A DNA stretch of 64,000 nt from Luteolibacter ambystomatis (GTDB taxonomy: Bacteria; Verrucomicrobiota; Verrucomicrobiia; Verrucomicrobiales; Akkermansiaceae), in NCBI RefSeq assembly GCF_018137965.1, contig NZ_CP073100.1, positions 3,669,754 through 3,733,753 on the forward strand, written 5' to 3'. Of this stretch, positions 1 to 64,000 are shown in pieces. The translations under genes and the position numbers were made by a program. A model generated the notes under the pieces. The model made no database searches. It worked only from the letters and a program-made list of their open reading frames with translations, and was not told the DNA's origin. Position 1 is the first letter of the stretch; each line of letters begins with the position of its first letter.

Positions 1-2126
1 GTGCCCGCGACGTTGAGTTCACCCGCTTCGGTCTTGAGCGTGAGATCGAGATCCGCCTTCGGCACTTTCGGCTGGGAAGCGAGGCCGAGATCACGGGCGA
101 TCACCTGGGCGTCGATCTGCGGCTCGGCCGGTGTGCCGGAAAGGCGGATCACCAGCTTGCCGCGCGCGGTTTCCGGAAAGCGTGTGGTCGGCGGCAGGAA
201 GGAATGGAGTTTCGAAAGCGCCAGCTCACGGGACTCGATGTCCACGGAAAGCGGGCGGGTCTGTTTGAGCAGGCTCTTCCAGTCGGCGGGATTCTCTGTC
301 ACTGGAACGCTGGCCTTGCCATCGAGCAGCACCTCCGTGCCTTCGGTCCACTGGAGTTGGTCGAGCGTGAGCAGTTGGTCGGCGAGCTTGGCATTGCAGA
401 CGAACTTCTCCGGCCCCTGCGTGACGGTGAGTCCTCGAACCTCGGCGTTCTTCGGCCAATCGTAAGTGACATCACCAGCGGCGGTGAGCGGACCATTGGC
501 CGCCTTGGCGGAAATGAAATTCCCGATCACGGCATGCCCCTTGTGATCACGCGGACCGAACCCGCCTTCACCTTCCCACGTGCCGCTCAGGGTCATCTCC
601 GGCGGCACCTTCACCGCGAATGCGGCCAGCCAACCGTGCAGACGATCCGGCGTGAAATCATTGAAGGCCGCACGGCCCTTGTAGCGGCGTGCGGTGGGAT
701 CGACCGTCGCATCGATCTGTCCGCCATCGATGACAACGCGCGCGTCCACCGGACCCTGCGGCACCCAGCCTGCGGTCACATCCAGTGACGAGACTTCCTC
801 CGGATGTGCGGGCGCGAGCGTGAAGCGGGCATCCGCCTTTGAAACTTTCCCGTCGGTGAAGGCAGCGGCGACCGTTCCTTGCAACGCGGACTCCGGCACC
901 GGGCCGGGTTCCTTCAGATCCTTCATCCGCGTGCGCAGGTTCGCAAGCACCGCGGCTGCCTGCGGGACGCGGATGTCCGCGGTGGCCTGTTGGAATTTCA
1001 GACCGCCATCCCGAGAAACCATCGAGCGTGCCGCAATCGAAAGTGGCGAGCCTAGCGCCTCCGCATTTACGTCCGCACGCAGGTCCGGCCCCTTCAGCTC
1101 GCCATTCAACCGCAGCGCGGGCACCTGCCAGTCCTGAAAAGAAATACCGCGCAGTCCGGCGCGCACGGTGCCGTCCAGAGTCTTCAGGCCACCCTTGAAT
1201 CCTCGCGCCTGCACCTCGAACGTTTCCAGAGTGGCATCGGCGGGAATCTCCGCACCGAACAGGGCGGCGGTCTGCTTCGCCACCAAGGTGCCATCTGCCA
1301 GGCGAAGCCGCGCTTCTTCCAACGAACCGGTGGCCGACAAACGGGCGTCATTGACCCGGATCGCACCATCATAGGTCAGGGCACCACTGGCAGGGAGTTG
1401 GGCCTTCACTCCTTCCAAAGTGATGCCGGGAAGAAGCAAGGCCTTCTCCACCTCGATCTCCTCGTTCCTCCACACCAGCGCGGTCTCCTGTGCGGGCAGC
1501 TTGCGGCCGTTGGAGAAGGCGAGATCGCCGAGTTTCAATGCGAAGCGTTCTCCGCCGGACTCATGCTTGAGATCCATTGAGGCAAGGCCGAACACCGTCT
1601 GGCCTTTCTGGGTCACCGCCACCCGCAGGTCGGAAATATCCGCCTCCACCGGCACGATCCGCTGCCGCAACGTGCGCAGCGTTTCGGAGAGCTTCGAAAA
1701 GTCGCCGGATTTTTCCTGCGTGTCCTTCGGCTTCTTCGGACCGGGCCACGGTTTGTCGAGATCCAGCTCCGCGTGCAGCCCGTCGATCCGCACCGCCTCG
1801 ATCTCGCCGTGGATCACGCGGGACGGCTGGTAGCGCAGCACCACCTGCTCCAGCTTCACGGACTTCACCGCGCCCTCGCCTTTCAGATCCACACCACGCA
1901 GCAGGATCTCCCCCTTGCTGAGTGTGCCGCCGAAATCCACGGTGCCGGTGAGGCCGAGCTCCGGCAGATAGTGCGCGGCCACGCGGCCGGCGATCCAGCG
2001 CCAGCCGGGGCCGTTCAGCACCACCAGACTGATCCCCAGCAGCAGTGCCAGCACGAGCAGCACCCGCCGTTTCCAGCGCCGGCGCTTGCGCGGAGCTTTC
2101 TCGGGGGGAGCGTCGTTTTCCGGCAT
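1..2126 (-). CDS. AsmA/TamB-like membrane-anchored protein (partial, C-terminus outside window)
   Basis: The minus-strand frame stays open from an ATG at 2126-2124 to the window edge, about 708 codons with no stop. The product begins with a short basic stretch (residues 9-20, rich in K and R) and one hydrophobic segment at about residues 22-40. A long periplasmic-type region follows, dominated by alternating amphipathic beta-like stretches with repeated phrases such as GTVDFGG, VDLKGEG and LDLDKPWPG. That architecture is typical of the AsmA/TamB/YhdP group, which are inner-membrane-anchored bridge-like proteins linked to lipid or outer-membrane protein transport. The family assignment rests on architecture and composition, not on a diagnostic motif. 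The C-terminal domain that would decide the subfamily lies outside the window. Confidence 0.6.
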   Translation of the reverse strand, partial: MPENDAPPEKAPRKRRRWKRRVLLVLALLLGISLVVLNGPGWRWIAGRVAAHYLPELGLTGTVDFGGTLSKGEILLRGVDLKGEGAVKSVKLEQVVLRYQPSRVIHGEIEAVRIDGLHAELDLDKPWPGPKKPKDTQEKSGDFSKLSETLRTLRQRIVPVEADISDLRVAVTQKGQTVFGLASMDLKHESGGERFALKLGDLAFSNGRKLPAQETALVWRNEEIEVEKALLLPGITLEGVKAQLPASGALTYDGAIRVNDARLSATGSLEEARLRLADGTLVAKQTAALFGAEIPADATLETFEVQARGFKGGLKTLDGTVRAGLRGISFQDWQVPALRLNGELKGPDLRADVNAEALGSPLSIAARSMVSRDGGLKFQQATADIRVPQAAAVLANLRTRMKDLKEPGPVPESALQGTVAAAFTDGKVSKADARFTLAPAHPEEVSSLDVTAGWVPQGPVDARVVIDGGQIDATVDPTARRYKGRAAFNDFTPDRLHGWLAAFAVKVPPEMTLSGTWEGEGGFGPRDHKGHAVIGNFISAKAANGPLTAAGDVTYDWPKNAEVRGLTVTQGPEKFVCNAKLADQLLTLDQLQWTEGTEVLLDGKASVPVTENPADWKSLLKQTRPLSVDIESRELALSKLHSFLPPTTRFPETARGKLVIRLSGTPAEPQIDAQVIARDLGLASQPKVPKADLDLTLKTEAGELNVAG

Positions 2127-2453
2127 CGTGTGCGCAGCATGGACGCGAACCGCGGCCCGGGCAACGAACTTGAGAGGGATTTCGACTGGCAATGCGAACA
2201 GGGTGCTTGCGATTTCCGGACGTCGGAATCCTACACGACCTTTTCCGCAGACCGGAAATCCAACAAATCCGGTGAACCGCAGGACACGGAACGAAGGCGT
2301 GGCCGCCGCGGAAAAACACGCCGTATTACGCGCAACTGGTTCATTGACACGGGGATGGCTGTTGCTAGCCTCCGCGCGCCTTGCGCCGGATCGAATGGGG
2401 TCCTCTGCCTTTTATTCATCCGTCCCGAAGTCTCACAACCCGACTAACACCAC
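2127..2453. other. Intergenic region between divergent genes (327 bp)
   Basis: This non-coding stretch separates the minus-strand AsmA-like gene from ppdK. It contains a short inverted repeat (ACCGGA ... TCCGGT near 2260-2280) and a plausible ppdK promoter at 2344-2371, listed separately. I found no RNA gene or riboswitch in it. Confidence 0.5.
2344..2371 (+). promoter_or_regulatory. Putative sigma-70-type promoter of ppdK
   Basis: TTGACA at 2344-2349 is followed by a 16-nt spacer and TAGCCT at 2366-2371. The -35 box is perfect. The -10 box is non-canonical but resembles those upstream of other genes here (TAGCGT, TATAGT). It lies 82 nt before the ppdK ATG. Confidence 0.45.
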
Positions 2454-5333
<2,880 letters not shown>

Positions 5334-5367
5334 TCGCGAAAGCGGTCACTCCGACTGACTGGTTCCA

Positions 5368-5398
5368 AAGCCGCTCCGGTTTCCCGGAGCGGCTTTTT
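5368..5398 (+). terminator. Rho-independent terminator after ppdK
   Basis: A perfect 10-bp stem GCCGCTCCGG/CCGGAGCGGC with a TTTC loop (5370-5393) is followed by TTTTT. It begins 34 nt after the ppdK stop. Confidence 0.85.
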
Positions 5399-5497
5399 CG
5401 TGCGTGCCCGCCGGAATTCCAAAGCACACGGCTCAGGATACTTTCATCACGATTCCCATTGCCACTCCGGGCGATCCGGCTGTTTGGTAGCCGCTTC

Positions 5498-6475
5498 ATG
5501 AAAACGACTTTCAAGCATCTCGCGTTCGCGGCCGCCTCGGCCCTGATCTGCTCCGGTTCCGCGTTCGCCAGTGGTGAAGGCTGGGTCACCGATTTCGAAG
5601 CCGCCAAAAAGCAGGCCGCCGCGGAGAAAAAGGATCTGCTCATCGACTTCACCGGCTCCGACTGGTGCGGCTGGTGCATCAAGCTCGATGAGGAAGTGTT
5701 CTCGAAGGATCCCTTCAAGGAAGGCGTGAAGGACAAGTTCGTGCTGGTCTCGCTGGACTTCCCGCAGAAGCCCGAGAACAAGGCCAAGCTCGGCGAAGCC
5801 GCCCAGGCCCAGAACAAGGAGCTTCAGAAGAAGTATTCCGTCAGCGGCTTCCCCACCATCATGCTCTGCGATTCCGAAGGCAAACCCTTCGGCCAGACCG
5901 GCTACCAGCAGGGCGGCCCGGAGAAATATGTCACCCATCTTGACGAGCTCCGCGCCGGGAAGAAAACCCGTGACGACGCTTTCGCCGCCGCCGGCAAGGC
6001 CGAGGGCGTGGAGAAAGCCAAACAGCTCGTCGCCGCCCTCAAGGCGATGAAGCTGGACGATGATCTCGTGTCCTCCTTCTACGGTGACATCGCCACCCAG
6101 ATCAAAGCCGCCGACCCGAAGGACGAAACCGGCTTCGCCAAAGCCGCCGCCGCCAAGGAAAAGCAGGAAGCCTTCCAAAAGGAAGCCATGGGCCTGATGC
6201 GCTCCAAGGACACCGATGGCCTCGTCGCCCTGGTGGACCGCACGTTGAAGGACGAGGGTCTCGATGGTGAAGCCAAGCAGCAGGTCATCATGGCCAAGGC
6301 CTCCGCCTACGCCCAGACCGGCAAGTTCGACGAAGCGATGAAGATCTGCGACGAGGCCGTCGCCCTGGCTCCGAAAAGCGAAGCCGCTCCGATGATCGAA
6401 AGCTTCAAGGGCCGCCTGGCCAAGATGAAGGAAAAGGCCGCCGAAGCTCCGAAGGAAACGAAGGAGAAGGAATAA
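5498..6475 (+). CDS. Secreted thioredoxin-family protein (CGWC) with helical repeat C-terminus
   Basis: The 325-aa product starts with a signal peptide (residues 1-24, ending SAFA). A thioredoxin-like domain follows with the redox motif CGWC at residues 57-60 in the context FTGSDWCGWCIKLDEEVF, and then FPTIMLCD near residue 125. This is the DUF255/thioredoxin_7 style found in periplasmic reductases. The C-terminal half is helical, Ala/Lys-rich and TPR-like (AYAQTGKFDEAMKICDEAVAL). The downstream ATG at 5498 is preferred to one 39 nt upstream because it places the signal peptide at the N-terminus. A close paralogue lies at 58016-59032. The role is probably thiol-disulfide exchange outside the cytoplasm; the substrate is unknown. 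Confidence 0.85.
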   Translation: MKTTFKHLAFAAASALICSGSAFASGEGWVTDFEAAKKQAAAEKKDLLIDFTGSDWCGWCIKLDEEVFSKDPFKEGVKDKFVLVSLDFPQKPENKAKLGEAAQAQNKELQKKYSVSGFPTIMLCDSEGKPFGQTGYQQGGPEKYVTHLDELRAGKKTRDDAFAAAGKAEGVEKAKQLVAALKAMKLDDDLVSSFYGDIATQIKAADPKDETGFAKAAAAKEKQEAFQKEAMGLMRSKDTDGLVALVDRTLKDEGLDGEAKQQVIMAKASAYAQTGKFDEAMKICDEAVALAPKSEAAPMIESFKGRLAKMKEKAAEAPKETKEKE

Positions 6476-6505
6476 GCCTCCGGTTTTCAAAACCCGACCA
6501 CAAAG

Positions 6506-6536
6506 CCATCCCGGTGCTTCCGGGGTGGTTTTTTTT
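6506..6536 (+). terminator. Rho-independent terminator after thioredoxin-like gene
   Basis: A 9-bp stem (CCATCCCGG/CCGGGGTGG, one G-T wobble) with loop TGCTT is followed by eight T residues. It separates this gene from the convergent sulfatase. Confidence 0.85.
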
Positions 6537-6544
6537 GAGGTGGT

Positions 6545-8653
6545 TTAATGCGAGAACGCCGAGGCAGGCACCGGCTGGCGGCCGATGCCCGGACCGCTCC
6601 ATTCGAAGCCCAAGGCAGGCGTTCCACTACGATGTGCGTAGTAGAGACGGAAGGCGTGGAGGCCGGCCTTCAGCAGCACCTTGCCTTCCTGTTCCACCGC
6701 TTTCGAGCCGAAGCCGCCGTCGATCACCATCGCATCGTGCAGACGCAGTGAAACGCCGGCGTCCGCCTTGCAGAAGAACGTGTATTCGCCATCGGCCGGC
6801 ACCTGGATGAATCCGGACCAGAGCATGCCGGCGTTTTCTTCTCGCGATAGATCGGAGACCGCCGGCCGCGGCGATACACCGGATTTCGAGAGAGACATCG
6901 TATCGAACTTCGGCAGCCATGGGAATTCCCCCTCGTAGGCCTTCCAAACAACGCCGGGCTCCGGCTGTGCCACCTTGTCAGCGGGCACCAGTTCGCTGTC
7001 GTAAGGGCGCTTTGCCGCGGAACTCGGGCGGCGCAGTTGCAGCACTTTGTCCTTCATCTCCTGCTGCAGCGCGGAGTTCTGCGCGGCGAGGTTCTTCGTC
7101 TGCTGCGGATCCTGCACCACGTTGTAGATCTCGAAGTCGTCCGCGTGGCTCTTCACCGCGTAGCGGACACCGGTCATGTCCCCGAGGCGGATCACCTGCA
7201 TCTGACCACGCTGGCGGTCGCGATGGGAGGCATCGAACTCCGGAAAAGACGGCGTGCGACCGGCGACCGAGTATTCCACATACACGGTCGAGGGTTTCTG
7301 TTCACCTTTACCGGTCAGCGTTGGCATCAGGGAAACGCCATCCGCCCGGGCGGGTGCGGGCACTCCGGCCATCTCGGCGAAGGTGGTCATCCAATCGTGG
7401 GCCTGGCACGGCGCTTCATTCACACGCTTTGCAGGCACGGAGGCAGGCCAGCGCACGATCGCGCCAGTGCGGATGCCCCCCTCCCAGCAATCCCGCTTGA
7501 TCCCATCGAAGGGACCAAAGCTGCGGAAGAAATTCGGCTGGAGTTGCTGCTGCTTCAAATAAGACTCGTTGCTCGGACCGTTGTCCGTGGTGAAGACGAG
7601 CAACGTGTTGTCATCGATCTTCAGGTCCTTCAGGAGTTTGACAAGATCGCCCACGCAGTCGTCGATGCGGTGAACCGAAGTGGCGTAGCGCTTGAAAACA
7701 TCCGGCCACGGACGTTTCTGCACGGTCGGATCCTTTTTGCCGAACCACTGCGGCCCGGTGTAGGTCGCGTTCGCGAACTCCGGATAGCAGTAGGAATCCA
7801 CCTTGCCGGTGGCGGACGTGATCATCCGGCCCGGCTTCCCCGTCCACTGCATGCCGCCTTTCAGACCGCCACCCAAAGGATAGGGACCTGTCGGCAGCTC
7901 GGTGGTGGCGTGTGGCGTGTCATAGGCCAGATAAAGGAAGAACGGCTTGTCCGGTGCGGAGGTCTTTTGATCGACGATCCATTTCTTCGCACGCGCGGTG
8001 AAAAGATCGGTGGTGTAACACTTGTCCAGCTGGGCGGAGATCTCCTTGTTTCCATCCCAAACCTGCTTCGCTCCGCGATAAGCCCCTTCCTTCGGATAGT
8101 GCTCGTGCCCATCGGCGTGGCGCACATAACCGAAGAAGTAGTCGAATCCACGTTTCGTCGGGTAAGCCGGCCAGGTTTCCGGCGATCCGGTCTTCTGTCC
8201 CTTTGCTTCATCGACTTCCCCATCACCACCGGAGGGCGATCCCTGCAGACCCCACTTGCCGATCACGGCGGTGGAGTATCCCGCCCCCTTCAGCACGGAG
8301 GCGACGGTGTGATTGTCCTCCAAAGCCTTGTCGAACTGGTTGTCACGGACGTTCGCGTGGCCCTGATGCACACCGCTGAGGAACGAGGCCCGGGAAGGTG
8401 CGCAGACCGGTGCCGGGCAGTAGTGGCCGCGAAGCTGGATGCCTTCGTCCGCCATCTTGTCGAGGACCGGAGTCATTTCCGCAGGCAGCTTTTTCTCCGC
8501 GAGTTGTTTCTGGAAAAACGCGCCGACATCACCGTAGCCCAGGTCATCGGTGAGAATGTAGATGATGTTCGGACGGGGCGCGGGGGCTTCCGCCAGGGCC
8601 AACGGGCCAAAAATGATCATCAGCGCGAGGCTGAACAGCGCGGGAATCTTCAT
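6545..8653 (-). CDS. Secreted sulfatase with C-terminal PA14-like domain
   Basis: The 702-aa product has a signal peptide (MKIPALFSLALMIIFGPLALA), then the sulfatase N-terminal signature NIIYILTDDLGYGDVG with metal-binding Asp36/Asp37. CAPSRASFLSG carries Cys84 in the C-x-P-S-R context that is converted to formylglycine. ATG 8653 is chosen because the longer open frame upstream has non-secretory, Pro/Arg-rich sequence. The last ~90 residues (SGFIQVPADGEYTFFCKAD..., then GLHAFRLYYAHRSGTPALGFEW) match a PA14-type carbohydrate-binding beta-barrel fused after the sulfatase fold. It likely removes sulfate esters from a polysaccharide; the substrate is not predictable from sequence. A maturase (anSME or FGE) would have to lie outside the window. 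Confidence 0.9.
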   Translation of the reverse strand: MKIPALFSLALMIIFGPLALAEAPAPRPNIIYILTDDLGYGDVGAFFQKQLAEKKLPAEMTPVLDKMADEGIQLRGHYCPAPVCAPSRASFLSGVHQGHANVRDNQFDKALEDNHTVASVLKGAGYSTAVIGKWGLQGSPSGGDGEVDEAKGQKTGSPETWPAYPTKRGFDYFFGYVRHADGHEHYPKEGAYRGAKQVWDGNKEISAQLDKCYTTDLFTARAKKWIVDQKTSAPDKPFFLYLAYDTPHATTELPTGPYPLGGGLKGGMQWTGKPGRMITSATGKVDSYCYPEFANATYTGPQWFGKKDPTVQKRPWPDVFKRYATSVHRIDDCVGDLVKLLKDLKIDDNTLLVFTTDNGPSNESYLKQQQLQPNFFRSFGPFDGIKRDCWEGGIRTGAIVRWPASVPAKRVNEAPCQAHDWMTTFAEMAGVPAPARADGVSLMPTLTGKGEQKPSTVYVEYSVAGRTPSFPEFDASHRDRQRGQMQVIRLGDMTGVRYAVKSHADDFEIYNVVQDPQQTKNLAAQNSALQQEMKDKVLQLRRPSSAAKRPYDSELVPADKVAQPEPGVVWKAYEGEFPWLPKFDTMSLSKSGVSPRPAVSDLSREENAGMLWSGFIQVPADGEYTFFCKADAGVSLRLHDAMVIDGGFGSKAVEQEGKVLLKAGLHAFRLYYAHRSGTPALGFEWSGPGIGRQPVPASAFSH

Positions 8654-8832
8654 GATACTGATGGGATCGGAAACAGCCGGGAGCTGCCACCTGGCCACGA
8701 CCGGCCAGCCAAAGCCTATGACCGATCGCGGAACAGTCTTACACCATCCGCAGCAGGAAATGGTCATGCAAAATGCCTGCGTCTTCCGAAATTTCCTCTC
8801 GCGTCCGCGCCCGGGCCGATTCACCCACGGGC

Positions 8833-9192
8833 ATGGACGATGAACTCCGGAACGCGGCGAAGGCGGCGGGTGTGGACAAAGCCACCCGCCACATCTTCCT
8901 GTGCGCCACCCCGACCAAACCCAAGTGCTGTGATCCGGTGAAGGGCGCGGAATCGTGGGAGTTCTTGAAACGCCGTCTCGCGGAACTGGGCCAGGCCGCA
9001 CCGGGCGTCCTGCGCACGAAGGCGGATTGCCTCCGCGTCTGCCTGCGCGGTCCCATCGCCGTGGTCTATCCGGAAGGGGTCTGGTATCACTCATGCACGC
9101 CGGAGGTGCTGGAAGAGATCGTCACCCGGCACCTCGTGGGTGGCAAACCAGTCGAGGAATGGCGGATCACTACAGCCCCGACCTCTGATTGA
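8833..9192 (+). CDS. (2Fe-2S) ferredoxin domain-containing protein
   Basis: This 119-aa cytoplasmic protein resembles thioredoxin-fold 2Fe-2S ferredoxins (COG3411 type). It has HIFLCATPTKPKCC (Cys24, Cys32/33) and, about 40 residues later, ADCLRVCLRGP (Cys66, Cys70), then VVYPEGVWYHSC and EEIVTRHLVGGKPVEEW. The C-x(7-8)-C...C-x3-C spacing supports cluster ligation. An ATG at 8773 would add 20 residues of unconserved Ser/Arg-rich sequence, so 8833 (MDDELRNAAK) is preferred. It sits divergently from one sulfatase and converges on the next; I see no functional link. The electron partner is unknown. Confidence 0.85.
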   Translation: MDDELRNAAKAAGVDKATRHIFLCATPTKPKCCDPVKGAESWEFLKRRLAELGQAAPGVLRTKADCLRVCLRGPIAVVYPEGVWYHSCTPEVLEEIVTRHLVGGKPVEEWRITTAPTSD

Positions 9193-9249
9193 AGCGAAGA
9201 GAGTTTCAGAAGCTTGGCGGCTGGAAACCGCCGCCACGATCCGCGAGCC

Positions 9250-10821
9250 TCAGTCCTCCAGCTTCTCCGCCTTGGCCTTCGCGACCATGAACTGGAGTTC
9301 CGGCAACAGGTCTGCCACACGGGCCGGAGTCGTCCCCGGCTCTCCGTCGTTCTTCTGAACCGGCCCCGGTGTGGTGCGGCCATCGTGGATGGCCTTGGCC
9401 AGCACAGCCGAGAGTTCCTTCACCTTGCCCGTTTCCTTTTCGGCGAGGTTGGTCTGCTCGCGGGGATCGTCCTTCAGGTTGTAGAGCTGCACCGGATAGA
9501 GAGTCTTCGATTCGGGAGAACCAGGTTTCGGCGCGGACCAACCTCCTGAGTCCGGGCACAGGCATAGCTTCCAATCGCCCTTCCGGATCGCGAACGAACC
9601 GTTGATCGAATGATGAATGGTGAACTCGCGCTTGTGGCCATCCTCTCCTCTCAATAATGGCAGCATCGAGAAGCTATCCTCGGCCGCATCCGCCGGAATC
9701 GCAGCGCTTTTGCCGATCACCTCCGCCGCCGTGGCGAAAAGATCGGTGGTGCAGATGGTGGTGGCGCAGGTGGAGCCCGCCTTCACCACCGACGGCCAGC
9801 GGACGAGGAAGGGAACCCGGTGCCCACCTTCCCAAATGTCCGCCTTGGTGCCGCGCCAATCACCGTTCGGCTTGTGCCCCTTGGCAATCATCGGCGGAAT
9901 GTCCGCGTGCGGCGAGCAGCCGTTGTCCGAAGTGAAAATCACGATCGTATCCGCAGCAGTTCCGGAGGCTTCGATTTCCGCGAGCAGCTCACCGACCACC
10001 CAATCCGTCTCCATCAGGAAGTCACCGTAGAGGCCGAAAGGCGATTTCCCCTTCCAGTTTTCCGATGGGACGATCGGCGTATGCGGGCTCGTCAGCGGCA
10101 GGTAGAGGAAGAACGGCTGCTCCTTGGATGCCGCCGCGCGCTTGATGAAACCGCGGGCCTCACGGGCGAAATCGCGGAGGCAATGATCGGCTTCGAAATC
10201 CTTGGCCGCAGGTCCTTCCCGCAGCCACTTCTTCGTCACCGTGGGAATCTCCGCCGCCTTGTCGTTCTTCAGATAGACGAAGGGCGGCATGTCGAGTGAC
10301 GCGGAAATGAAAAAGTCCTCATCGAAGCCAAGCGTGAGCGGGCCGTTCTTCACAGGCTTGGAATAATCCAGTCCCCATCCCGTGCCTGCGGTCGGACCGG
10401 ATTCAGCCTTGGCCGGAGCCGCGGGTTTCTCCCAACCGAGACCAAGGTGCCACTTGCCAATGAAGCCTGTGTGGTAGCCGGCTTGCTTGAGAAACGAAGG
10501 CACGGTCACCCGATCCCCCGGGATCAATGCCGGACTGTTGCCGGAAAGCACCCCCTGCTTGAGCGTGGACCGCCAGTTGTAGCGGCCGGTCATGATGCCA
10601 TAGCGGGTCGGGGTGCAGACCGAGGAGGACGTGTGGGCATCCGTGAAGCGCATCCCCTCCTTGGCCAGACGGTCCAGATTCGGCGTTGCCGCTTTGCCTC
10701 CTGCCAGTTGGGGATCGCCGTAACCCATGTCATCCGAGAGGATGTAAACGATATTGGGAGCGGCGGACGCCACCGTCACGCAGCCCAACCACAGCGCCAA
10801 AAGACAACCCACAAACTTCAT
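9250..10821 (-). CDS. Secreted sulfatase (arylsulfatase family)
   Basis: The 523-aa product carries a signal peptide (MKFVGCLLALWLGCVTVASA) followed by PNIVYILSDDMGYGDP. The formylglycine site Cys69 lies in SSVCTPTRYGIMTGR. Later landmarks are GKWHLG, FTSDNGCSPHADIPP and DIWEGGHRVPFLVRWP, all typical of sulfatase family S1 enzymes active on glycans. ATG 10821 is used because it gives a proper signal peptide; the in-frame extension to 10962 is not signal-like and runs into the end of mdoH. It has no added binding domain, unlike the 6545-8653 sulfatase. It is 70 bp downstream of mdoH on the same strand, but a functional link to glucans is not implied. Confidence 0.92.
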   Translation of the reverse strand: MKFVGCLLALWLGCVTVASAAPNIVYILSDDMGYGDPQLAGGKAATPNLDRLAKEGMRFTDAHTSSSVCTPTRYGIMTGRYNWRSTLKQGVLSGNSPALIPGDRVTVPSFLKQAGYHTGFIGKWHLGLGWEKPAAPAKAESGPTAGTGWGLDYSKPVKNGPLTLGFDEDFFISASLDMPPFVYLKNDKAAEIPTVTKKWLREGPAAKDFEADHCLRDFAREARGFIKRAAASKEQPFFLYLPLTSPHTPIVPSENWKGKSPFGLYGDFLMETDWVVGELLAEIEASGTAADTIVIFTSDNGCSPHADIPPMIAKGHKPNGDWRGTKADIWEGGHRVPFLVRWPSVVKAGSTCATTICTTDLFATAAEVIGKSAAIPADAAEDSFSMLPLLRGEDGHKREFTIHHSINGSFAIRKGDWKLCLCPDSGGWSAPKPGSPESKTLYPVQLYNLKDDPREQTNLAEKETGKVKELSAVLAKAIHDGRTTPGPVQKNDGEPGTTPARVADLLPELQFMVAKAKAEKLED

Positions 10822-10891
10822 CAGCCCACCATACCCTCGGGCAGGTTGGGCTTTTACATGAAATTGTTGGTTTCCCTTCGAATCGGGCCGA

Positions 10892-13120
10892 TCAAACGGC
10901 GTCCGGCTCGGTGCGGATACGGTAGCTTTCCACCGCCTTGCCCCATGAGGAATGGAGGGCATCGAAAGGCCGCGACCACACCGCGCGGTGCATGGCGAGC
11001 ACCGAGGGACCGTGATAGAGGATGTTCGCCAGCTCGTCCTTCTTCAAGGCGGCTGCACCTTCCTTAAGCATCTTCTCGGCGAGTTCCGCGTGATCCTCAT
11101 CCGGATCGGAGGCATCCAACAGCGAAACGTGGACGCCGTTCACGTACGGATCTACGACGGCGGCGATTACGCCCTCGCGACCGGGTGCCTTCGCGGTCAA
11201 AGCAGCATCCACCGCGGCCTGCGCCTGGTCTGCCAGCGTCATGATTTCCGGCGGGCTGATCTCTTCCGGGATGGAAAACAGCTTCTTCGATTTCAGAGCC
11301 TGACCGTAGCGGACGCGGCTGGTCAGGACCGACATCGGAATGGAAAGCAGCATGCCGATCAGGATCGGACTCATCCACAGCGCGAACGAAGGTCCGATCC
11401 ACAGCGCGAGCGCGGTCCACGCCACTCCAGCGATAAAGGCCGGGCCATGAACGGACACCGCCTCACCCCAGCCTGTGCCATCGGTTTCGCGGGTCTGGTT
11501 GCCCCAGCTCACGGAGGCGCCCATCACCATGCCGAGGATCATGAAGGTGTGCGCGATCATGATCGCGGGCGCCATGAACATGGAGAGCACCATTTCCATG
11601 AACACACCGAGAATCAGCGGGATCGCACCACCGAAGGAGCGCCGGGTCGGTCCGTGCAGGACGGCCCCGATCAGGGCCAGGATTTTCGGCAGGAACAGCA
11701 TGACCACCACCAGCCCCATCAGAATCAGGGCCTGGTCGTTGGGGGCCATTTTCAAAGCGAGGTCACGGAGGTGGCGCAGCTCCGTCGAGACCGGCTGGAG
11801 GGAAGGCCATTGGCTGACCCAGGTCGCCAGCTTGTCCAGCCACTCGACGAAACGGCTGACGACCGGCAGGTCACTGAGGCCGCTCTTGTGGCGATCCCAC
11901 GCGACGTAAGTCCCAAACAAAAGGAACAGGAACCACAGCGGACTGCCGAGGTAGGCCATGATGCCCATGAACAAATGGACACGCGATGGGAGCGGGAACT
12001 TGCGCGCGAAGACCAGCCACATGTGCTGGAGATTGCCCTGGCACCAGCGGCGGTCGCGCTTGAGATGGTCCACCAGCGTCGGCGGGGCCTCCTCGTAGGT
12101 GCCCACAATGTCCCAGGCGAGCCAGACTTCCCAACCCTCACGAACCATCAGCGCGGCTTCCACAAAGTCATGGCTGAGGATACGGCCGCCGAACGGCTCG
12201 CGTCCGGGAAGCGCGGGCAGCTCGCAAAACTCTGAGAACGGCCGCACACGGATGATGGCATTGTGGCCCCAGTAGCTGCCGGAGTTGAGCTGCCAATAAT
12301 TGAGTCCGCGGATGAACAGCGGCCCGTAGAGGCGCATCGCGAACTGCTGCATGCGGGTGAAGACTGATCCGCCGCGGATCAACTTCGGCGGTGTCTGCAG
12401 GATGCCTAGGCGCGGATAGAGTTCCATCGTGCGCGCCAGCTTCACGATGTCGCCGCCGTCCATCAGGCTGTCCGCATCGAGCACCACCATGGCCTCGTAG
12501 TGGCCGCCCCAGTTGCGGACGAAGTCGCCGATGTTGCCGGCCTTGCGGTTCTCGTTCTTGCGACGGCGGCGGTAGTAGATCTTTCCAAAGCCATCGAGGC
12601 GGCGGCACATGTTCGTCCACGCAACCTCTTCCTCCACCCAGCAGTTCAGGTCGGTGGTGTCGCTGAGGATGTAGAAATCGAACGCATCGAGCTGTCCGGC
12701 GGCCTCGATCGAGCGGTAGATCGCCTCGACACGACCGCAGACCTTCACGATGTCCTCGTTGTACACCGGCATCACCACGACGTGCTTCTGCGTGAGCGGA
12801 CCGGTCTGGCTCTTCGCGAGATCGGTGATGCAGATGGCGCGGCGGCGGCCGCGGATGAAATCCCACACACCGATGAAGGCGTGCATGGTGCCCAGCGTGA
12901 GCAGGCCGTTGAGGAGGAGGAACAGGCCCAGGATCAGGCCGTGGGCCTTGTGGAGTCCGAGGCGGTCATAAAGATCGAACAACCAGATCCCTGCCACCAG
13001 ATTGATGGTGAAGACGAGACCGAAGAAGATCGTCCGCCGCACCCCGGCCGTGAACAGGCTGGTGTAGGGCTTGGCTCCGGTGGGTGGGCCGCTGTCGGCG
13101 TGGGGAGAAGGAGAATCCAT
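10892..13120 (-). CDS. mdoH: Glucans biosynthesis glucosyltransferase MdoH/OpgH
   Basis: The 742-aa inner-membrane family-2 glycosyltransferase polymerises the beta-1,2-glucan backbone of osmoregulated periplasmic glucans from UDP-glucose. Two N-terminal membrane segments (about residues 29-50 and 62-85) precede the cytoplasmic catalytic region with VVVMPVYNED, FYILSDTTD, VLDADSLM, SHDFVEA, GTYEEAPPT and RDRRWCQGNLQH, which is the D,D,D,(Q/R)xxRW set in its MdoH form. Several further membrane helices occupy residues 385-600. The ATG at 13120 overlaps the stop of the upstream gene (TGATG), so translation is probably coupled. The frame extends one TTG codon upstream, which is unlikely to be used. 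Confidence 0.95.
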   Translation of the reverse strand: MDSPSPHADSGPPTGAKPYTSLFTAGVRRTIFFGLVFTINLVAGIWLFDLYDRLGLHKAHGLILGLFLLLNGLLTLGTMHAFIGVWDFIRGRRRAICITDLAKSQTGPLTQKHVVVMPVYNEDIVKVCGRVEAIYRSIEAAGQLDAFDFYILSDTTDLNCWVEEEVAWTNMCRRLDGFGKIYYRRRRKNENRKAGNIGDFVRNWGGHYEAMVVLDADSLMDGGDIVKLARTMELYPRLGILQTPPKLIRGGSVFTRMQQFAMRLYGPLFIRGLNYWQLNSGSYWGHNAIIRVRPFSEFCELPALPGREPFGGRILSHDFVEAALMVREGWEVWLAWDIVGTYEEAPPTLVDHLKRDRRWCQGNLQHMWLVFARKFPLPSRVHLFMGIMAYLGSPLWFLFLLFGTYVAWDRHKSGLSDLPVVSRFVEWLDKLATWVSQWPSLQPVSTELRHLRDLALKMAPNDQALILMGLVVVMLFLPKILALIGAVLHGPTRRSFGGAIPLILGVFMEMVLSMFMAPAIMIAHTFMILGMVMGASVSWGNQTRETDGTGWGEAVSVHGPAFIAGVAWTALALWIGPSFALWMSPILIGMLLSIPMSVLTSRVRYGQALKSKKLFSIPEEISPPEIMTLADQAQAAVDAALTAKAPGREGVIAAVVDPYVNGVHVSLLDASDPDEDHAELAEKMLKEGAAALKKDELANILYHGPSVLAMHRAVWSRPFDALHSSWGKAVESYRIRTEPDAV

Positions 13121-13728
13121 CAACGGGGAAGTTTGATATCAGGGCCGAAGATGAACCAGAGTCCCGCGACGATCAGGACGATCAGGAAGAAGAAGAACAT
13201 CTTCCGGACGACCGGGCGGCGGTCCATCGTTTCCCACCACTGGGCGGCACCGGAGCCGATCGCGTTCAGCTCCAGCGGACGCGGGGTCATGGTGAGCGCG
13301 GCGAATTGCGGACCGGCGGAAAGGTAGGACTTCCGCATCGCCTCCACGAACGCGGGCGGCCATGGCTCGGGGGTGAGGAACACGGACTGCCACTGGCCCG
13401 GCATGTCCGTAAGCAACAAGGCCAGACGACCACGGGCGGCGAGGCGGCCCTGCTGGAGCGGCTCGGCGAGCACCTGCTTCGTCCATTCCGCGATCTCCTT
13501 GAGCGTCTCATCCATCGCCAGGCTGCGGACGGAAACGCCCGGCTCCTGGGCATGGCGGGCGGAGGCACGCCAGAGGATGCCGCGGACCAGCTCCGCTACC
13601 AGCAGGCGGTTGCGGATGCGCAGCGCCCCCAGATACGCCTCCACGGCGACGTAGGCTTCCTCCCACTCGACGAGTTCCCCTTCATTCAGGGGACGGAGGG
13701 CGGCTAGGGAATGATCCGGTTGACCCAT
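13120..13728 (-). CDS. Unknown C-tail-anchored protein between mdoG and mdoH
   Basis: The 202-aa product is soluble for about 175 residues, with mixed helical sequence (LNEGELVEWEEAYVAVEAYL, MPGQWQSVFLTPEPWPPAFVEAMRKSYL). It ends in one strong hydrophobic helix near residues 180-196 (MFFFFLIVLIVAGLWFIFG), so it is probably tail-anchored with the bulk in the cytoplasm. I do not recognise a family. Its ATG lies 25 nt inside mdoG and its stop overlaps the mdoH start, so it is embedded in the glucan operon. In the classical mdoGH operon the two genes are adjacent with nothing between. An accessory or regulatory role for MdoH is inference from position only. Confidence 0.8.
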   Translation of the reverse strand: MGQPDHSLAALRPLNEGELVEWEEAYVAVEAYLGALRIRNRLLVAELVRGILWRASARHAQEPGVSVRSLAMDETLKEIAEWTKQVLAEPLQQGRLAARGRLALLLTDMPGQWQSVFLTPEPWPPAFVEAMRKSYLSAGPQFAALTMTPRPLELNAIGSGAAQWWETMDRRPVVRKMFFFFLIVLIVAGLWFIFGPDIKLPR

Positions 13729-15281
13729 GTTTCAGTAAGGAAATCGTCTCCCTGCTTGAGCGAGACGCGGATATCGAGCGGTCCGACTTCGGACAATTTG
13801 CCGCCTTCCTTGGCCGGGGCGATCTGGAAGCCGGCGCGCCAGCGGTCTCCAGGCAACGGCTGGACCGCCACGCCCTGGATCTTCGCACGCTCCTTGCCAT
13901 CGCCGGTGATCTCCACCATCGCGGTGGGAGCAACTTCCTTGCCATCCTTGTCCTTCAGGCGCTCCGGCGCGATGCCGGAAAACTCAACCGCCACGGTGCG
14001 CTGCTCCGGCTGCCAATCGTGCAGGCCGGTACGGGTCGCCACCACATGGCCACCCGCCTTGGCCGGGTCCTCCGCCATCGTCCAATGCTGGCGGTAGACA
14101 AATTCCATCCGCTGGCCCGCCTGCGGTGCCTGTGCGGGCTCCCACATCGCGACCACGTTGTCGGAAAGCTCGTTGGAGGTCGGGATTTCCATCAGGAACA
14201 CCCGGCCGCTGCCCCAATCGTTCACCGGCTCAATCCACAGCGACGGACGCTGGTCGTAGGATGCTTCGCCGTCCTCGTAGGCGGCGAAGCGGCGGTCACG
14301 CTGCAACAGACCGAAGCCCGCCAGCTTGTCCACGGCGAAGTAGTTTTTCTCCAGACGGCCGGTGTCGTTCGCCAGCGGACGCCACAGGCTTTCTCCCGCT
14401 CCGGTCTTGATCGCAAGACCGTCGGAGTCGTGAACCTCGGGGCGGAAATCGTCGAAACGGCGGCGGGAATTCTCACCGAACCAGAACATGCTCGACATCG
14501 GAGCCACGCCGAAGGTCTTCACGCCCTTGCGCGGATAGAGCACGGCCTTGACCGTCATCACCGTGTCATCGCCCGGCTGGATCACGAAGGCATAGGCCCC
14601 TGCAACAGACGGACCATCCAACAGCGCGAGGATCTGCGCGGCCTGGTCGCCCTGGTCCGGCTTGCGCAGCCAGAATTCACGGAAGCTCGGAAATTCCTCG
14701 GCGGTGCCTTCCTCTCCGGTATCGATCGCCACGCCGCGGGCGGAGATGCCGTAGCGCTGGCCCTTGCCGAGCGCGCGCCAGTAGCTGGCTCCCTGGAAGA
14801 CCACCAGCTCATCGAACTTGTCCTGCTTGTTCAGCGGCGCCAGCAACCGGACCCCGGCGAAACCGGCGTTCGGCGGGAACTCGCCCTTGTCCTTGATGAG
14901 CGCGCCGTAGTCGAAGAACCCCGGCGTGAAGCGGACTTCCTGCGAGTGGGTGGAGGTGAACTCGCGGATCTGAACCGGCTCCCGATAGAGATAGCCGGGG
15001 TGGAAAAACATCGCCCGGAACGGCAGATTCGCCTGCAACCACAAGGCTTGGTCGTCACGGAAACGGATGTCCCGGTATTGGTCGTAGGACAGCGCCTTCA
15101 TCCATCCGGGCAGCGCTTCGCGGTCGGGAGCCTGATAGGGCTGCGACGCCAGCTCTTTGGCGCGGGCTTCGATTTTCTGGAAATCGACGTCCTCGCGCAG
15201 CCAAGTCTGCGCGCGGGCGAGTCCGCTGGCTGCGACGACCCCGAGCGCAAGGGCTATGGGCCGGTAGGAATGGAGTGGCAT
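13704..15281 (-). CDS. mdoG: Periplasmic glucan biosynthesis protein MdoG/OpgG
   Basis: This 525-aa secreted protein acts in the periplasm with MdoH to make branched osmoregulated glucans. The signal peptide is MPLHSYRPIALALGVVAASGLARA. The body carries the family phrases YDQYRDIRFR, WLQANLPFRAMFFHPGYLY, PAMSSMFWFGENSRRRFDDFRPEVHDSDGL (shortened forms visible as APMSSMFWFGEN and DFRPEVHDSDGL), GEWLWRPL-like SLWRPLAND, RDRRFAAYED and RPSLWIEPVNDWG. ATG 15281 is chosen for its signal peptide; upstream in-frame sequence is not signal-like. A TTGACA lies on the minus strand at 15324-15319, so the gene may have its own promoter as well as read-through from the ABC genes. Confidence 0.95.
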   Translation of the reverse strand: MPLHSYRPIALALGVVAASGLARAQTWLREDVDFQKIEARAKELASQPYQAPDREALPGWMKALSYDQYRDIRFRDDQALWLQANLPFRAMFFHPGYLYREPVQIREFTSTHSQEVRFTPGFFDYGALIKDKGEFPPNAGFAGVRLLAPLNKQDKFDELVVFQGASYWRALGKGQRYGISARGVAIDTGEEGTAEEFPSFREFWLRKPDQGDQAAQILALLDGPSVAGAYAFVIQPGDDTVMTVKAVLYPRKGVKTFGVAPMSSMFWFGENSRRRFDDFRPEVHDSDGLAIKTGAGESLWRPLANDTGRLEKNYFAVDKLAGFGLLQRDRRFAAYEDGEASYDQRPSLWIEPVNDWGSGRVFLMEIPTSNELSDNVVAMWEPAQAPQAGQRMEFVYRQHWTMAEDPAKAGGHVVATRTGLHDWQPEQRTVAVEFSGIAPERLKDKDGKEVAPTAMVEITGDGKERAKIQGVAVQPLPGDRWRAGFQIAPAKEGGKLSEVGPLDIRVSLKQGDDFLTETWVNRIIP

Positions 15282-15338
15282 AGGGAGGCCCTTATCGGAC
15301 GACGAACGCCACCCTACTGTCAATTCTCTACCGTTATT

Positions 15339-16322
15339 TCAATAATCCCGCCGGCAGAAGATCAGGGCGGCCAGACCGAGCATCACCGCCTCGAACCCCA
15401 GTGACGAGCCGATCACATAGAACGTGGAATTCCGGGCCATCGCCTTGTCCAGGTTCATATCCTCGTCCTTCTGCCCGAACAGCGCGGCGAGGAAACTGCT
15501 GTTGGAAAAGCCCGTCTTTCCGCCCACCACGATCAGCCGGTCCATGACATTCATGGTTTCTCCGGTCTTCGGCATGAAGGCCATGCCCGCCACGCTCACC
15601 TTGTGCCACTTCTCCATATCGGCCAGCGCATCCTGCTGCTGCTCCGCAGTGACGTCCGCCATCACACCGGTGGGATGGGAGAACATATAGAGCATTTCCT
15701 CACCCTTCTGGCCCAGCCAAGCGACGAACCAGATGACCACTCCAGCCAGAATCGCGGCCAGCACCGAACGGGTCCATACCGAGATCAGCACGACCACCGA
15801 GTAAATGTAGCTGAACACCAGCGTCACCAGCGGCACCGCCCAGAAGATGCTGGGATTCCACGTGCCCACCCGCCAGCGGATCGCGATGAACACGATCACG
15901 CAAAACAGCCCGACCTGCAGGATCACAAACAACAGCGCCCCGACATACTTGGAAAAAAACAGGGTGAGCCGCGAAACCGGCTTCGACAGCGGAATTCCAA
16001 TCGACCCTTCCGACATGAAGTCCGGGAAGATCGGCGCACAGGAAATCAACGCCAGCCCGACCGCCACCCACGACAACCACAGCCCGACGACGAATTTGCT
16101 GAAAATGCCGAGGTAGAACAGCTCCGCATACTCGCTGCCGCTGCGGATCATCTCGTTCTTCACGTTCACGGCCCCGAAAAGCATCGAGAACCCTTCCGGG
16201 TTGAACCCGATGGAGAGATACAACACCGCTGCCAGAGCCGAGATGGCAAGGGTGATCCAGAACAACACCCGCGCGCGCAGCAGCCGCAGCGAGTCCACCA
16301 GCAATGTCATGAAAACCCTCAT
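15339..16322 (-). CDS. ABC-2 type transporter permease
   Basis: The 327-aa integral membrane protein has about six hydrophobic helices, beginning RVLFWITLAISALAAVLYLSIGF, with others near residues 105-125, 145-165, 175-200 and a C-terminal helix (SSLGFEAVMLGLAALIFCRRDY). A central phrase, PDFMSEGSIGIPLSKPVSRLTLFFSKYVGALLF, is typical of ABC-2 permeases of the gliding/NosY type. Its ATG overlaps the TGA of the ATPase gene by 4 nt, so the two form one transporter. The substrate is unknown. It precedes mdoG by 57 bp on the same strand. Confidence 0.88.
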   Translation of the reverse strand: MRVFMTLLVDSLRLLRARVLFWITLAISALAAVLYLSIGFNPEGFSMLFGAVNVKNEMIRSGSEYAELFYLGIFSKFVVGLWLSWVAVGLALISCAPIFPDFMSEGSIGIPLSKPVSRLTLFFSKYVGALLFVILQVGLFCVIVFIAIRWRVGTWNPSIFWAVPLVTLVFSYIYSVVVLISVWTRSVLAAILAGVVIWFVAWLGQKGEEMLYMFSHPTGVMADVTAEQQQDALADMEKWHKVSVAGMAFMPKTGETMNVMDRLIVVGGKTGFSNSSFLAALFGQKDEDMNLDKAMARNSTFYVIGSSLGFEAVMLGLAALIFCRRDY

Positions 16323-17242
16323 ATTCCGTTCTCCTTTCCGTTCGTTTTCACCGCGCTGAGGAACAGATCCTCCAGCGACAGCCGGGCCTCCTTCACCTCC
16401 CGGATCATCAGGCGTTCCGCCCGCAGTGCGTCGATCACCGGCTGGACTGCGGCGGCATTGTCCGCCTCGATGTCAATCCGGTCCCCGGAAACTTTCCAGC
16501 CCGCCGCGAGAAACTTGTCCCTCAATCCGAGCGGCACCGGACCTTCCGTCCGCACTTCATAGTGGCGGCCGCGGCTGGTCAGGACCGACATCGGCCCGCT
16601 CTCCACGATCCGCCCCCGCGCCAGAATCGCCACGTGGTCGGCCACCTGCTCGACCTCCGCCAGCAGGTGGCTGTTCACGAACACCGTCTTGCCCTCCGCC
16701 CGCATCGTCTCGATCAGCTTGCGGATCTCGATACGGCCCTCCGGGTCCACGCCATCGGTCGGCTCATCGAGGAAAACCAGTTCGGGGTCGTTCACCAGCG
16801 CCTGCGCCAAGCCCACGCGCTGCTTCATCCCCTTTGAGTAAGTGCCCACCCGCTTGTCCGCCCACGCCGCCATGCCCACCCGCTCCAGCAGTTCGCCGGT
16901 ACGGCGCTTCGCCACGGCGGACGGCACCTTGGCCAATCCGGCGGTGAAATGGATGACCTGCGCGCCGGTGAGATAGTCCGGAAACTTCGCGTGCTCCGGC
17001 AGAAAGCCGACCTTCGCCAGCGTGGCGCGGTGGCCGATCGGCCTGCCGAGCATCTCGCCGCGGCATTCGGTCGGACGCAAAATCGTCAGCAGGGATTTCA
17101 CCATCGTGCTCTTCCCCGCCCCGTTCGGCCCCAGCAGGCCGAAGACGCTGCCGCGGGGCACCTGCAGCGAAATCCCCGCCAGCGCCTCGAAGCCGCCCCG
17201 GTACACTTTCCGCAGGTAATCGATCGATACCGCCAGACTCAT
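16319..17242 (-). CDS. ABC transporter ATP-binding protein
   Basis: This 307-aa ATPase shows Walker A GPNGAGKST at residues 38-46, a Q-loop region VGFLPEHAKFPDYL, the signature YSKGMKQRVGLAQAL (a YSKGM variant of LSGGQ common in ABC-2 exporters), Walker B ELVFLDEPTDGVDPEGR and the switch VNSHLLAEVEQVADH. The C-terminal ~90 residues form the extra domain usual in CcmA/NodI-like subunits. It is the first gene of the five-gene minus-strand run ending with mdoH, and it is translationally coupled to the permease. Confidence 0.93.
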   Translation of the reverse strand: MSLAVSIDYLRKVYRGGFEALAGISLQVPRGSVFGLLGPNGAGKSTMVKSLLTILRPTECRGEMLGRPIGHRATLAKVGFLPEHAKFPDYLTGAQVIHFTAGLAKVPSAVAKRRTGELLERVGMAAWADKRVGTYSKGMKQRVGLAQALVNDPELVFLDEPTDGVDPEGRIEIRKLIETMRAEGKTVFVNSHLLAEVEQVADHVAILARGRIVESGPMSVLTSRGRHYEVRTEGPVPLGLRDKFLAAGWKVSGDRIDIEADNAAAVQPVIDALRAERLMIREVKEARLSLEDLFLSAVKTNGKENGI

Positions 17243-17375
17243 GGCAGCGTATCTAACCGATCGGGAAACACGCGCAATCTGGAATTCCGTGGCCGGAGAC
17301 GCCGTATCCGGTATAGGTAGTCCGCCCGATGCGCTTTTTCCGGGAACAATTCCTCATCCGCGCCATCTTATGATC

Positions 17376-17999
17376 ATGAACCGCCGCTCGATCCTAGCCT
17401 TGCTTTTCATGCTTCCCGCGCTTGCTTCGTGCGAACCCGAAAAGCCGATGGACCACACCCCCGCCCCCATGCCGAAAGTCCCCGCCGGAGACGAAGTCGT
17501 CACCCTCGGTGCCGGCTGCTTCTGGTGTGTGGAAGCCGTCTTCAAACAGATCGATGGAGTCGCCTCCGTGACCTCCGGCTACATGGGCGGCAAAGTGAAG
17601 AACCCCACCTACCAGCAGGTCTGCGAGGAGAACACCGGCCACGCCGAGGTCGTCCAGATCGTCTATGACCCGAAAAAGGTCTCCCTCGAAAAGATCCTCG
17701 ATTGGTTCTGGAAGCTCCACGACCCTACCACCCTGAACCGCCAGGGCAATGACGTGGGCACCCAGTACCGCTCCGCCATCTTCTACCACACGGATGCCCA
17801 GAAAACCGCGGCCGAGGCTGCGAAGAAAGCCGCCCAGAAGGATTTCACCGACCCGATCGTCACGGAAATCACGAAGGCCGGCGATTTCTGGCCGGCCGAG
17901 AACTACCATCAGGACTACTACTTCCAGAACAAGAACAAGAACGGCTACTGCCGGGTGGTGATCGAGCCCAAGCTGAAGAAGCTCAAGCTCGATCACTGA
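17376..17999 (+). CDS. msrA: Peptide-methionine (S)-S-oxide reductase MsrA, lipoprotein form
   Basis: The enzyme repairs oxidised methionine (S-sulfoxide) in proteins using thiol reductants. The 207-aa product has the catalytic motif GCFWCVEAVF (Cys48, with Cys51), then GYMGGKVKNPTYQQVC, GHAEVVQIVYDP, DPTTLNRQGNDVGTQYRSA and FWPAENYHQDYY, all family hallmarks. The N-terminus (MNRRSILALLFMLPALASC) is a lipoprotein signal with lipobox Cys19, so this MsrA is probably anchored in the periplasm. An ATG two codons upstream (17370) is equally possible. A long in-frame extension back to 17241 overlaps the ABC start region and lacks signal features. No msrB is adjacent. Confidence 0.95.
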   Translation: MNRRSILALLFMLPALASCEPEKPMDHTPAPMPKVPAGDEVVTLGAGCFWCVEAVFKQIDGVASVTSGYMGGKVKNPTYQQVCEENTGHAEVVQIVYDPKKVSLEKILDWFWKLHDPTTLNRQGNDVGTQYRSAIFYHTDAQKTAAEAAKKAAQKDFTDPIVTEITKAGDFWPAENYHQDYYFQNKNKNGYCRVVIEPKLKKLKLDH

Positions 18000-18021
18000 C
18001 TCCCATACAGCAGATCCGCTC

Positions 18022-18831
18022 CTAGTGACGAACAACATTGCGGCGGAGCAGCAACAGCGAGGCCAGGCCGCCCAACAATGCGGCTGACGGTTCCGGCACC
18101 GGCGATGGCGCCGGAGACGTGCTGAACTGACCCCACAGCTCGGCTTTACCTTGGGTGCCCTCGTAAACGCGGAACTCGTCCGCGGTCGAGAGGGTGTTGC
18201 CCAGGGTGTTCGCGTCGGGGCGGAAGGAAAGGTTGAGGTAGTAGGTATTGCCGCTGGCGTCCTTGAAGGTAAGCGGAGAAGAGGTGTTGCCGAGGCGGAC
18301 GATGTCGGCGCTGGCAGCCGGGTCGTTGCTGTTCAGCGTGTTTTCCAGAACCATGTTGAACACGCTGGTCACCGGAGAAAGACCGCTGCCATTGGCAAAG
18401 GTGAGCTTCAGCGACAGATCCACCGCCGTCGCACCGGTGTTGGTCACGATCGTGCCATTACGGTAGTAGAGGTCGGCGATCTTGAAAACCTGCTCCGGAG
18501 AGACGCTGCCCACGTCGGTGGGGGCGAACCACAGCGCACTGGAATGCGCGTAAGACGAATTGGCGGAGGCCTTGCCCCACTGGAACCCGGCGGAACCGGC
18601 AGGGCCGGAGCTGGTCATGCCGGAGGGCGCGTCCTTGAGATCAAAACCGCTGGCGTAGCCGTCGGACAGATTGTTGTCCGTGACGAGAATGCTGTTTTTG
18701 CTTTCAGAAACCGCATTGGAGAAGCCGCCCTCGACAGAGAAGCTCAGGTTTCCAAGGATATTCTGGGCGTAGCCGCAGCCAAGCACGGCGAAAAAGGCCG
18801 AAACGGCCACGAAGAGACGGGGGGATGTCAT
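18022..18831 (-). CDS. PEP-CTERM sorting domain protein
   Basis: The 269-aa secreted protein has a signal peptide (MTSPRLFVAVSAFFAVLGCGYAQ), a Ser/Asn-rich beta-type body containing the phrases FQWGKASANSSYAHSSALWF and FKDASGNTYYLNLSF, and a C-terminal PEP-CTERM tail: VPEPSAALLGG, a hydrophobic stretch, then LLLLRR and a basic end. PEP-CTERM proteins are processed by exosortase and displayed at the surface or in the exopolysaccharide matrix. The body may belong to a choice-of-anchor family, but I cannot assign it firmly. It converges on msrA with only 22 bp between them. Confidence 0.85.
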   Translation of the reverse strand: MTSPRLFVAVSAFFAVLGCGYAQNILGNLSFSVEGGFSNAVSESKNSILVTDNNLSDGYASGFDLKDAPSGMTSSGPAGSAGFQWGKASANSSYAHSSALWFAPTDVGSVSPEQVFKIADLYYRNGTIVTNTGATAVDLSLKLTFANGSGLSPVTSVFNMVLENTLNSNDPAASADIVRLGNTSSPLTFKDASGNTYYLNLSFRPDANTLGNTLSTADEFRVYEGTQGKAELWGQFSTSPAPSPVPEPSAALLGGLASLLLLRRNVVRH

Positions 18832-18970
18832 GGGGAGTGGAGCTTGCGGCGGGGAACTGCCTTGGGCTCCGGGGGATAGGGTGAACGCAAACGGAGCAGG
18901 CGGGGGTGGGGTGGTCCTGACTTCGAGATCAAAGTGGCACTTTTTCGGCCAGAGGTGAATTACGAAATCG

Positions 18971-19020
18971 CGTTAATTCTTTGGAAAACAAGATATTATA
19001 TTGATCTTAATTAATTCCGG
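18971..19020 (+). promoter_or_regulatory. AT-rich upstream region, probable promoter for the NUDIX-like gene
   Basis: This is an unusually AT-rich patch in a GC-rich window, containing TATTAT at 18994-18999 and TTAATT at 18973-18978. The boxes are imperfectly spaced, so the exact promoter is uncertain. Confidence 0.3.
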
Positions 19021-19066
19021 CATCTCATTTCTTGGCGGATGCGCGGCCATCCCTATGCTGGCCGCG

Positions 19067-19690
19067 ATGTCAAAATACGCGGGCGAAGAAGTGCTGGTGG
19101 TGCCCCGGGCACTGTTGGAGGAAACCGGAATGTTCCACGGCATCCGCACCGAAGGGGTGGAGGCCGTGATGGAACGCCTGCTCGATCCGGCGAACCACTT
19201 CTTCATGGATCGTGCCGCCGCCGAAGAGGACCCGACGCACAAGCAGCTCATCCCCTACTGCGTCTTCCGCCACGGCGACCGCATCCTCCACTACACCCGC
19301 GGCAAGTCCGGTGGTGAAAGCCGCCTGCACGCGAAGATCTCCGTGGGCGTGGGTGGCCACATCAATCCGGTGGACACCGGCGAGGGCCGCACCGGCCCGG
19401 CCGCCTACCACGCCGCCGTCGCCCGCGAACTGGCCGAGGAACTCCACCTCACCGGCGGCTACCGCGAAACGATCATTGCATTGCTCAATGACGACACCAA
19501 TCCGGTCGGCCAGGTCCACCTCGGCATCGTCCATCTCATCGATCTGGATGACGAGGAAGTCGCCTCCCGCGAGGACGCGCTTTCCGAGCTCGGCTTTTCC
19601 ACGCTGGAAGAACTCCGCGGCCCGTTATTCGAGCGGCTGGAGACCTGGTCCCAGCACTGCATCGAGCACTTGGCCGGACAGCCGGTGTGA
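19067..19690 (+). CDS. NUDIX-like hydrolase/phosphoesterase
   Basis: The 207-aa cytoplasmic protein contains a NUDIX-type box in degenerate form: KISVGVGGHIN, then GPAAYHAAVARELAEEL, with the RE-x-AEEL core near residue 122. HYTRGKSGGESRLHAK precedes the box and GQVHLGIVHLIDLDD follows it. The spacing between the Gly and the REL-AEEL core is longer than in classical NUDIX boxes. Three ATGs are possible (19001, 19055, 19067); the last places the conserved body (YAGEEVLVVPRALLEE) at the N-terminus. The substrate, presumably a nucleoside diphosphate derivative, cannot be told from sequence. Confidence 0.75.
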   Translation: MSKYAGEEVLVVPRALLEETGMFHGIRTEGVEAVMERLLDPANHFFMDRAAAEEDPTHKQLIPYCVFRHGDRILHYTRGKSGGESRLHAKISVGVGGHINPVDTGEGRTGPAAYHAAVARELAEELHLTGGYRETIIALLNDDTNPVGQVHLGIVHLIDLDDEEVASREDALSELGFSTLEELRGPLFERLETWSQHCIEHLAGQPV

Positions 19691-19692
19691 CC

Positions 19693-19794
19693 CCCAAGGA
19701 GAAGGGACATTCCTGTCCCTCTCTTCAAATGGATCACTGATCGGCAAATGGGTCGCCATTAGAAAGAGGGACAGGAATGTCCCTTCTCCTTGGG
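19693..19794. repeat. Nested palindromic intergenic element (30-bp inverted repeat)
   Basis: Two exactly complementary 30-nt arms (19693-19722 and 19765-19794) flank a 42-nt spacer between convergent genes. Each arm also contains its own hairpin, AGGGACATTCCTGTCCCT. A related hairpin lies at 63585-63616. It may serve as a bidirectional terminator or be a REP-like element. Confidence 0.8.
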
Positions 19795-19795
19795 A

Positions 19796-20770
19796 TCACC
19801 CCTGTCCCGGCTTCTTCCCTTCCTCTCCAGCGATATTCTTCTGCCACAACGATGACGGCGGCAGGTCCTTCGGACGGCAGATGATGATGCCGGTGTGCTT
19901 CGACATGCTGTTGAGGTAGTCGGTGATCGGGCGATCAATGACGACCATGCGGCCCTTGTCCCGGTCCGATGTGGCGTGGGTGAAGTACGCGCGGCCGTTC
20001 ACCCGCACGATCAGTCCGACGTGTGAGGTATAGGCGCTGGTATCGGCACAAGTGATGGCACAGACATCACCATCGGCGAGATACTTCTCGATGGCCGGCA
20101 CCTTGGACTTGGGCACGTAGGACACGGGCAGCCTGGAAACGCGGGCTTCCACCTGGGCCATGCCGGGCAGGAGTCCGGGATTGCTCCGGAGGTAGCGGTA
20201 GCTTTTCCACTGCACCGTCATCTCGCGGATTTCACGGCTGAGGCGCTCGGCGCCCGGGATGCGCGGGGTGATGTTTTCCGCGATGCCGCGGCGCTGGTTG
20301 TCGTAGAAGACTTCCTCAAGCTGGTGCATGCGACTGAGATATTCGCCGGTGCAGCGTCCGCCGCGGTAGCGTTCCAGCTCGACCATTTGAAGCAGGTCCT
20401 CGGGCTTGTAGGGGCCGGGCTTGTAGGCGATGAGGCGCGCCATCGCGAGGGCGTTCTCGTAGTAGGTCCAGCAGTCCAGCGCGGTGAGATTCACCACCGG
20501 CGACTCGATGCGGTCGTCCACTTCCAGCGTGTAGTTTTGGTACGGCGTTCCTACGAGTTCGCGCGCGATGCGGATGGTGCGCGCACCGAGCGGCAGGGCT
20601 CGCCAGTTCTCACGTTCGGCCTTGGCCATGATCGCCTGGAATTTCGTCTGCCCCTTGAACACCGTGTCCATCGGCAACCGCGGCATGGACGGCGGCGGCA
20701 GCACGTCCGCATGGGAGGAAACACCGAGGCAGAAAATCGCGGCGGAGAGGGCGAGGACTTTCCCGATCAT
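19796..20770 (-). CDS. DUF1460 family (N-acetylmuramoyl-L-alanine amidase-like) protein
   Basis: The 324-aa exported protein has a signal peptide (MIGKVLALSAAIFCLGVSSHA). The DUF1460 signature follows: ELVGTPYQNYTLE, then VVNLTALDCWTYYENALAMAR with the candidate nucleophile Cys100. Further on are RYRGGRCTGEYLSRMH and the C-terminal VCAITCADTSAYTSHVGLIV with YFTHATSD, containing the probable catalytic His. These enzymes adopt an NlpC/P60-like fold and are thought to act on cell-wall peptides. ATG 20770 is preferred over 20803 because it heads the signal peptide. It probably acts in peptidoglycan recycling or remodelling. Confidence 0.82.
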   Translation of the reverse strand: MIGKVLALSAAIFCLGVSSHADVLPPPSMPRLPMDTVFKGQTKFQAIMAKAERENWRALPLGARTIRIARELVGTPYQNYTLEVDDRIESPVVNLTALDCWTYYENALAMARLIAYKPGPYKPEDLLQMVELERYRGGRCTGEYLSRMHQLEEVFYDNQRRGIAENITPRIPGAERLSREIREMTVQWKSYRYLRSNPGLLPGMAQVEARVSRLPVSYVPKSKVPAIEKYLADGDVCAITCADTSAYTSHVGLIVRVNGRAYFTHATSDRDKGRMVVIDRPITDYLNSMSKHTGIIICRPKDLPPSSLWQKNIAGEEGKKPGQG

Positions 20771-20927
20771 CCGCGCAGCATACGGGCCCCAGCCCAAAAG
20801 CAAAGGCGGGATTCCAACAGCTAGATGCGGCCGCCGGCGCTAATGCTTTCGGACTAGCGGGCGGCTTTCCCTTTGCAGGACTGCCCGGGTATTTTACGAT
20901 TCCAAATTATTGCATTCAATATTTACC

Positions 20928-23600
20928 GTGATCCCAAAGTCCTTCCTTTGCCTTCTTCTTGGTTCGTTTGCGATCCTCCCAGGCCATACCGCCGAAGTCA
21001 GCAACGACCTCGACTGGCCTGCGCAAACCCGCGAAACCCGCCCGTGGACCCGCTGGTGGTGGCTCGGCAGCGCGGTGGACCGGCCGAATCTCACCCGCCA
21101 GCTCGCGCTCTTTCGTGAGGCCGGAATCGGTGGCGTGGAGATCTGCCCGCTGTATGGCGCGAAGGGCTACGAGAACCGCTATCTCGATTTCCTCTCGCCC
21201 GGCTGGATGGAAATGCTCGACCACACCACGGCGGAAGCGAACCGCCTCGATCTCGGCGTGGACCTCACCACCGGCACCGGCTGGCCCTTCGGCGGCCCGT
21301 GGGTGAGGAAAGAGGATTCCTCCGCCAAGGTGATCCTCAAGAAGATGGATGCGTCCGCTTTGGACGGCCTCAAGGAGCCCGCGAAGAAGGGCACGCTCCA
21401 ATGTCTCATCGCGGTATCCGAAAAGGGCGAAAGTCTCGACCTCACCGCGAAATGGAAGGACGGCCGGCTCGATTGGACGGTGCCGCAAGGCACGTGGACG
21501 CTCTACAGCGTCTGGCAGCAAAGCGGCATCCAGCAGGTGAAACGACCCGCGCCCGGCGGGGAGGGCAACGTCCTCGATCCATTCTCGATGAAGGCGCTGG
21601 ACCGCTATCTGGGCAAATTCGATGAAGCATTCTCGAACTACAAGGGCGCGCCACCGCGCTCGCACTTCCATGACTCCTTCGAGTACTTCGGAGCGACCTG
21701 GACGAACGATCTCTTCGCCGAATTCCAGGCACGGCGCGGCTACGATCTGCGTAGTAAATTACCCGCACTCTTTGGCGAAGGCGATCCGGACACGATGGCA
21801 CGCGTGAAGGGCGACTATCGCTCGACCATCGCGGAACTGCATCTCGCCTATATCCAGCGCTGGACCGCCTGGGCTCACGCTCACGACAGTCTCACCCGCG
21901 ATCAGGCCCACGGCTCGCCCGGAAATCTGGTGGACCTCTACGCCGCCGCAGACATCCCGGAAACGGAGATCTTCGGCTCATTGGATGAAAAGCTCTGGCC
22001 GATGCTCCAATTCGCGTCCTCCGCGGCGCATCTCAAGGGCAGCCGCCTCAGTTCGTCCGAATCCTTCACCTGGCTGGGCGAGCACTTCCAGACCACACTG
22101 GCGGAGGCGAAGCCCGCGGCGGACATCCTGTTCCTCTCCGGAGTGAACCATGTTTTTTTCCACGGCATCCCCTATTCTCCCGCCGAGGCCCCATGGCCCG
22201 GCTGGCAGTTCTACGCGGCGGTGAACTTCGGCCCGCAGGGTGGACTGTGGCGCGATCTCCCGGCCTTCAACGGCTACCTCACGCGTTGCCAATCGATCCT
22301 GCAAAGCGGCGCGCCGGACAACGACGTGCTGCTGTATTTTCCGATGGATGATCTCTTCCACCAGGCGGATGACCTGCTGATCCCCTTCACCGTTCACAAT
22401 GCGGAAGCAGTGATGGCGAAGCACTCGTTCTACCAGACCGCGCATGCTCTCACGGAACACGGCTATACCTATGATCACGTTTCGGATGCGTTCCTGAAGC
22501 AGGCCTCCGCCTCTTCCAATGGAGTCTCCATCGGCAAAACCAACTACCGCGCGATCATCGTTCCGCGCTGCCGCGTGATTCCGCATGCGACGATGGAGAA
22601 GTTCGCGGCATTGGCCCGCGATGGCGCGAAGGTGTTGTTTCTCGATGCGACACCGGAGGACGTTCCCGGCTTGAACGATCTTGAAAAGCGGCGGGCCGCA
22701 TTGCGTACCGTAGTTCGGGAAAACAAGGATCGTCTCTCCATCGGCAGCGATGCCGTCGCGATGCTGGAGAAGGCGGGGGTGCCGCGCGAGACCGCCACCG
22801 ACCAGGGACTGCGTTTCATCCGCCGCACCCACGTCAGGGGTCGGCATTACTTCTTCGTGAACCGGGGCAAAGAGGCGGTCAACGGCTGGGTGCCGATCAC
22901 CGTGCCGGCGAAATCCGCGGTGATTCTCGATCCGATGCAAGCGGACCGCACCGGCTTGGCCCGGATCCAGACGGACAACCAAGGCGCGAAAATCTTCCTT
23001 CAGCTCGAACCCGGAGAGTCCTGCATTGTCCGGACATTTACGACGGATACCGTAGCAGGCCGCGCGTGGGACTACGATGAGCCGGCGGGTGGAGCAAAGA
23101 CCGTGGACGGCACCTGGCAAGTCCGCTTCATCGACGGCGGGCCGGAGTTGCCCGGTCCTTTCCAAACCAAGCAGCTCCTCTCCTGGACAGTCTCAGGAGA
23201 CGTGGAGGCCAGGCGCTTCGCCGGCACCGCGCTCTACAGCACCGAGGTGCAGATACCCGAAGGCGCGAATGAGTGGATCCTGGATCTTGGTCGCGTGTGC
23301 GAGAGCGCCCGGGTGCGGGTGAATGGCAAGGACGCGGGCGTGGCATGGAGCGCGCCCTTCCGGGTGCATCTTGGCACGCTGCTCCATCCCGGGAACAACA
23401 CGCTGGAGGTGGAGGTGGCCAACCTCGCCGCCAACCGCATCGCCGATCTCGATCGGCGCAAGGTGGATTGGAAATACTTCCACGAGATCAATTTCGTGGG
23501 GAAAGACTACAAACCTTTCGATGCCTCCAAGTGGCCGGAGCGGGATTCGGGGCTGTTGGGGCCTGTGAAATTGGTGCCGGTGAAGAAAAGGGAGCCCTAA
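20928..23600 (+). CDS. Secreted glycoside hydrolase, GH106 (alpha-L-rhamnosidase)-like
   Basis: The ~890-aa product has a signal peptide and then the GH106-type N-terminus: RPWTRWWWLGSAVDRPNLTR, GIGGVEICPLYGAKGYE and DLTTGTGWPFGGPWV. A central catalytic region follows with FHDSFEYFGATWT, HLKGSRLSSSESFTW and GVNHVFFHGIPYSP. The C-terminus is a jelly-roll/galactose-binding-like domain (ALYSTEVQIPEGANEWILDLG, NGKDAGVAWSAPF, GNNTLEVEVAN). GTG 20928 starts right at the signal peptide; a TTG at 20910 would add six residues. Known GH106 enzymes release alpha-L-rhamnose from pectins and related polymers, so export and a sulfatase-rich neighbourhood fit polysaccharide breakdown. The exact substrate is not deducible. 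Confidence 0.82.
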   Translation: MIPKSFLCLLLGSFAILPGHTAEVSNDLDWPAQTRETRPWTRWWWLGSAVDRPNLTRQLALFREAGIGGVEICPLYGAKGYENRYLDFLSPGWMEMLDHTTAEANRLDLGVDLTTGTGWPFGGPWVRKEDSSAKVILKKMDASALDGLKEPAKKGTLQCLIAVSEKGESLDLTAKWKDGRLDWTVPQGTWTLYSVWQQSGIQQVKRPAPGGEGNVLDPFSMKALDRYLGKFDEAFSNYKGAPPRSHFHDSFEYFGATWTNDLFAEFQARRGYDLRSKLPALFGEGDPDTMARVKGDYRSTIAELHLAYIQRWTAWAHAHDSLTRDQAHGSPGNLVDLYAAADIPETEIFGSLDEKLWPMLQFASSAAHLKGSRLSSSESFTWLGEHFQTTLAEAKPAADILFLSGVNHVFFHGIPYSPAEAPWPGWQFYAAVNFGPQGGLWRDLPAFNGYLTRCQSILQSGAPDNDVLLYFPMDDLFHQADDLLIPFTVHNAEAVMAKHSFYQTAHALTEHGYTYDHVSDAFLKQASASSNGVSIGKTNYRAIIVPRCRVIPHATMEKFAALARDGAKVLFLDATPEDVPGLNDLEKRRAALRTVVRENKDRLSIGSDAVAMLEKAGVPRETATDQGLRFIRRTHVRGRHYFFVNRGKEAVNGWVPITVPAKSAVILDPMQADRTGLARIQTDNQGAKIFLQLEPGESCIVRTFTTDTVAGRAWDYDEPAGGAKTVDGTWQVRFIDGGPELPGPFQTKQLLSWTVSGDVEARRFAGTALYSTEVQIPEGANEWILDLGRVCESARVRVNGKDAGVAWSAPFRVHLGTLLHPGNNTLEVEVANLAANRIADLDRRKVDWKYFHEINFVGKDYKPFDASKWPERDSGLLGPVKLVPVKKREP

Positions 23601-23911
23601 AACAGAGTCAGACTCTACCGACCTCGAAGAGGTCGCGGAAAATAGCCGGAGGTTGAGGAGCCTTGGCGACGACACCTCCGGATATTGGTCTCCTTTTGAA
23701 TCCGCACCCATGCGTCAGCGGGGTGCCAAAGGGCGGAAATTCATGGAGAGCGCTATGAATAGAACATCACAGTCCTGCCCGCCCTGCTGCGACCCACTCC
23801 GGGGTCGATAAAATATAAGAGAACCTTCCACCCGGAGGTCGCTGCGCGACACTCCGGCTATTTTCCGCGACCTCTCCGAGGTCGGAGAGCAAACTTCCGC
23901 GCTATCGCATC
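23601..23911. other. Repeat-rich intergenic region (311 bp)
   Basis: There is no convincing gene here. The stretch holds a large inverted-repeat element (23618-23885, listed separately). Inside it are short palindromes such as CGACCCACTCCGGGGTCG near 23794 and a small AT-rich patch (ATAAAATATAAGAGAA). Short open frames across it have no plausible coding features. Confidence 0.6.
23618..23885. repeat. REPIN/MITE-like inverted-repeat element, 268 bp
   Basis: Terminal arms of 34 nt (23618-23651 and 23852-23885) are complementary at 33 of 34 positions. Each arm contains a hairpin of the form CGACCTC...GAGGTCG followed by CGGAAAATAGCCGGAG, and each is bordered internally by a second palindrome (CCGGAGGT...ACCTCCGG on the left, CCGGAGGTCGC...GCGAC.CTCCGG on the right). 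I see no target-site duplication and no transposase in or near it. Confidence 0.75.
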
Positions 23912-25354
23912 TCACGCGATGATCCCGTCCACTACCTTGCCGAAGACATCCGTCAAACGGAAGTCACGGCCGGAGTAGTGGTAGGTCAGCCGCTCATGAT
24001 CGAAACCGAGCAGGTGCAGGATCGTCGCGTGTAGGTCATGCACGTGCACCGGCTGGTCCACGGCCTTGAAGCCGAACTCATCGGTCGAGCCATGCACGTG
24101 CCCGCCCTTCACACCGCCACCGGCCATCCACATCGTGAAGCCGTAGTGGTTGTGATCGCGGCCTTTCATTTCACCCTTGTTCGATCCAGCCTGCGGCAAT
24201 TCGACCGTCGGCGTGCGCCCGAACTCACCACCCCAGATCACCAGCGTATCATCGAGCATGCCGCGCATCTTCAGATCCGCGAGGAACGCGCCGATCGCCT
24301 GGTCGCATTCTCCTGCCAGGCGGCGGTGATCCTCGATATTGTCATGGCTGTCCCACGGCTGGCCGTTGCCATGCCAGAGCTGGATGAACCGCACGCCGCG
24401 CTCCAACAACCGGCGCGCCATCAGGCACTGCCTCGCGAAGTTGCCGGGACCATACATGTCACGGACATGCGAAGGCTCCTTCGAAACATCGAAGGCGTCC
24501 GTCGCCTCGCTCTGCATGCGATAGGCCAGTTCAAAGCTGCGAATGCGTGCTTCCAGCTGCGGATCGTGCGAACGCTCGGCGAGATGGCGGTCATTGAGCT
24601 CGCGCAACAGATCGAGCTGCGCCATCTGGCGGCCATCGCGCGCAGTCGGGTTGCGCAGGTTCTCGATCATCTTGTCCAATTCCTGGATCGAGCTGTCGAG
24701 ATAGGTTCCTTGGAACGAGCCGGGCAGGAACGCGGAGCGCCAGTTTTCCGTTCGTTTGATCGGCATGCCGCCGGGGCACATCGAGATGTACGCGGGCAGG
24801 TCTTCATTGCCACTGCCGAGACCGTAGGTGACCCAGGAGCCCATCGAGGGGCGCGCAAGCCGGCCATCCCCGCAGTTCATCAGCATCAGCGATGGCTCGT
24901 GATTCGGCACGTCCGCCGTCATCGAGCGGATCACACAGAGATCGTCCGCGTGCTTTGCGGTGTGCTTGAACAGCTCGCTGACCTCCAGTCCGCACTCTCC
25001 GTAGCGGTCGAACTTGAAAGGCGAACGCAGTGCTGCACCGGTGGGGCGCTCGGTCTTCAATCCATCGAGCGAAATCGCCTTGCCGTGCTGCTGGTCGAGC
25101 AGCGGCTTCGGATCGAAGGTATCCACCTGCGACGGCCCGCCGTTCATGAACAGATGCACCACCCGCTTCGCCTTCGGCTCGAAGTGCGGACCGGCCAGCA
25201 GGGGAGTCCCCGGCGCGGGAGCCGCAGTCATGGCGGAAGCCCGACCGCCTCCCAGCAGACTGCCGAGCGCAAGGCCGCCGAAACCCATCCCGCAGCGGCG
25301 GAGGAAATCGCGCCGGTCGAGAATGAGATCCTTGGCTGAAAGCGAGTGCCCCAT
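23912..25354 (-). CDS. DUF1501 domain-containing secreted protein
   Basis: The 480-aa protein begins with a Tat-type signal (LDRRDFLRRCGMGFGGLALGSLL, RR at residues 14-15), so it is probably exported folded. The DUF1501 body shows AKRVVHLFMNGGPSQVDTFDPKP, VCVIRSM-like LCVIRSMTADVPNHEPS, RPSMGSWVTYGLGS, FIQLWHGNGQPWDSHDNI and WGGEFGRTPTVEL, with GRDHNHYGFTMWMAGGGVKGG. It is a sulfatase/alkaline-phosphatase-fold family of unknown reaction, expanded in Planctomycetes and Verrucomicrobia. It lies 6 bp downstream of the DUF1549/DUF1553 gene and forms the usual pair with it. Confidence 0.93.
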   Translation of the reverse strand: MGHSLSAKDLILDRRDFLRRCGMGFGGLALGSLLGGGRASAMTAAPAPGTPLLAGPHFEPKAKRVVHLFMNGGPSQVDTFDPKPLLDQQHGKAISLDGLKTERPTGAALRSPFKFDRYGECGLEVSELFKHTAKHADDLCVIRSMTADVPNHEPSLMLMNCGDGRLARPSMGSWVTYGLGSGNEDLPAYISMCPGGMPIKRTENWRSAFLPGSFQGTYLDSSIQELDKMIENLRNPTARDGRQMAQLDLLRELNDRHLAERSHDPQLEARIRSFELAYRMQSEATDAFDVSKEPSHVRDMYGPGNFARQCLMARRLLERGVRFIQLWHGNGQPWDSHDNIEDHRRLAGECDQAIGAFLADLKMRGMLDDTLVIWGGEFGRTPTVELPQAGSNKGEMKGRDHNHYGFTMWMAGGGVKGGHVHGSTDEFGFKAVDQPVHVHDLHATILHLLGFDHERLTYHYSGRDFRLTDVFGKVVDGIIA

Positions 25355-25360
25355 GGAATT

Positions 25361-28135
25361 TCAGTCGATGAAGTTGAATTCGTTCGAGGCCCAGAGCATC
25401 TGCACCACATCCGCCCACGGATTGCTGGTGGCGGCCACCGCTGCGGGCGCATTCGGACGGGGGAACTCACTGGTGAAGTTCCCGACCACCGTGGGTTTCG
25501 CCGAGGATGTTTCGCGGCCCATGACTTTCACCGTCCAGGCGATGCCCCCGCACGAATCGCCATCCGGAGCGCGCAGGACGAGATCCATCGTGTCCCCGGC
25601 TTTCACCGGCACCCATTGGCCTGCGGCATCGATGGTGCTCTCCGGCGCGAACCTGCCCTCACCCACCGGGCGGGTCCCTTGTGCGTCGATCCTCCAGGCC
25701 AGGGTATCGCCGCTCTTCTGGGTGCGCTTGAGATGAGCGGTCATCTTGACCTCGCCGGAGGCATTCGCACGCCAGCGCAGGATCATGGCATGACGGTTGG
25801 AAACATGCCCGCCACCCGCACCGACGTTCAGCCAGCGGATCGGCGCGGTCGCGGGATCGGGACCGGTTTTCCAAACGTCATCCGCGAACAACGGGAACTC
25901 TCGTACTTCCAGCGGCAGCGTGGGGCTGTCATCGGCATGACGGATCTCCCACGTTCCGCCGAGCTTCGGCTGGTAGTTGGCCGGATTCACCCGCGACAGC
26001 CATTGCACGATCGCGGACGATTCGCTCTGGCTCGGCTCACGCTGGAACAACCGCCGGTAAAGCCACGCGACGCGCGAGGCATCGTCCGGAAGCCCCTTGA
26101 ATTCCGGAGCATCCGCGAGAGCCGAAGCACGGCGAACCAGCAGCGGACTGTTCAGGAAATACAACGCCTGCTGTGGCACCGTCGTCTGGGTGCGGCCCGC
26201 GCTGAGATGATCCGGATGCGGCAGGTCGAATGACACGAACACACCGGGCAAGGCATAGCGGTCGATGAATGAATAGACGCTGCGGCGGTTGTCCGAAGCC
26301 GGCTCGTCGATCTTCAGCGAGCGTCCGCCAACCGCCTTCGTTTCCAAGCTGCCCGCGGACGCAAGCAGGCGGTCGCGCATCGCCTCGAAATCGAAACGAC
26401 GCCGGTTCCATTTCCAGAAGCGCGTGTTCGCCTCATCGATGCGGTCGTTCTCCGCAGGTCCATCCGCGGAAAGCCGGAAGGCCTGGGAGGTGACGAGCAG
26501 GCGGTTCAACTCCTTCACCGAACCCCCGTTTTCCGTGAACCACACCGCGAGATAGTCGAGCAGCGGCAGTAGTGGCGGCGCAGCCTGCTGCGTTCCGAAG
26601 TCGGACGGATCGGCCAAGGGTGCGCCGAAATTCCATGCCCACACCCGGTTCACCATCACGCGGGCGGTGAGCGGATTCTTGGGATCAGCAATCTTTTCCG
26701 CCAGCGAGAGTCGCGCGCTGCGATCCTTCGGAAACACTTCGCCACCGAGGAAGCTGAACCAATGGCGGTCGAACTTGTCGCCGCGCATCGCGGGATTGCC
26801 ACGCTTGAACACAACGGCGTCGTTCCACTTCGGCTTGTCCTGGAGCGTCATCGCCCTCGGCGGCGAGCCGGGATGCTCGGCCTGGAGCTTGCTCATGGCA
26901 CTGGCGCGCTTGCGGCGGGCGTTGTCGTCCTCCGTGTCCATGATGCCAGTCACACGGTCCGTCTCGTAGGACATCGGGCAGGACTGGTCTTTCGAAAACT
27001 CCGCGAACTCCCCGCCCGCCATCCACTCTTCCGCGAGTTTCGCACACGCTGCTTTTTTCCCCGCATCATCGGCAACGACCATCTCGCGATCCCAGTCGGC
27101 GAGACGCTGCGGCACCTTGTCGCCGGTAGTCTTTTTCTTCAGCCAATCGCGCCATTGCAGGACTGCTTTCGCGCGATAACGACCGCGCTTGAATGACTCG
27201 GACGCGGCCATGCCGTGCTCCCAGCCCTGGGATTTCGCACGCCAGCCGAGATCGAGATACACCGCCAGCGAGTCCTTGTTGTGGAGATGATCCACCAGCC
27301 CCTGCCGCACGGCGAGATCCTCCTTCTCCAACTTGTCCGACTCGGCCTGATAGGCTTTGAGCGCGGCTTCATCGCCCGGCATTCCAACCACCGGCTTCTG
27401 TTCGGGCTCGGTGGTGTTGTCGAAGATCGAGTAGAGCGAGTAGTAGTCCTGCGTGGTGATCGGGTCGAACTTGTGATCGTGGCAACGGGCGCAAGACACC
27501 GTGCTGGCCATGAAGCCGCGGGTGACCACGTCCACACGGTCGTCGATCGTCTCCTCATGCCCGGAACGCGGACCCACGGTGATAAAACCGAGCGCGGCAA
27601 GATCCGGATGATCGGGGCGGTCCACCATCAGGTCCGCGGCGATTTGAAGCTCCACGAAGCGCGCGTATGGCAAATCCCGGTTGAAGGAACGGATCAGCCA
27701 ATCGCGGTAGGTGTAGGCGAAGGGATAGCGGTTGTCCTGGTCGAAGTTGTAGCCGCTGGTATCGGCATAGCGGGCCACATCCATCCAGTGGCGCGCCCAG
27801 CGCTCGCCATAGGCCGGGCTGGCGAGCAGTTCCTCGGCCAGCGCCTTGCGGGTGGCGTCATCCGGCTGCTTTTCGATGCGTGCGAGTTGGGCTGCGGACG
27901 GCGGCAGGCCGGTGAGAGTGTAGGCGGCGCGTTCCAGCCACTGGTGCGGCGAAGTTTCCGAAGCGGCCTTTAGGCCGATCTTGGTCCGGGCATCTTCCAA
28001 GAAGGCATCCACCGGGTTCTTCCCTTCCGCACCTGCCGGGAGCACGGCCACCGGTGGCACGTACGACCAGTGCGGCTCCTCAGCCGCCACAGCGGCGAGA
28101 AAGGGCAACAGACCGATGAGCGCATGAATCCGCAT
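25361..28135 (-). CDS. DUF1549 and DUF1553 domain-containing secreted protein (PSD1 type)
   Basis: The 924-aa product has a short signal peptide (MRIHALIGLLPFLAAVAA). DUF1549 follows: NPVDAFLEDARTKIGL, TGLPPSAAQL, GERWARHWMDVARYADTSGYNFD, and a c-type-haem-like CARCHDHKFDPITTQDYYSLY near residues 213-233. DUF1553 then shows RLSLAEKIADPKNPLTARVMVNRVW, FGTQQAAPPLLPLLDYLA and QTTVPQQALYFLN. The classical N-terminal PSCyt1 haem domain is missing. The last ~150 residues (GTWEIRHADDSP..., GGGHVSNRHAMILRW) form an extra beta-rich, carbohydrate-binding-like module. The family is proposed to act with DUF1501 partners outside the cytoplasm; the reaction is unknown. Confidence 0.93.
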   Translation of the reverse strand: MRIHALIGLLPFLAAVAAEEPHWSYVPPVAVLPAGAEGKNPVDAFLEDARTKIGLKAASETSPHQWLERAAYTLTGLPPSAAQLARIEKQPDDATRKALAEELLASPAYGERWARHWMDVARYADTSGYNFDQDNRYPFAYTYRDWLIRSFNRDLPYARFVELQIAADLMVDRPDHPDLAALGFITVGPRSGHEETIDDRVDVVTRGFMASTVSCARCHDHKFDPITTQDYYSLYSIFDNTTEPEQKPVVGMPGDEAALKAYQAESDKLEKEDLAVRQGLVDHLHNKDSLAVYLDLGWRAKSQGWEHGMAASESFKRGRYRAKAVLQWRDWLKKKTTGDKVPQRLADWDREMVVADDAGKKAACAKLAEEWMAGGEFAEFSKDQSCPMSYETDRVTGIMDTEDDNARRKRASAMSKLQAEHPGSPPRAMTLQDKPKWNDAVVFKRGNPAMRGDKFDRHWFSFLGGEVFPKDRSARLSLAEKIADPKNPLTARVMVNRVWAWNFGAPLADPSDFGTQQAAPPLLPLLDYLAVWFTENGGSVKELNRLLVTSQAFRLSADGPAENDRIDEANTRFWKWNRRRFDFEAMRDRLLASAGSLETKAVGGRSLKIDEPASDNRRSVYSFIDRYALPGVFVSFDLPHPDHLSAGRTQTTVPQQALYFLNSPLLVRRASALADAPEFKGLPDDASRVAWLYRRLFQREPSQSESSAIVQWLSRVNPANYQPKLGGTWEIRHADDSPTLPLEVREFPLFADDVWKTGPDPATAPIRWLNVGAGGGHVSNRHAMILRWRANASGEVKMTAHLKRTQKSGDTLAWRIDAQGTRPVGEGRFAPESTIDAAGQWVPVKAGDTMDLVLRAPDGDSCGGIAWTVKVMGRETSSAKPTVVGNFTSEFPRPNAPAAVAATSNPWADVVQMLWASNEFNFID

Positions 28136-28236
28136 CCGACGACGACTCTCCTTATTCCTTAAGGGCGAGACGGGAGTCGGTGCACAATTCTTTCAGGCGC
28201 GGGCGGAAGCGCGCAATTTGCAAGTGGCAGCCCGGA

Positions 28237-28560
28237 TCAGGTCAGATCCTTGGTCTCGCCGCCGGCGTTCTTGATCACCGAAGCGATGCCGCCTTCGGCG
28301 CCATCCTCGCTGGCGTACTGCTGGCTCTGGCCGATCACCTGCCCATTGCCCGCTTTCAGGACGAAATAGGACTTTCCGGCAGAGGTCTGGCGGACCTCGA
28401 AGTTCTTCCGGTCCGTGCCGTTTTTCTTCACGGACTCGATGCCGTTCAGCGCCGAGGCCTTCGCCTCATAGCCCTCGCTGGAGAGGATGATCTCGCCATT
28501 GCCAGCCTTCAGACGGAAATAGAATTCACCGGACTTCTCGCTCTTGAACAGTTCGTACAT
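28237..28560 (-). CDS. YegP-like DUF1508 tandem-repeat protein
   Basis: The 107-aa product consists of two DUF1508 repeats: FYFRLKAGNGEIILSSEGYEAKASALNGIESVKKN and, about 50 residues later, SYFVLKAGNGQVIGQSQQYASEDGAEGGIASVIKN. Each repeat is a small beta-beta-beta-alpha unit. The family is widespread and of unclear function, probably cytoplasmic. Length and repeat spacing match family members. It is monocistronic, facing away from the M42 peptidase gene. Confidence 0.93.
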   Translation of the reverse strand: MYELFKSEKSGEFYFRLKAGNGEIILSSEGYEAKASALNGIESVKKNGTDRKNFEVRQTSAGKSYFVLKAGNGQVIGQSQQYASEDGAEGGIASVIKNAGGETKDLT

Positions 28561-28695
28561 GGTGGTTTTCGGATTCTCCGTGACTAACCGTTATTTCCCA
28601 CGGAAAGGCAAGTCCGCACCGAGTTTCCGCCATTGTCCTGAAGATGACCGTTCCCCGGGATTGCCAGAGCGGCGGCCCGTGCTTGAATAACCGGG

Positions 28696-29778
28696 ATGTC
28701 CTTGAAAGCCGACGACCGCGATTTCCTGTTCGAACTGCTCGAAACCCCCAGCCCGACGGGCTTTGAAATGCCGGGCCAGCGGGTTTGGGCCAAGTGGATC
28801 GGCAAGCACGCCGAAGAAACCGCCTGCGATGCCTACGGTTCGACCTGGGCCGTGCTGCCCGGAAAGTCCGAGCGGATCGTGATGCTGGAGGCTCACGCGG
28901 ATGAAATCGGCTTCATCATCAAGCACATCGATGACCACGGCTTCCTGCGGCTGGACCGGATCGGCGGCAGCGATGCGGCCACCGCCCGCGGACGACGTCT
29001 GAATTTCTATGGCGACAAGGGCGTGGTGCCCGGCATCATCGGCAACACCGCCATCCACCTGCGCCGCGATGAAGCGGGCCAGGAGAAGGCCCCGGCGGTC
29101 CACGAACTGTGGGTGGACGTGGGTGCTTCCAGCGCCAAGGAGGTGGCCGCGCTGGGCCTGCGGGTGGGACACCCCGCCGTCTATCAGGACAGCCCGATGG
29201 AACTTTCCCACGACCGGCTGGTGGGCCGCGCCCTGGACAACCGCGTGGGCGGCTACATCATCGCCCAGGTCATGAAGCGCGTGGCCAAGGAGAAGAAAAA
29301 GCCCGCCTTCACCCTCGTCTGCCTGAATGCCGTCCAAGAGGAAATCGGCGGCCATGGCGCGATGATGGCCACCTACCGCCTGCGGCCGGATGTCTGTGTC
29401 TGCCTGGACGTGACCCACGCCACAGACACCCCCGGTATCGACCACGTGAAGTTCGGCAAGGTGAAGCTCGGCGGCGGACCGTCCCTGACCCACGGCTCCG
29501 CCAATCATCCGAAGGTGGTGGACCGCCTCATCAAGGTGGCGGACAAGGCGGAAATCCCGCTCCAGCACGAGTCCAGCAGCCGTTTCACCGGCACCGATAC
29601 GGACAAGATCTTCCACAGCCGCGAGGGCGTGCCGAGCGCGCTGGTCTCGCTGCCGCTGCGCTGCATGCACTCGGTGGTCGAAACCGCGCACCTGCGTGAT
29701 ATTGAACAGACCATCGAGCTGCTGACCGGCTTTGTGATGTCGCTGGATGCGGACGACGTGTTCCACCAAACCCTGTGA
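28696..29778 (+). CDS. M42 family metallopeptidase (aminopeptidase)
   Basis: The 360-aa cytoplasmic dinuclear-metal aminopeptidase shows the M42 residues in order: LEAHADEIGF (His67 and Asp69), RALDNRVGGYI (Asp near 180), VQEEIGGHGA (Glu pair near 215), CLDVTHATDTPG and PLRCMHSVVE (His near 324). The N-terminal LLETPSPTGFE is the usual family opening. These enzymes form tetrahedral assemblies that trim peptides. The following gene starts inside its stop (GTGA overlap), so it heads a long operon with MoxR, DUF58 and transglutaminase genes. Confidence 0.93.
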   Translation: MSLKADDRDFLFELLETPSPTGFEMPGQRVWAKWIGKHAEETACDAYGSTWAVLPGKSERIVMLEAHADEIGFIIKHIDDHGFLRLDRIGGSDAATARGRRLNFYGDKGVVPGIIGNTAIHLRRDEAGQEKAPAVHELWVDVGASSAKEVAALGLRVGHPAVYQDSPMELSHDRLVGRALDNRVGGYIIAQVMKRVAKEKKKPAFTLVCLNAVQEEIGGHGAMMATYRLRPDVCVCLDVTHATDTPGIDHVKFGKVKLGGGPSLTHGSANHPKVVDRLIKVADKAEIPLQHESSSRFTGTDTDKIFHSREGVPSALVSLPLRCMHSVVETAHLRDIEQTIELLTGFVMSLDADDVFHQTL

Positions 29779-31733
29779 AACCCCTTTTCCTCGCCCTGCT
29801 CCTGGCCGTTCCGGCCGCAGCAGCCACCTCCCGCACACCGGCGGAGGCGGCAGTCGGCTACGTGGAGAAAATCCGCGGTGGCCAGGTCGATCTGACACCC
29901 GGTGCGGACACCGCGGTGTCCCCTGCCACGGGCCAGGACAAGCGCGAGATCATCGCCGCGCGCATCAAACGGCTTTCCCAGGAAATCGACCCGGGACCGG
30001 TGGAAGCCGGACCGGTGAAGGAGGATGGCGATCTGGCAGCGGTATTGGTGCGGCAGACTTCCGGGTTCGACCCCGGACGCTTGAAGGTGGTGGCCATCGG
30101 CTTGGTGAAGAAAGGCGGCGAATGGCTGGCGGCGCCGGTTCCGGGATCGTTCGAGAATACCGGACTCGGCTACGATGAAGCCCGTAGCAACCGCGTCGCC
30201 GCGCTGGAGCAGTGGATGCTGCGCGAGCAGGTGGTGGATCTGGGCACGCTGCGCGAGCAATCCGCCGAGCGCCTGCGCAAGGAAATCGGGGCAAAGCTTC
30301 CCAAGGACTCCCTGCGTACGGAAAAGCCCTCGGCCTTGTTGAAGCGGTTGCTGGCTGCCAGCGCCACCCGCGACCAGGCCACGATGCTCGGCCTGCTCGG
30401 TGGTCTCCAGCGCGAATTGCCGAAGGACTGGACCGAGCGCCTGGCGGCGGTCAGCCGGGCCTTTGCCAAGGAAACCTTCGATCCCTCATGGCGGCTGCTG
30501 GCATCTCCGGGAGTCATCCGCACCGTGCTGACGGAGGATGGAGACGACACCCAGGCGACACTCACACTCGCGTGTCTGGATGCCTCTCCGGAATCCGGCC
30601 GTGGCAAGCTGCCCGCCATCCGTTTCATGGATCTGGACATGGAGCGGGATGCCGACGGCCTGTGGCGGATCGATCTGCCCGGCGCGCTTGTGAAAGGAGA
30701 TCCGGCGAATCCCCATGAGGATGAGGAGGAATCCGACGAGGAAACATTGGACACGCTCCCAGCCGCATGGCGTCACCAGTTTCCCTTGGCAAAGCCCGTC
30801 ACGGCCATGGCCGCCAGTGAAGCCATCGTCGCCGCGCTGCGGGCTGGGAATACGGACGGCCTGCTTCCGTTGTTGGACCTCGAGGGAGATCCGCCCAATG
30901 CACTGCTCGGCGCCAAACGGCTCGCGCTGATCTGGCGGGATCTGCATTCGCCCCGTGACCTGGCCACCCTGCTGCCGCTCGGATTTCTCGAAAAGGGCGA
31001 TGGCGCGGTGGCTGCCTATCAGATGTTTTCCTCGCGCCAGCCGGAACGGGCGGACATCCGCACGCTGTTCTTCGTCCGCCGGAACGGCGGTTGGCAGCTC
31101 GCTCCCGGCCTGCGCCCCGCCGAACCGCCGCAGGAACCGCTGGCCGCGGTGAAGGAATGGGTGGACACCCAGGCTCCCGAGTGGACGAAAAACTGGGAGG
31201 ACCTTACCCTGGCCGCCAGCCCGGCCCTCAACCAGGTCCCGGCTGCCGAAGGCCCGCTGGAAGATGCCGCGCGCTCCACCTTCACCGCATGGAGTGAGGC
31301 GATCATCAAAGGCGACATCGCCACCACCATCCGGCTGACCGCTCACTTCAAGCGCGACCGCGGAACCTCCCGGTTGCTGCGGAACCTCGGCTTCGAACTG
31401 ACGGGAGCGGTGAAAACGGGTCGTCACGCCACCATCCTCGGTGTGATCCGCCGGGGAAGCTGGACGGGCATCTCCGCACGCATCGGCAAAGCCGGGGATG
31501 CGGAAACCACCTATCCGCTCTACCCGATGGTTTCCACGCCGGAAGGCCCGCGGGTGATGGCGGAGATCGATCTCTTCGCCAACGGCAACCGCACCCGCGA
31601 GTATCTCAATGAAACCTCATGGGAGCGCCTCAATGCCGGAGGCGATGGAGATGCCTCCGCCCCGCTCCGCGAGATCTACGAGATTCATCGTAAGAACGCC
31701 GAAGCCGACCGGCCGGCCGCGACGCAGAAATGA
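29775..31733 (+). CDS. Unknown secreted protein (652 aa)
   Basis: The product starts at GTG 29775, overlapping the peptidase stop, and opens with a signal peptide (MKPLFLALLLAVPAAAA). I recognise no domain with confidence. The body looks like three or four tandem alpha/beta units, each with a helical stretch and a phrase of the type WR/WRIDLPG or GGWQLAPG (GGEWLAAPVPGS near 115, GLWRIDLPGALV near 295, NGGWQLAPGL near 440). That pattern resembles repeated NTF2/SnoaL-like or DUF4878-type folds. An acidic linker (HEDEEESDEET) lies near residue 315. Its stop overlaps the moxR start, so it is stoichiometrically tied to the MoxR-DUF58-transglutaminase genes. Confidence 0.8.
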   Translation: MKPLFLALLLAVPAAAATSRTPAEAAVGYVEKIRGGQVDLTPGADTAVSPATGQDKREIIAARIKRLSQEIDPGPVEAGPVKEDGDLAAVLVRQTSGFDPGRLKVVAIGLVKKGGEWLAAPVPGSFENTGLGYDEARSNRVAALEQWMLREQVVDLGTLREQSAERLRKEIGAKLPKDSLRTEKPSALLKRLLAASATRDQATMLGLLGGLQRELPKDWTERLAAVSRAFAKETFDPSWRLLASPGVIRTVLTEDGDDTQATLTLACLDASPESGRGKLPAIRFMDLDMERDADGLWRIDLPGALVKGDPANPHEDEEESDEETLDTLPAAWRHQFPLAKPVTAMAASEAIVAALRAGNTDGLLPLLDLEGDPPNALLGAKRLALIWRDLHSPRDLATLLPLGFLEKGDGAVAAYQMFSSRQPERADIRTLFFVRRNGGWQLAPGLRPAEPPQEPLAAVKEWVDTQAPEWTKNWEDLTLAASPALNQVPAAEGPLEDAARSTFTAWSEAIIKGDIATTIRLTAHFKRDRGTSRLLRNLGFELTGAVKTGRHATILGVIRRGSWTGISARIGKAGDAETTYPLYPMVSTPEGPRVMAEIDLFANGNRTREYLNETSWERLNAGGDGDASAPLREIYEIHRKNAEADRPAATQK

Positions 31734-32689
31734 TTCCGAAAGACTTCCTGATGACCCAAGCCCACGAGACCGCCACCAAACTCGAACAAGCCGTCCGCAC
31801 CGTGATGCGCGGCCAGGACCACGTGATCCGCCGCGTGCTGGCCTGCATGGCCTCCGGCGGCCACATCCTGCTGGAAGACTATCCCGGCACCGGCAAGACG
31901 ACGATGGCCAAGGCGATCGCGAAAGCGGTATCAGGCGCGGTGTTCAAGCGCGTCCAGTTCACCCCGGACCTGCTGCCTTCGGACATCCTCGGCGTTTCGA
32001 TTCTCGATCCGAAGTCGCACGAGTTCCGTTTCCAGCCCGGCCCGGTCTTCGCGGACATCCTGCTGGCGGACGAGATCAACCGCGCCTCGCCACGCACCCA
32101 GAGCGCGCTGTTGGAGGCCATGGGTGAACGCCAAGCCACCATCGACGGCCAGCGCCATGAGTTGGATGGATTGTTCTTCGTCATCGCCACGCAGAACCCC
32201 GTGGAATTCCGCGGCACCTATCCGCTGCCGGAGGCGCAGATGGACCGCTTCGCCATGCAGTGCGCGCTGGGCTATGTGAATGCCGATGAGGAAGCCGCCA
32301 TTCTCGCCGACCAGGTCGAACGCCATCCGGTGGATGCCTTGTCTCCCGCTGTCAGCCGCGAGGAGGTGGTGCAGTTGATGGAAGCGGTCCGCGCCGTGCG
32401 TTTCAGCGACGAGCTCCGCCACTATGTGGTCTCGTTGGTTTCCGCGACGCGCGGCCATCGTGAAATCCAGCTCCCGGCCAGCCCGCGCGCCTCACTGGCG
32501 CTGATGAAAACCGCGCAGGCTCTCTCCCTCTTCGAAGGCCGCGACTACGTGCTGCCGGAAACCATTCAGGAAGTGGCGGTGGACGTGATCGCACACCGTC
32601 TGGTACTCGAGCCGGAAGCCCGCTACTCCGGCACCAGCGCCCGCTCGATCGTGGCCGGGCTGGTCGAACGCACTCCCGTGCCGGTGTGA
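31730..32689 (+). CDS. MoxR family AAA+ ATPase
   Basis: The 319-aa ATPase has Walker A DYPGTGKTT (residues 50-58), FTPDLLPSDILG, the Walker B region ILLADEINRASPRTQSALLEAMGERQ, sensor phrase VIATQNPVEFRGTYPLPEAQMDRF, and a C-terminal lid helix bundle. MoxR ATPases act as chaperone-like remodelers, usually encoded next to DUF58 and transglutaminase or VWA proteins, exactly as here. The ATG at 31730 overlaps the previous stop (ATGA), and the stop overlaps the DUF58 start (GTGTGA). An internal Met at residue 8 is an alternative start. Confidence 0.95.
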   Translation: MIPKDFLMTQAHETATKLEQAVRTVMRGQDHVIRRVLACMASGGHILLEDYPGTGKTTMAKAIAKAVSGAVFKRVQFTPDLLPSDILGVSILDPKSHEFRFQPGPVFADILLADEINRASPRTQSALLEAMGERQATIDGQRHELDGLFFVIATQNPVEFRGTYPLPEAQMDRFAMQCALGYVNADEEAAILADQVERHPVDALSPAVSREEVVQLMEAVRAVRFSDELRHYVVSLVSATRGHREIQLPASPRASLALMKTAQALSLFEGRDYVLPETIQEVAVDVIAHRLVLEPEARYSGTSARSIVAGLVERTPVPV

Positions 32690-34089
32690 GCAATTCCGGG
32701 ACAACGCGGGAGTTTTCCCCCGCCCTGCTCCGGTTCTACCGGCAGAGCGCCGGATTCAACTACTTCGTCCGCCGCCGCATCCGCCCCGCGGGCTACGGAG
32801 TGGCGGTGGCACTGGGGATATCCGGCGTCCTCGGCGTGGCCCAGCCGGACAATGGCGCGCTGAACGTCAATCCCATCTACCTGACATTCTCTTTCTCGCT
32901 GGGCCTGCTGGTGGTCGGTCTGGCAGCGGCAATCCTGCGCCGCCCGGGACGCCTCACCGCCCGGCGTGAGCTGCCGCGCTATGCGACGGCGGGAGAGGTC
33001 GTCCATGGCACCGTCCAACTGCAAAACCGCGGCCAAAGGGCGGCCCGCTCCGTAGGTCTGATCGAGACACCTCCCGATCCACGGCCATCCTACGATCTCT
33101 TCGTGAAGACCCGCGAGCCGGGTGAAGCCAAACGCAATGCCTTCGATCGCAAGTTCGCCTACTACCGGTGGCTGTGGCTGGTGGACCGGTTGCAGCTTTT
33201 CGAGGGCGGACGCTCGTCCCACCCGGTGGACGTCGCCGCGGGAGCCACGGTCGAAGTGCCGCTAGAACTCACCCCCGCCCGCCGCGGTGTGATCCGCCTT
33301 GATGACCTGCGCCTGCTGTTGCCCGATCCCATCGGCCTTTTCCAGCGCTGCACGAAAATCTCCGCTCCGCCTTCGACACTCACCGTGCTGCCCGCACGCC
33401 ACCGCCTCCCGCCGGTCGAGCTTCCCGGCAGCGGCCGCTTCCAGATCGGCGGGGATGCCGCCACCAACGCCATTGGCAACTCCGGGGAATTCGTCAGCCT
33501 GCGCGACTACCGCCCGGGCGATCCGATCCGCCAGATCCACTGGAAAAGCTGGGCGCGCACCGGACGCCCGATTGTGCGCGAATTGGAAGATACCTTCTAT
33601 CCGCGCTACGGCCTGGTGCTGGATACCTTTCCCGCTTCCGGCCAGGAACTTGCTTTCGAGGACGCCGTTTCCATCGCCGCATCTTTCGCATCCACCATCG
33701 ACACCCGCGAGAGCCTGCTGGATCTGATGTTCATCAAGGATCAGGCGCACACCGTCACGGTGGGCCGGGGCATCGCTCGACCGGAAGTTCTTCTCGAAGT
33801 GCTCGCGGGTGTGGAACCGGAAACGATCCCGCACTTCGACACCCTCGCCAATCTCGTGCTGAAGTACCGCGAGGAACTCACCTCCTGCCTCGTGGTGCTG
33901 TGCGGCTGGTCGGATGAACGCGCGGCCTTCGTCCGCAAGCTCACCAGCCAGGGCCTGACCTGCACCGTGCTGGCCACCGGCCAAGGCCCCGCCCCGGAAG
34001 GTTTCCCCGGCCATTGGATCGAGGCCGGTCAACTCTCCCGCGATCTCGGCGCCCTGCCCATCCGCTTGAAACCGGCCACCGCCGGGTAG
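32686..34089 (+). CDS. DUF58 domain-containing membrane protein
   Basis: The 467-aa product has two hydrophobic segments near residues 40-52 and 65-85 (YLTFSFSLGLLVVGLAAAIL). A beta-rich region follows, then the DUF58 signature LRDYRPGDPIRQIHWKSWAR near residue 272 and a VWA-like C-terminal part (YGLVLDTFPASGQ, FIKDQAHTVTVG). DUF58 proteins are standard partners of MoxR ATPases and are thought to be their substrates or clients at the membrane. The start is GTG 32686, inside the moxR stop region; 25 bp separate it from the transglutaminase gene. Confidence 0.93.
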   Translation: MSNSGTTREFSPALLRFYRQSAGFNYFVRRRIRPAGYGVAVALGISGVLGVAQPDNGALNVNPIYLTFSFSLGLLVVGLAAAILRRPGRLTARRELPRYATAGEVVHGTVQLQNRGQRAARSVGLIETPPDPRPSYDLFVKTREPGEAKRNAFDRKFAYYRWLWLVDRLQLFEGGRSSHPVDVAAGATVEVPLELTPARRGVIRLDDLRLLLPDPIGLFQRCTKISAPPSTLTVLPARHRLPPVELPGSGRFQIGGDAATNAIGNSGEFVSLRDYRPGDPIRQIHWKSWARTGRPIVRELEDTFYPRYGLVLDTFPASGQELAFEDAVSIAASFASTIDTRESLLDLMFIKDQAHTVTVGRGIARPEVLLEVLAGVEPETIPHFDTLANLVLKYREELTSCLVVLCGWSDERAAFVRKLTSQGLTCTVLATGQGPAPEGFPGHWIEAGQLSRDLGALPIRLKPATAG

Positions 34090-34114
34090 AAGCTGCACTT
34101 TGGTTGCCGTTCCC

Positions 34115-36199
34115 ATGCGTTCCTCCTCCGCACCACCTTTCCTGCTCGCCGCCGCGCTCCTGTTCTGGAGCGCGATGACCGGCGAGTGGCTGATCGGATT
34201 GAGTCTCGCGGTCATTGTGGAACTGGCCCACTGGATCCGGGTGCGCTGGGACTTCGCCGATGCCGCCTTTCTGCGCGCATGGCATCTCTCCGTCCTGCTG
34301 GTAGCGGCGCGCATGGTCCTCACGGTGCTCCAAGGTTCGCCCACCCAGGTGATCCAGGAACTCGTAGTGTGGTCGCCTGCCTTGTTTTTCCCGATCCAGT
34401 TCGCCCAATCCTACGGGCTGAAGGACAAGATGCCGCTCTACACCTTCTCGATCCTGGCCCGCAAACGCTGGGAACGGAACCGGGCGCTCGGCATTGGCGG
34501 CAAACCGGTGGAGGTCTGCTTCGATCACATCTATCTGAGCATCACCCTGCTGGGGGCCGCGCTGGGCAAACAAAACCCGACGCAGTCTCTCTTCATGCTG
34601 CTGGGTGGCTTCATCGTCCTTATTACCTGGGCTTTGCTAGCCTCCGGCCATCGCCGGAAACTCGCCCTCTTCGTATGTCTCGCGTTCGCAGGCGGCATCT
34701 CGGTGGGTGGCATGGTCGGGCTGAAGACTCTCTATCGGATCGCAGTAGGAGCGAAAGTCGGCGGAGGGAGCAACGGCGATGTGGTGAACTACACCGACAC
34801 CAACATCGGGAAGCTCGGGGAGCTGAAGCAATCCACGGAAATCCTCTGGCGGATCAAAGCGATCAAGGGCCCCACGCCTCCGCTCCTGCACCTGAGCGTC
34901 TACAACCAATACAACAATGGCACCTGGAGCTGGCGCCCCGTAGGACGCGCCAAAGGCAACCGGGAAATGAGCGTGGTCCCCAACAAGGAACCGACTCCCG
35001 GACATACCGTTTACTTCGCCTCCGCGGAACGCGACGGGCCGGAAGCGATGGCGGACCATCTCCCCCGGATCAATCTCCGCGGTGCGGCCAAGGAGCGGAT
35101 GCTGCTTCCGGTCCCCGGCAATCTCGCCAGTCTGGCGGATTTCGAGTTCGACTACGTCGAGCGGAATCCTTTGGGGAGCTTTCGTGCGGAACCCAAGGAA
35201 CCCATCATCAATGGCACCCTGCTCTGGGATCCCCATGTCAGCCCGGACGCGCCGCCTGACAAGAACACCGACCTCAAAATTCCAGATCCGGAACAAGCGG
35301 CGGTCCACGAGACTGCGGAAAAGCTGTCATTGGAGGGCCAGCCTCTTTCCGCGCAACTGACCACTCTCAAGGGCCTGTTTATCGATGAGTTCCGCTACAC
35401 CCGCTACCTCGGCATCGGTTCCCGCCCGGCTGATTTCAAAAACAGCGGCTCGCTTCCTCCGAGCGCCATCACCCAGTTCCTGACCACCCATCGCGCGGGG
35501 CATTGCGAATACTTCGCCACCGCCGCCACCCTGATCCTGCGGGATGCCGGAATTCCCACCCGCTACGCGGTGGGCTATTCGGTCCAGGAACTGGATACCG
35601 CGCGGAAGGAGGCCGTGCTGCGCGGCACCCACGCCCATGCTTGGTGCCGGGTCTGGGACGCGGAGAGCGGCACGTGGATCGACTTCGACCCCACGCCCCC
35701 CAACTGGCTCGCCCTGGAACCGGACCGGAGGACGTGGCTCCAGTATGCCCAGGACTGGCTCCAGCTTTTCCGGGAGGATTTCTTCATCTGGCGGAATGAC
35801 CCGGGAAATACCACCATGATCGGCTTGGCCATGGGCACCTTCGGCCTGCTGGGTGCAGCCGCGATCGGCCGGAATCTCTGGAAATCCCGCCGCCAGATTG
35901 AGAAAAAACCGTCCGGAGGTCTCCCGACCGCACCTGCGGTCCGAACCCCACTCCACGGGTTGGAACCGGTGGCGAAAAAGATCCTGGGCCCCCGCCCGCT
36001 TGGGATGACCTATCCGCGCTGGCTGGAGGGACTGCGTGATCATTTGGCGGATCCCCGGCCGTTGGTGGAAGCGATCGGGCTGCACCAGCGGCTGCGCTTT
36101 GACTCCCAACTCGCTTCGGATGAGGCCGGTGTGCGCCTGGAGACACTTGAGAAATCCCTCAAATTGGCGTTGAAATCACGGTCCAGGAAACCGCGTTAG
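34115..36199 (+). CDS. TgpA-like transmembrane transglutaminase
   Basis: The 694-aa integral membrane protein has about five to six N-terminal helices (residues 5-210), a periplasmic transglutaminase core and a further helix near residues 565-585 (MIGLAMGTFGLLGAAAIG). The catalytic triad is visible: Cys464 in AGHCEYFATAATLIL, His508 in THAHAWCRVWD and Asp525 in WIDFDPTPP. The order matches TgpA (DUF3488-transglutaminase-DUF4129-like). ATG 34115 is used; the longer frame begins at a TTG five codons upstream. As the last gene of the operon it supplies the periplasmic enzyme of the MoxR-DUF58 module, probably acting on envelope proteins or peptides. Confidence 0.93.
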   Translation: MRSSSAPPFLLAAALLFWSAMTGEWLIGLSLAVIVELAHWIRVRWDFADAAFLRAWHLSVLLVAARMVLTVLQGSPTQVIQELVVWSPALFFPIQFAQSYGLKDKMPLYTFSILARKRWERNRALGIGGKPVEVCFDHIYLSITLLGAALGKQNPTQSLFMLLGGFIVLITWALLASGHRRKLALFVCLAFAGGISVGGMVGLKTLYRIAVGAKVGGGSNGDVVNYTDTNIGKLGELKQSTEILWRIKAIKGPTPPLLHLSVYNQYNNGTWSWRPVGRAKGNREMSVVPNKEPTPGHTVYFASAERDGPEAMADHLPRINLRGAAKERMLLPVPGNLASLADFEFDYVERNPLGSFRAEPKEPIINGTLLWDPHVSPDAPPDKNTDLKIPDPEQAAVHETAEKLSLEGQPLSAQLTTLKGLFIDEFRYTRYLGIGSRPADFKNSGSLPPSAITQFLTTHRAGHCEYFATAATLILRDAGIPTRYAVGYSVQELDTARKEAVLRGTHAHAWCRVWDAESGTWIDFDPTPPNWLALEPDRRTWLQYAQDWLQLFREDFFIWRNDPGNTTMIGLAMGTFGLLGAAAIGRNLWKSRRQIEKKPSGGLPTAPAVRTPLHGLEPVAKKILGPRPLGMTYPRWLEGLRDHLADPRPLVEAIGLHQRLRFDSQLASDEAGVRLETLEKSLKLALKSRSRKPR

Positions 36200-36501
36200 A
36201 GGGAATCAGGGCGAAAGCACCTATTTTCACTCCATCGCATCGCGCAGCAATCGCAGTTCAGGTCTTTTTGTCGCCATTTTGATTACACATTGGCGCAGCC
36301 CAATCGCCAAATTGGCCACAAGATCGCGATTTTCGCTCAAGCCAACCCCACTCATGCATCGGAATGCGGGAAGAATTCCGCATTTTTGCATGATTCCGGC
36401 ACTTCCGAGGCTTGACCCGCTCCAGTGAGGTGTGCAGCGTGTCGCCTCGCCGCTCCCACAAGGGGCGCGGCTCCTTCCAAATCAACATCTAGAGACACGC
36501 C
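36200..36501. other. Intergenic region upstream of ilvC (302 bp)
   Basis: No gene is visible. The region contains a terminator-like hairpin (36363-36387) and, just after it, a candidate ilvC promoter: TTGACC at 36412-36417 followed after 17 nt by CAGCGT (36435-36440). I do not see a leader peptide rich in Ile/Val/Leu codons or a recognisable T-box. Confidence 0.5.
36363..36387 (+). terminator. Possible terminator or attenuator hairpin
   Basis: AATGCGG (36363-36369) pairs with CCGCATT (36378-36384) over an 8-nt loop and is followed by a short T run. It may end the transglutaminase operon. Confidence 0.45.
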
Positions 36502-37548
36502 ATGGCCGCGAAGATCTACACCAACAAGGACGCCTCCCTGGTGCCCCTGAAGAAGAAAACCCTCGCCGTGATCGGCTTCGGCTCCCAAGGCCACGCCCAC
36601 GCGCTGAACCTCAAGGACTCCGGCCTCAAGGTCGTCATCGGTCTCTACAAGAAGTCGAAGTCCCGCGAAGTCGCCAAGAAGCTCGGCTTCGAAGTGATGG
36701 ACACCGCCGATGCCGTGAAGGCCGCGGACGTGATCTTCGTCGCCGTGCCGGACACCGTGATCCCGGAAGTGTATGCGAAGGACATCGCGCCGAACCTTAC
36801 CGCCGGCAAGACCATCCTCTTCTCCCACGGTTTCGCCGTGCTCTTCGGCGACCTCAAGCTGCCGAAGGACATCAACGTGATCCTCGTCGCCCCGAAGGGC
36901 CCGGGCCACACCGTCCGCTCCCAGTTCGTGGACGGCAAGGGTGTTCCCGGCCTGATCGCGATCCATCAGGACGCCACCGGCAAGGCCAAGGAAATCGCCC
37001 TCTCCTGGGCTCGCGGCATCGGTGCCACCCGCGCCGGTGTGTTCGAAACCAACTTCCGCGAGGAAACCGTGACCGACCTCTTCGGTGAGCAGTGCGTGCT
37101 TTGCGGCGGCGCTTCCGCCCTCGTGAAGGCCGGTTTCGAAGTGCTTGTCGAGGCTGGCTACCAGCCGGAGATGGCCTACTTCGAGTGCCTCCATGAGCTG
37201 AAGCTCATCGTCGACCTGATGAACGAGTCCGGCCTCGCCGGCATGCGCTTCTCGGTTTCCGAAACCGCCGAGTGGGGCGACGTTTCCGTGGGTCCGAAGA
37301 TCATCGACGGCTCCGTCAAGAAGCGGATGCAGAAGCAGCTCAAGGAAATCGAGTCCGGCAAGTTCGCCAAGGATTGGATCCAGGAGTACAAGAACGGCTA
37401 CCCGCGCTTCAATGCCATCCGCAAGGAAGAGGCCGCCCACCAGATCGAGAAGACCGGTGAGAAGCTCCGCTCCACCATGAGCTGGATCAAGCAGAAGAAG
37501 CTCAAGAAGGGCGCCTCCCAGGCCTCCTACGTGTCTTCCTCCAAGTAA
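36502..37548 (+). CDS. ilvC: Ketol-acid reductoisomerase
   Basis: The enzyme converts 2-acetolactate and 2-aceto-2-hydroxybutyrate to dihydroxy acids in valine, leucine and isoleucine synthesis. The 348-aa length fits class I. The Rossmann motif [12 protein letters not shown] lies near residues 25-36. The following beta2-alphaB loop ([14 protein letters not shown]) is basic and Ser-containing, which favours NADPH over NADH. Metal/substrate phrases are [58 protein letters not shown] and the C-terminal AEWGD and SETAEWG region. It stands alone, with a strong terminator downstream and no other ilv gene in the window. Confidence 0.97.
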
Positions 37549-37566
37549 GATTCCGCGATCTTTCCC

Positions 37567-37600
37567 AAAGCCCGGTCTCCGCGAGGAGCCCGGGCTTTTT
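37567..37600 (+). terminator. Rho-independent terminator after ilvC
   Basis: A 9-bp stem AAAGCCCGG/CCGGGCTTT with an inner TCTCC..GGAG pairing is followed by TTTTT. Confidence 0.85.
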
Positions 37601-37755
37601 CGTGCCCGTATGCACCACCGGCATGGCGTATTCGGAGAACATCTTCGCAAAGATGCAAAGAGCGGACGCCCATACTCCAACTACAGCATCCGCTCACGCC
37701 AAAAACCCTTCTTTCTATCAGAAACGCCCCCTTTTTTTGTAGTAGAAGCTCTTGC

Positions 37756-37783
37756 TTGTCAGAACCTGCAAGAACCGTTAATC
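37756..37783 (+). promoter_or_regulatory. Putative promoter of the MFS transporter gene
   Basis: TTGTCA (37756-37761), a 16-nt spacer and TTAATC (37778-37783), 30 nt before the ATG at 37813. Confidence 0.35.
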
Positions 37784-37812
37784 GGTCCGGTCCTTACCCC
37801 TGAATATCATTC

Positions 37813-39438
37813 ATGAGCAGCACCACTGATCTATCAGCATCCCCTAACGCAAAGCGTCTGCTTTGGGCGGGATTCATGGCCATCCTCGCCGCCGGCGTGG
37901 GCTTCGCACTCCGCGGCGGCATTTTCGACAACTGGGGAAAGGAGTTTAATTTCACCGCCACCCAGCTCGGTGCCATCGGTGGCGCGGGCTTCTCGGGATT
38001 CTGTTTCGGCATCATCATCGGCGGCTTGATCGTGGATAAGATCGGCTATGGCAAACTGGTGGCCGTCGCCCTGCTCTGCCACATCATCTCGGCGTTCGTC
38101 ACCTTCGGTGCGAGCAACCCGCACAATGCCTACAATTTCCTCTACTGGGGCATGTTCATCTTCGCCTATGCGAACGGCACTCTCGAGGCCGTGGCAAATC
38201 CGCTCGTGGCCACACTTTTCCCACAGCGCCGCACGCACTATCTGAACATCCTGCACGCCTCATGGCCTGCAGGCATGGTGCTCGGAACCGCTGCCGGCTG
38301 GGTGCTGGACGACAAGATGAATCTCCACTGGAAGTACCAACTCGCCCTCTATCTCGTCCCCACCGCTCTCTACGCCTTCATGTTCCTCGGCCAGAAGTTT
38401 CCGAAATCGGAAGCCGCCGAAAAAGGAGCCAGCTTTGTCCAGATGTTCAAGAGCGTGGGCGTGCTGGGTGCGCTCGTTGCCTGCTTCCTGCTCGCGCTGT
38501 TCTTCGGTGATATCTTCAAGGGTCTCCTCACCCCTGACAATGCGACCGAGGATCAAATCCTCACGGCAACCAAGAACGCACAGATCATCGGCTACTCCAT
38601 CGGTGGTATCCTGCTGATCGCCTCGGGCATCATCACCCGCTTCTCCATCGGCTCGATTCTCCTGTTCGTCCTCTTCGTCACCCACCTTCTCGTGGGTGCG
38701 GTGGAACTCGGCACCGATGGCTGGATCCAGAACATCACCGGCAACCTCTTCACCTCCGAGCAGGGCAAATACCTCTTCATTTGGACTTCGGCGATCATGT
38801 TCGGTCTTCGCTTCTGCGCCCACTGGATCGAAACCAAGCTCAAGCTTTCGCCCGTCGGCCTGCTCCTGCTCTGCGCCACGATCGCCTGCATCGGCCTCAA
38901 TCTTTCCAGCGGCATGAAAACCCTGCCGATGGCCTTTGTCGCGCTCGGCATCTACGCGATCGGCAAGACCTTCTTCTGGCCGACCATGCTCGCCATCGTC
39001 GGTGACCGCTTCCCGCACACGGGTGCGGTGGCCATGTCCATCATGGGCGGCATCGGCATGCTCTCCGCCGGTCTGATCGGCGGCCCGGGTCTCGGCTACA
39101 GCAAGGACCGCTTCGCCGGTGAGGAACTCAACAAGACCAACCCTGCGGTGTATGCGGAATACAAGGCCGAGAAGCCGAGTACTTTCCTCAACATCAAGGC
39201 CACCGAAGCCTTCGGTCTGGACGCCAAGAAACTGGCGGCGGCGAAGGAAGTGAAGGAGGACGCCCGCTCGGCCGAGCAAAAGCAGGCGATCGAATCCGAC
39301 CAGAAAGGCGACCGCACCACCCTGCGCATCGACTCCTTCATCCCGGCGACGATGGCCGTAATCTACCTGCTGCTGTTGATCTACTTCAAGGGCATCGGCG
39401 GCTACAAGGTCCTCCACATCGACGAGACTGCCGCCTGA
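37813..39438 (+). CDS. MFS transporter, FHS (fucose/sugar:H+ symporter)-like
   Basis: The 541-aa inner-membrane protein has about 12-13 hydrophobic helices. It begins [24 protein letters not shown], with [35 protein letters not shown] as helix 2 plus the MFS loop motif, and [37 protein letters not shown], which is typical of FHS-family sugar permeases. A hydrophilic stretch of roughly 75 residues (about 430-510, Lys/Glu/Ala-rich) separates the penultimate and last helices, which is longer than usual. Substrate is probably a monosaccharide, by family; the neighbouring polysaccharide genes are consistent with this but are not linked by operon. Confidence 0.87.
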
Positions 39439-39460
39439 TTCTTCATTTCACATTTCCCAG

Positions 39461-39487
39461 AAGGGCGGCCGCGAGGCCGCCCTTTTT
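39461..39487 (+). terminator. Rho-independent terminator after MFS gene
   Basis: A perfect 10-bp stem AAGGGCGGCC/GGCCGCCCTT with a GCGA loop is followed by TTTATTT. Confidence 0.88.
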
Positions 39488-39519
39488 ATTTGCGGCGACT
39501 GCGAGAAAAAGAAAGTCGG

Positions 39520-39547
39520 TTGCAGGCTTGGTGAAGCCGCCTAGCGT
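39520..39547 (+). promoter_or_regulatory. Putative promoter giving a near-leaderless transcript
   Basis: TTGCAG (39520-39525), 16-nt spacer, TAGCGT (39542-39547). The downstream ATG at 39555 is only 7 nt beyond the -10 box, so transcription would start at or next to the start codon. Confidence 0.4.
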
Positions 39548-39554
39548 GGATGCC

Positions 39555-40028
39555 ATGTACTCCCGTATCCTGCTTCTCACCTTGGGACTGGTCTCCTTTG
39601 TCGCTCCGGCGGAGCTGTGTGCGGCCGATGACCAAACAACCGCCAAAGCGGTGGAGCTGAACTACGATCCAGCTGTCTCCACTTTGAAAGGAACGCTGAA
39701 GCGGGTGAAATTCGAGGACGACGACATGCCCGCCCTGAAAGGAACGAGCGCCTGGGTCTTGCGCCTGGACAAACCGGTATCGCTCAAGGCCAGCACGGAC
39801 AATACCGCGGATGCCGCCGAGACAAATGTGAAGGACGTGCAGTTGGTGATCGACAGCAAGATCGCCAAGGAAGCGGACTTGGCCAGGTTCGTGGCCGCCA
39901 AGACACCACTGGTGGTCAGCGGCAAACTTTTCCACGGCCACACGGCCCATCATGTGACCAGGGTGTTGATGACCATCAATGCTCTGAAGCCCGAGGAGGC
40001 AGCCAAAAAGGCACCGGCAAAGCCATAG
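39555..40028 (+). CDS. Small secreted protein with DUF4431-like domain
   Basis: The 157-aa product has a signal peptide (MYSRILLLTLGLVSFVAPAELCAA). Its single domain reads as a DUF4431-type beta-barrel: STLKGTLKRVKFEDDD, TSAWVLRLDKPVSLKA, VKDVQLVID and VSGKLFHGHTAHHVTRVLMTI. The last phrase matches the family's GTLF-x-AHTGHHHTPVLL motif with the His pair conserved. The Ala/Lys-rich C-terminus (EEAAKKAPAKP) is probably unstructured. The family has no known reaction; it is found in envelope proteins of Gram-negative bacteria. It converges on pcm. Confidence 0.75.
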   Translation: MYSRILLLTLGLVSFVAPAELCAADDQTTAKAVELNYDPAVSTLKGTLKRVKFEDDDMPALKGTSAWVLRLDKPVSLKASTDNTADAAETNVKDVQLVIDSKIAKEADLARFVAAKTPLVVSGKLFHGHTAHHVTRVLMTINALKPEEAAKKAPAKP

Positions 40029-40046
40029 CCCCACCACGCACGATTG

Positions 40047-40688
40047 TCACACGCTGCCGTGGACCATCGGCACGAACCGCACCGGCAGGATCACCTGCGT
40101 GTGCAGCAGGCCGTCCCAATCGCGATCCACCAGCGTAAGCTCCTGCTTCGTCTCCGCAGGACCGATGGGGATGACAAGGCGTCCTCCGGGAGCGAGTTGG
40201 TCAAGCAGCCCGACAGGGATCTCTTCCGCTGCACAAGCAGCTAGAATGCGAAGGAACTGCCGTCCCGGCTCCGGCCAGCCGAGAAAGCCATCGCCGTGGA
40301 TGAGTTCGACATTGCCACACCCCATTCCGGCCAAACGCATGCGCGCCTCGGCAGCGAGTGTTTCATCCCGCTCGATCGAGCAAACCCGCCCCACCAGACG
40401 CGACAAGATCGCCGTCTGGTAGCCGCAGCCTGCACCGATCTCCAGCACAGTGGCGTCCGGCCCGGTGCCTAACAACTCCGTCATCAGTGCGACCATGTAC
40501 GGCTGGGAAATCGTCTGCCCGCGACCGATGGAAAGCGGCTGGTCTTCATAGATCCACGGCAGCAACCCCTCCGCCACGAAGTTCTCGCGCGGCACGGCGC
40601 GCATGGCCGCCAGCACCCGCGGCTCACGCACGCCGCGGGCCTCGATCTGCTCCTTAACCATCCGTTCTCTCGCACGGGCATAGTCCAT
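40047..40688 (-). CDS. pcm: Protein-L-isoaspartate O-methyltransferase
   Basis: This 213-aa SAM-dependent enzyme methylates L-isoaspartyl residues in damaged proteins. Motifs visible are PRENFV near residue 32, PLSIGRGQTISQPYMVALMTELL, the SAM-binding motif I VLEIGAGCGYQTAILS, and GGRLVIPIG near residue 178. ATG 40688 (MDYARARERMVKEQIEARGV) matches the usual family start; a longer frame to 40820 overlaps the neighbouring membrane-protein gene. Family lengths of 205-220 aa agree. Confidence 0.95.
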   Translation of the reverse strand: MDYARARERMVKEQIEARGVREPRVLAAMRAVPRENFVAEGLLPWIYEDQPLSIGRGQTISQPYMVALMTELLGTGPDATVLEIGAGCGYQTAILSRLVGRVCSIERDETLAAEARMRLAGMGCGNVELIHGDGFLGWPEPGRQFLRILAACAAEEIPVGLLDQLAPGGRLVIPIGPAETKQELTLVDRDWDGLLHTQVILPVRFVPMVHGSV

Positions 40689-40728
40689 CACCCGTAAAGC
40701 GTAGCACGGGTGCGGAACTATTCGAGAA

Positions 40729-41268
40729 TCAGTCGTCGGATGATTCGGGATCGAAAGTCGCAATCCCCCGGCTCTCCATTTCCGCTCGCCGCTGCGCATT
40801 GAAGGCGGCGATATGAGCAAGCTCTCCCGCCCGGCGGTTGGATTGCCATCTCTCGATGAACACCACGGCCGCCACGATCACAGCGGTGCCAATCATCCAG
40901 CAGGTCCACATCGCCACCTCCTCCCATCCATCCACCATGGACCTTCCTCCAAGGACGACCATCAGCGAAAAAAGCACCGCGCTGTTGCGCCACCACGTGG
41001 TCAGGTCCCGCTCGGTCCGTATGAAAAACCAGAGGCCCGCCACCACGAGGATGAAGTTCAGGATGAACCAGGACGAAAGCAGGAACAACGGTGCCATCAG
41101 CAGCGCCTCGGGAATGACCGACCAATGGGACAACGGATCTGAAATGGCAGCACCGGCTCCGATCGCCATGCCCCCTGCCATCGAACCCACCCAGACGGAG
41201 GAGATAAAGAGCAACGGCCTCGCCACCACCTGGAGGCAACCGCCCGAAACGCTTTCCATGACATCCAT
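40729..41268 (-). CDS. Unknown four-helix membrane protein
   Basis: The 179-aa product has about four hydrophobic helices (near residues 14-42, 52-82, 91-108 and 117-138). Its C-terminal ~40 residues are charged and soluble (ERWQSNRRAGELAHIAAFNAQRRAEMESRG) and end in a short acidic tail. I recognise no family. It is 40 bp upstream of pcm on the same strand and may be co-transcribed with it. Confidence 0.65.
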   Translation of the reverse strand: MDVMESVSGGCLQVVARPLLFISSVWVGSMAGGMAIGAGAAISDPLSHWSVIPEALLMAPLFLLSSWFILNFILVVAGLWFFIRTERDLTTWWRNSAVLFSLMVVLGGRSMVDGWEEVAMWTCWMIGTAVIVAAVVFIERWQSNRRAGELAHIAAFNAQRRAEMESRGIATFDPESSDD

Positions 41269-41340
41269 GTGCCCCGAATAAATCCCTGCCGTTGGAGAGG
41301 GTCAAGAATAGGGAAAAATGCCGCCGGAGGTGCCAACCCT

Positions 41341-41805
41341 TCAGCCTTCGCCCGGCGGATGGATCACCGCCACACGCTCGATGCCGTGCTTGGTGAACTC
41401 CTCCCAATAGCGCTTCTCAATGTCCTGGGTGCGGCTGCGGCGTTCCTGCTCACTCATTTTCTCCCACAGCGGCAGGCCGATCGAGCGGATCAGATCGCGG
41501 TCCGCGAGGCGGATCACCATTTCCTCCCAGAAACTCTCCTCGCGGAATTCCTCGAAGCATTCCTGAAAGAATGAATTTCCTTCGTACTCAAGGGTCACGC
41601 GGTGGGCCTGCTTTTCCTCGTCGAACTCGATGATTTCCCCGAATCCGGCGTGGCTGGCGCGCTCCAGGATCTTGTTCTCCAGATCCTCAAAAGCTGCAAT
41701 CCCCTGCTCCGCACCCGGTTTCTGGTTCACCGATGCCACATTCGCCGCCAGACTGACCATCTGGATCAGGGTGGCGAGCTCGCTCTCGGTGAAACGCAGG
41801 TGCAT
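41341..41805 (-). CDS. Unknown acidic cytoplasmic protein (154 aa)
   Basis: The product is predicted cytoplasmic and helical, very rich in Glu (FFQECFEEFREESFWEEMVIRLADRDLI and KYWEEFTKHGIERVAVI-type phrases). It carries no signal peptide or membrane segment, and I recognise no domain. ATG 41805 (MHLRFTESELATL) is chosen because the longer open frame to 41985 runs through the tRNA-Val gene. It lies downstream of tRNA-Val on the same strand. Confidence 0.65.
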   Translation of the reverse strand: MHLRFTESELATLIQMVSLAANVASVNQKPGAEQGIAAFEDLENKILERASHAGFGEIIEFDEEKQAHRVTLEYEGNSFFQECFEEFREESFWEEMVIRLADRDLIRSIGLPLWEKMSEQERRSRTQDIEKRYWEEFTKHGIERVAVIHPPGEG

Positions 41806-41870
41806 GGCGGGGCGCGAAGAAACCACCCGATACGCCACGGCGCAAGCCCTCGTTCCGGGCGAAAAAAGGG

Positions 41871-41945
41871 TGGTACACGAGGACGGGATCGAACCGCCGA
41901 CCAACCGGGTGTAAACCGGTTGCTCTACCGCTGAGCTACTCGTGC
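41871..41945 (-). tRNA. tRNA-Val (anticodon UAC)
   Basis: The minus strand folds as a full cloverleaf of 75 nt: acceptor GCACGAG/CTCGTGT (terminal G-U pair), D-arm GCTC..GAGC, anticodon stem ACCGG/CCGGT with loop TTTACAC (anticodon TAC), T-arm with TTCGATC, discriminator A and encoded CCA. Confidence 0.95.
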
Positions 41946-41993
41946 GACGTGCGGAGATCGTTTTCCCGGCGACGAACCGGATCAAGCTCCGAA

Positions 41994-43247
41994 TTACACC
42001 AATCCATCCTTCCGCGCCTGCTTCCAGTAGGCGTATTCGGAACGGTTGAAATCGATGTACTCGGGCGAAAGGTCGCTGGAATACATGGTGTAGTCCGCGT
42101 CACCCTGGTTGAGGGAAATCACGATGTTGAACTCAGGCTCCGCCACCACGGCGCGGAGCTCGTCCATCGGCGTGGTCGTCTGCAGGCCGCCGAGGCAGGC
42201 CGCCTTGCCACCGATGTGGATATCCACCAGTTCCTCGCGGATGCGCGCGCGGGAATAGCCCACGGCGTGGAGGATGCGGCCCCAGTTCGGATCGCCACCA
42301 TTCCAAGAGGATTTCACCAGAGCGGACTTGCACACCGCCTCGGCCACCTTCTTGGCATCGAGGTAGGTGCGGGCACCTTTCACATCCACGGTCACGAACT
42401 TGGTCACGCGCTCGCCATCGCGGACCACCGCCTTCGCCAGTTCCAGCATCACCCACTGCAGGGCGGCGCGGAACTGCTTGCACAGGGAGCTGCCGCGGCG
42501 GATGGAAGGCATCTCACTGGCTCCATTGGCGAGTACCAGCACGGTGTCGTTCGTGCTCATGTCACCGTCGATGGTGATGCGGTTGAAGCTGTTCTCCACG
42601 CACTCCAGCACCGACTTCCGCAGCGAATCGCTGGGGAGGTTCGCATCCGTGGTGATGAAGCAGAGCATCGTCGCCATGCTCGGGGAAATCATGCCCGCGC
42701 CCTTCACACAGCCGCCGATGCGGACACGGTGGCCGCCGAGGTCGAAGGAAATGGCGACCTCCTTCGGACGCGTGTCGCTGGTAATGATCGCCGCAGCCAC
42801 GTCCGCGCCGTTCTTCGCGTTGAGCTTCGAAACCAGCTCGCCGTATTTCGGCTCGATGCGCATCATCGGCATCGGCAGGCCGATCACACCGGTGGAGCAC
42901 ACGCCGATCTCATTGCGCTTCAGGCCGAGCGGCTTCGCCACCGCATCGCACATCGCGTTGGCATCATGGATGCCCTGCACGCCAGTGCAGGCGTTGGCAT
43001 TGCCGGAGTTCGCGATGATGGCCCGCAGGTCGTCCTTGCGCAGATGCGCCTGGCTCACCTTCACCGGCGCGGCCTTCACACGGTTGGTCGTGAAAGTGCC
43101 AGCCGAGGCGCACGGAGTTTCCGAATAGACCAACGCCAGATCCAGGCGCTCGACAGCGGGATTCTTGATGCCGCACGAGACCGCGGAGGTCAGGAAGCCT
43201 TTCGGCGCGCCGACGCCGCCTTTGATCCGGGAGAAGGGAAAATCCAT
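41994..43247 (-). CDS. argJ: Bifunctional glutamate N-acetyltransferase/ornithine acetyltransferase ArgJ
   Basis: The enzyme transfers the acetyl group from N-acetylornithine to glutamate, and in bifunctional forms also uses acetyl-CoA, closing the cyclic arginine pathway. The 417-aa precursor carries the autoproteolytic site in KGAGMISPSMATMLCF, where Thr193 becomes the N-terminal nucleophile of the beta chain. Other landmarks are GFLTSAVSCGIK, FTTNRVKAAPV, IANSGNANACTG and VCSTGVIG. The C-terminus ends in DLSPEYIDFNRSEYAYW, close to the usual ending NADYRT-type region. It is 35 bp downstream of argC and probably co-transcribed. Confidence 0.95.
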   Translation of the reverse strand: MDFPFSRIKGGVGAPKGFLTSAVSCGIKNPAVERLDLALVYSETPCASAGTFTTNRVKAAPVKVSQAHLRKDDLRAIIANSGNANACTGVQGIHDANAMCDAVAKPLGLKRNEIGVCSTGVIGLPMPMMRIEPKYGELVSKLNAKNGADVAAAIITSDTRPKEVAISFDLGGHRVRIGGCVKGAGMISPSMATMLCFITTDANLPSDSLRKSVLECVENSFNRITIDGDMSTNDTVLVLANGASEMPSIRRGSSLCKQFRAALQWVMLELAKAVVRDGERVTKFVTVDVKGARTYLDAKKVAEAVCKSALVKSSWNGGDPNWGRILHAVGYSRARIREELVDIHIGGKAACLGGLQTTTPMDELRAVVAEPEFNIVISLNQGDADYTMYSSDLSPEYIDFNRSEYAYWKQARKDGLV

Positions 43248-43282
43248 GACAAGGGTTTGAACGGGCGAAACGTGGGGAAAAC

Positions 43283-44326
43283 TCAGAAGTTTTGCAATCC
43301 GGCAGTCTCCTCAAGACCGAACATGTGGTTGAAACTCTGCACGGCCTGCCCACCCGCACCCTTGCCGAGGTTGTCCTCCGCGCTGAGCAGGATGACCCGA
43401 CCGGTCCGTGCATCGTATTGCCAGCCGATGTCGATGAAGTTGGTGCGCGTGACATTCTTCGTGTCCGGATAGCCGCCCCGGCCCAGCACGCGCACGAAAG
43501 CGCTGCGGGCATAGGCCGCCTCCAGGCTGCGTCCCACCGCCTCCGGATCGATGCCCGGAGCGAGCTTCGCCGTGGTGGTGGTATGGATGCCCGCCGTCAC
43601 CGGCATCAGATGCGGCAGGAAGGTGATCGTCACCTGCTCTCCGGCGGCGAGGGTCAACTCCTGCTCGATCTCGGAAAGGTGGCGGTGCTTCGGCAGGCCA
43701 TAGGCGCGCACGCTTTCATTGCACTCCACGAACAGCAGCGAAATGTCCGCCTTCCGACCTGCGCCGCTGACGCCGCTGTAGGAATTCGCGACGATGGTGG
43801 CTGGATCGATGAGTTTCTCCGCCAGCAATGGCACCAGCGGCAGGATGATGCTGGTCGGATAGCAACCGGGAGAGGCGATGAGATCCGACTTCGCGATCTC
43901 CTCAGCCCGTACCTCCGGCAGGCCATAGACTGCCTGCGAAAGCAAATCCGGGGCCGGATGCTCGTGACCGTAGAATTCCGCGTACACTGCGGCGTCCCGG
44001 AGGCGGAAGTCCGCGCTCAGATCGATCACCTTCAGGCCCCGCTCCAGCAGCGCGCGAGCGATCTCCGCAGCCACTCCGTGCGGGAGGGCCAGAAAGGCCA
44101 CCTTCGCCCCCGTGGCGGCGATGGCGTCCGGATCCGGCTCGATGAACGCCAGCTCCGCAGCCGGTGCGTGACGGAAGCGTGGGAACACGGCGTGGATCGG
44201 TTTTCCGGCCTCCTGGCGCGACGTCGCCGCCACCAGTTCGACCTGAGGATGCACCAACAGCAGCCGCAGCAACTCCATTCCGGTGTAGCCGCTCGCTCCG
44301 ACGATTGCAGTTTTGATCCGTTCCAT
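43283..44326 (-). CDS. argC: N-acetyl-gamma-glutamyl-phosphate reductase
   Basis: The enzyme performs the NADPH-dependent reduction of N-acetylglutamyl phosphate in arginine synthesis. The 347-aa product begins with IVGASGYTGMELLRLL (nucleotide-binding), has DLSADFRLRD, YGLPEVR and the catalytic Cys155 in ASPGCYPTSIILPL, then SYSGVSGAGRK and FLPHLMPVTAGIHTTT. ATG 44326 gives the family-typical start MERIKTAIVGASGYTG. It lies upstream of argJ, and its promoter region also faces tRNA-Pro on the other strand. Confidence 0.96.
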   Translation of the reverse strand: MERIKTAIVGASGYTGMELLRLLLVHPQVELVAATSRQEAGKPIHAVFPRFRHAPAAELAFIEPDPDAIAATGAKVAFLALPHGVAAEIARALLERGLKVIDLSADFRLRDAAVYAEFYGHEHPAPDLLSQAVYGLPEVRAEEIAKSDLIASPGCYPTSIILPLVPLLAEKLIDPATIVANSYSGVSGAGRKADISLLFVECNESVRAYGLPKHRHLSEIEQELTLAAGEQVTITFLPHLMPVTAGIHTTTTAKLAPGIDPEAVGRSLEAAYARSAFVRVLGRGGYPDTKNVTRTNFIDIGWQYDARTGRVILLSAEDNLGKGAGGQAVQSFNHMFGLEETAGLQNF

Positions 44327-44404
44327 GCCCGCAGGGGCAATCGCACGATTTTACGGGCTTGCCAATCCGGATTTCCCCTGCTTGCTTGGCGCCCCGTTGA
44401 TTTA

Positions 44405-44481
44405 CGGGCTGTAGCGCAGTCTGGTAGCGCACTTGCCTGGGGGGCAAGGGGTCGTGGGTTCGAATCCCGCCAGCCCGACCA
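44405..44481 (+). tRNA. tRNA-Pro (anticodon GGG)
   Basis: A 77-nt cloverleaf: acceptor CGGGCTG/CAGCCCG, D-arm GCGC..GCGC, anticodon stem CTTGC/GCAAG with loop CTGGGGG (anticodon GGG), T-arm GTGGG/CCCGC with TTCGAAT, discriminator A and encoded CCA. Confidence 0.95.
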
Positions 44482-44711
44482 ATCACCTGATGGTGCATTG
44501 GTTATCCCGCAACCGTCCATCGGAAGATGTCTTCCGCTCCCCATCGAGGGCTGGCGGGTGAGAACCTACCGAGCGCAGCGAGGTGTTCGAATGCGGCCGC
44601 TGCTCGTAGCAGCGAAATATATCCTCGGCGAAGCCGCTGACTGGCATGGCCAGAGCGCAGCGCAGGCAATCCCGCCGATCTGTCCCCCACCTTGGAAAGA
44701 GCACCCTCTCG

Positions 44712-45209
44712 TCACTGATTGGCCGCCGATGTCCTGTCGAACATCCGCACGAACTTCATGCTGCCGTGCAGCTCTTCCAAGACCACTCTGATCCTCTCCC
44801 GGATTGTAGAACTGGAACGGAGGTCTCCATGGAAACCCATCATGGCATTGCTCATTTCGGTCAGATCCGATCGGAGTTTGCCCAAGGACTCACTTTCGCG
44901 CAGCCCCGGTTGTTTATGGCTGCCCTCCAGAATCAACATCCGGGAATCCATAAACCGCTCCATGATCTCCGCGATTTCATTGCGGGCGAATTTTTCCGCC
45001 AGCATTTCAAGTCCCGCATACTGCCCTCTCCTTACATAGTCCGACTCCATCTTGTAACCCTCGCCTAGAATCACGCGATAGCACTGCAGATGATTTTCCA
45101 GGTCCCTCAACTCTCGGGCCGCGGGCGACTGACGTTCAGCCGCCATCGCCAATGGGGCGAAGATGGCCAACATCAGGCGGCACGCGAATTTCACGGGTAA
45201 CGGACACAT
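44712..45209 (-). CDS. Unknown secreted helical protein (165 aa)
   Basis: Starting at ATG 45209 the product has a signal-like N-terminus (MCPLPVKFACRLMLAIFAPLAMA). A helical, charged body follows (ELRDLENHLQCYRVILGEGYKMESDYVRRG, EKFARNEIAEIMERFMDSRMLILEG, TIRERIRVVLEELHGSMKFVRMF). The longer frame to 45275 would push the hydrophobic segment 22 residues in. I recognise no family. It has no close co-directional neighbour. A real gene is likely but not certain. Confidence 0.5.
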   Translation of the reverse strand: MCPLPVKFACRLMLAIFAPLAMAAERQSPAARELRDLENHLQCYRVILGEGYKMESDYVRRGQYAGLEMLAEKFARNEIAEIMERFMDSRMLILEGSHKQPGLRESESLGKLRSDLTEMSNAMMGFHGDLRSSSTIRERIRVVLEELHGSMKFVRMFDRTSAANQ

Positions 45210-45348
45210 GACCAACACGCATCCTACCTTGTCCCCTGAGGTGCCCAAGCAAATATCACCGATCCGCTTGCCCATCGCGCCCCTCCTTCCAGAGTTGCAC
45301 CCCGGCTAACAGATGGCATGGTGCATGCGGCCGGTTGCCAGCAGCTCC

Positions 45349-46911
45349 ATGAAATACGACATCCTTGTTCTGGGCGGTGGATTTGCAGGCGCGTATTGCG
45401 CGAAGGCGCTCGGTGCGAACCGTTCGCTGAAGGTCGGTCTGATCGCGGAGCGCAACGTGCTCGTCTTCCACCCGATGCTGGCCGAGGTCGCCGGGGCGAC
45501 GCTTTCGCCGCTCGATGTCGTCCATCCGCTGCGGCACTTCTGCAAGACCGCGGATGTCCTCCAAGGCAAGGTGAAGCGCATCGACTGGGCGGCGAAGAAG
45601 GTGATCGTGGATGGCGGCCGTTTCACCCGGAACCACGCGATCGAGTTCGACCAACTGGTCCTCACCCTCGGCAGTGTGACCGATCTCAGCAAGGTGCCCG
45701 GCATGACCGAGTACGGCCTGCCGATGAAAAGCGCCGCGGACGCCCTGCGCATCCGCGCCGCCATCATCAACCGGCTGGAGGAAGCCAATCTGGTGGAGGA
45801 CGAGGAGGTCCGCCAGCGCCTGCTCACCTTTGTAATCGTCGGTGGCGGCTACACCGGCGTGGAAACCGCGGGCCAGGTGCTGGATCTGGTCCAATCCGCG
45901 AAACGATTCTACGCGAACCTCCGCGACAAGAAAACCCGTGTCGTCCTCATCCACAGCCGCCCGCACCTGCTGGAGGAGATCGGCCCCGAACTCGGCGACC
46001 ATGCCCAGCGCGTGCTGGAGCGGCGCGGCATGGAGATCATCCTGAGTTCGCGTGTCAGCGAAGCGACCTCCAACCGCATCCATCACGGCGAGAATGGTTG
46101 CATCGAGACCAACACCATCATCTCCAGCATCGGCAACGCCCCCAATCCCGCGCTGCTGGATCTTTGCAAACAGCTCGGCATCGAGCCGGACAAGGGCCGC
46201 CTCGCCACCGAACCCACCATGCGGGTGAAAGGCCACGATAATCTGTGGGCGGCGGGCGATTGCGCCGCCGTGCCGTGGAATAACAATGGCGAACTCAAAA
46301 CCTCGCCACCCACCGCCCAGCTCGCGCTGAGGCAGGGCCGCCAGCTTGGGGCCAACATCCTCCGTGCGCTGAGGAACGAAGAACTACAACCGTTCACCCA
46401 CCGCTACCTCGGCCAGCTCGCCACCGTGGGCGCGCATGAGGCGGTGGCGGAAATCCTCGGCTTCCGCTTCAGCGGCTTCTTCGCCTGGTGGATGTGGCGC
46501 TCGATCTATCTCTCCAAGCTGCCGGGCTTCGGCCGCAAGCTGCGGGTGATGATCGACTGGACCTTCGAACTGTTTTTCCCGCGCGACCTCAGTGTCGTCC
46601 TGCCGGTGCAGGAGGACCCGATGCCCTCGGTGCATTTCGAGCAGGGCGAGAACTTCGTCGAGAAGGGCGATCCCTGCCGCGCGATCCTCTACGTGCGCAC
46701 GGGAAAAATCACCGGCACTGCGCCGGGACAACCGGACATCACCTTCGGCCCCGGCTGTGTGATCGGTCAGGAGGAGATGGATGCCAACGGTTGCTGGACG
46801 TACAACCTCACCGCCGCGGAGCGGACGGACGCGGTGCTGTTCCGCGGACGCGCGCTGGATCTGCTGCGCGCCGGATTGCGCATCGAGGGCGACCCGCGCC
46901 CGGCACCGTAG
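45349..46911 (+). CDS. Type II NADH dehydrogenase-like oxidoreductase with C-terminal cNMP-like domain
   Basis: The 520-aa protein has an FAD-binding Rossmann motif LGGGFAGAYCAKAL (residues 8-21), a second dinucleotide motif VIVGGGYTGVETAG (about 161-174) and the FAD contact LWAAGDCAAVP near residue 300. These and the C-terminal amphipathic helices (FAWWMWRSIYLSKLPGFGRKLRVMIDW) are typical of NDH-2 enzymes, which pass electrons from NADH to quinone at the membrane. NDH-2 is normally about 400-440 aa. Here residues ~425-515 add a cyclic-nucleotide-binding-like barrel (VHFEQGENFVEKGDPCRAILYVRTGKI, FGPGCVIGQEEM). ATG 45349 heads the Rossmann strand. Confidence 0.87.
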   Translation: MKYDILVLGGGFAGAYCAKALGANRSLKVGLIAERNVLVFHPMLAEVAGATLSPLDVVHPLRHFCKTADVLQGKVKRIDWAAKKVIVDGGRFTRNHAIEFDQLVLTLGSVTDLSKVPGMTEYGLPMKSAADALRIRAAIINRLEEANLVEDEEVRQRLLTFVIVGGGYTGVETAGQVLDLVQSAKRFYANLRDKKTRVVLIHSRPHLLEEIGPELGDHAQRVLERRGMEIILSSRVSEATSNRIHHGENGCIETNTIISSIGNAPNPALLDLCKQLGIEPDKGRLATEPTMRVKGHDNLWAAGDCAAVPWNNNGELKTSPPTAQLALRQGRQLGANILRALRNEELQPFTHRYLGQLATVGAHEAVAEILGFRFSGFFAWWMWRSIYLSKLPGFGRKLRVMIDWTFELFFPRDLSVVLPVQEDPMPSVHFEQGENFVEKGDPCRAILYVRTGKITGTAPGQPDITFGPGCVIGQEEMDANGCWTYNLTAAERTDAVLFRGRALDLLRAGLRIEGDPRPAP

Positions 46912-46999
46912 GTTTTACGAGTTTTCATACTACGGATGGTGGTTGGTTAGGTCGTTTGTGTGACGGCCTCGCCTCATGGGCAGGCATGCCATGTGTCCG

Positions 47000-47017
47000 C
47001 ATCGTCACGTGACGATG
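47000..47017. promoter_or_regulatory. 18-bp perfect palindrome centred on CACGTG
   Basis: CATCGTCACGTGACGATG lies between the NDH-2-like gene and the PEP-CTERM gene, 120 bp before the latter's ATG. Perfect dyads of this size often mark operator sites, but no regulator is identifiable here. Confidence 0.35.
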
Positions 47018-47136
47018 TCGTGGCCATGCGGAAATGGCAAAGGACCGTCGGAATTTTGCAAAGGTCCGATGATCCAACGGGAGTTCACCAGATTGGTAAC
47101 CCCCGGAAGTCGTTCCCTTCCTTCCCAACCCGACCT

Positions 47137-47976
47137 ATGAACAAAATCGCGCTCTTCGGCTTGGCCGCGCTCGGACTGGTTTCCTCCGCGTCCGCCACGG
47201 CTCTCTACGGCGTCACCGGTGACAACCAGCTCGTCACCTTCGACACCGTTTCCCCCTCGAACTTCACTTCGAGCGTCCAGATCACCGGCCTGGTGCAGTC
47301 CAACGGCGTCACCGCGGACCCCTTCGCCTCGATCGTCAATCTCACCTACAACTACAGCGACGGCCAGTTGTACGGTGTGGACACCAATGCGAACTTCTAC
47401 CGCATCGGCTCGAATGGCTCGGCCACCCTGCTGTCCGCCACGCTCTCTCCGAACGGTTTCGAATCCGGCCTCGGCTTCGACCCCTTCGCCGGAGCATTCG
47501 TCTATGGCACCGATCTCGGCGAGCACTTCAACATCGGTACCAACGGCGCGGTCACCAACGGCCCGGATTTCGCCTACTCCATCGGTGATGCTCACGCAGG
47601 TTCGGTCCCCTCCATCACCGGCCTCACGTTCGATCCCGCTTTCGGCACCGCCTACTTCCTTGATGCCTCCCTCGACACGCTCTCGATGAGCCTCGATCCG
47701 GGTCTCGGCGAGATCTTCACCCTCGGCGATCTGGGCATCGATGTGGCCGCGCTCGGCGATCTGGCCGTGGACTTCGACGGCAACCTCTACGCGACGCTCT
47801 CCACCGATGGTCTGACCACCTCGCTCTATCAGATCAACACCACCACCGGCCAGGCCACCAGCCTCGGCAACTATGGCCCGGGCAACAGCCTGATCACCAT
47901 CGCCGTGCCGGAACCGTCCGCCGCCCTGCTCGGCGGTCTTGGCGCGCTCGCCCTGCTGCGCCGCCGCCGCGCCTGA
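47137..47976 (+). CDS. DUF4394-like PEP-CTERM protein
   Basis: The 279-aa product has a signal peptide (MNKIALFGLAALGLVSSASA), a beta-propeller-like body and a PEP-CTERM tail (VPEPSAALLGG, hydrophobic stretch, LLRRRRA). The body reads like a DUF4394 domain: ALYGVTGDNQLVTFDTVSP, LTYNYSDGQLYGVDTNANFYRIG, GLTFDPAFGTAYFLDAS, LAVDFDGNLYATLS and LYQINTTTGQATSLG. It is probably sorted to the envelope or exopolysaccharide by an exosortase system encoded elsewhere. ATG 47137 is chosen for its signal peptide. It lies 36 bp before the PhoX-like gene on the same strand. Confidence 0.88.
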   Translation: MNKIALFGLAALGLVSSASATALYGVTGDNQLVTFDTVSPSNFTSSVQITGLVQSNGVTADPFASIVNLTYNYSDGQLYGVDTNANFYRIGSNGSATLLSATLSPNGFESGLGFDPFAGAFVYGTDLGEHFNIGTNGAVTNGPDFAYSIGDAHAGSVPSITGLTFDPAFGTAYFLDASLDTLSMSLDPGLGEIFTLGDLGIDVAALGDLAVDFDGNLYATLSTDGLTTSLYQINTTTGQATSLGNYGPGNSLITIAVPEPSAALLGGLGALALLRRRRA

Positions 47977-48012
47977 TCCCTCCCGTTTCCCAACGATCCC
48001 AGCAACCATACC

Positions 48013-49668
48013 ATGAAATCCCGTCTTCTTACCCTCGCCGGCCTCGCGCTGGCTTCCGCCGTGCCCGCGTACGGCGTCAAGACCTCCGAGCCCTCCTACC
48101 TCACCGCTTCCCCCGGCTCCGATTTCACTATCGAGCCGATCCTGACCGTGGGCGACCGCGTGCCGCTTACCGGTGGCAATGCTTCCGACGACTACGCCTT
48201 CGCCGGCATCCCGGACGCCATGGGCCTCTGGCAGGACTCCGTCAGCGGCCAAAACGTGTTGTTCGTCGCCCACGAAATGACCAGTGGCGACCACTCGAAG
48301 CCGCTGGCCACCCAGCCGCGTTTCAAGGGCGCGTACGTTTCCCGCTACATCCTCTCCAACACCGGTGACATCGTCTCCGGTGCCCCGGCCCATTCGAAGC
48401 TCTTCGCGGAAAACACCCTGGTCGCCAACCGCGCGCCGCAGGAAGGCGACGCCAATGCCTTCACCCGCTTCTGCTCCGGCCACTTCGCCGGCACCCGCGA
48501 TGGACTCGACCGCCCGTTCTTCTTCGCCAACGAAGAAAGCCCGAGCGGCACCTACCACATCAACGGCCCACAGAGTGTCGCCGTCGTCGATGGTGAGATG
48601 CACACGCTGCCCGCGCTCGGCCGCGTCGCCCGCGAGAACACCGTGGTCATGCCGCGCCGTGACGCGATCACCGCGATCGTCTCCACGGAAGACAACGGCT
48701 CCCCGTCCTACGTTTACCTCTACGTCGGCACCAAGCAGCGCCGCTCGGACAGCGCTCTCGACAAGAACGGCCTGACCGGTGGCAAGGTGTATGTCCTCGC
48801 CGGTCGTGACGCCCAGCACAACGAAGGCACCTTCACCAGCGGCACCCTCAACACCAAGTGGGTGGAGATTCCGGGCGCAGCCAGCCTAAACGTCTCTCAG
48901 ATCCGCACCGCCGCTGACAATGCCGGCGCCTTCGGTTTCGTGCGCGTGGAAGACGAAGAGTTCGACCCGAACCAGCCGACCCGCAGCATGTTCTTCACCA
49001 CCACCGGTGGCAGCGGCCCGAACCTGCTCGGCCGCGTGTATGAGCTGACCTTCAACCCGACCAACCCGATCGCCAACGGCACGCTGAACGTCATCTACAA
49101 CGGCGACACCCGCGTGACCCCGGGCGGCACCTACAATGGCACCGTCGGCAAACTCCTCGGCACCCCGACCGGCAGCCTCGGCACCTACTCCGGTGGCGTG
49201 CTGAACAATGGCGTGGACGGCCCGGTGAGCGCGGACAACCTCGCCATCAACGACGACGTCATCGTGCTCTGCGAAGACCGCAACAGCCCGGCCGACGCCG
49301 TGTTCGCCAAGTACGCCCGCAATGGCGGTGCCTGGACCCTCGACCGCCACAACAACTACGCGCCGAAGCTCCAGACCACCTTCAACTACGCCGCCCTCGA
49401 AGCGCGCGACGCACACGCGCCGTTCGCCGATGCCGGCCTGTGGGAGACCTCCGGCATCATCAACACCGATGACGTCTTCGGCAAAGGCTCGTTCGTGATC
49501 AACGTCCAGGCCCACACCAAAACGGTGATCCTGAACGCCGGTGGCACTGGATCCAGCATCCGCTCCAACTGCCCGGGCGACACCGTTGGCACCACGCTGA
49601 CCCGCTCCGAAGCCGTCACCCGCTACGTCGAGGACGGCCAGGTGCTCATCATTCGCCCGGTGAACTGA
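48013..49668 (+). CDS. Secreted PhoX-like (DUF839) protein
   Basis: The 551-aa product has a signal peptide (MKSRLLTLAGLALASAVPAYG). Its long beta-propeller body includes FAGIPDAMGLW, VLFVAHEMTSGDHSKP, VRVEDEEFDPNQPTRSMFFTTTGG and LAINDDVIVLCEDRNSPADAVF, which match the general layout of the PhoX/DUF839 calcium-dependent phosphatase fold (HE followed by xxEDxxxD and FTTT). The usual Tat signal of PhoX is absent and there is no PEP-CTERM tail. It could be an alkaline phosphatase or an inactive relative. It is probably co-transcribed with the DUF4394-like gene. Confidence 0.68.
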   Translation: MKSRLLTLAGLALASAVPAYGVKTSEPSYLTASPGSDFTIEPILTVGDRVPLTGGNASDDYAFAGIPDAMGLWQDSVSGQNVLFVAHEMTSGDHSKPLATQPRFKGAYVSRYILSNTGDIVSGAPAHSKLFAENTLVANRAPQEGDANAFTRFCSGHFAGTRDGLDRPFFFANEESPSGTYHINGPQSVAVVDGEMHTLPALGRVARENTVVMPRRDAITAIVSTEDNGSPSYVYLYVGTKQRRSDSALDKNGLTGGKVYVLAGRDAQHNEGTFTSGTLNTKWVEIPGAASLNVSQIRTAADNAGAFGFVRVEDEEFDPNQPTRSMFFTTTGGSGPNLLGRVYELTFNPTNPIANGTLNVIYNGDTRVTPGGTYNGTVGKLLGTPTGSLGTYSGGVLNNGVDGPVSADNLAINDDVIVLCEDRNSPADAVFAKYARNGGAWTLDRHNNYAPKLQTTFNYAALEARDAHAPFADAGLWETSGIINTDDVFGKGSFVINVQAHTKTVILNAGGTGSSIRSNCPGDTVGTTLTRSEAVTRYVEDGQVLIIRPVN

Positions 49669-49688
49669 TTCTCCTTCCCTGCCTCCCA

Positions 49689-49721
49689 ACCGGTCGGGCT
49701 CCAAAGGCCCGGCCGGTTTTT
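49689..49721 (+). terminator. Rho-independent terminator after PhoX-like gene
   Basis: An 11-bp stem ACCGGTCGGGC/GCCCGGCCGGT (one T-G wobble) is followed by TTTTT. Confidence 0.82.
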
Positions 49722-49753
49722 CCGTTCCTCTCACCTTCGTTTTTTTCGTCTCC

Positions 49754-51508
49754 ATGCGCCGCCTTCCGCTCCAAGGTTCCTTGATCTGGCTCGAAGCCGT
49801 GGCCTTGGCCATCATCGGCCAAACGACCGGCCAGCCATGGTTGCTGCCGGTGGCCGGATTGCTGGCCCTGCTGGCCTCGCTGCTTTCGCGCGGCCTTTCC
49901 ATCGCACTGCCCGCCGCGCTGGCGCTCTGCGGAATCTGGCTGGTTCATGGTCGGCTCCTTCCCACCGTACCGCTGCCGGTCTTTTGCGCGGTGCTCGCTC
50001 TGGTGCTGGGCACGGCCTTCGCGTTTGCCGCCATTCTCTCCGGTCTAGGCAAAGGGCGGACAGTTGATCCGCTGCAAGACCGTCTCCACCGCCTGGTGGT
50101 GCTCTTTCACTTTCTCGCGGCAGGCGTATTGCTCGCCGGACGCTTCCCGGGATTCATGCCCGCGCTGTGGCTTGGCTGGAGTGCCTGTGTGGTGTCCCTG
50201 ATCTTCACCGCGGACACGCTGGTGAAGCTGCTCGCGCGACTCTATACGCCACGCCGCAACTGGGGCACGCTGGCCGCACCAGGTGCGTTTTTCTTTTTCC
50301 GCTGGCTGGGTCCGGAATGGCGCGCGTGCCTGCCGGTGGCCCCCAGGGACGAGGATGATTCACTCCGTCTCCAGGAGATGTGGATGTGGCCCACGGTCCG
50401 CAAATCCCTCCCTGCCTTGATGGCCACCACTGCCGCACTGGTGTGGCTCGCCACCGGCTTGCACGAGATTCCCGGGGAAAGTGCGGGCGTGCGTCATCGC
50501 TTCGGCACTTGGGAAGCTGCGCCGCTTGCTCCCGGGCTGCACACATCGCTGCCATGGCCACTCGGCGGCATCGAGAAAGTGGACACCCGCACGGTGCGGG
50601 AAACCGTGCTCGGCTTCCGCGCCGATCCCGGCCAGCCGATCCTGTGGGAGCGTCCGCATTACGAGGACGAGCAGAGATCGCTCGTGGGAGGGGGTGATGA
50701 TTTCCTTTCGATCTCCGTGCCGGTCTTCTACCGCGTCGCCGATCCCGCCGCCTATCTCCGCTCGTCCACCGATGCCACCGGTCTTTTGCGGTTCGCCGCG
50801 GATCGCGTGCTGTTGCGCCTGACCCTGCATCTGCCTGCTTCCGATCTGATGACCGGCGCGCGCGAACCCCTGCGCAAAAAGTTCCAACAGGAGCTGCAAC
50901 AGGAACTCGATGCCCGTTCCAGCGGCCTGCATATCGAGGAAGTCTATTTCCGTGACATCCATCCGCCTGTGACGGTGGCTCCCACTTTCCAAGAGGTGGT
51001 ATCCGCGATGGAGGACAAGGAGGCCTTCATCCACGAGGGCGAGGAGTATCGCAACGACCAACTCACCCGCGCGAAAGGCGATGCCATCCAGCTCGTCACA
51101 ACCGCCACTGCCTCCGCTGAGAACCGCCTGTCGCGCACACGCGGCGAGTCTTCCCGCTTCAACAGCCAGCTCGCCGCGTGGCGGGCATCACGGCCGCTGT
51201 ACGAACTCCGCGAGGGCTTCAAGGCCTTCGACCTCACGCTCGCAGGCGCGAAGAAGGCGGTCTTCGATGAAAAACTGCGCGGCTCGATCCCGACGCATCT
51301 CGACCTGCGCAAGGTGCTCAATCCCGATCTCCCACCGAGCCAGAACATCGCTCCGCAATCGCTGGTGCCACGTCCGCCGAAATCCCGCGATGCCTTCGAT
51401 CTCAGCATCGATGGCTACCTTCGCACCGACCGCGGCGAAGTCCCCGCCATCCGCATCGGCCCGGAAGATCAGGACAACCTTCTCAACGCCACGCCTCCCA
51501 ATCCATGA
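49754..51508 (+). CDS. HflK-like SPFH protein with polytopic N-terminus
   Basis: The 584-aa protein has about six hydrophobic segments in residues 1-240 (SLIWLEAVALAIIGQ, PWLLPVAGLLALLASLLS, FCAVLALVLGTAFAFAAIL, LVVLFHFLAAGVLLAG and others). An SPFH/band-7 domain follows (ESAGVRHRFGTWEAAPLAPGLHTSLPWPLGGIEKVDTRTVRETVL, then FLSISVPVFYRVADPAAYL) and a coiled-coil region (EGEEYRNDQLTRAKGDAIQLV) ends the fold. Classical HflK has a single anchor helix, so the polytopic head is unusual. The ATG is 85 bp after the PhoX-like stop, past a terminator, and the stop overlaps the next start. It heads the SPFH/P-ATPase cluster. Confidence 0.88.
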   Translation: MRRLPLQGSLIWLEAVALAIIGQTTGQPWLLPVAGLLALLASLLSRGLSIALPAALALCGIWLVHGRLLPTVPLPVFCAVLALVLGTAFAFAAILSGLGKGRTVDPLQDRLHRLVVLFHFLAAGVLLAGRFPGFMPALWLGWSACVVSLIFTADTLVKLLARLYTPRRNWGTLAAPGAFFFFRWLGPEWRACLPVAPRDEDDSLRLQEMWMWPTVRKSLPALMATTAALVWLATGLHEIPGESAGVRHRFGTWEAAPLAPGLHTSLPWPLGGIEKVDTRTVRETVLGFRADPGQPILWERPHYEDEQRSLVGGGDDFLSISVPVFYRVADPAAYLRSSTDATGLLRFAADRVLLRLTLHLPASDLMTGAREPLRKKFQQELQQELDARSSGLHIEEVYFRDIHPPVTVAPTFQEVVSAMEDKEAFIHEGEEYRNDQLTRAKGDAIQLVTTATASAENRLSRTRGESSRFNSQLAAWRASRPLYELREGFKAFDLTLAGAKKAVFDEKLRGSIPTHLDLRKVLNPDLPPSQNIAPQSLVPRPPKSRDAFDLSIDGYLRTDRGEVPAIRIGPEDQDNLLNATPPNP

Positions 51509-52521
51509 ACCAGGATTCCTGCAACCGCCGTGTGACCGCGCTGCGGCTCACCCTCATTCTCGCCGCCGGACTTGCGGTGGTCTTCTCGGCCTGCGGATTC
51601 ATCCTCAGTGAAACCGAGAGCGGCATCGTGCTGCGCTTCGGCAAGCCGGTGCGCGTGATCGAAAAATCCGGTTTCTATTTCCGCCTGCCACCGCCGGTCG
51701 AGCGAGTCGTCCGCATCGACCGCCGTCTCCAGCATGCGGAAATTCGCATCAGCGAGACCCTCACCAAGGACCAGCGCAACGTCATCGTGCCGGTGTATTT
51801 TACCTGGCGCGTCTCGGACCCGCTGCTGTTCCACACCGCCGTGCATGACGTGGAGAATGCACGGTTGAAGCTCGACGCGTTGGTGACCAGCTCGCGCAAC
51901 TCCGTGCTCGGCCGCCACGACTTCGGCGATCTGGTGGCGGAGGAGGACAAGGGCGCCTCACTGCCGGAGATCGAGAACGAGATGCTTGCTCTCTCGTCCG
52001 ATGATGCCAGCCATCACCTCGGCATCGAGTTGCTGGCCACCGGCGTCACCCGCATCCAACTGCCGGAAGCGAACACCGAATCGGTCTTCCGCCGCATGCG
52101 TGCCGAGCGCAAACGCGAGGCCACCCAGTATCGCGCCGAGGGTCGCGCCCAAGCCACCGAGATGAAGGCCGAGACCGACAAGGAGGCGACCGGCATGCTC
52201 GCCGAGGCGAAGCGCAAGGCCGAGGAAATCCGCGGTCAGGCCGAAGCGGATGCCTCCTCCATCTATGCGCAGGCGCACGGACAGGACCCCGCGTTCTATC
52301 GTTTCCTCCGCGAGCTCCAGAGCCTGCGCACGGTGGTGGACAAGAACACCACGGTGGTGCTCGACACCGGCGTGGCTCCCTTCCAGTGGCTGAAGTCGGT
52401 CGAAACCGAAGCCGCTCCGCCCATCACCGAGCCGCCCGCTCCGAAACCTCCGGAGAAGCCGGACAACGTGGCCAGCAGCAACGCACCGCTGCCCACGCTC
52501 ATCGAACCCGCCCGCCAGTGA
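51505..52521 (+). CDS. hflC: HflC-like SPFH protein
   Basis: The 338-aa protein has one N-terminal anchor (LTLILAAGLAVVFSACGFIL, residues 14-33). The SPFH domain follows (ETESGIVLRFGKPVRVIEKSGFYFRLPPPVERVVRIDRRL, then VPVYFTWRVSDPLLF), then a long Glu/Ala/Lys coiled coil (RKREATQYRAEGRAQATEMKAE). The tail is diagnostic of HflC: IYAQAHGQDPAFYRFLRELQSLR and VVLDTGVAPFQWL. HflC with HflK forms a membrane cage that modulates FtsH proteolysis. The ATG overlaps the upstream stop (4 nt) and its stop overlaps the next ATG (TGATG). No ftsH gene is nearby. Confidence 0.92.
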   Translation: MNQDSCNRRVTALRLTLILAAGLAVVFSACGFILSETESGIVLRFGKPVRVIEKSGFYFRLPPPVERVVRIDRRLQHAEIRISETLTKDQRNVIVPVYFTWRVSDPLLFHTAVHDVENARLKLDALVTSSRNSVLGRHDFGDLVAEEDKGASLPEIENEMLALSSDDASHHLGIELLATGVTRIQLPEANTESVFRRMRAERKREATQYRAEGRAQATEMKAETDKEATGMLAEAKRKAEEIRGQAEADASSIYAQAHGQDPAFYRFLRELQSLRTVVDKNTTVVLDTGVAPFQWLKSVETEAAPPITEPPAPKPPEKPDNVASSNAPLPTLIEPARQ

Positions 52522-53615
52522 TGAAGAAGCACGAGCTTCGTTCCGAAGGCAGGGCGGTGGAGGCCCTGCTGATCCTGTTGAAGCATCTCACCGCGCATGC
52601 CCGCTGGGTGTTCGTGGCGCTGCTGGCGTTCTATGCGCTCTCCGGCATCCGCACCATCCAACCGCAGGAACAGGCGCTGGTGCTGCGTTTTGGCAGGCTC
52701 CAGCCGCAGGTCCATGGTCCCGGTCTTCTGGTCGGCCTGCCCGATCCTTTCGACAAGGTGCTGCGCTTTGAAACCGGCAAAGATCTTGGTCTCTCACTCG
52801 ACCGCTGGGCGACGACGGGGATGAAGCTGGACGATCCGAACAAGGTGGTGGTGCCGGACGCCGCCACACTCGAGCGGGAAGTACAGGAGTCCGGCAACCG
52901 GCGCGGCAAGAGCATCGAAGACAAGCAGGTCATCGGCAATTCGCTCGATCCCCTCTCGTCGGGTTACACACTCACGGCCGATACCAACGTGATCCAGGGG
53001 CGCTTCCTGTTGCGTTACCGCATCGAGGATCCCTTCCGCTTTGCCTCGGCGGGAAGCAACATCGAGGACCTGCTCGGCTGCATGGCCTATCGCGCGCTGT
53101 CGCAGGAACTCGCGCGGCGGAAGATCGATGCCGCTCTCACCTCGGACCGCCGTGATCTCGCGGAGGCCGCCGCGATGTTGATCCGCAAGGAAGCAGATCG
53201 CCTCCATCTGGGAGTCCGCATCTCGGGCCTGGACATCCGCGAATTGTCACCGCCCTCACAAGTGCTGCCCGCCTTCGAAGACGTGGTGAACGCGCGCCAG
53301 TATGCCAAGACGATGCACGAGAACTCCCGCCAGTACCGCGGCGAGACACTCGCCAAAAGCGAAGGAGAAGCCGCATCCATCGTCCATCGCGCCGAAGGAT
53401 TCGCCGCGGGAATCGTGAGCGATGCTTCCGGGGAGGCCTCCTCGTTCAACGCCATGCTCGCCACCTACCGGCGGGCTCCGGCTCTGGTGTCCCACCGGTT
53501 GCTGCGCGAAACGCTGGATACCGTGATGGGCCAGATCCATTCCCGCACGCTCATCCCCGTGGATCAATCGAAGCCATCGTTGATTCTCGAACCTTCTCCC
53601 GAACAGGCCCGCTGA
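52521..53615 (+). CDS. Second HflK-like SPFH protein
   Basis: The 364-aa product has an anchor helix at about residues 33-48 (ARWVFVALLAFYALSGI) and an SPFH domain (IQPQEQALVLRFGRLQPQVHGPGLLVGLPDPFDKVLRFE). A divergent central stretch follows (residues 85-140), then YTLTADTNVIQGRFLLRYRIEDPFRFA and a C-terminal coiled coil with EGEAASIVHRAEGFAAGIV. The Val-Pro-to-Ala/Glu-rich order resembles HflK. ATG 52521 is preferred because it overlaps the previous stop; the longer frame to 52386 lies inside that gene. It ends 2 nt before the P-type ATPase start, so all four genes are one operon. Confidence 0.9.
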   Translation: MKKHELRSEGRAVEALLILLKHLTAHARWVFVALLAFYALSGIRTIQPQEQALVLRFGRLQPQVHGPGLLVGLPDPFDKVLRFETGKDLGLSLDRWATTGMKLDDPNKVVVPDAATLEREVQESGNRRGKSIEDKQVIGNSLDPLSSGYTLTADTNVIQGRFLLRYRIEDPFRFASAGSNIEDLLGCMAYRALSQELARRKIDAALTSDRRDLAEAAAMLIRKEADRLHLGVRISGLDIRELSPPSQVLPAFEDVVNARQYAKTMHENSRQYRGETLAKSEGEAASIVHRAEGFAAGIVSDASGEASSFNAMLATYRRAPALVSHRLLRETLDTVMGQIHSRTLIPVDQSKPSLILEPSPEQAR

Positions 53616-53617
53616 TC

Positions 53618-55555
53618 ATGTCTTCCGCTGACATTTCCGACGACAATCCCCACGCGCTGGATCGCGAGACCCGCGCACGGCTGCGCCTGCTCTTTGCCGC
53701 CAGCGCGTTGATGCTGGCCTCGATGGTGATCGGCTGGCTGCGCCCGCAGGAAGAAGGCGTGCGTGGTGCGCTCGCCTTGGCAGGCACCTGCCTCGTCGCG
53801 GTGCCGATCCTGCGTGGCGTGATCACCGCCATCCGTGCCACCGGTTTCGCCGCAACCCAGTTCTACATGGATCAATACGTGGTGCTGGCCTTGGCCGCGT
53901 GCGTGGCCACCGGCAAGTATCTCACCGGCGGACTGGTCGCGATCGTGCTGCTGTTCGGCCAGATGTTGGAAGAACGTACCACACTGGGCGTCGAGCTGGC
54001 GCTCTCGAAACTGCGCGTGCTGAACCGGTTGCGCGCTTTCCTGATCCGCAATGGCCGCGAGGAGGAAACCGACGCCTCCACGCTGGTGGCGGGCGATGAA
54101 GTACGCGTCCGTCCCGGCGAATCGATCCCCGCCGATGCGGTGGTGCTGGAAGGCCATGCGATGGTGGACCAGAGTCGGATCACCGGAGAATCGATGCCGG
54201 TCGAGGTGGGTCCGGGTTCGGAAATTTTCGCCGGCACATCGAACCTCAACGGCACTTTGCTCGCACGCGTGAAGGGTGCCGGCGGAGAGACGGTGATGGG
54301 CCGGGTGCAAAGCATCATTGAGGAAGCAAAGGAATCCGAGGCTCCGATCATCAGCCTCGCCGAAGACTACGCCCGCTACTACACGCCTCTCATTCTACTC
54401 ATCGCGGCGAGCGTGTTCTTCTTCAGCCGCGATATCGAACGCGCCATCGCGGTGATGGTGGTGAGCATCCCCTGCGCCTTCGTGCTGGCCAGCCCTTCCG
54501 CGATGGTGTCCGCCATCGCCGCAGCCTCGCGCATGGGCCTGCTGGTGAAGAGCGTGCGCCACCTCGAATCCGCCCGCATGGTGGACACCATCGTCTTCGA
54601 CAAGACCGGCACGCTGACCCAAGGGAAACTCGAACTCGAAGACACGCTGGTTCACGATTCCTCGCTGGATGCAGCCATGGTCCTGCGTCTCGCGGCTTCC
54701 ATCGAAAGCCACTCGAATCATCCAGTCGCAAAGGCTTTGGCTCAAGCCATCCCCGCTGAAGAGCAGGCCGCCGTCGAAGCCTTCACCGAGCACCCCGGCC
54801 TCGGCCTGGAAGGTGAAATCGAAGGCCGGAAAATCCGCATCGGCCGTGCTTCATGGCTCGCCGCCAGCGGCATCGGCATCTCTCCGGAAGCCTCCGGCCA
54901 TTCACGCCACAGCCTTGTGCTGATGGCAGTGAATGGGCGCCATGCCGCCACGTTCCTTCTTGCCGACCGCATCCGCCCCGAGGCTGGCATCACTCTCGAC
55001 CGCCTGCGCTCGCTCGGCATCGACCGCTTCATCATCCTCAGCGGCGACCGCGAGGAGGTCGTCAGCCACATCGCCGCGCGCACCGGCATCACCACTTGGC
55101 AGTCCGGCTGCCTGCCGGAAGACAAGCTCGCCTACATCCGCAGGCTGCGAGCGGACGGACAACGCGTGATGGTTGTTGGAGACGGCCTCAACGATGCGCC
55201 CGCTCTCGCCGAAGGCGACGTTGGCGTGGCCATGGGAGCGCTGGGCAATGACGTAACGATCCACACCTCGGACGTGGCCCTGATGTCGAACGACCTGCGC
55301 CGTCTGCCGGATCTGCTGCTGCTTTCCGCACGCACCGTGGGAGTCATCAACCAGAACCTGTTGTGCGGTTTCCTATTCATCGTGATGGCGATCACCCTGT
55401 CATCGCTGGGTTACGTCAATCCGATCGCCGCGGCCTTCTTCCATGAATTCAGCGCGTTCTTCGTGATCTTCAACAGCGCCCGCCTGCTGCGCTTCGATGG
55501 CATGGAAGACGAAGCCGCTTCCGAACCGGAGAGCCTGCCCGCCCATGCGACGTGA
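53618..55555 (+). CDS. P1B-type (heavy-metal-type) P-type ATPase with IPC membrane motif
   Basis: The 645-aa ion pump has the actuator loop ITGESMPVEVGPG (TGE), the phosphorylation motif FDKTGTLTQG (Asp328), the P1B-specific SHSNHPVAKAL (HP dipeptide) and VVGDGLNDAPALAEGDVGVAM. Paired membrane segments lie before and after. The transmembrane metal-binding motif reads SIPCAFVLASP (Ile284-Pro285-Cys286), where Cu, Zn and Cd pumps have CPC and some Co/Fe pumps have SPC. No N-terminal HMA domain or His-rich tail is present. It follows three SPFH genes by 2 bp, and its last codons overlap the next gene by 11 bp. The transported ion is uncertain. Confidence 0.92.
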   Translation: MSSADISDDNPHALDRETRARLRLLFAASALMLASMVIGWLRPQEEGVRGALALAGTCLVAVPILRGVITAIRATGFAATQFYMDQYVVLALAACVATGKYLTGGLVAIVLLFGQMLEERTTLGVELALSKLRVLNRLRAFLIRNGREEETDASTLVAGDEVRVRPGESIPADAVVLEGHAMVDQSRITGESMPVEVGPGSEIFAGTSNLNGTLLARVKGAGGETVMGRVQSIIEEAKESEAPIISLAEDYARYYTPLILLIAASVFFFSRDIERAIAVMVVSIPCAFVLASPSAMVSAIAAASRMGLLVKSVRHLESARMVDTIVFDKTGTLTQGKLELEDTLVHDSSLDAAMVLRLAASIESHSNHPVAKALAQAIPAEEQAAVEAFTEHPGLGLEGEIEGRKIRIGRASWLAASGIGISPEASGHSRHSLVLMAVNGRHAATFLLADRIRPEAGITLDRLRSLGIDRFIILSGDREEVVSHIAARTGITTWQSGCLPEDKLAYIRRLRADGQRVMVVGDGLNDAPALAEGDVGVAMGALGNDVTIHTSDVALMSNDLRRLPDLLLLSARTVGVINQNLLCGFLFIVMAITLSSLGYVNPIAAAFFHEFSAFFVIFNSARLLRFDGMEDEAASEPESLPAHAT

Positions 55556-56144
55556 GACTGGCATCGCCGCTGTATGTGCGTGCGGAGCGGCAGTCTGTCT
55601 GCTCTGGCCATGGCTGGAACAAGGCCGTGGAATATCGCCCTCGCCCGTCACCGCCGCAAGTCCCGCGAGACCGAAACGCGAGCGGGAGAATTTCTGGCAG
55701 GACGCCCGGATTCCTGAACCGGGCCACTTCCGCGAACCTTCCGCCCTCGCCTCGACTGCGGGTGCCGCTACGGGGATCGATCACCGGACCCGGATCGGAG
55801 AACTGCTTGAAAAGGGTGACTCCAATGGCGTGACGATCGAACTGGTGGACTGGTTTTCCACCGATCCCGCAGGTGCCCGCGATTGGCTGGAAACCCGGGA
55901 ATCCCTGGGCTTCTGCCAACCCGCCCTGAAGATGGTGGCGGTGTCCTTCGCCACCCGCGGCGATTGCGATCTGGCCTTGGAATGGACCGAGTTGCTGGAA
56001 TCTCCGGCTGAACGTGACGATGCCGTCGCACGGATCTACTCGACGGGCTTCGTCTCCGGCCGTTTCTCCTCCGAGGATCTCGCCGCAGCTCCGCTCACGG
56101 ACGAGCACCGCCGCGCCATTCTCGAAGGCAAGGCCAACGATTGA
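55545..56144 (+). CDS. Unknown membrane-anchored protein following the P-type ATPase
   Basis: The 199-aa product begins with one hydrophobic segment containing two Cys (TGIAAVCACGAAVCLLWPW, residues 5-23) and a Pro-rich linker. A helical repeat-like C-terminal domain follows (VTIELVDWFSTDPAGARDWLETRE, PALKMVAVSFATRGDCDLALEWTELLESPAERDDAVARIY), which resembles the tandem helical repeats seen in other Verrucomicrobia exported proteins. Its ATG at 55545 lies inside the ATPase gene, so it is coupled. The longer frame to 55497 is less likely. The function is unknown. Confidence 0.7.
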   Translation: MRRETGIAAVCACGAAVCLLWPWLEQGRGISPSPVTAASPARPKRERENFWQDARIPEPGHFREPSALASTAGAATGIDHRTRIGELLEKGDSNGVTIELVDWFSTDPAGARDWLETRESLGFCQPALKMVAVSFATRGDCDLALEWTELLESPAERDDAVARIYSTGFVSGRFSSEDLAAAPLTDEHRRAILEGKAND

Positions 56145-56163
56145 CCGACTCCCCCTCTCCGCC

Positions 56164-57090
56164 ATGAAGGAACCCAGCCGGGGCAAACAACTCGAGGACA
56201 TCATCGCCGGATTCCGCGGCACCCGCATCCGCAGATCCCGGCGTGTGGCCCCTTCTCGCGAGGTGAAGCGGGTCGATCCATTCGTTCGCAAGGTGCGTCT
56301 CATCGCCACCGGAGCGATTGCGCTCATCGTGCTCTGCATCGCGTCTTTCATGATCCTGAGGCAGGCGAAAACCGAAAGCGGCACGCAGGTTTTCACGCCT
56401 CCTGTCGCCGTGGGTAAAGCTGCGGAAGTCACCACCCAAAAATGGTCGCAGGACCATAGCGCCGGCACCGCCGCTTCGGATTGCCTCAAGACCGTGATGG
56501 CCTTGGATGATTCGACACTCACCCATCTGCGTCCGCTCGATGGCATCAAGGATCGGCTCCGCGAACACCGCCAGGAATTGGAAGAACTCGCCGCCAAGCC
56601 GTGGTCGGTGGGCCCGTTCCGCGTGGTGCAGGACAGCTACCTGATGCTGCCGGTGGAGTTCAAGGGAATGGGCATGCGCGTGGCTTGGTTCGAGCGCACG
56701 GCAAAGGGAGAATGGTTGCTCGATCTGGATTCGTTTCTCGGCATCAGCGATGTGCCGATTCCCTCCCTGGCATTGAGCAAGGAAGAAGGTCCCTTCCTGC
56801 TGCGCGGCTACTCACGACCAGGAGGCAACATCCGGCCGGACACGCTGGAACTCCGCGCACCTGTGGGTGAAGGAAAAGTCCGCCTGAGATTCGACGGCGA
56901 TGCTGACGGCAACCTCGACCTCATCACCGCGGTGCGATCCACCGAGTGTCCGGTGATGCTGATGGTGAGCCGCCTGAAAACACCTCTCGATGGATGCGCG
57001 TGGAAAGTGGACCGCGTGCTCGGCAAGGAGTGGTTCCTGCCTGTGGATCGGCGTCTGAAGCTGGAGAATTCGCAGGCGTTCACGCGCTAG
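56164..57090 (+). CDS. Unknown single-pass membrane protein at the end of the SPFH/ATPase cluster
   Basis: The 308-aa product has a basic cytoplasmic N-terminus (GFRGTRIRRSRRVAP) and one helix at about residues 43-63 (RLIATGAIALIVLCIASFMIL). The external domain contains PLDGIKDRLREHRQELEELAAKPWSVGPFRVV, LMLPVEFKGMGMRVAWFERTAKGEWLLDLDSFLG and the C-terminal VRLRFDGDADGNLDLITAVRSTECPVMLMV. ATG 56164 is 19 nt after the previous stop. I recognise no domain. Two Cys (near residues 104 and 282) face the outside. A role with the SPFH proteins or pump is inference from position. Confidence 0.7.
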   Translation: MKEPSRGKQLEDIIAGFRGTRIRRSRRVAPSREVKRVDPFVRKVRLIATGAIALIVLCIASFMILRQAKTESGTQVFTPPVAVGKAAEVTTQKWSQDHSAGTAASDCLKTVMALDDSTLTHLRPLDGIKDRLREHRQELEELAAKPWSVGPFRVVQDSYLMLPVEFKGMGMRVAWFERTAKGEWLLDLDSFLGISDVPIPSLALSKEEGPFLLRGYSRPGGNIRPDTLELRAPVGEGKVRLRFDGDADGNLDLITAVRSTECPVMLMVSRLKTPLDGCAWKVDRVLGKEWFLPVDRRLKLENSQAFTR

Positions 57091-57179
57091 GTGTGCCATC
57101 GCCTGAAAATGCGCCAAGATGTCCGTTGAGGTCCGCTCTTCCAGAAACTACTCTTGGCAGACCTAATGGAATCAACGTC

Positions 57180-57872
57180 ATGTCACACCAACTGACAATC
57201 ATTCTGGTTCATGGATTCTGGGGCGGTGCCGCCCACTGGGGAAAAGTGATCCCCGAACTCTCCCGCAAGGGATACGCGAACATCCACGCCGTGGAGAATC
57301 CGCTGACTTCACTGGCGGATGATGTCGAGCGCACCCGCAAGATGATCGCGGCGCAGAAGGGGCCGGTCCTTCTGGTCGGACATTCCTACGGCGGCGCGGT
57401 GATCACCGAAGTCGGCAATCATGCGAACGTGGTGGGTCTCGTCTATATCGCCGCATTTGCACCGGATGCGGGCGAGAGCCCAGGCAGCATCAGCGCGACC
57501 AATCCACCGGCGGGAGCTGCGAATCTGCTCGCCGACGACGACGGCTACCTCTGGATCAAGGCCGACAAGTTCCACGAAAGCTTCTGCCAGGATCTGACTC
57601 CCGAGGAAGGCCTTGTGATGGGAGTCACCCAGAAGGCTCCGCTGGCCGGCACCTTCTCGGACAAGATCACGGCACCGGCATGGAAACACAAGCCATCCTG
57701 GTACCAGATCTCAAGCGAAGACCGGATGATTGCTCCAGAAAACCAGCAATTCATGTCCGGACGGCTCAATGCCAAAAAAATCATTACGCTCCGCGCCAGC
57801 CACGCATCACTGGCTTCCATGCCGGTGGAGGTCGCGGCATTGATCGACGAGGCTGCGGCCACGACTTCCTGA
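57180..57872 (+). CDS. Alpha/beta hydrolase
   Basis: The 230-aa protein has the fold's opening strand and oxyanion motif LTIILVHGFWGGAAHW, the nucleophile Ser69 in LLVGHSYGGAVIT and a C-terminal His in LRASHASLASMP. An acidic residue in SSEDRMIAPENQQFM near residue 182 completes a plausible triad. No signal peptide is present. ATG 57180 is chosen because it heads the first strand; the longer frame back to 56946 lies inside the upstream gene. Esterase or related activity is likely; the substrate is unknown. Confidence 0.87.
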   Translation: MSHQLTIILVHGFWGGAAHWGKVIPELSRKGYANIHAVENPLTSLADDVERTRKMIAAQKGPVLLVGHSYGGAVITEVGNHANVVGLVYIAAFAPDAGESPGSISATNPPAGAANLLADDDGYLWIKADKFHESFCQDLTPEEGLVMGVTQKAPLAGTFSDKITAPAWKHKPSWYQISSEDRMIAPENQQFMSGRLNAKKIITLRASHASLASMPVEVAALIDEAAATTS

Positions 57873-57956
57873 CAAAGACCGACGGATGCAGCCCGCTCGA
57901 TTTCCTCGAAGCTCAAGCCGAAGATCATTCCGAAAATCGTCAGTGGCCGAAAAGCA

Positions 57957-57989
57957 AAACCACCGTCCCGGACTCCGGGACGGTGGTTT
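57957..57989. terminator. Bidirectional terminator between hydrolase and thioredoxin-like genes
   Basis: A perfect 15-bp stem AAACCACCGTCCCGG/CCGGGACGGTGGTTT with a 3-nt loop lies between convergent genes, with A/T runs at both bases. Confidence 0.85.
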
Positions 57990-58015
57990 CAAAAATCAGC
58001 GGATGATGGAGCGGC

Positions 58016-59032
58016 TTACTTCTTCTCCGGCTCACCTTTCTTGTCCGCACCGGCCTTCTGGTCGGGCTCGGGCTCTTCGCCACCGTCCTCCTCCTCGGCT
58101 GCGTTCGGGTTGGCCTTCATCTCCTGGATGCGGGCCTTGAAGCCATCGAGGTTCTTGCCGAGCTCGCTTTCCGGGGCGACAGCCTTGGCGTCTTCCACCG
58201 CCTTGATCGCCTCATCGTACTTCTTGATGTGGGCGTAGATCATCGCCTTGGTGGCCATGATCTCCTGCTTGGTTTCCCCATCGAAGCCACCGTCCTTGAT
58301 GGTCTTGTCGACAAAGGCGAGCGCACCCTCGTGATCCTGCTTCTCGGCGAAAGCATTGAGGTCTTCCTCGAATTTCGCGAGCTTGGCCTTGGATTCGATC
58401 TGCTTGGTGAAGCCGGTTTCATCCTTCGGGTCGGCGGCCTTGATGTCCTTCACCACGTCACCGTAGAAATTGGTGACGGTGGCATCCTCGAGATCCATCT
58501 CCTTGAGAGCTTCGACGAGCTTCTTGGCCTTCTCCACGCCCTCGGCCTTGCCAGCGGCGGCGAGTGCCTCATCGCGCTTGGCCTTCTTACCGCGCAGGGT
58601 ATCGAGGCTGGCCACATACTTCTCCGGGCCACCTTCTTCATAGCCGGTCTTGGCGAACGGCTTGCCGGTGGAATCGCAGAGGACGATGGACGGGAAGCCC
58701 TCGATGCCAAACTGCTTCTGAAGACCTTCGTTCTGCTTTTTGACGGTGTCGGACAGCTTGGATTCGTCCTGCGGGAAATCGATTTCGACGAGCACGAACT
58801 TGTCCTTCACACCGGTTTTGAAGGCGTCCTTCGAAAAGACTTCGTCGTTGAGCTTGATGCACCAGCCGCACCAGTCGGAACCGGTAAAGTCGAGCAGCAG
58901 GTCCTTTTTCTCCTCCGTGGCCTTCTTCTTGGCGGCCTCGAAGTCACTGGTCCAGCCCTCGCCCCCGGCGAACGCGGAACCGATGCAATGAAACGCCACA
59001 ATGGCGGCGCAGGTGGTGATGTTGAATTTCAT
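58016..59032 (-). CDS. Secreted CGWC thioredoxin-like protein (paralogue of 5498-6475)
   Basis: The 338-aa product has a signal peptide (MKFNITTCAAIVAFHCIGSAFA) and CGWC at residues 55-58 in FTGSDWCGWCIKLNDEVF. The helical C-terminal half is Lys/Ala/Glu-rich. The sequence is largely alignable over its full length with the product of 5498-6475 (shared phrases GEGW, DFTGSDWCGWC, GGPEKYV, KAADPKDETGF), so the two are paralogues. The C-terminus is extra acidic and Lys-rich (EEEDGGEEPEPDQKAGADKKGEPEKK), about 13 residues longer than in its relative. Start ATG 59032 gives the signal peptide. Confidence 0.85.
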   Translation of the reverse strand: MKFNITTCAAIVAFHCIGSAFAGGEGWTSDFEAAKKKATEEKKDLLLDFTGSDWCGWCIKLNDEVFSKDAFKTGVKDKFVLVEIDFPQDESKLSDTVKKQNEGLQKQFGIEGFPSIVLCDSTGKPFAKTGYEEGGPEKYVASLDTLRGKKAKRDEALAAAGKAEGVEKAKKLVEALKEMDLEDATVTNFYGDVVKDIKAADPKDETGFTKQIESKAKLAKFEEDLNAFAEKQDHEGALAFVDKTIKDGGFDGETKQEIMATKAMIYAHIKKYDEAIKAVEDAKAVAPESELGKNLDGFKARIQEMKANPNAAEEEDGGEEPEPDQKAGADKKGEPEKK

Positions 59033-59103
59033 GAGCGTTGGCTGATGTGCTGGCACCGTGGATGCAGCGGTGCCCGGAGTCTAGGGGATTCTGTCCGGGC
59101 GGA

Positions 59104-60375
59104 TCAGGAACCGGACAGGCAGGCGCGGATTTCTTCCGCGATGATTTTCAAGCCGTCACGGACGACGGCCTCGTCCATGGCGAAGCTGACGCGGATGCAC
59201 TCGTCGCGGTGGCGCCAGGTCGGATCGTCATGACCGAAGAAGAAATAGTGGCCGGGCACGACCAACACCTCGCGGCGCTTCAGTCGTTCGTAGAGTTCCT
59301 TCGAGGTGATCGGCAGACCCGGGAACCAGAACCATAGGAACAATGCCCCCTCGCTGCGATGCACACGCCATGGAAAGGCATCGCCGAAGATCTCCTCCGC
59401 CGCCTTCACGGCAAGGCGGGACTTTTCCTGGTAGAACGGGCGGACGATGTCGTTCGACAGTTCCAGGATCTTTCCGGACTCCACCAGCGGCAGCACGATC
59501 TGCTGGCCGATGTTGGTATTGGCCAAGCCAACGATGGCACTCATGGAACCGAGCGCGCTGATGATCTCCGGCGGCCCGATGACGATACCGGTGCGGGTCG
59601 CGGGCAGGCCGATCTTCGAGAGGCTGAAGGTCAGGATCACGTGCTCGTCCCAGAATGGCTTGGCGTCCGCGAAGAAGATATTCGGAAACGGCGCTCCGTA
59701 GGCATTGTCAATGATCAGCGGAATGCCGTGATCCTTCGCGATACCGGAAAGGCGGGCGACCTCGGCATCCGTCAGCACATTGCCGGTAGGATTGGTCGGA
59801 CGGGAGAAACAGATCGCGGCCACGTCGTCGCCGACCTCCAGATGATCGAAATCCACGCCGTACTTGAACTCATGCGGTCCGGTCTCGGTGATCACCGGAG
59901 GCACGGCGCGGAACAGTTCCTCAGTCGCCGATTGGTTCGCATAGCCGATGTATTCCGGCACCACCGGCAGCAGGATTTTTTTGCGGCGGCCGTCCGGCAT
60001 CGCCCCGGCCAGCAGGTTGAAGAGGAAAAAGAACGCGGTCTGGCCACCTGCGGTGACCGCCACGTTTTCCGGGCCGATGTTCCAACCGAAGGACTCGCGG
60101 AACAGCTTGGCGATGGCCTCCAGGAAATGTGGATTGCCGCGCGGGGAATCGTAGCGGGTGAGCGAACGCTCCAGTCCGCCCTCCTCGGCCATCAGTTGCT
60201 CCAGGCGCTCGCGCCAGACGGCATTGATCTCCGGGATGCGGGCGGGCTGGCCACCACCGAGCATCTTGATGTTCGGGCCACCCTTGGCGAGGGCGTGGCC
60301 GAGATCGTCCATGAGTTCCTCGATGCCGCTGCCCGTGCCCAAATGTTGGCCGATGGTGGAGAATTCAAATGCCAT
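59104..60375 (-). CDS. avtA: Valine--pyruvate transaminase AvtA
   Basis: This 423-aa PLP enzyme exchanges the amino group between valine and pyruvate (alanine synthesis or valine interconversion). It aligns with AvtA throughout: GIEELMDDLGHAL, IKMLGGGQPARIPE, RYDSPRGNPHFLEAIAKLFRESFGWNIGPENVAVTAGGQTAFFFLFNLLAG, PVVPEYIGYANQ, ICFSRPTNPTGNVLTDAEV, IDNAYGAPFPNI, SLSKIGLPATRTGIV (PLP-Lys in SLSK) and VVPGHYFFFG near the C-terminus. ATG 60375 gives the family length; the long frame upstream overlaps the peroxiredoxin promoter and gene. Confidence 0.93.
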   Translation of the reverse strand: MAFEFSTIGQHLGTGSGIEELMDDLGHALAKGGPNIKMLGGGQPARIPEINAVWRERLEQLMAEEGGLERSLTRYDSPRGNPHFLEAIAKLFRESFGWNIGPENVAVTAGGQTAFFFLFNLLAGAMPDGRRKKILLPVVPEYIGYANQSATEELFRAVPPVITETGPHEFKYGVDFDHLEVGDDVAAICFSRPTNPTGNVLTDAEVARLSGIAKDHGIPLIIDNAYGAPFPNIFFADAKPFWDEHVILTFSLSKIGLPATRTGIVIGPPEIISALGSMSAIVGLANTNIGQQIVLPLVESGKILELSNDIVRPFYQEKSRLAVKAAEEIFGDAFPWRVHRSEGALFLWFWFPGLPITSKELYERLKRREVLVVPGHYFFFGHDDPTWRHRDECIRVSFAMDEAVVRDGLKIIAEEIRACLSGS

Positions 60376-60391
60376 GATGAAATGCCGTTGG

Positions 60392-60419
60392 TTGACCGGA
60401 AGAAAGCCGCTTCTATAGT
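60392..60419 (+). promoter_or_regulatory. Putative promoter of the peroxiredoxin gene
   Basis: TTGACC (60392-60397), 16-nt spacer, TATAGT (60414-60419), 32 nt before the ATG at 60452. It is the best-looking promoter in the window. Confidence 0.65.
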
Positions 60420-60451
60420 CGGCCCCCGTTCCGAACAACCTCAATACCACC

Positions 60452-60943
60452 ATGGCACTCCAAGTCGGCGACAAAGCCCCGGATTTCACCCTCGTGACGA
60501 AAACGGCCAACGGCCCAGCCCTCGTCAAACTGGCCGACCAGATCGGCAAATCGAACATCCTCCTGCTGTTCGTACCGATGGCCTTCACCGGCGGTTGCAC
60601 CACCGAGCTGTGCGGCATCACCAACGCGCTGGACGAATACTCCGCGCTGGACGCCACGGTGTACGGCATCTCCGGTGACAATCCCTTCGCCCAGGAAGCC
60701 TGGGCTCAGAAGGAAGGCATCCACCTCACCCTGCTCAGCGACTACGAGCACGCCGTCGCCAAGGCCTATGGCGTCGCCTATGAGCAGTTCCTGCCGGAAG
60801 CGAACCTGATCATGGGCGGCGTGGCCAAGCGCTCGGCCTTCGTGATCGACAAGGAAGGCGTCATCCGCCACGTCGAAGTCCTGGATCACCCGAAGGACCA
60901 ACCCGATTTCGAAGCGGTGAAAGCCGCTCTCAAGGCGCTTTGA
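60452..60943 (+). CDS. Peroxiredoxin (AhpE/1-Cys or atypical 2-Cys type)
   Basis: The 163-aa thiol peroxidase reduces peroxides. The active-site region is LLLFVPMAFTGGCTTELC: Cys49 is the peroxidatic cysteine in the P-x3-T-x2-C motif, and Cys54 five residues later could be the resolving cysteine, as in BCP-like enzymes. The opening LQVGDKAPDFTLVTK and YGISGDNPFAQEAWAQKEG are family phrases. A clear promoter precedes the gene and a bidirectional terminator follows; it is divergent from avtA. Confidence 0.92.
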   Translation: MALQVGDKAPDFTLVTKTANGPALVKLADQIGKSNILLLFVPMAFTGGCTTELCGITNALDEYSALDATVYGISGDNPFAQEAWAQKEGIHLTLLSDYEHAVAKAYGVAYEQFLPEANLIMGGVAKRSAFVIDKEGVIRHVEVLDHPKDQPDFEAVKAALKAL

Positions 60944-60965
60944 TCCGCTCCTTTCCCAAAAATCA

Positions 60966-60991
60966 AAAAGCCGCGGGAAACCGCGGCTTTT
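60966..60991. terminator. Bidirectional terminator after peroxiredoxin gene
   Basis: An 11-bp stem AAAAGCCGCGG/CCGCGGCTTTT with a GAAA loop is followed by further T residues. It lies between convergent genes. Confidence 0.87.
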
Positions 60992-61007
60992 TTCGTTTGG
61001 GACGGGC

Positions 61008-61655
61008 TCAGTTGCCCGCCGGTTTTTCCGGGGCCTCCGCAGGGGGCTTGGTTTCTCCAGCCGGTTTGGACTCGGCCGCAGGCGTGCCTTCGGAGGGTGG
61101 CTTGACGTCGGTCGGTGCAGGCACTGGCACCTCGTTCGGAGCGGCCGCTGGATCAATGACCGTCGGCACGGCACCACTCGGAGGCGCTTCGCCCGGCGGA
61201 ATGACAGGCAGGCTTTGGTCCACCGGCTTCAGCGGGCCGAGCGGCGGATACACCTGCACCTCGCCGGGAGCACCGGGCAGACCGGCTGCCGGAGCAGCCG
61301 GGTCGCTCACCAGCACCGAGGCCACGTAACCGACCTCACCGGAATCCAGCTCGACTTTGAGATATGCGCCATCGCTCGCCACAACCTTCATGCGGGTGCC
61401 GAGCTTCAGCAGTTTGTCGGCATCCGCTTCGCCACGGGGGCGTTGCTTGAAGAAGGCCGTGTTATCGGTCACCGCCGTCACGAACTGGCCGGGTGAAAAC
61501 GAACCGCCGCCGGACATGCCGGGATCACTCTTCTTGATCGAACCCGGAGCGGTCAGCGGATCGAAATCGCCACCGCTGGAAAGCGGCCGGTTCAGGGTTG
61601 CACAGGAGACCACGGAGAAGGCCGCGGCGACCGGCAAGAGCAGTCGGTAATTCAT
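61008..61655 (-). CDS. SH3-like domain lipoprotein with Pro-rich tail
   Basis: The 215-aa product starts with a lipoprotein signal (MNYRLLLPVAAAFSVVSC, lipid Cys18). A bacterial SH3-like module spans about residues 55-120 (FVTAVTDNTAFFKQRPRGEADADKLLKLGTRMKVVASDGAYLKVELDSGEVGYVASVLV, which reads as the usual turn-rich SH3b pattern). The last ~90 residues are Pro/Ala/Glu-rich and disordered. It is probably envelope-anchored and may bind peptidoglycan. ATG 61655 heads the signal; the alternative 61700 does not. Confidence 0.82.
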   Translation of the reverse strand: MNYRLLLPVAAAFSVVSCATLNRPLSSGGDFDPLTAPGSIKKSDPGMSGGGSFSPGQFVTAVTDNTAFFKQRPRGEADADKLLKLGTRMKVVASDGAYLKVELDSGEVGYVASVLVSDPAAPAAGLPGAPGEVQVYPPLGPLKPVDQSLPVIPPGEAPPSGAVPTVIDPAAAPNEVPVPAPTDVKPPSEGTPAAESKPAGETKPPAEAPEKPAGN

Positions 61656-61690
61656 TTGCGCCATCAAATTGACACGGCCCCGGAATAGGG

Positions 61691-62551
61691 TCAACGGCAT
61701 TCACGGACGTATTCCCGCAGTGCATCTTGCCACGCCCGTGTCGGTCTATCTAGCAGAGCGGCGAGTTTGTTAGTGGCCATCGCCGTATGCCGCGGGCGGG
61801 GCGCGCGAAAGGCCGCAACGGAGTCGAGCATGGTGGCTTCGATGACTGGCTTGGAGGACAGGCGACCTTGCCGGACCAGTTCGTCCACGATCACTTCCGC
61901 CATATCATGCCAGCTCGCGGGCTCGCCGGATTGGCAGGCGTGGATCACCCCCTCTGTCCGATTCTTCACCAGGTCCCCCACCCATTCCGAAAGATCCCGT
62001 GTGAATGTCGGCAGGGACCATTTGTCCCCGATGGCGGAGACGGGTCGCCCTTCCAAAGCGGCCCTCATGATGGAGTCGGTGAAGGACGGCTTCTCCGGAC
62101 CGAAAACCCAGGAAACCCGGACCACGCAAGCGCCCGGATGAACGAGCACCGCCAGCTCTCCCTCTCGTTTCGTCCTGCCATAGACGGACAGAGGACGCGG
62201 TTCGTCCTCCTCGGTGCGCAAGCCCGGTTCTTCTCCGGAAAACACATAGTCGGTGCTGAAGTGAATGAAATGCACGCCCCGGTGCTGCGCCCACTCGACC
62301 AGTTCGCCGGGCGCTTCGGCATTCAGCCGGTGGGCGAGTACGGGATCATCCTCGCTGGCTTCCAATCCGGTGAGTCCCGCCGGGTTCAGAAAAACGTCGC
62401 AGTCCAGCCCCTCCAGTGCCGCTGCCATCCGTGCGGGATCAGCCAGGTCGAATTCGCGGCGTGGCAGACCGATCACCTCATGGTCCTGCTGGAAATAGCG
62501 CGCCAATGCCGCACCTACGCGCCCGGTTGTTCCTGTCACCGCCACTTTCAC
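61691..62551 (-). CDS. rfbD: dTDP-4-dehydrorhamnose reductase (RmlD)-like SDR protein
   Basis: The 286-aa extended SDR begins at GTG 62551 with VAVTGTTGRVGAALARYF (TGxxGxxG). It has FLNPAGLTGLEASE (N-P-A in place of the usual NCAAYT-VDKAE) and FSTDYVFSGEE. The catalytic VYGRTKREGE (YxxxK) and LVHPGACVVRVSWVFGP complete an RmlD-like pattern. In the dTDP-L-rhamnose pathway RmlD performs the last reduction. The variant NPAGLTGLEASE stretch leaves open a related sugar-nucleotide reductase. It is divergent from the rmlB-like gene, separated by 82 bp. Confidence 0.8.
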   Translation of the reverse strand: MKVAVTGTTGRVGAALARYFQQDHEVIGLPRREFDLADPARMAAALEGLDCDVFLNPAGLTGLEASEDDPVLAHRLNAEAPGELVEWAQHRGVHFIHFSTDYVFSGEEPGLRTEEDEPRPLSVYGRTKREGELAVLVHPGACVVRVSWVFGPEKPSFTDSIMRAALEGRPVSAIGDKWSLPTFTRDLSEWVGDLVKNRTEGVIHACQSGEPASWHDMAEVIVDELVRQGRLSSKPVIEATMLDSVAAFRAPRPRHTAMATNKLAALLDRPTRAWQDALREYVRECR

Positions 62552-62633
62552 GACCGGAAGCCAAGCCGTTCCCGCGTGACCGTGCCAGCCAGCACTTGCC
62601 GAACCGGCGGCTTTTCCACGATAGTCGTCCACC

Positions 62634-63593
62634 GTGCCACGTGATCTCACCCGACCGCTCGTGACCGGCGGTGCCGGCTTCATCGGCTCCGCCCTCGTCC
62701 GGCTGCTGCTCGCCAGACCGGAGGTGGAACGCGTGGTGGTGCTCGACAAGCTCACCTACGCCGGGTCAATGGAGCGCCTTCCGGAAAACGGTCGCCATCC
62801 GCGCATCACCTTCATCCGCGACGACGTGGCGGACCGGGAAACATTGGTCCACCTGCTCGATTTCCATGGCATCACCGGCGTGCTTCATCTCGCTGCCGAG
62901 TCGCACGTGGACCGCTCGATCGAGCGTCCGGACGATTTCATCACCACCAACATCCTGGGCACCGCCTGCCTGCTGGATGTATGCCGTCATGCGGGCATTC
63001 CGCTGCTCCATTGCTCGACGGACGAGGTCTATGGCTCGATCACCGCCGGCTTGTTCACCGAAGAATCCCCGCTGAAGCCCTCGTCACCCTACTCGGCCTC
63101 GAAAACCTCCGCCGACCTCCTCTGCCTCGCTGCGGCCACCACCTACGGCCAGGACGTGGTGATCACCCGCGGCACCAACAACTACGGCCCGCGCCAGCAC
63201 CCGGAAAAACTCATCCCGCGCATGATCCAATGCGCGCTACGGGACGAACCATTGCCGGTCTATGGCAGTGGCCTGCAGGTCCGCGACTGGATGCACGCGG
63301 ACGACCACGGCAGCGGCATCATCGCGGCCTACCTCAAGGGCACGCCCGCAAATGCCTACAATCTCGGTGCCCGTTGCGAACGTGCGAATCTCGATCTGGT
63401 GCGGATGATCCTCGCGATCCTCGGAAAACCGGAATCATTGATCCGCCATGTCACCGACCGCCCGGGGCACGACCTGCGTTACGCGGTCGATCCTTCCAAG
63501 GCGGAGCGGGAACTTGGCTGGATGCCGCGCGCGGTCTTCGAACGGGACTTCACCGCCACCGTTCATCAGCTCGCGCGGGAACTCAAGGGGTAG
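62634..63593 (+). CDS. rfbB: dTDP-glucose 4,6-dehydratase (RmlB)-like
   Basis: The 319-aa extended SDR shows VTGGAGFIGSALV (residues 10-22), VVLDKLTYAGSMERL, the RmlB signature HLAAESHVDRSIERPDDFITTNILGT, the catalytic FSTDEVYG-type CSTDEVYG and PYSASKTSADLLC (YxxxK), then RGTNNYGPRQHPEKLIPRMI and RDWMHADDH. It is shorter than typical RmlB (about 350 aa). The start is GTG 62634. Its stop is embedded in a hairpin (63585-63616). It pairs divergently with the RmlD-like gene; dTDP-4-keto-6-deoxyglucose production is the expected reaction. Confidence 0.9.
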   Translation: MPRDLTRPLVTGGAGFIGSALVRLLLARPEVERVVVLDKLTYAGSMERLPENGRHPRITFIRDDVADRETLVHLLDFHGITGVLHLAAESHVDRSIERPDDFITTNILGTACLLDVCRHAGIPLLHCSTDEVYGSITAGLFTEESPLKPSSPYSASKTSADLLCLAAATTYGQDVVITRGTNNYGPRQHPEKLIPRMIQCALRDEPLPVYGSGLQVRDWMHADDHGSGIIAAYLKGTPANAYNLGARCERANLDLVRMILAILGKPESLIRHVTDRPGHDLRYAVDPSKAERELGWMPRAVFERDFTATVHQLARELKG

Positions 63594-63648
63594 GGACATT
63601 CCTGCCCCTACCCCTTTCAGAAACCAAGAAGCAAGGAGTGTCCTTGCT
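63585..63648. repeat. Tandem hairpins of the GGACAxTCCT palindrome family
   Basis: The first hairpin (63585-63616) pairs AAGGGGTAGGG with CCCTACCCCTT around a core GGACATTCCT-like loop and overlaps the rmlB stop. The second (63630-63648) is AGCAAGGA/TCCTTGCT. Read on the minus strand it contains AAGGACACTCCTT, resembling the core of the first and of the element at 19693-19794. They lie between convergent genes. Confidence 0.65.
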
Positions 63649-63659
63649 CCCTGTGGCCC

Positions 63660-64000
63660 TCAGATCTCGTCGTGCAGGTTCTGCTTCACGCGGCGCCGCT
63701 CGGCGCGGTGGCCGATCTGCCGGATCTGCTTGGGAGTGAGCTCCTCATCCTTGTCATGGCGGGACAACGAGGCCCCGGCCATGATGCAGCCGAGCGGTCG
63801 GATTTCCCCGATGACTTCGGCGAGGCCGAATTCCCGGATCTGTTCCTTCACCTGGCGGGCGTTCTTGTAGGCGACCGGTGTCTCGCTGAGGTCCGGCTTG
63901 CCGGTGAACCAACGGACGTCGATGCCTTCCGTACTGCGGCGGATGACCTCGGCACGGTGTTCGTGGCCCGGGTATTTCCGCTTCAGCGCGGTTCGGGACA
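63660..64000 (-). CDS. rtcB: RtcB-like RNA ligase, C-terminal part (partial)
   Basis: Only the last ~112 codons are inside the window; the gene begins beyond 64000. The visible phrase TGKPDLSETPVAYKNARQVKEQIREFGLAEVIGEIRPLGCIMAG matches the C-terminal region of RtcB ligases, where a DE-x-P-x-AYK segment precedes helices and the domain ends near PLxxxMG. An extra Arg/Lys/Glu-rich tail of about 35 residues (DKDEELTPKQIRQIGHRAERRRVKQNL) follows, which classical RtcB lacks. RtcB joins RNA 3'-phosphate or 2',3'-cyclic phosphate ends to 5'-OH ends. The assignment rests on this fragment only. Confidence 0.7.
   Translation of the reverse strand, partial: SRTALKRKYPGHEHRAEVIRRSTEGIDVRWFTGKPDLSETPVAYKNARQVKEQIREFGLAEVIGEIRPLGCIMAGASLSRHDKDEELTPKQIRQIGHRAERRRVKQNLHDEI

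Follow-up and report, generated by a model that had tools for sequence, protein, structure and literature searches.

Three SPFH genes and a P1B-type ATPase gene form a conserved unit in Luteolibacter ambystomatis and its relatives, possibly a module for metal transport

In a stretch of 64,000 nucleotides from Luteolibacter ambystomatis (contig NZ_CP073100.1), referred to as the window in the following, three tandem SPFH genes (S1, S2 and S3) and the gene of a P1B-type ATPase constitute a conserved unit. Elsewhere, S1-type proteins are fused to metal transporters, and these fusions, together with a domain in the window S1 that resembles cation diffusion facilitators (CDF), make a dome formed by the SPFH trio around a metal transporter the most likely reading of the sequences. 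We therefore consider it fairly probable that the operon is a dedicated SPFH-metal-transporter module, in which such a dome corrals the P1B-type ATPase.

Six open reading frames, all on the plus strand, make up positions 49754–57090. They encode S1 (SPFH1, g1, 49754–51508, 584 aa), the HflC-like S2 (SPFH2, g2, 51505–52521, 338 aa), the HflK-like S3 (SPFH3, g3, 52521–53615, 364 aa), the ATPase (g4, 53618–55555, 645 aa) and two further proteins, g5 (55545–56144, 199 aa) and g6 (56164–57090, 308 aa). As an earlier note on this DNA had described, g1 and g2 share 4 nt, g2 and g3 meet in a TGATG junction, 2 nt separate g3 from g4, g4 and g5 overlap by 11 nt, and g6 follows g5 after 19 nt. Its assignment of three tandem SPFH genes is also borne out: the Pfam family Band_7 (PF01145, gathering score 23.6) is matched by g1, g2 and g3 with 40.3, 94.1 and 57.4 bits (E-values 4.4e-10, 1.4e-26 and 2.5e-15). 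Likewise, g4 passes the P1B model TIGR01525 (504.2 bits, cut-off 346.25) and matches E1-E2_ATPase and Hydrolase in Pfam.

Of 40 loci selected by their ATPase, 34 show the order S1-S2-S3-ATPase on a single strand, as do 65 of all 72 ATPase-bearing loci (61 of 68 without four duplicate pairs); since S1 led to 29 of the 72, these are no independent test of its linkage. By comparison, 30 other P1B loci lack any SPFH gene within roughly 1.5 kb, and the SPFH-ATPase linkage is not a product of chance. A second, paralogous copy with this order is present in the same genome, and the same gene order recurs on plasmids of Pseudomonadota, so that the linkage in relatives, on which the earlier note had staked its proposal, exists both within the phylum and beyond it. 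Phylogenetically, a 113-member tree recovers the 70 linked ATPases as a single clade (0.943). When plasmid proteins are included, they form an exclusive clade with six Pseudomonadota cassette ATPases (support 1.0), which are nested among the 70. The window locus shows both the conserved order and an ATPase within this clade. There are exceptions: at one locus (L110), no SPFH gene was found beside a clade-member ATPase, and at two others (L145, L146), the trio neighbors Mrp/MinD-ferredoxin ATPases, the fetched stretch containing no P-ATPase. The cassette-bearing plasmids are predicted to be conjugative.

The most direct tie between SPFH proteins and transporters comes from single-chain fusions. 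Of 396 Acidobacteriota genomes, 19 encode full-length P1B+HflK fusions, which score at least 1584 bits, compared with at most 589 bits for P1B-only matches. In all eight that were fetched, S2 and S3 come next; Pfam recognizes both parts in all four that were checked, and one (L207) exceeds both curated cut-offs. Fusions of CDF and HflK are found at L142, L145–L147 and L201–L206, and an annotated CDF+HflK protein from an Aquibium plasmid again exceeds both curated cut-offs. Lastly, ArsP_1 is fused to HflK at L214 and L215, the former exceeding the threshold of NF033936, a model for Cu/Zn efflux. Taken with the linkage, these fusions suggest that the pump would work inside its own protein-walled membrane patch.

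The window S1 has an N-terminal six-helix domain, followed by a single helix and an SPFH domain that resembles HflK. In its AlphaFold model (mean pLDDT 76.5), the predicted SPFH part matches HflK (7vhq_E) with a Z-score of 16.5, and the six-helix domain (residues 1–173; 49754–50272, plus strand) matches the CDF transporters ZnT3 (8xn1_A, Z 11.7), ZnT1 (8xmf_A, Z 11.6) and YiiP (8f6h_B, Z 11.0), although values below about 13 may, according to the tool, reflect a common arrangement of helical bundles. Profile comparisons also relate the domain to the CDF-HflK fusions (probability 97.5–97.7, compared with at most 2.0 in ten control pairs), but not the S1 family to the single E. coli CDF proteins FieF and ZitB (0.3–0.8, no match). 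The CDF Pfam model (PF01545) is matched by four of 15 S1 relatives, but not by the window S1. Unlike in CDF transporters, the H/DxxxD metal site of helices 2 and 5 is lost, its columns being mostly occupied by L, A, V, G and similar residues; two or more [HD]xxxD motifs occur in one of 39 S1 domains, compared with nine of ten CDF fusions. For the plasmid cassettes, profile comparisons connect the S1 domains with the family of the window and not with the CDF set.

We propose that S1, S2 and S3 would, in the manner of HflK/HflC, build a hetero-oligomeric dome over the periplasmic face of the inner membrane and that the P1B-type ATPase would be corralled in the membrane patch walled off by it. 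The link between dome and transporter would be S1: elsewhere, its own chain includes the transporter, be it of the P1B, CDF or Cu/Zn-efflux permease kind, and in the window, its CDF-like domain, deprived of its metal site, would probably serve as a docking platform for the separate ATPase. By analogy with the hmtA cluster of Pseudomonas aeruginosa, the cargo of the pump would be a transition metal, most likely zinc or copper, which may be imported, as reported for HmtA, or exported. More broadly, such proteins might represent a general bacterial class of SPFH domes with a built-in metal-transporter slot, in which S1 would either share one chain with a P1B, CDF or Cu/Zn-efflux-type transporter or dock a P1B-type ATPase through a dead CDF domain, and the metal would be handed over inside a closed periplasmic chamber by a Trp/His/Glu relay of S1. 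We regard this generalization as doubtful. The W-x3-5-H-..-E motif behind the relay, which also speaks for the module as such, is carried by 83 of 91 S1 sequences in their SPFH part, compared with two of 92 for S2 and five of 92 for S3, and absent from E. coli HflK and HflC; residue by residue it is weaker, since H302 is also the commonest S3 residue in its column (21 of 92), and it is missing in one of the two ArsP fusions.

The earlier note knew of no described function for this combination of genes. This needs qualification, as the P. aeruginosa hmtA cluster (PA2434–2439), in which HflK-family, HflC and HflC-family genes lie beside the P-type ATPase HmtA, has been described, with all of these genes upregulated when zinc is depleted (PMC4542158, in excerpt); judged by its gene list, it contains the same kinds of gene as the window. 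According to excerpts of three studies, genes of this cluster are upregulated upon zinc depletion (PMC4542158, PMC8531726, PMC11761036). For instance, PA2435, PA2437, PA2438 and PA2439 rise 5.6- to 14.4-fold in a znuA mutant (PMC4542158, in excerpt), and the PA2439 promoter is shifted by Zur (PMC8531726, in excerpt). For hmtA itself, the same excerpt gives a constantly low mRNA level without repression by zinc (PMC8531726), the rise of the HmtA protein falls short of p 0.05 in the available part of a proteomics study (PMC11761036), and a review names hmtA as an exception among the Zur-bound genes and calls for confirmation of import (PMC10393844). In the excerpts consulted, HmtA is described as a lone importer. 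The window further differs in the IPC motif of its ATPase and in the CDF-like domain of its S1. What does stand is that our literature search found no proposal of an SPFH-transporter machine; such a machine could explain why the zinc-responsive hmtA cluster contains HflK/HflC-type genes.

Stomatin forms its dome on the cytoplasmic side of the membrane. To our knowledge, its cargo is neither genetically linked nor fused to it. Among bacterial SPFH complexes, only a minority have a known physiological cargo. Here, the genome itself appears to record the cargo, through linkage and fusion to three unrelated transporter families, and SPFH domes as transporter compartments thereby become directly testable in bacteria. 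The stomatin domes, which enclose AQP1 and UT-B, provide an example of an SPFH wall around transporters as proposed here (PMC12407830, in excerpt), but they are eukaryotic and built from a single SPFH protein. In mycobacteria, the P1B-ATPase CtpC is clustered in the membrane with the operon-encoded, scaffold-like PacL1; however, PacL1 has one transmembrane domain, is not described as an SPFH protein in the abstract, and forms its foci independently of flotillin (PMC9374683).

The strongest alternative concerns the direction of transport: the same module might be an exporter, with the ATPase expelling a toxic metal into the dome, a reading to which we give somewhat less than an even chance. The solved P1B relatives include copper-exporting as well as zinc-transporting pumps, and the CDF and Cu/Zn-efflux-type proteins fused to S1 elsewhere belong to efflux families. 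By contrast, import of Zn/Cu is what has been reported for hmtA, the nearest cluster to have been studied (PMC4542158, in excerpt), pending the confirmation mentioned above, and a Paraburkholderia plasmid cassette lies close to zinc uptake genes, with zinc ABC transporter genes within 6.3 kb. The same cassette is 0.7 kb from a gene for the copper chaperone PCu(A)C, and this setting also speaks for the metal-transport module as such.

It appears unlikely that the trio is an ordinary HflK/HflC complex that regulates FtsH, with the ATPase as a client or a merely co-expressed gene. S2 does pass the HflC equivalog model TIGR01932 (172.6 bits, cut-off 134.4), FtsH is encoded elsewhere in the genome (C1:5176), and good resemblance to HflK/HflC among the Band_7 proteins of the host genome (G000) is confined to the two operons that combine SPFH and ATPase genes; the remaining four comprise a FloT-like protein (161 bits, cut-off 700), a weak HflC match (21.8 bits) and two proteins that match no SPFH-family model in NCBIfam. 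However, ftsH is unlinked to either operon, S1 and S3 remain below the cut-off of the HflK equivalog TIGR01933 (113.8 and 137 bits, cut-off 159.4), the S1-type HflK is tied to transporters by fusions, and a housekeeping regulator would not be expected to associate with one ATPase subfamily. The E. coli HflK/HflC-FtsH complex, which reaches into the periplasm (PMC12048511, in excerpt), shares HflK- and HflC-type subunits with the proposed module, but the window has three SPFH genes instead of two, an additional six-helix domain in S1, and an ATPase pump in place of FtsH as the linked partner.

The identity of the substrate leads to a further alternative. The g4 model (mean pLDDT 75.9), from which eight membrane helices can be read, has 4bbj, 4umw and 7qbz among its best PDB matches, and the motifs DKTGTLT (D328–T334) and HP (H368–P369) are conserved in 43 of 43 aligned ATPases; g4 has no N-terminal metal-binding domain. 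In P1B-type ATPases, the metal motif of the membrane helix is generally CPC, SPC or TPC, as it is in the unlinked pumps compared; g4 instead carries IPC (residues 284–286; 54467–54475, plus strand), which renders its substrate uncertain. As CPC is kept in just 23 of 66 distinct linked ATPases, and four have VPA and thus no cysteine, the pump may move something other than a soft metal. The ATPase might thus be repurposed for a non-metal substrate, with the dome organizing a larger export complex, possibly with adjacent ABC-type exporters: an ABC ATPase gene (>400 bits) directly follows the P-ATPase at 23 of 43 loci of the phylum (17 counted by script and six taken from its table, where the frame overlaps the ATPase end), and at four examined loci, nearby genes match ABC-2 permeases weakly, with scores under the curated cut-offs. 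We deem this improbable, since the window's own clade has no such ABC gene after the ATPase and keeps H609/E610 almost invariant, and since CPC is kept in the fused and plasmid-cassette relatives, some of which are His-rich at the N-terminus. Lastly, that the genes merely share a metal-starvation regulon and act separately, the SPFH proteins answering general membrane stress, would agree with a co-induction of the hmtA cluster that needs no physical contact and with the mild phenotypes upon deletion of paFlo5-7 (PMC13086221), taken to be the SPFH trio of that cluster, but is unlikely given the conserved order of overlapping or abutting genes and the single-chain fusions in Acidobacteriota and several other lineages.

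The proposal of a metal pump enclosed or regulated by an SPFH scaffold thus draws good support from linkage and S1 fusions for four of the six genes, and not for the six-gene system of the earlier note, because g6 has no homologue among the open reading frames of the fetched loci and g5 is clade-specific. Homologues of g5 directly follow the ATPase (within 252 nt) at 13 further distinct loci, all in the window's clade; g6 probably lies outside the conserved module. Neither protein matches Pfam (E 0.1) or NCBIfam, and thus neither is recognized as the NfeD of SPFH-NfeD pairs. They had been called unknown membrane proteins, but each has a single hydrophobic segment near its N-terminus and is therefore not obviously polytopic. 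Upstream of the operon, a gene for a PhoX-like secreted phosphatase homologue (48013–49668, plus strand; Pfam PhoX, 5.7e-12) is separated from g1 by a strong terminator-like hairpin (49688–49718, plus strand; 13 pairs, nine of them G-C, and a T tail). With homologues directly upstream of S1 at 13 distinct loci, the window included, it is a conserved neighbor in the window's clade and is probably transcribed separately from the operon.

The six open reading frames that the earlier note had placed at 49754–57090 were all found there, on the forward strand and with the overlaps it described. An SPFH/Band 7 domain is present in each of the first three products (S1, the HflC-like S2 and the HflK-like S3), and the fourth gene encodes a P1B-type ATPase. 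The remaining two, g5 and g6, have no matches in Pfam or NCBIfam. The proposal that all six form one unit was not borne out and is ruled out, because no ORF in the loci fetched for comparison was found to be homologous to g6 and g5 is confined to the window's clade in these loci. An iterated g5 search also returned an ORF in locus L104, on the strand opposite to its ATPase, which we discarded as a likely chance match. A consensus scan of 49500–57300 revealed no sigma-70-type promoter-like site, although this consensus says little for Verrucomicrobiota.

The linkage of the first four genes, S1-S2-S3-ATPase (the cassette), extends to relatives. A profile search of 337 Verrucomicrobiota genomes with the ATPase gave a group of matches of at least 448 bits in 130 genomes, a figure counted from the score table and, beyond the fetched loci, based on score alone. 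From this list, we hand-picked 40 loci spread across the score range, including L111 as an outgroup; in 34 of them, S1, S2 and S3 lie directly upstream of the ATPase on the same strand, whereas no SPFH gene was found in the ~1.5-kb flanks of 30 other P1B loci. A further 36 named loci were fetched via an S1 scan of reference genomes; all but four of these are labelled as Verrucomicrobiota lineages, and one (L131, Luteolibacter pohnpeiensis) belongs to the window's genus. Among all 72 ATPase-holding loci, which include the window, its paralogue and L042, the upstream same-strand trio is present in 65, or in 61 of 68 if four contigs that were fetched twice are counted once. The exceptions are L103 and L140, where S3 overlaps the ATPase ORF; L091, which is cut by a contig end; L102, where S1 was not called; L096, where the trio lies downstream of the ATPase; L110, where no SPFH gene was found in the fetched stretch; and the outgroup L111. 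L119, L137 and L141 end before any ATPase is visible, and in L142 and L145–L147, the fetched stretch holds no ATPase; the rest of these genomes gives either no match or matches not exceeding 387 bits. Within the window's own family, the distribution is patchy, since only 2 of 60 sampled genomes match this ATPase with a high score. The window's genome carries a second, diverged copy of the cassette (L041, G000:C1:810000-826000; 49–66% identity), in whose stretch neither a PhoX-like nor a g5 homologue was found.

The ATPases adjoining SPFH trios, referred to as linked ATPases in the following, also belong together phylogenetically. A tree built from 113 ATPases places all 70 linked ones in a single clade (support 0.943). 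By sequence, the window's ATPase has a short N-terminus that lacks a CxxC metal-binding domain; its AlphaFold model (mean pLDDT 75.9) shows eight helices in the membrane by our reading of the helix list, and P1B-type structures of copper, zinc and cadmium pumps are among the best PDB matches. Its membrane motif is IPC. Among 66 distinct linked ATPases, this motif is CPC in 23, IPC in 22 and VPA, without any cysteine, in four, whereas 33 unlinked ATPases have CPC (19), SPC (13) or TPC (1). This variation stands against a simple zinc or copper pump. The linked ATPases of L083, L085, L087 and L108 are those with VPA in place of CPC, leaving the membrane metal motif free of cysteine.

The case for the trio acting on metal transporters is made most strongly by gene fusions, in which three unrelated transporter families appear joined to one and the same SPFH subunit, an S1-type HflK. 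Firstly, eight fetched loci encode a P1B ATPase and HflK in a single ORF of 1015–1054 residues, each followed by HflC- and HflK-type genes; both parts were confirmed by Pfam in all four of the eight that were checked, and a full-length fusion profile retrieved such proteins, with a wide score gap, from 19 of 396 Acidobacteriota genomes (in three of the 19 rows, the matched region contains one stop codon). All eight fused pumps have CPC, and they form a clade of their own close to the linked clade (support 0.875 in the tree of 113 ATPases); together with the 70 linked ATPases and two unlinked pumps (L111 and L033), they constitute one group with support 1.0. Secondly, cation diffusion facilitators (CDFs) are fused to HflK in L142, in L145 (Ca. 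Abyssobacteria), L146 (Ca. Eisenbacteria), L147 (Thermoanaerobaculales) and L201–L206; among the last six, L201 and L205 were checked with Pfam and the other four rest on the fusion HMM. A CDF-HflK protein on a predicted conjugative plasmid of Aquibium oceanicum exceeds both curated cut-offs. Thirdly, an ArsP_1 permease is fused to HflK in L214 and L215, of which L214 scores above the SO_0444 Cu/Zn efflux family cut-off. S2 and S3 adjoin the fusion in 16 of 16 fused loci checked. Around the CDF-HflK trio of L145 and L146 lie genes for Mrp/NUBPL, MinD-ferredoxin and radical-SAM proteins, joined in L146 by a NifU domain; this hints at an iron-sulfur or iron link.

These fusions also bear on the N-terminal domain of the window's S1, which is predicted to comprise six helices preceding the SPFH helix. 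Residues 1–173 match ZnT3, ZnT1 and YiiP with Z scores of 11.0–11.7 (rmsd 3.1–3.5 Å), a range below ~13 in which helical bundles can match by common arrangement. In an independent profile-profile comparison, 39 S1 N-terminal domains match ten CDF-HflK domains over 222–223 columns with a probability of 97.5–97.7, against at most 2.0 for ten control pairs. The same 39-domain profile does not find the single E. coli CDFs FieF and ZitB (0.3–0.8), which the CDF-HflK profile does find (95.5–96.9). This direct comparison failed; support for a link between S1 and CDFs comes from the CDF-HflK fusions and from the fold. Canonical membership in the CDF family is ruled out, because PF01545 does not match the window's S1 and window-type domains have lost the metal-site columns. 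We read this domain as a CDF domain that has taken on a structural role.

Further features of S1 lie in its SPFH part. A Trp-His-Glu motif is present in 83 of 91 S1 rows, which include repeats from duplicated contigs, but only in 2 of 92 S2 and 5 of 92 S3 rows, and it is absent in E. coli HflK and HflC. Over the 91 S1 rows, W298 is conserved in 86, H302 in 77, E306 in 78 and H403 in 84; in E. coli HflK, the first three columns are gaps and the fourth is Arg. Column 302 is not specific to S1, since 21 of 92 S3 rows also have His there. A His-rich loop was rejected as a defining feature, because at least five His within some 30-residue stretch occur in only 6 of 39 S1 proteins and the window's S1 has one His where others carry the His-rich insertion. 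Such His/acid-rich insertions adjoin the conserved Trp in L078, L083, L085, L087, L092 and L108.

Most likely, S1, S2 and S3 form a dome that would enclose the P1B-type ATPase. There is precedent for such an arrangement in HflK/C around FtsH and, for transporters, in stomatin around AQP1 and UT-B (PMC12407830). With eight helices in the P1B pump and six in the S1 domain, the HflK helix that follows the transporter part would carry the SPFH domain to the periplasm. From this topology, we infer that the SPFH domain lies on the periplasmic side, the side into which the E. coli HflK/C complex is reported to extend (PMC12048511), and the dome would then sit over the transporter's periplasmic opening. 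It might confine the pump to its own lipid patch, shield it from other traffic or serve as a closed chamber through which metal is passed. The parts of this system are known, and one relative is partly studied; what would be new is an SPFH complex whose transporter cargo is fixed in the genome. Judged by titles and the beginnings of abstracts, no proposal of an SPFH-P1B system was found among the open-access papers listed by the searches; PMC10434189 has both terms, but in unrelated table rows.

The best lead on metal and direction, by analogy, is the work on the hmtA cluster of Pseudomonas aeruginosa (PA2434–PA2439), the closest studied relative. There, PA2439 is assigned to the HflK family, PA2438 is HflC, PA2437 belongs to the HflC family and PA2435 is HmtA, a P-type ATPase importer; in a znuA mutant, they are up 9.0-, 10.6-, 14.4- and 5.6-fold, respectively (PMC4542158). 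Upon zinc depletion, PA2438 and PA2439 rise in the proteome, while the rise of HmtA falls short of p 0.05, and the HflC/HflK genes are noted as near HmtA (PMC11761036). Another study reports that Zur shifts the PA2439 promoter, but that hmtA mRNA was constantly low and not repressed by zinc (PMC8531726), and a review treats hmtA as an exception among the uptake genes bound by Zur and considers that its import direction needs confirmation (PMC10393844). In their accessible text, PMC4542158 and PMC11761036 place the genes side by side and do not propose a complex. Deletion of the P. aeruginosa SPFH trio PaFlo5-7 has mild effects, with ~20% less biofilm and attenuated virulence in Galleria (PMC13086221); we infer that these are the SPFH genes of the hmtA cluster. 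In the accessible text of that paper, no word begins with 'ATPase' or 'hmtA'.

The cassette is also found on plasmids. Two S1 searches of plasmids matched 46 and 54 records, and S1 of the window's type occurs in 10 of 72,556 plasmid records. Of eight loci fetched from these searches, six (L244–L247, L250, L251) carry the four-gene cassette; in L248, a CDF-HflK fusion trio is accompanied by a P-type ATPase 2.3 kb further on, and L249 has hflK-hflC without an annotated third SPFH gene or P-type ATPase. Annotated cassette hosts are Klebsiella aerogenes, Burkholderia ubonensis, Rhizobium tumorigenes and Paraburkholderia sprentiae, and an ORF search found the cassette on two further, unannotated Rhizobium plasmids. 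The SPFH-transporter cassettes of Klebsiella aerogenes (L244), Burkholderia ubonensis (L245) and Aquibium oceanicum (L248) lie on predicted conjugative plasmids, and the 6.3 kb upstream of the Paraburkholderia sprentiae cassette include zinc ABC transporter genes and the copper chaperone PCu(A)C. With seven Pseudomonadota plasmid proteins added to the tree, six cassette ATPases fall among the 70 linked ones in an exclusive clade (support 1.0); the seventh, from L248, lies outside. The plasmid S1 N-terminal domains are linked to the window's family (probability 90.5–95.2) and not to the CDF set (1.5–3.3).

Two kinds of genes recur beside the cassettes. An ABC-transporter ATPase gene directly follows the P-type ATPase in 23 of 43 Verrucomicrobiota loci by HMM (L078–L080, L082–L085, L087–L090, L093–L095, L098–L103, L106, L108, L110), and weak ABC-2 permease matches lie near the cassette in four loci examined; as part of the window's system, this neighbourhood was ruled out by HMM search for the window's clade. 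In the window (48013–49668) and in L072–L074, L112–L117, L119, L121 and L144 of its clade, S1 is immediately preceded by a co-oriented gene for a PhoX-like phosphatase; the product may be a metal-dependent enzyme that the module serves, or the gene may be only a conserved neighbour. In E. coli K-12 (506000–516000, L222), the SPFH-NfeD pair qmcA-ybbJ and fetA, which encodes an iron exporter, have copA and cueR in their vicinity, possibly by chance or possibly as another link between SPFH proteins and metals.
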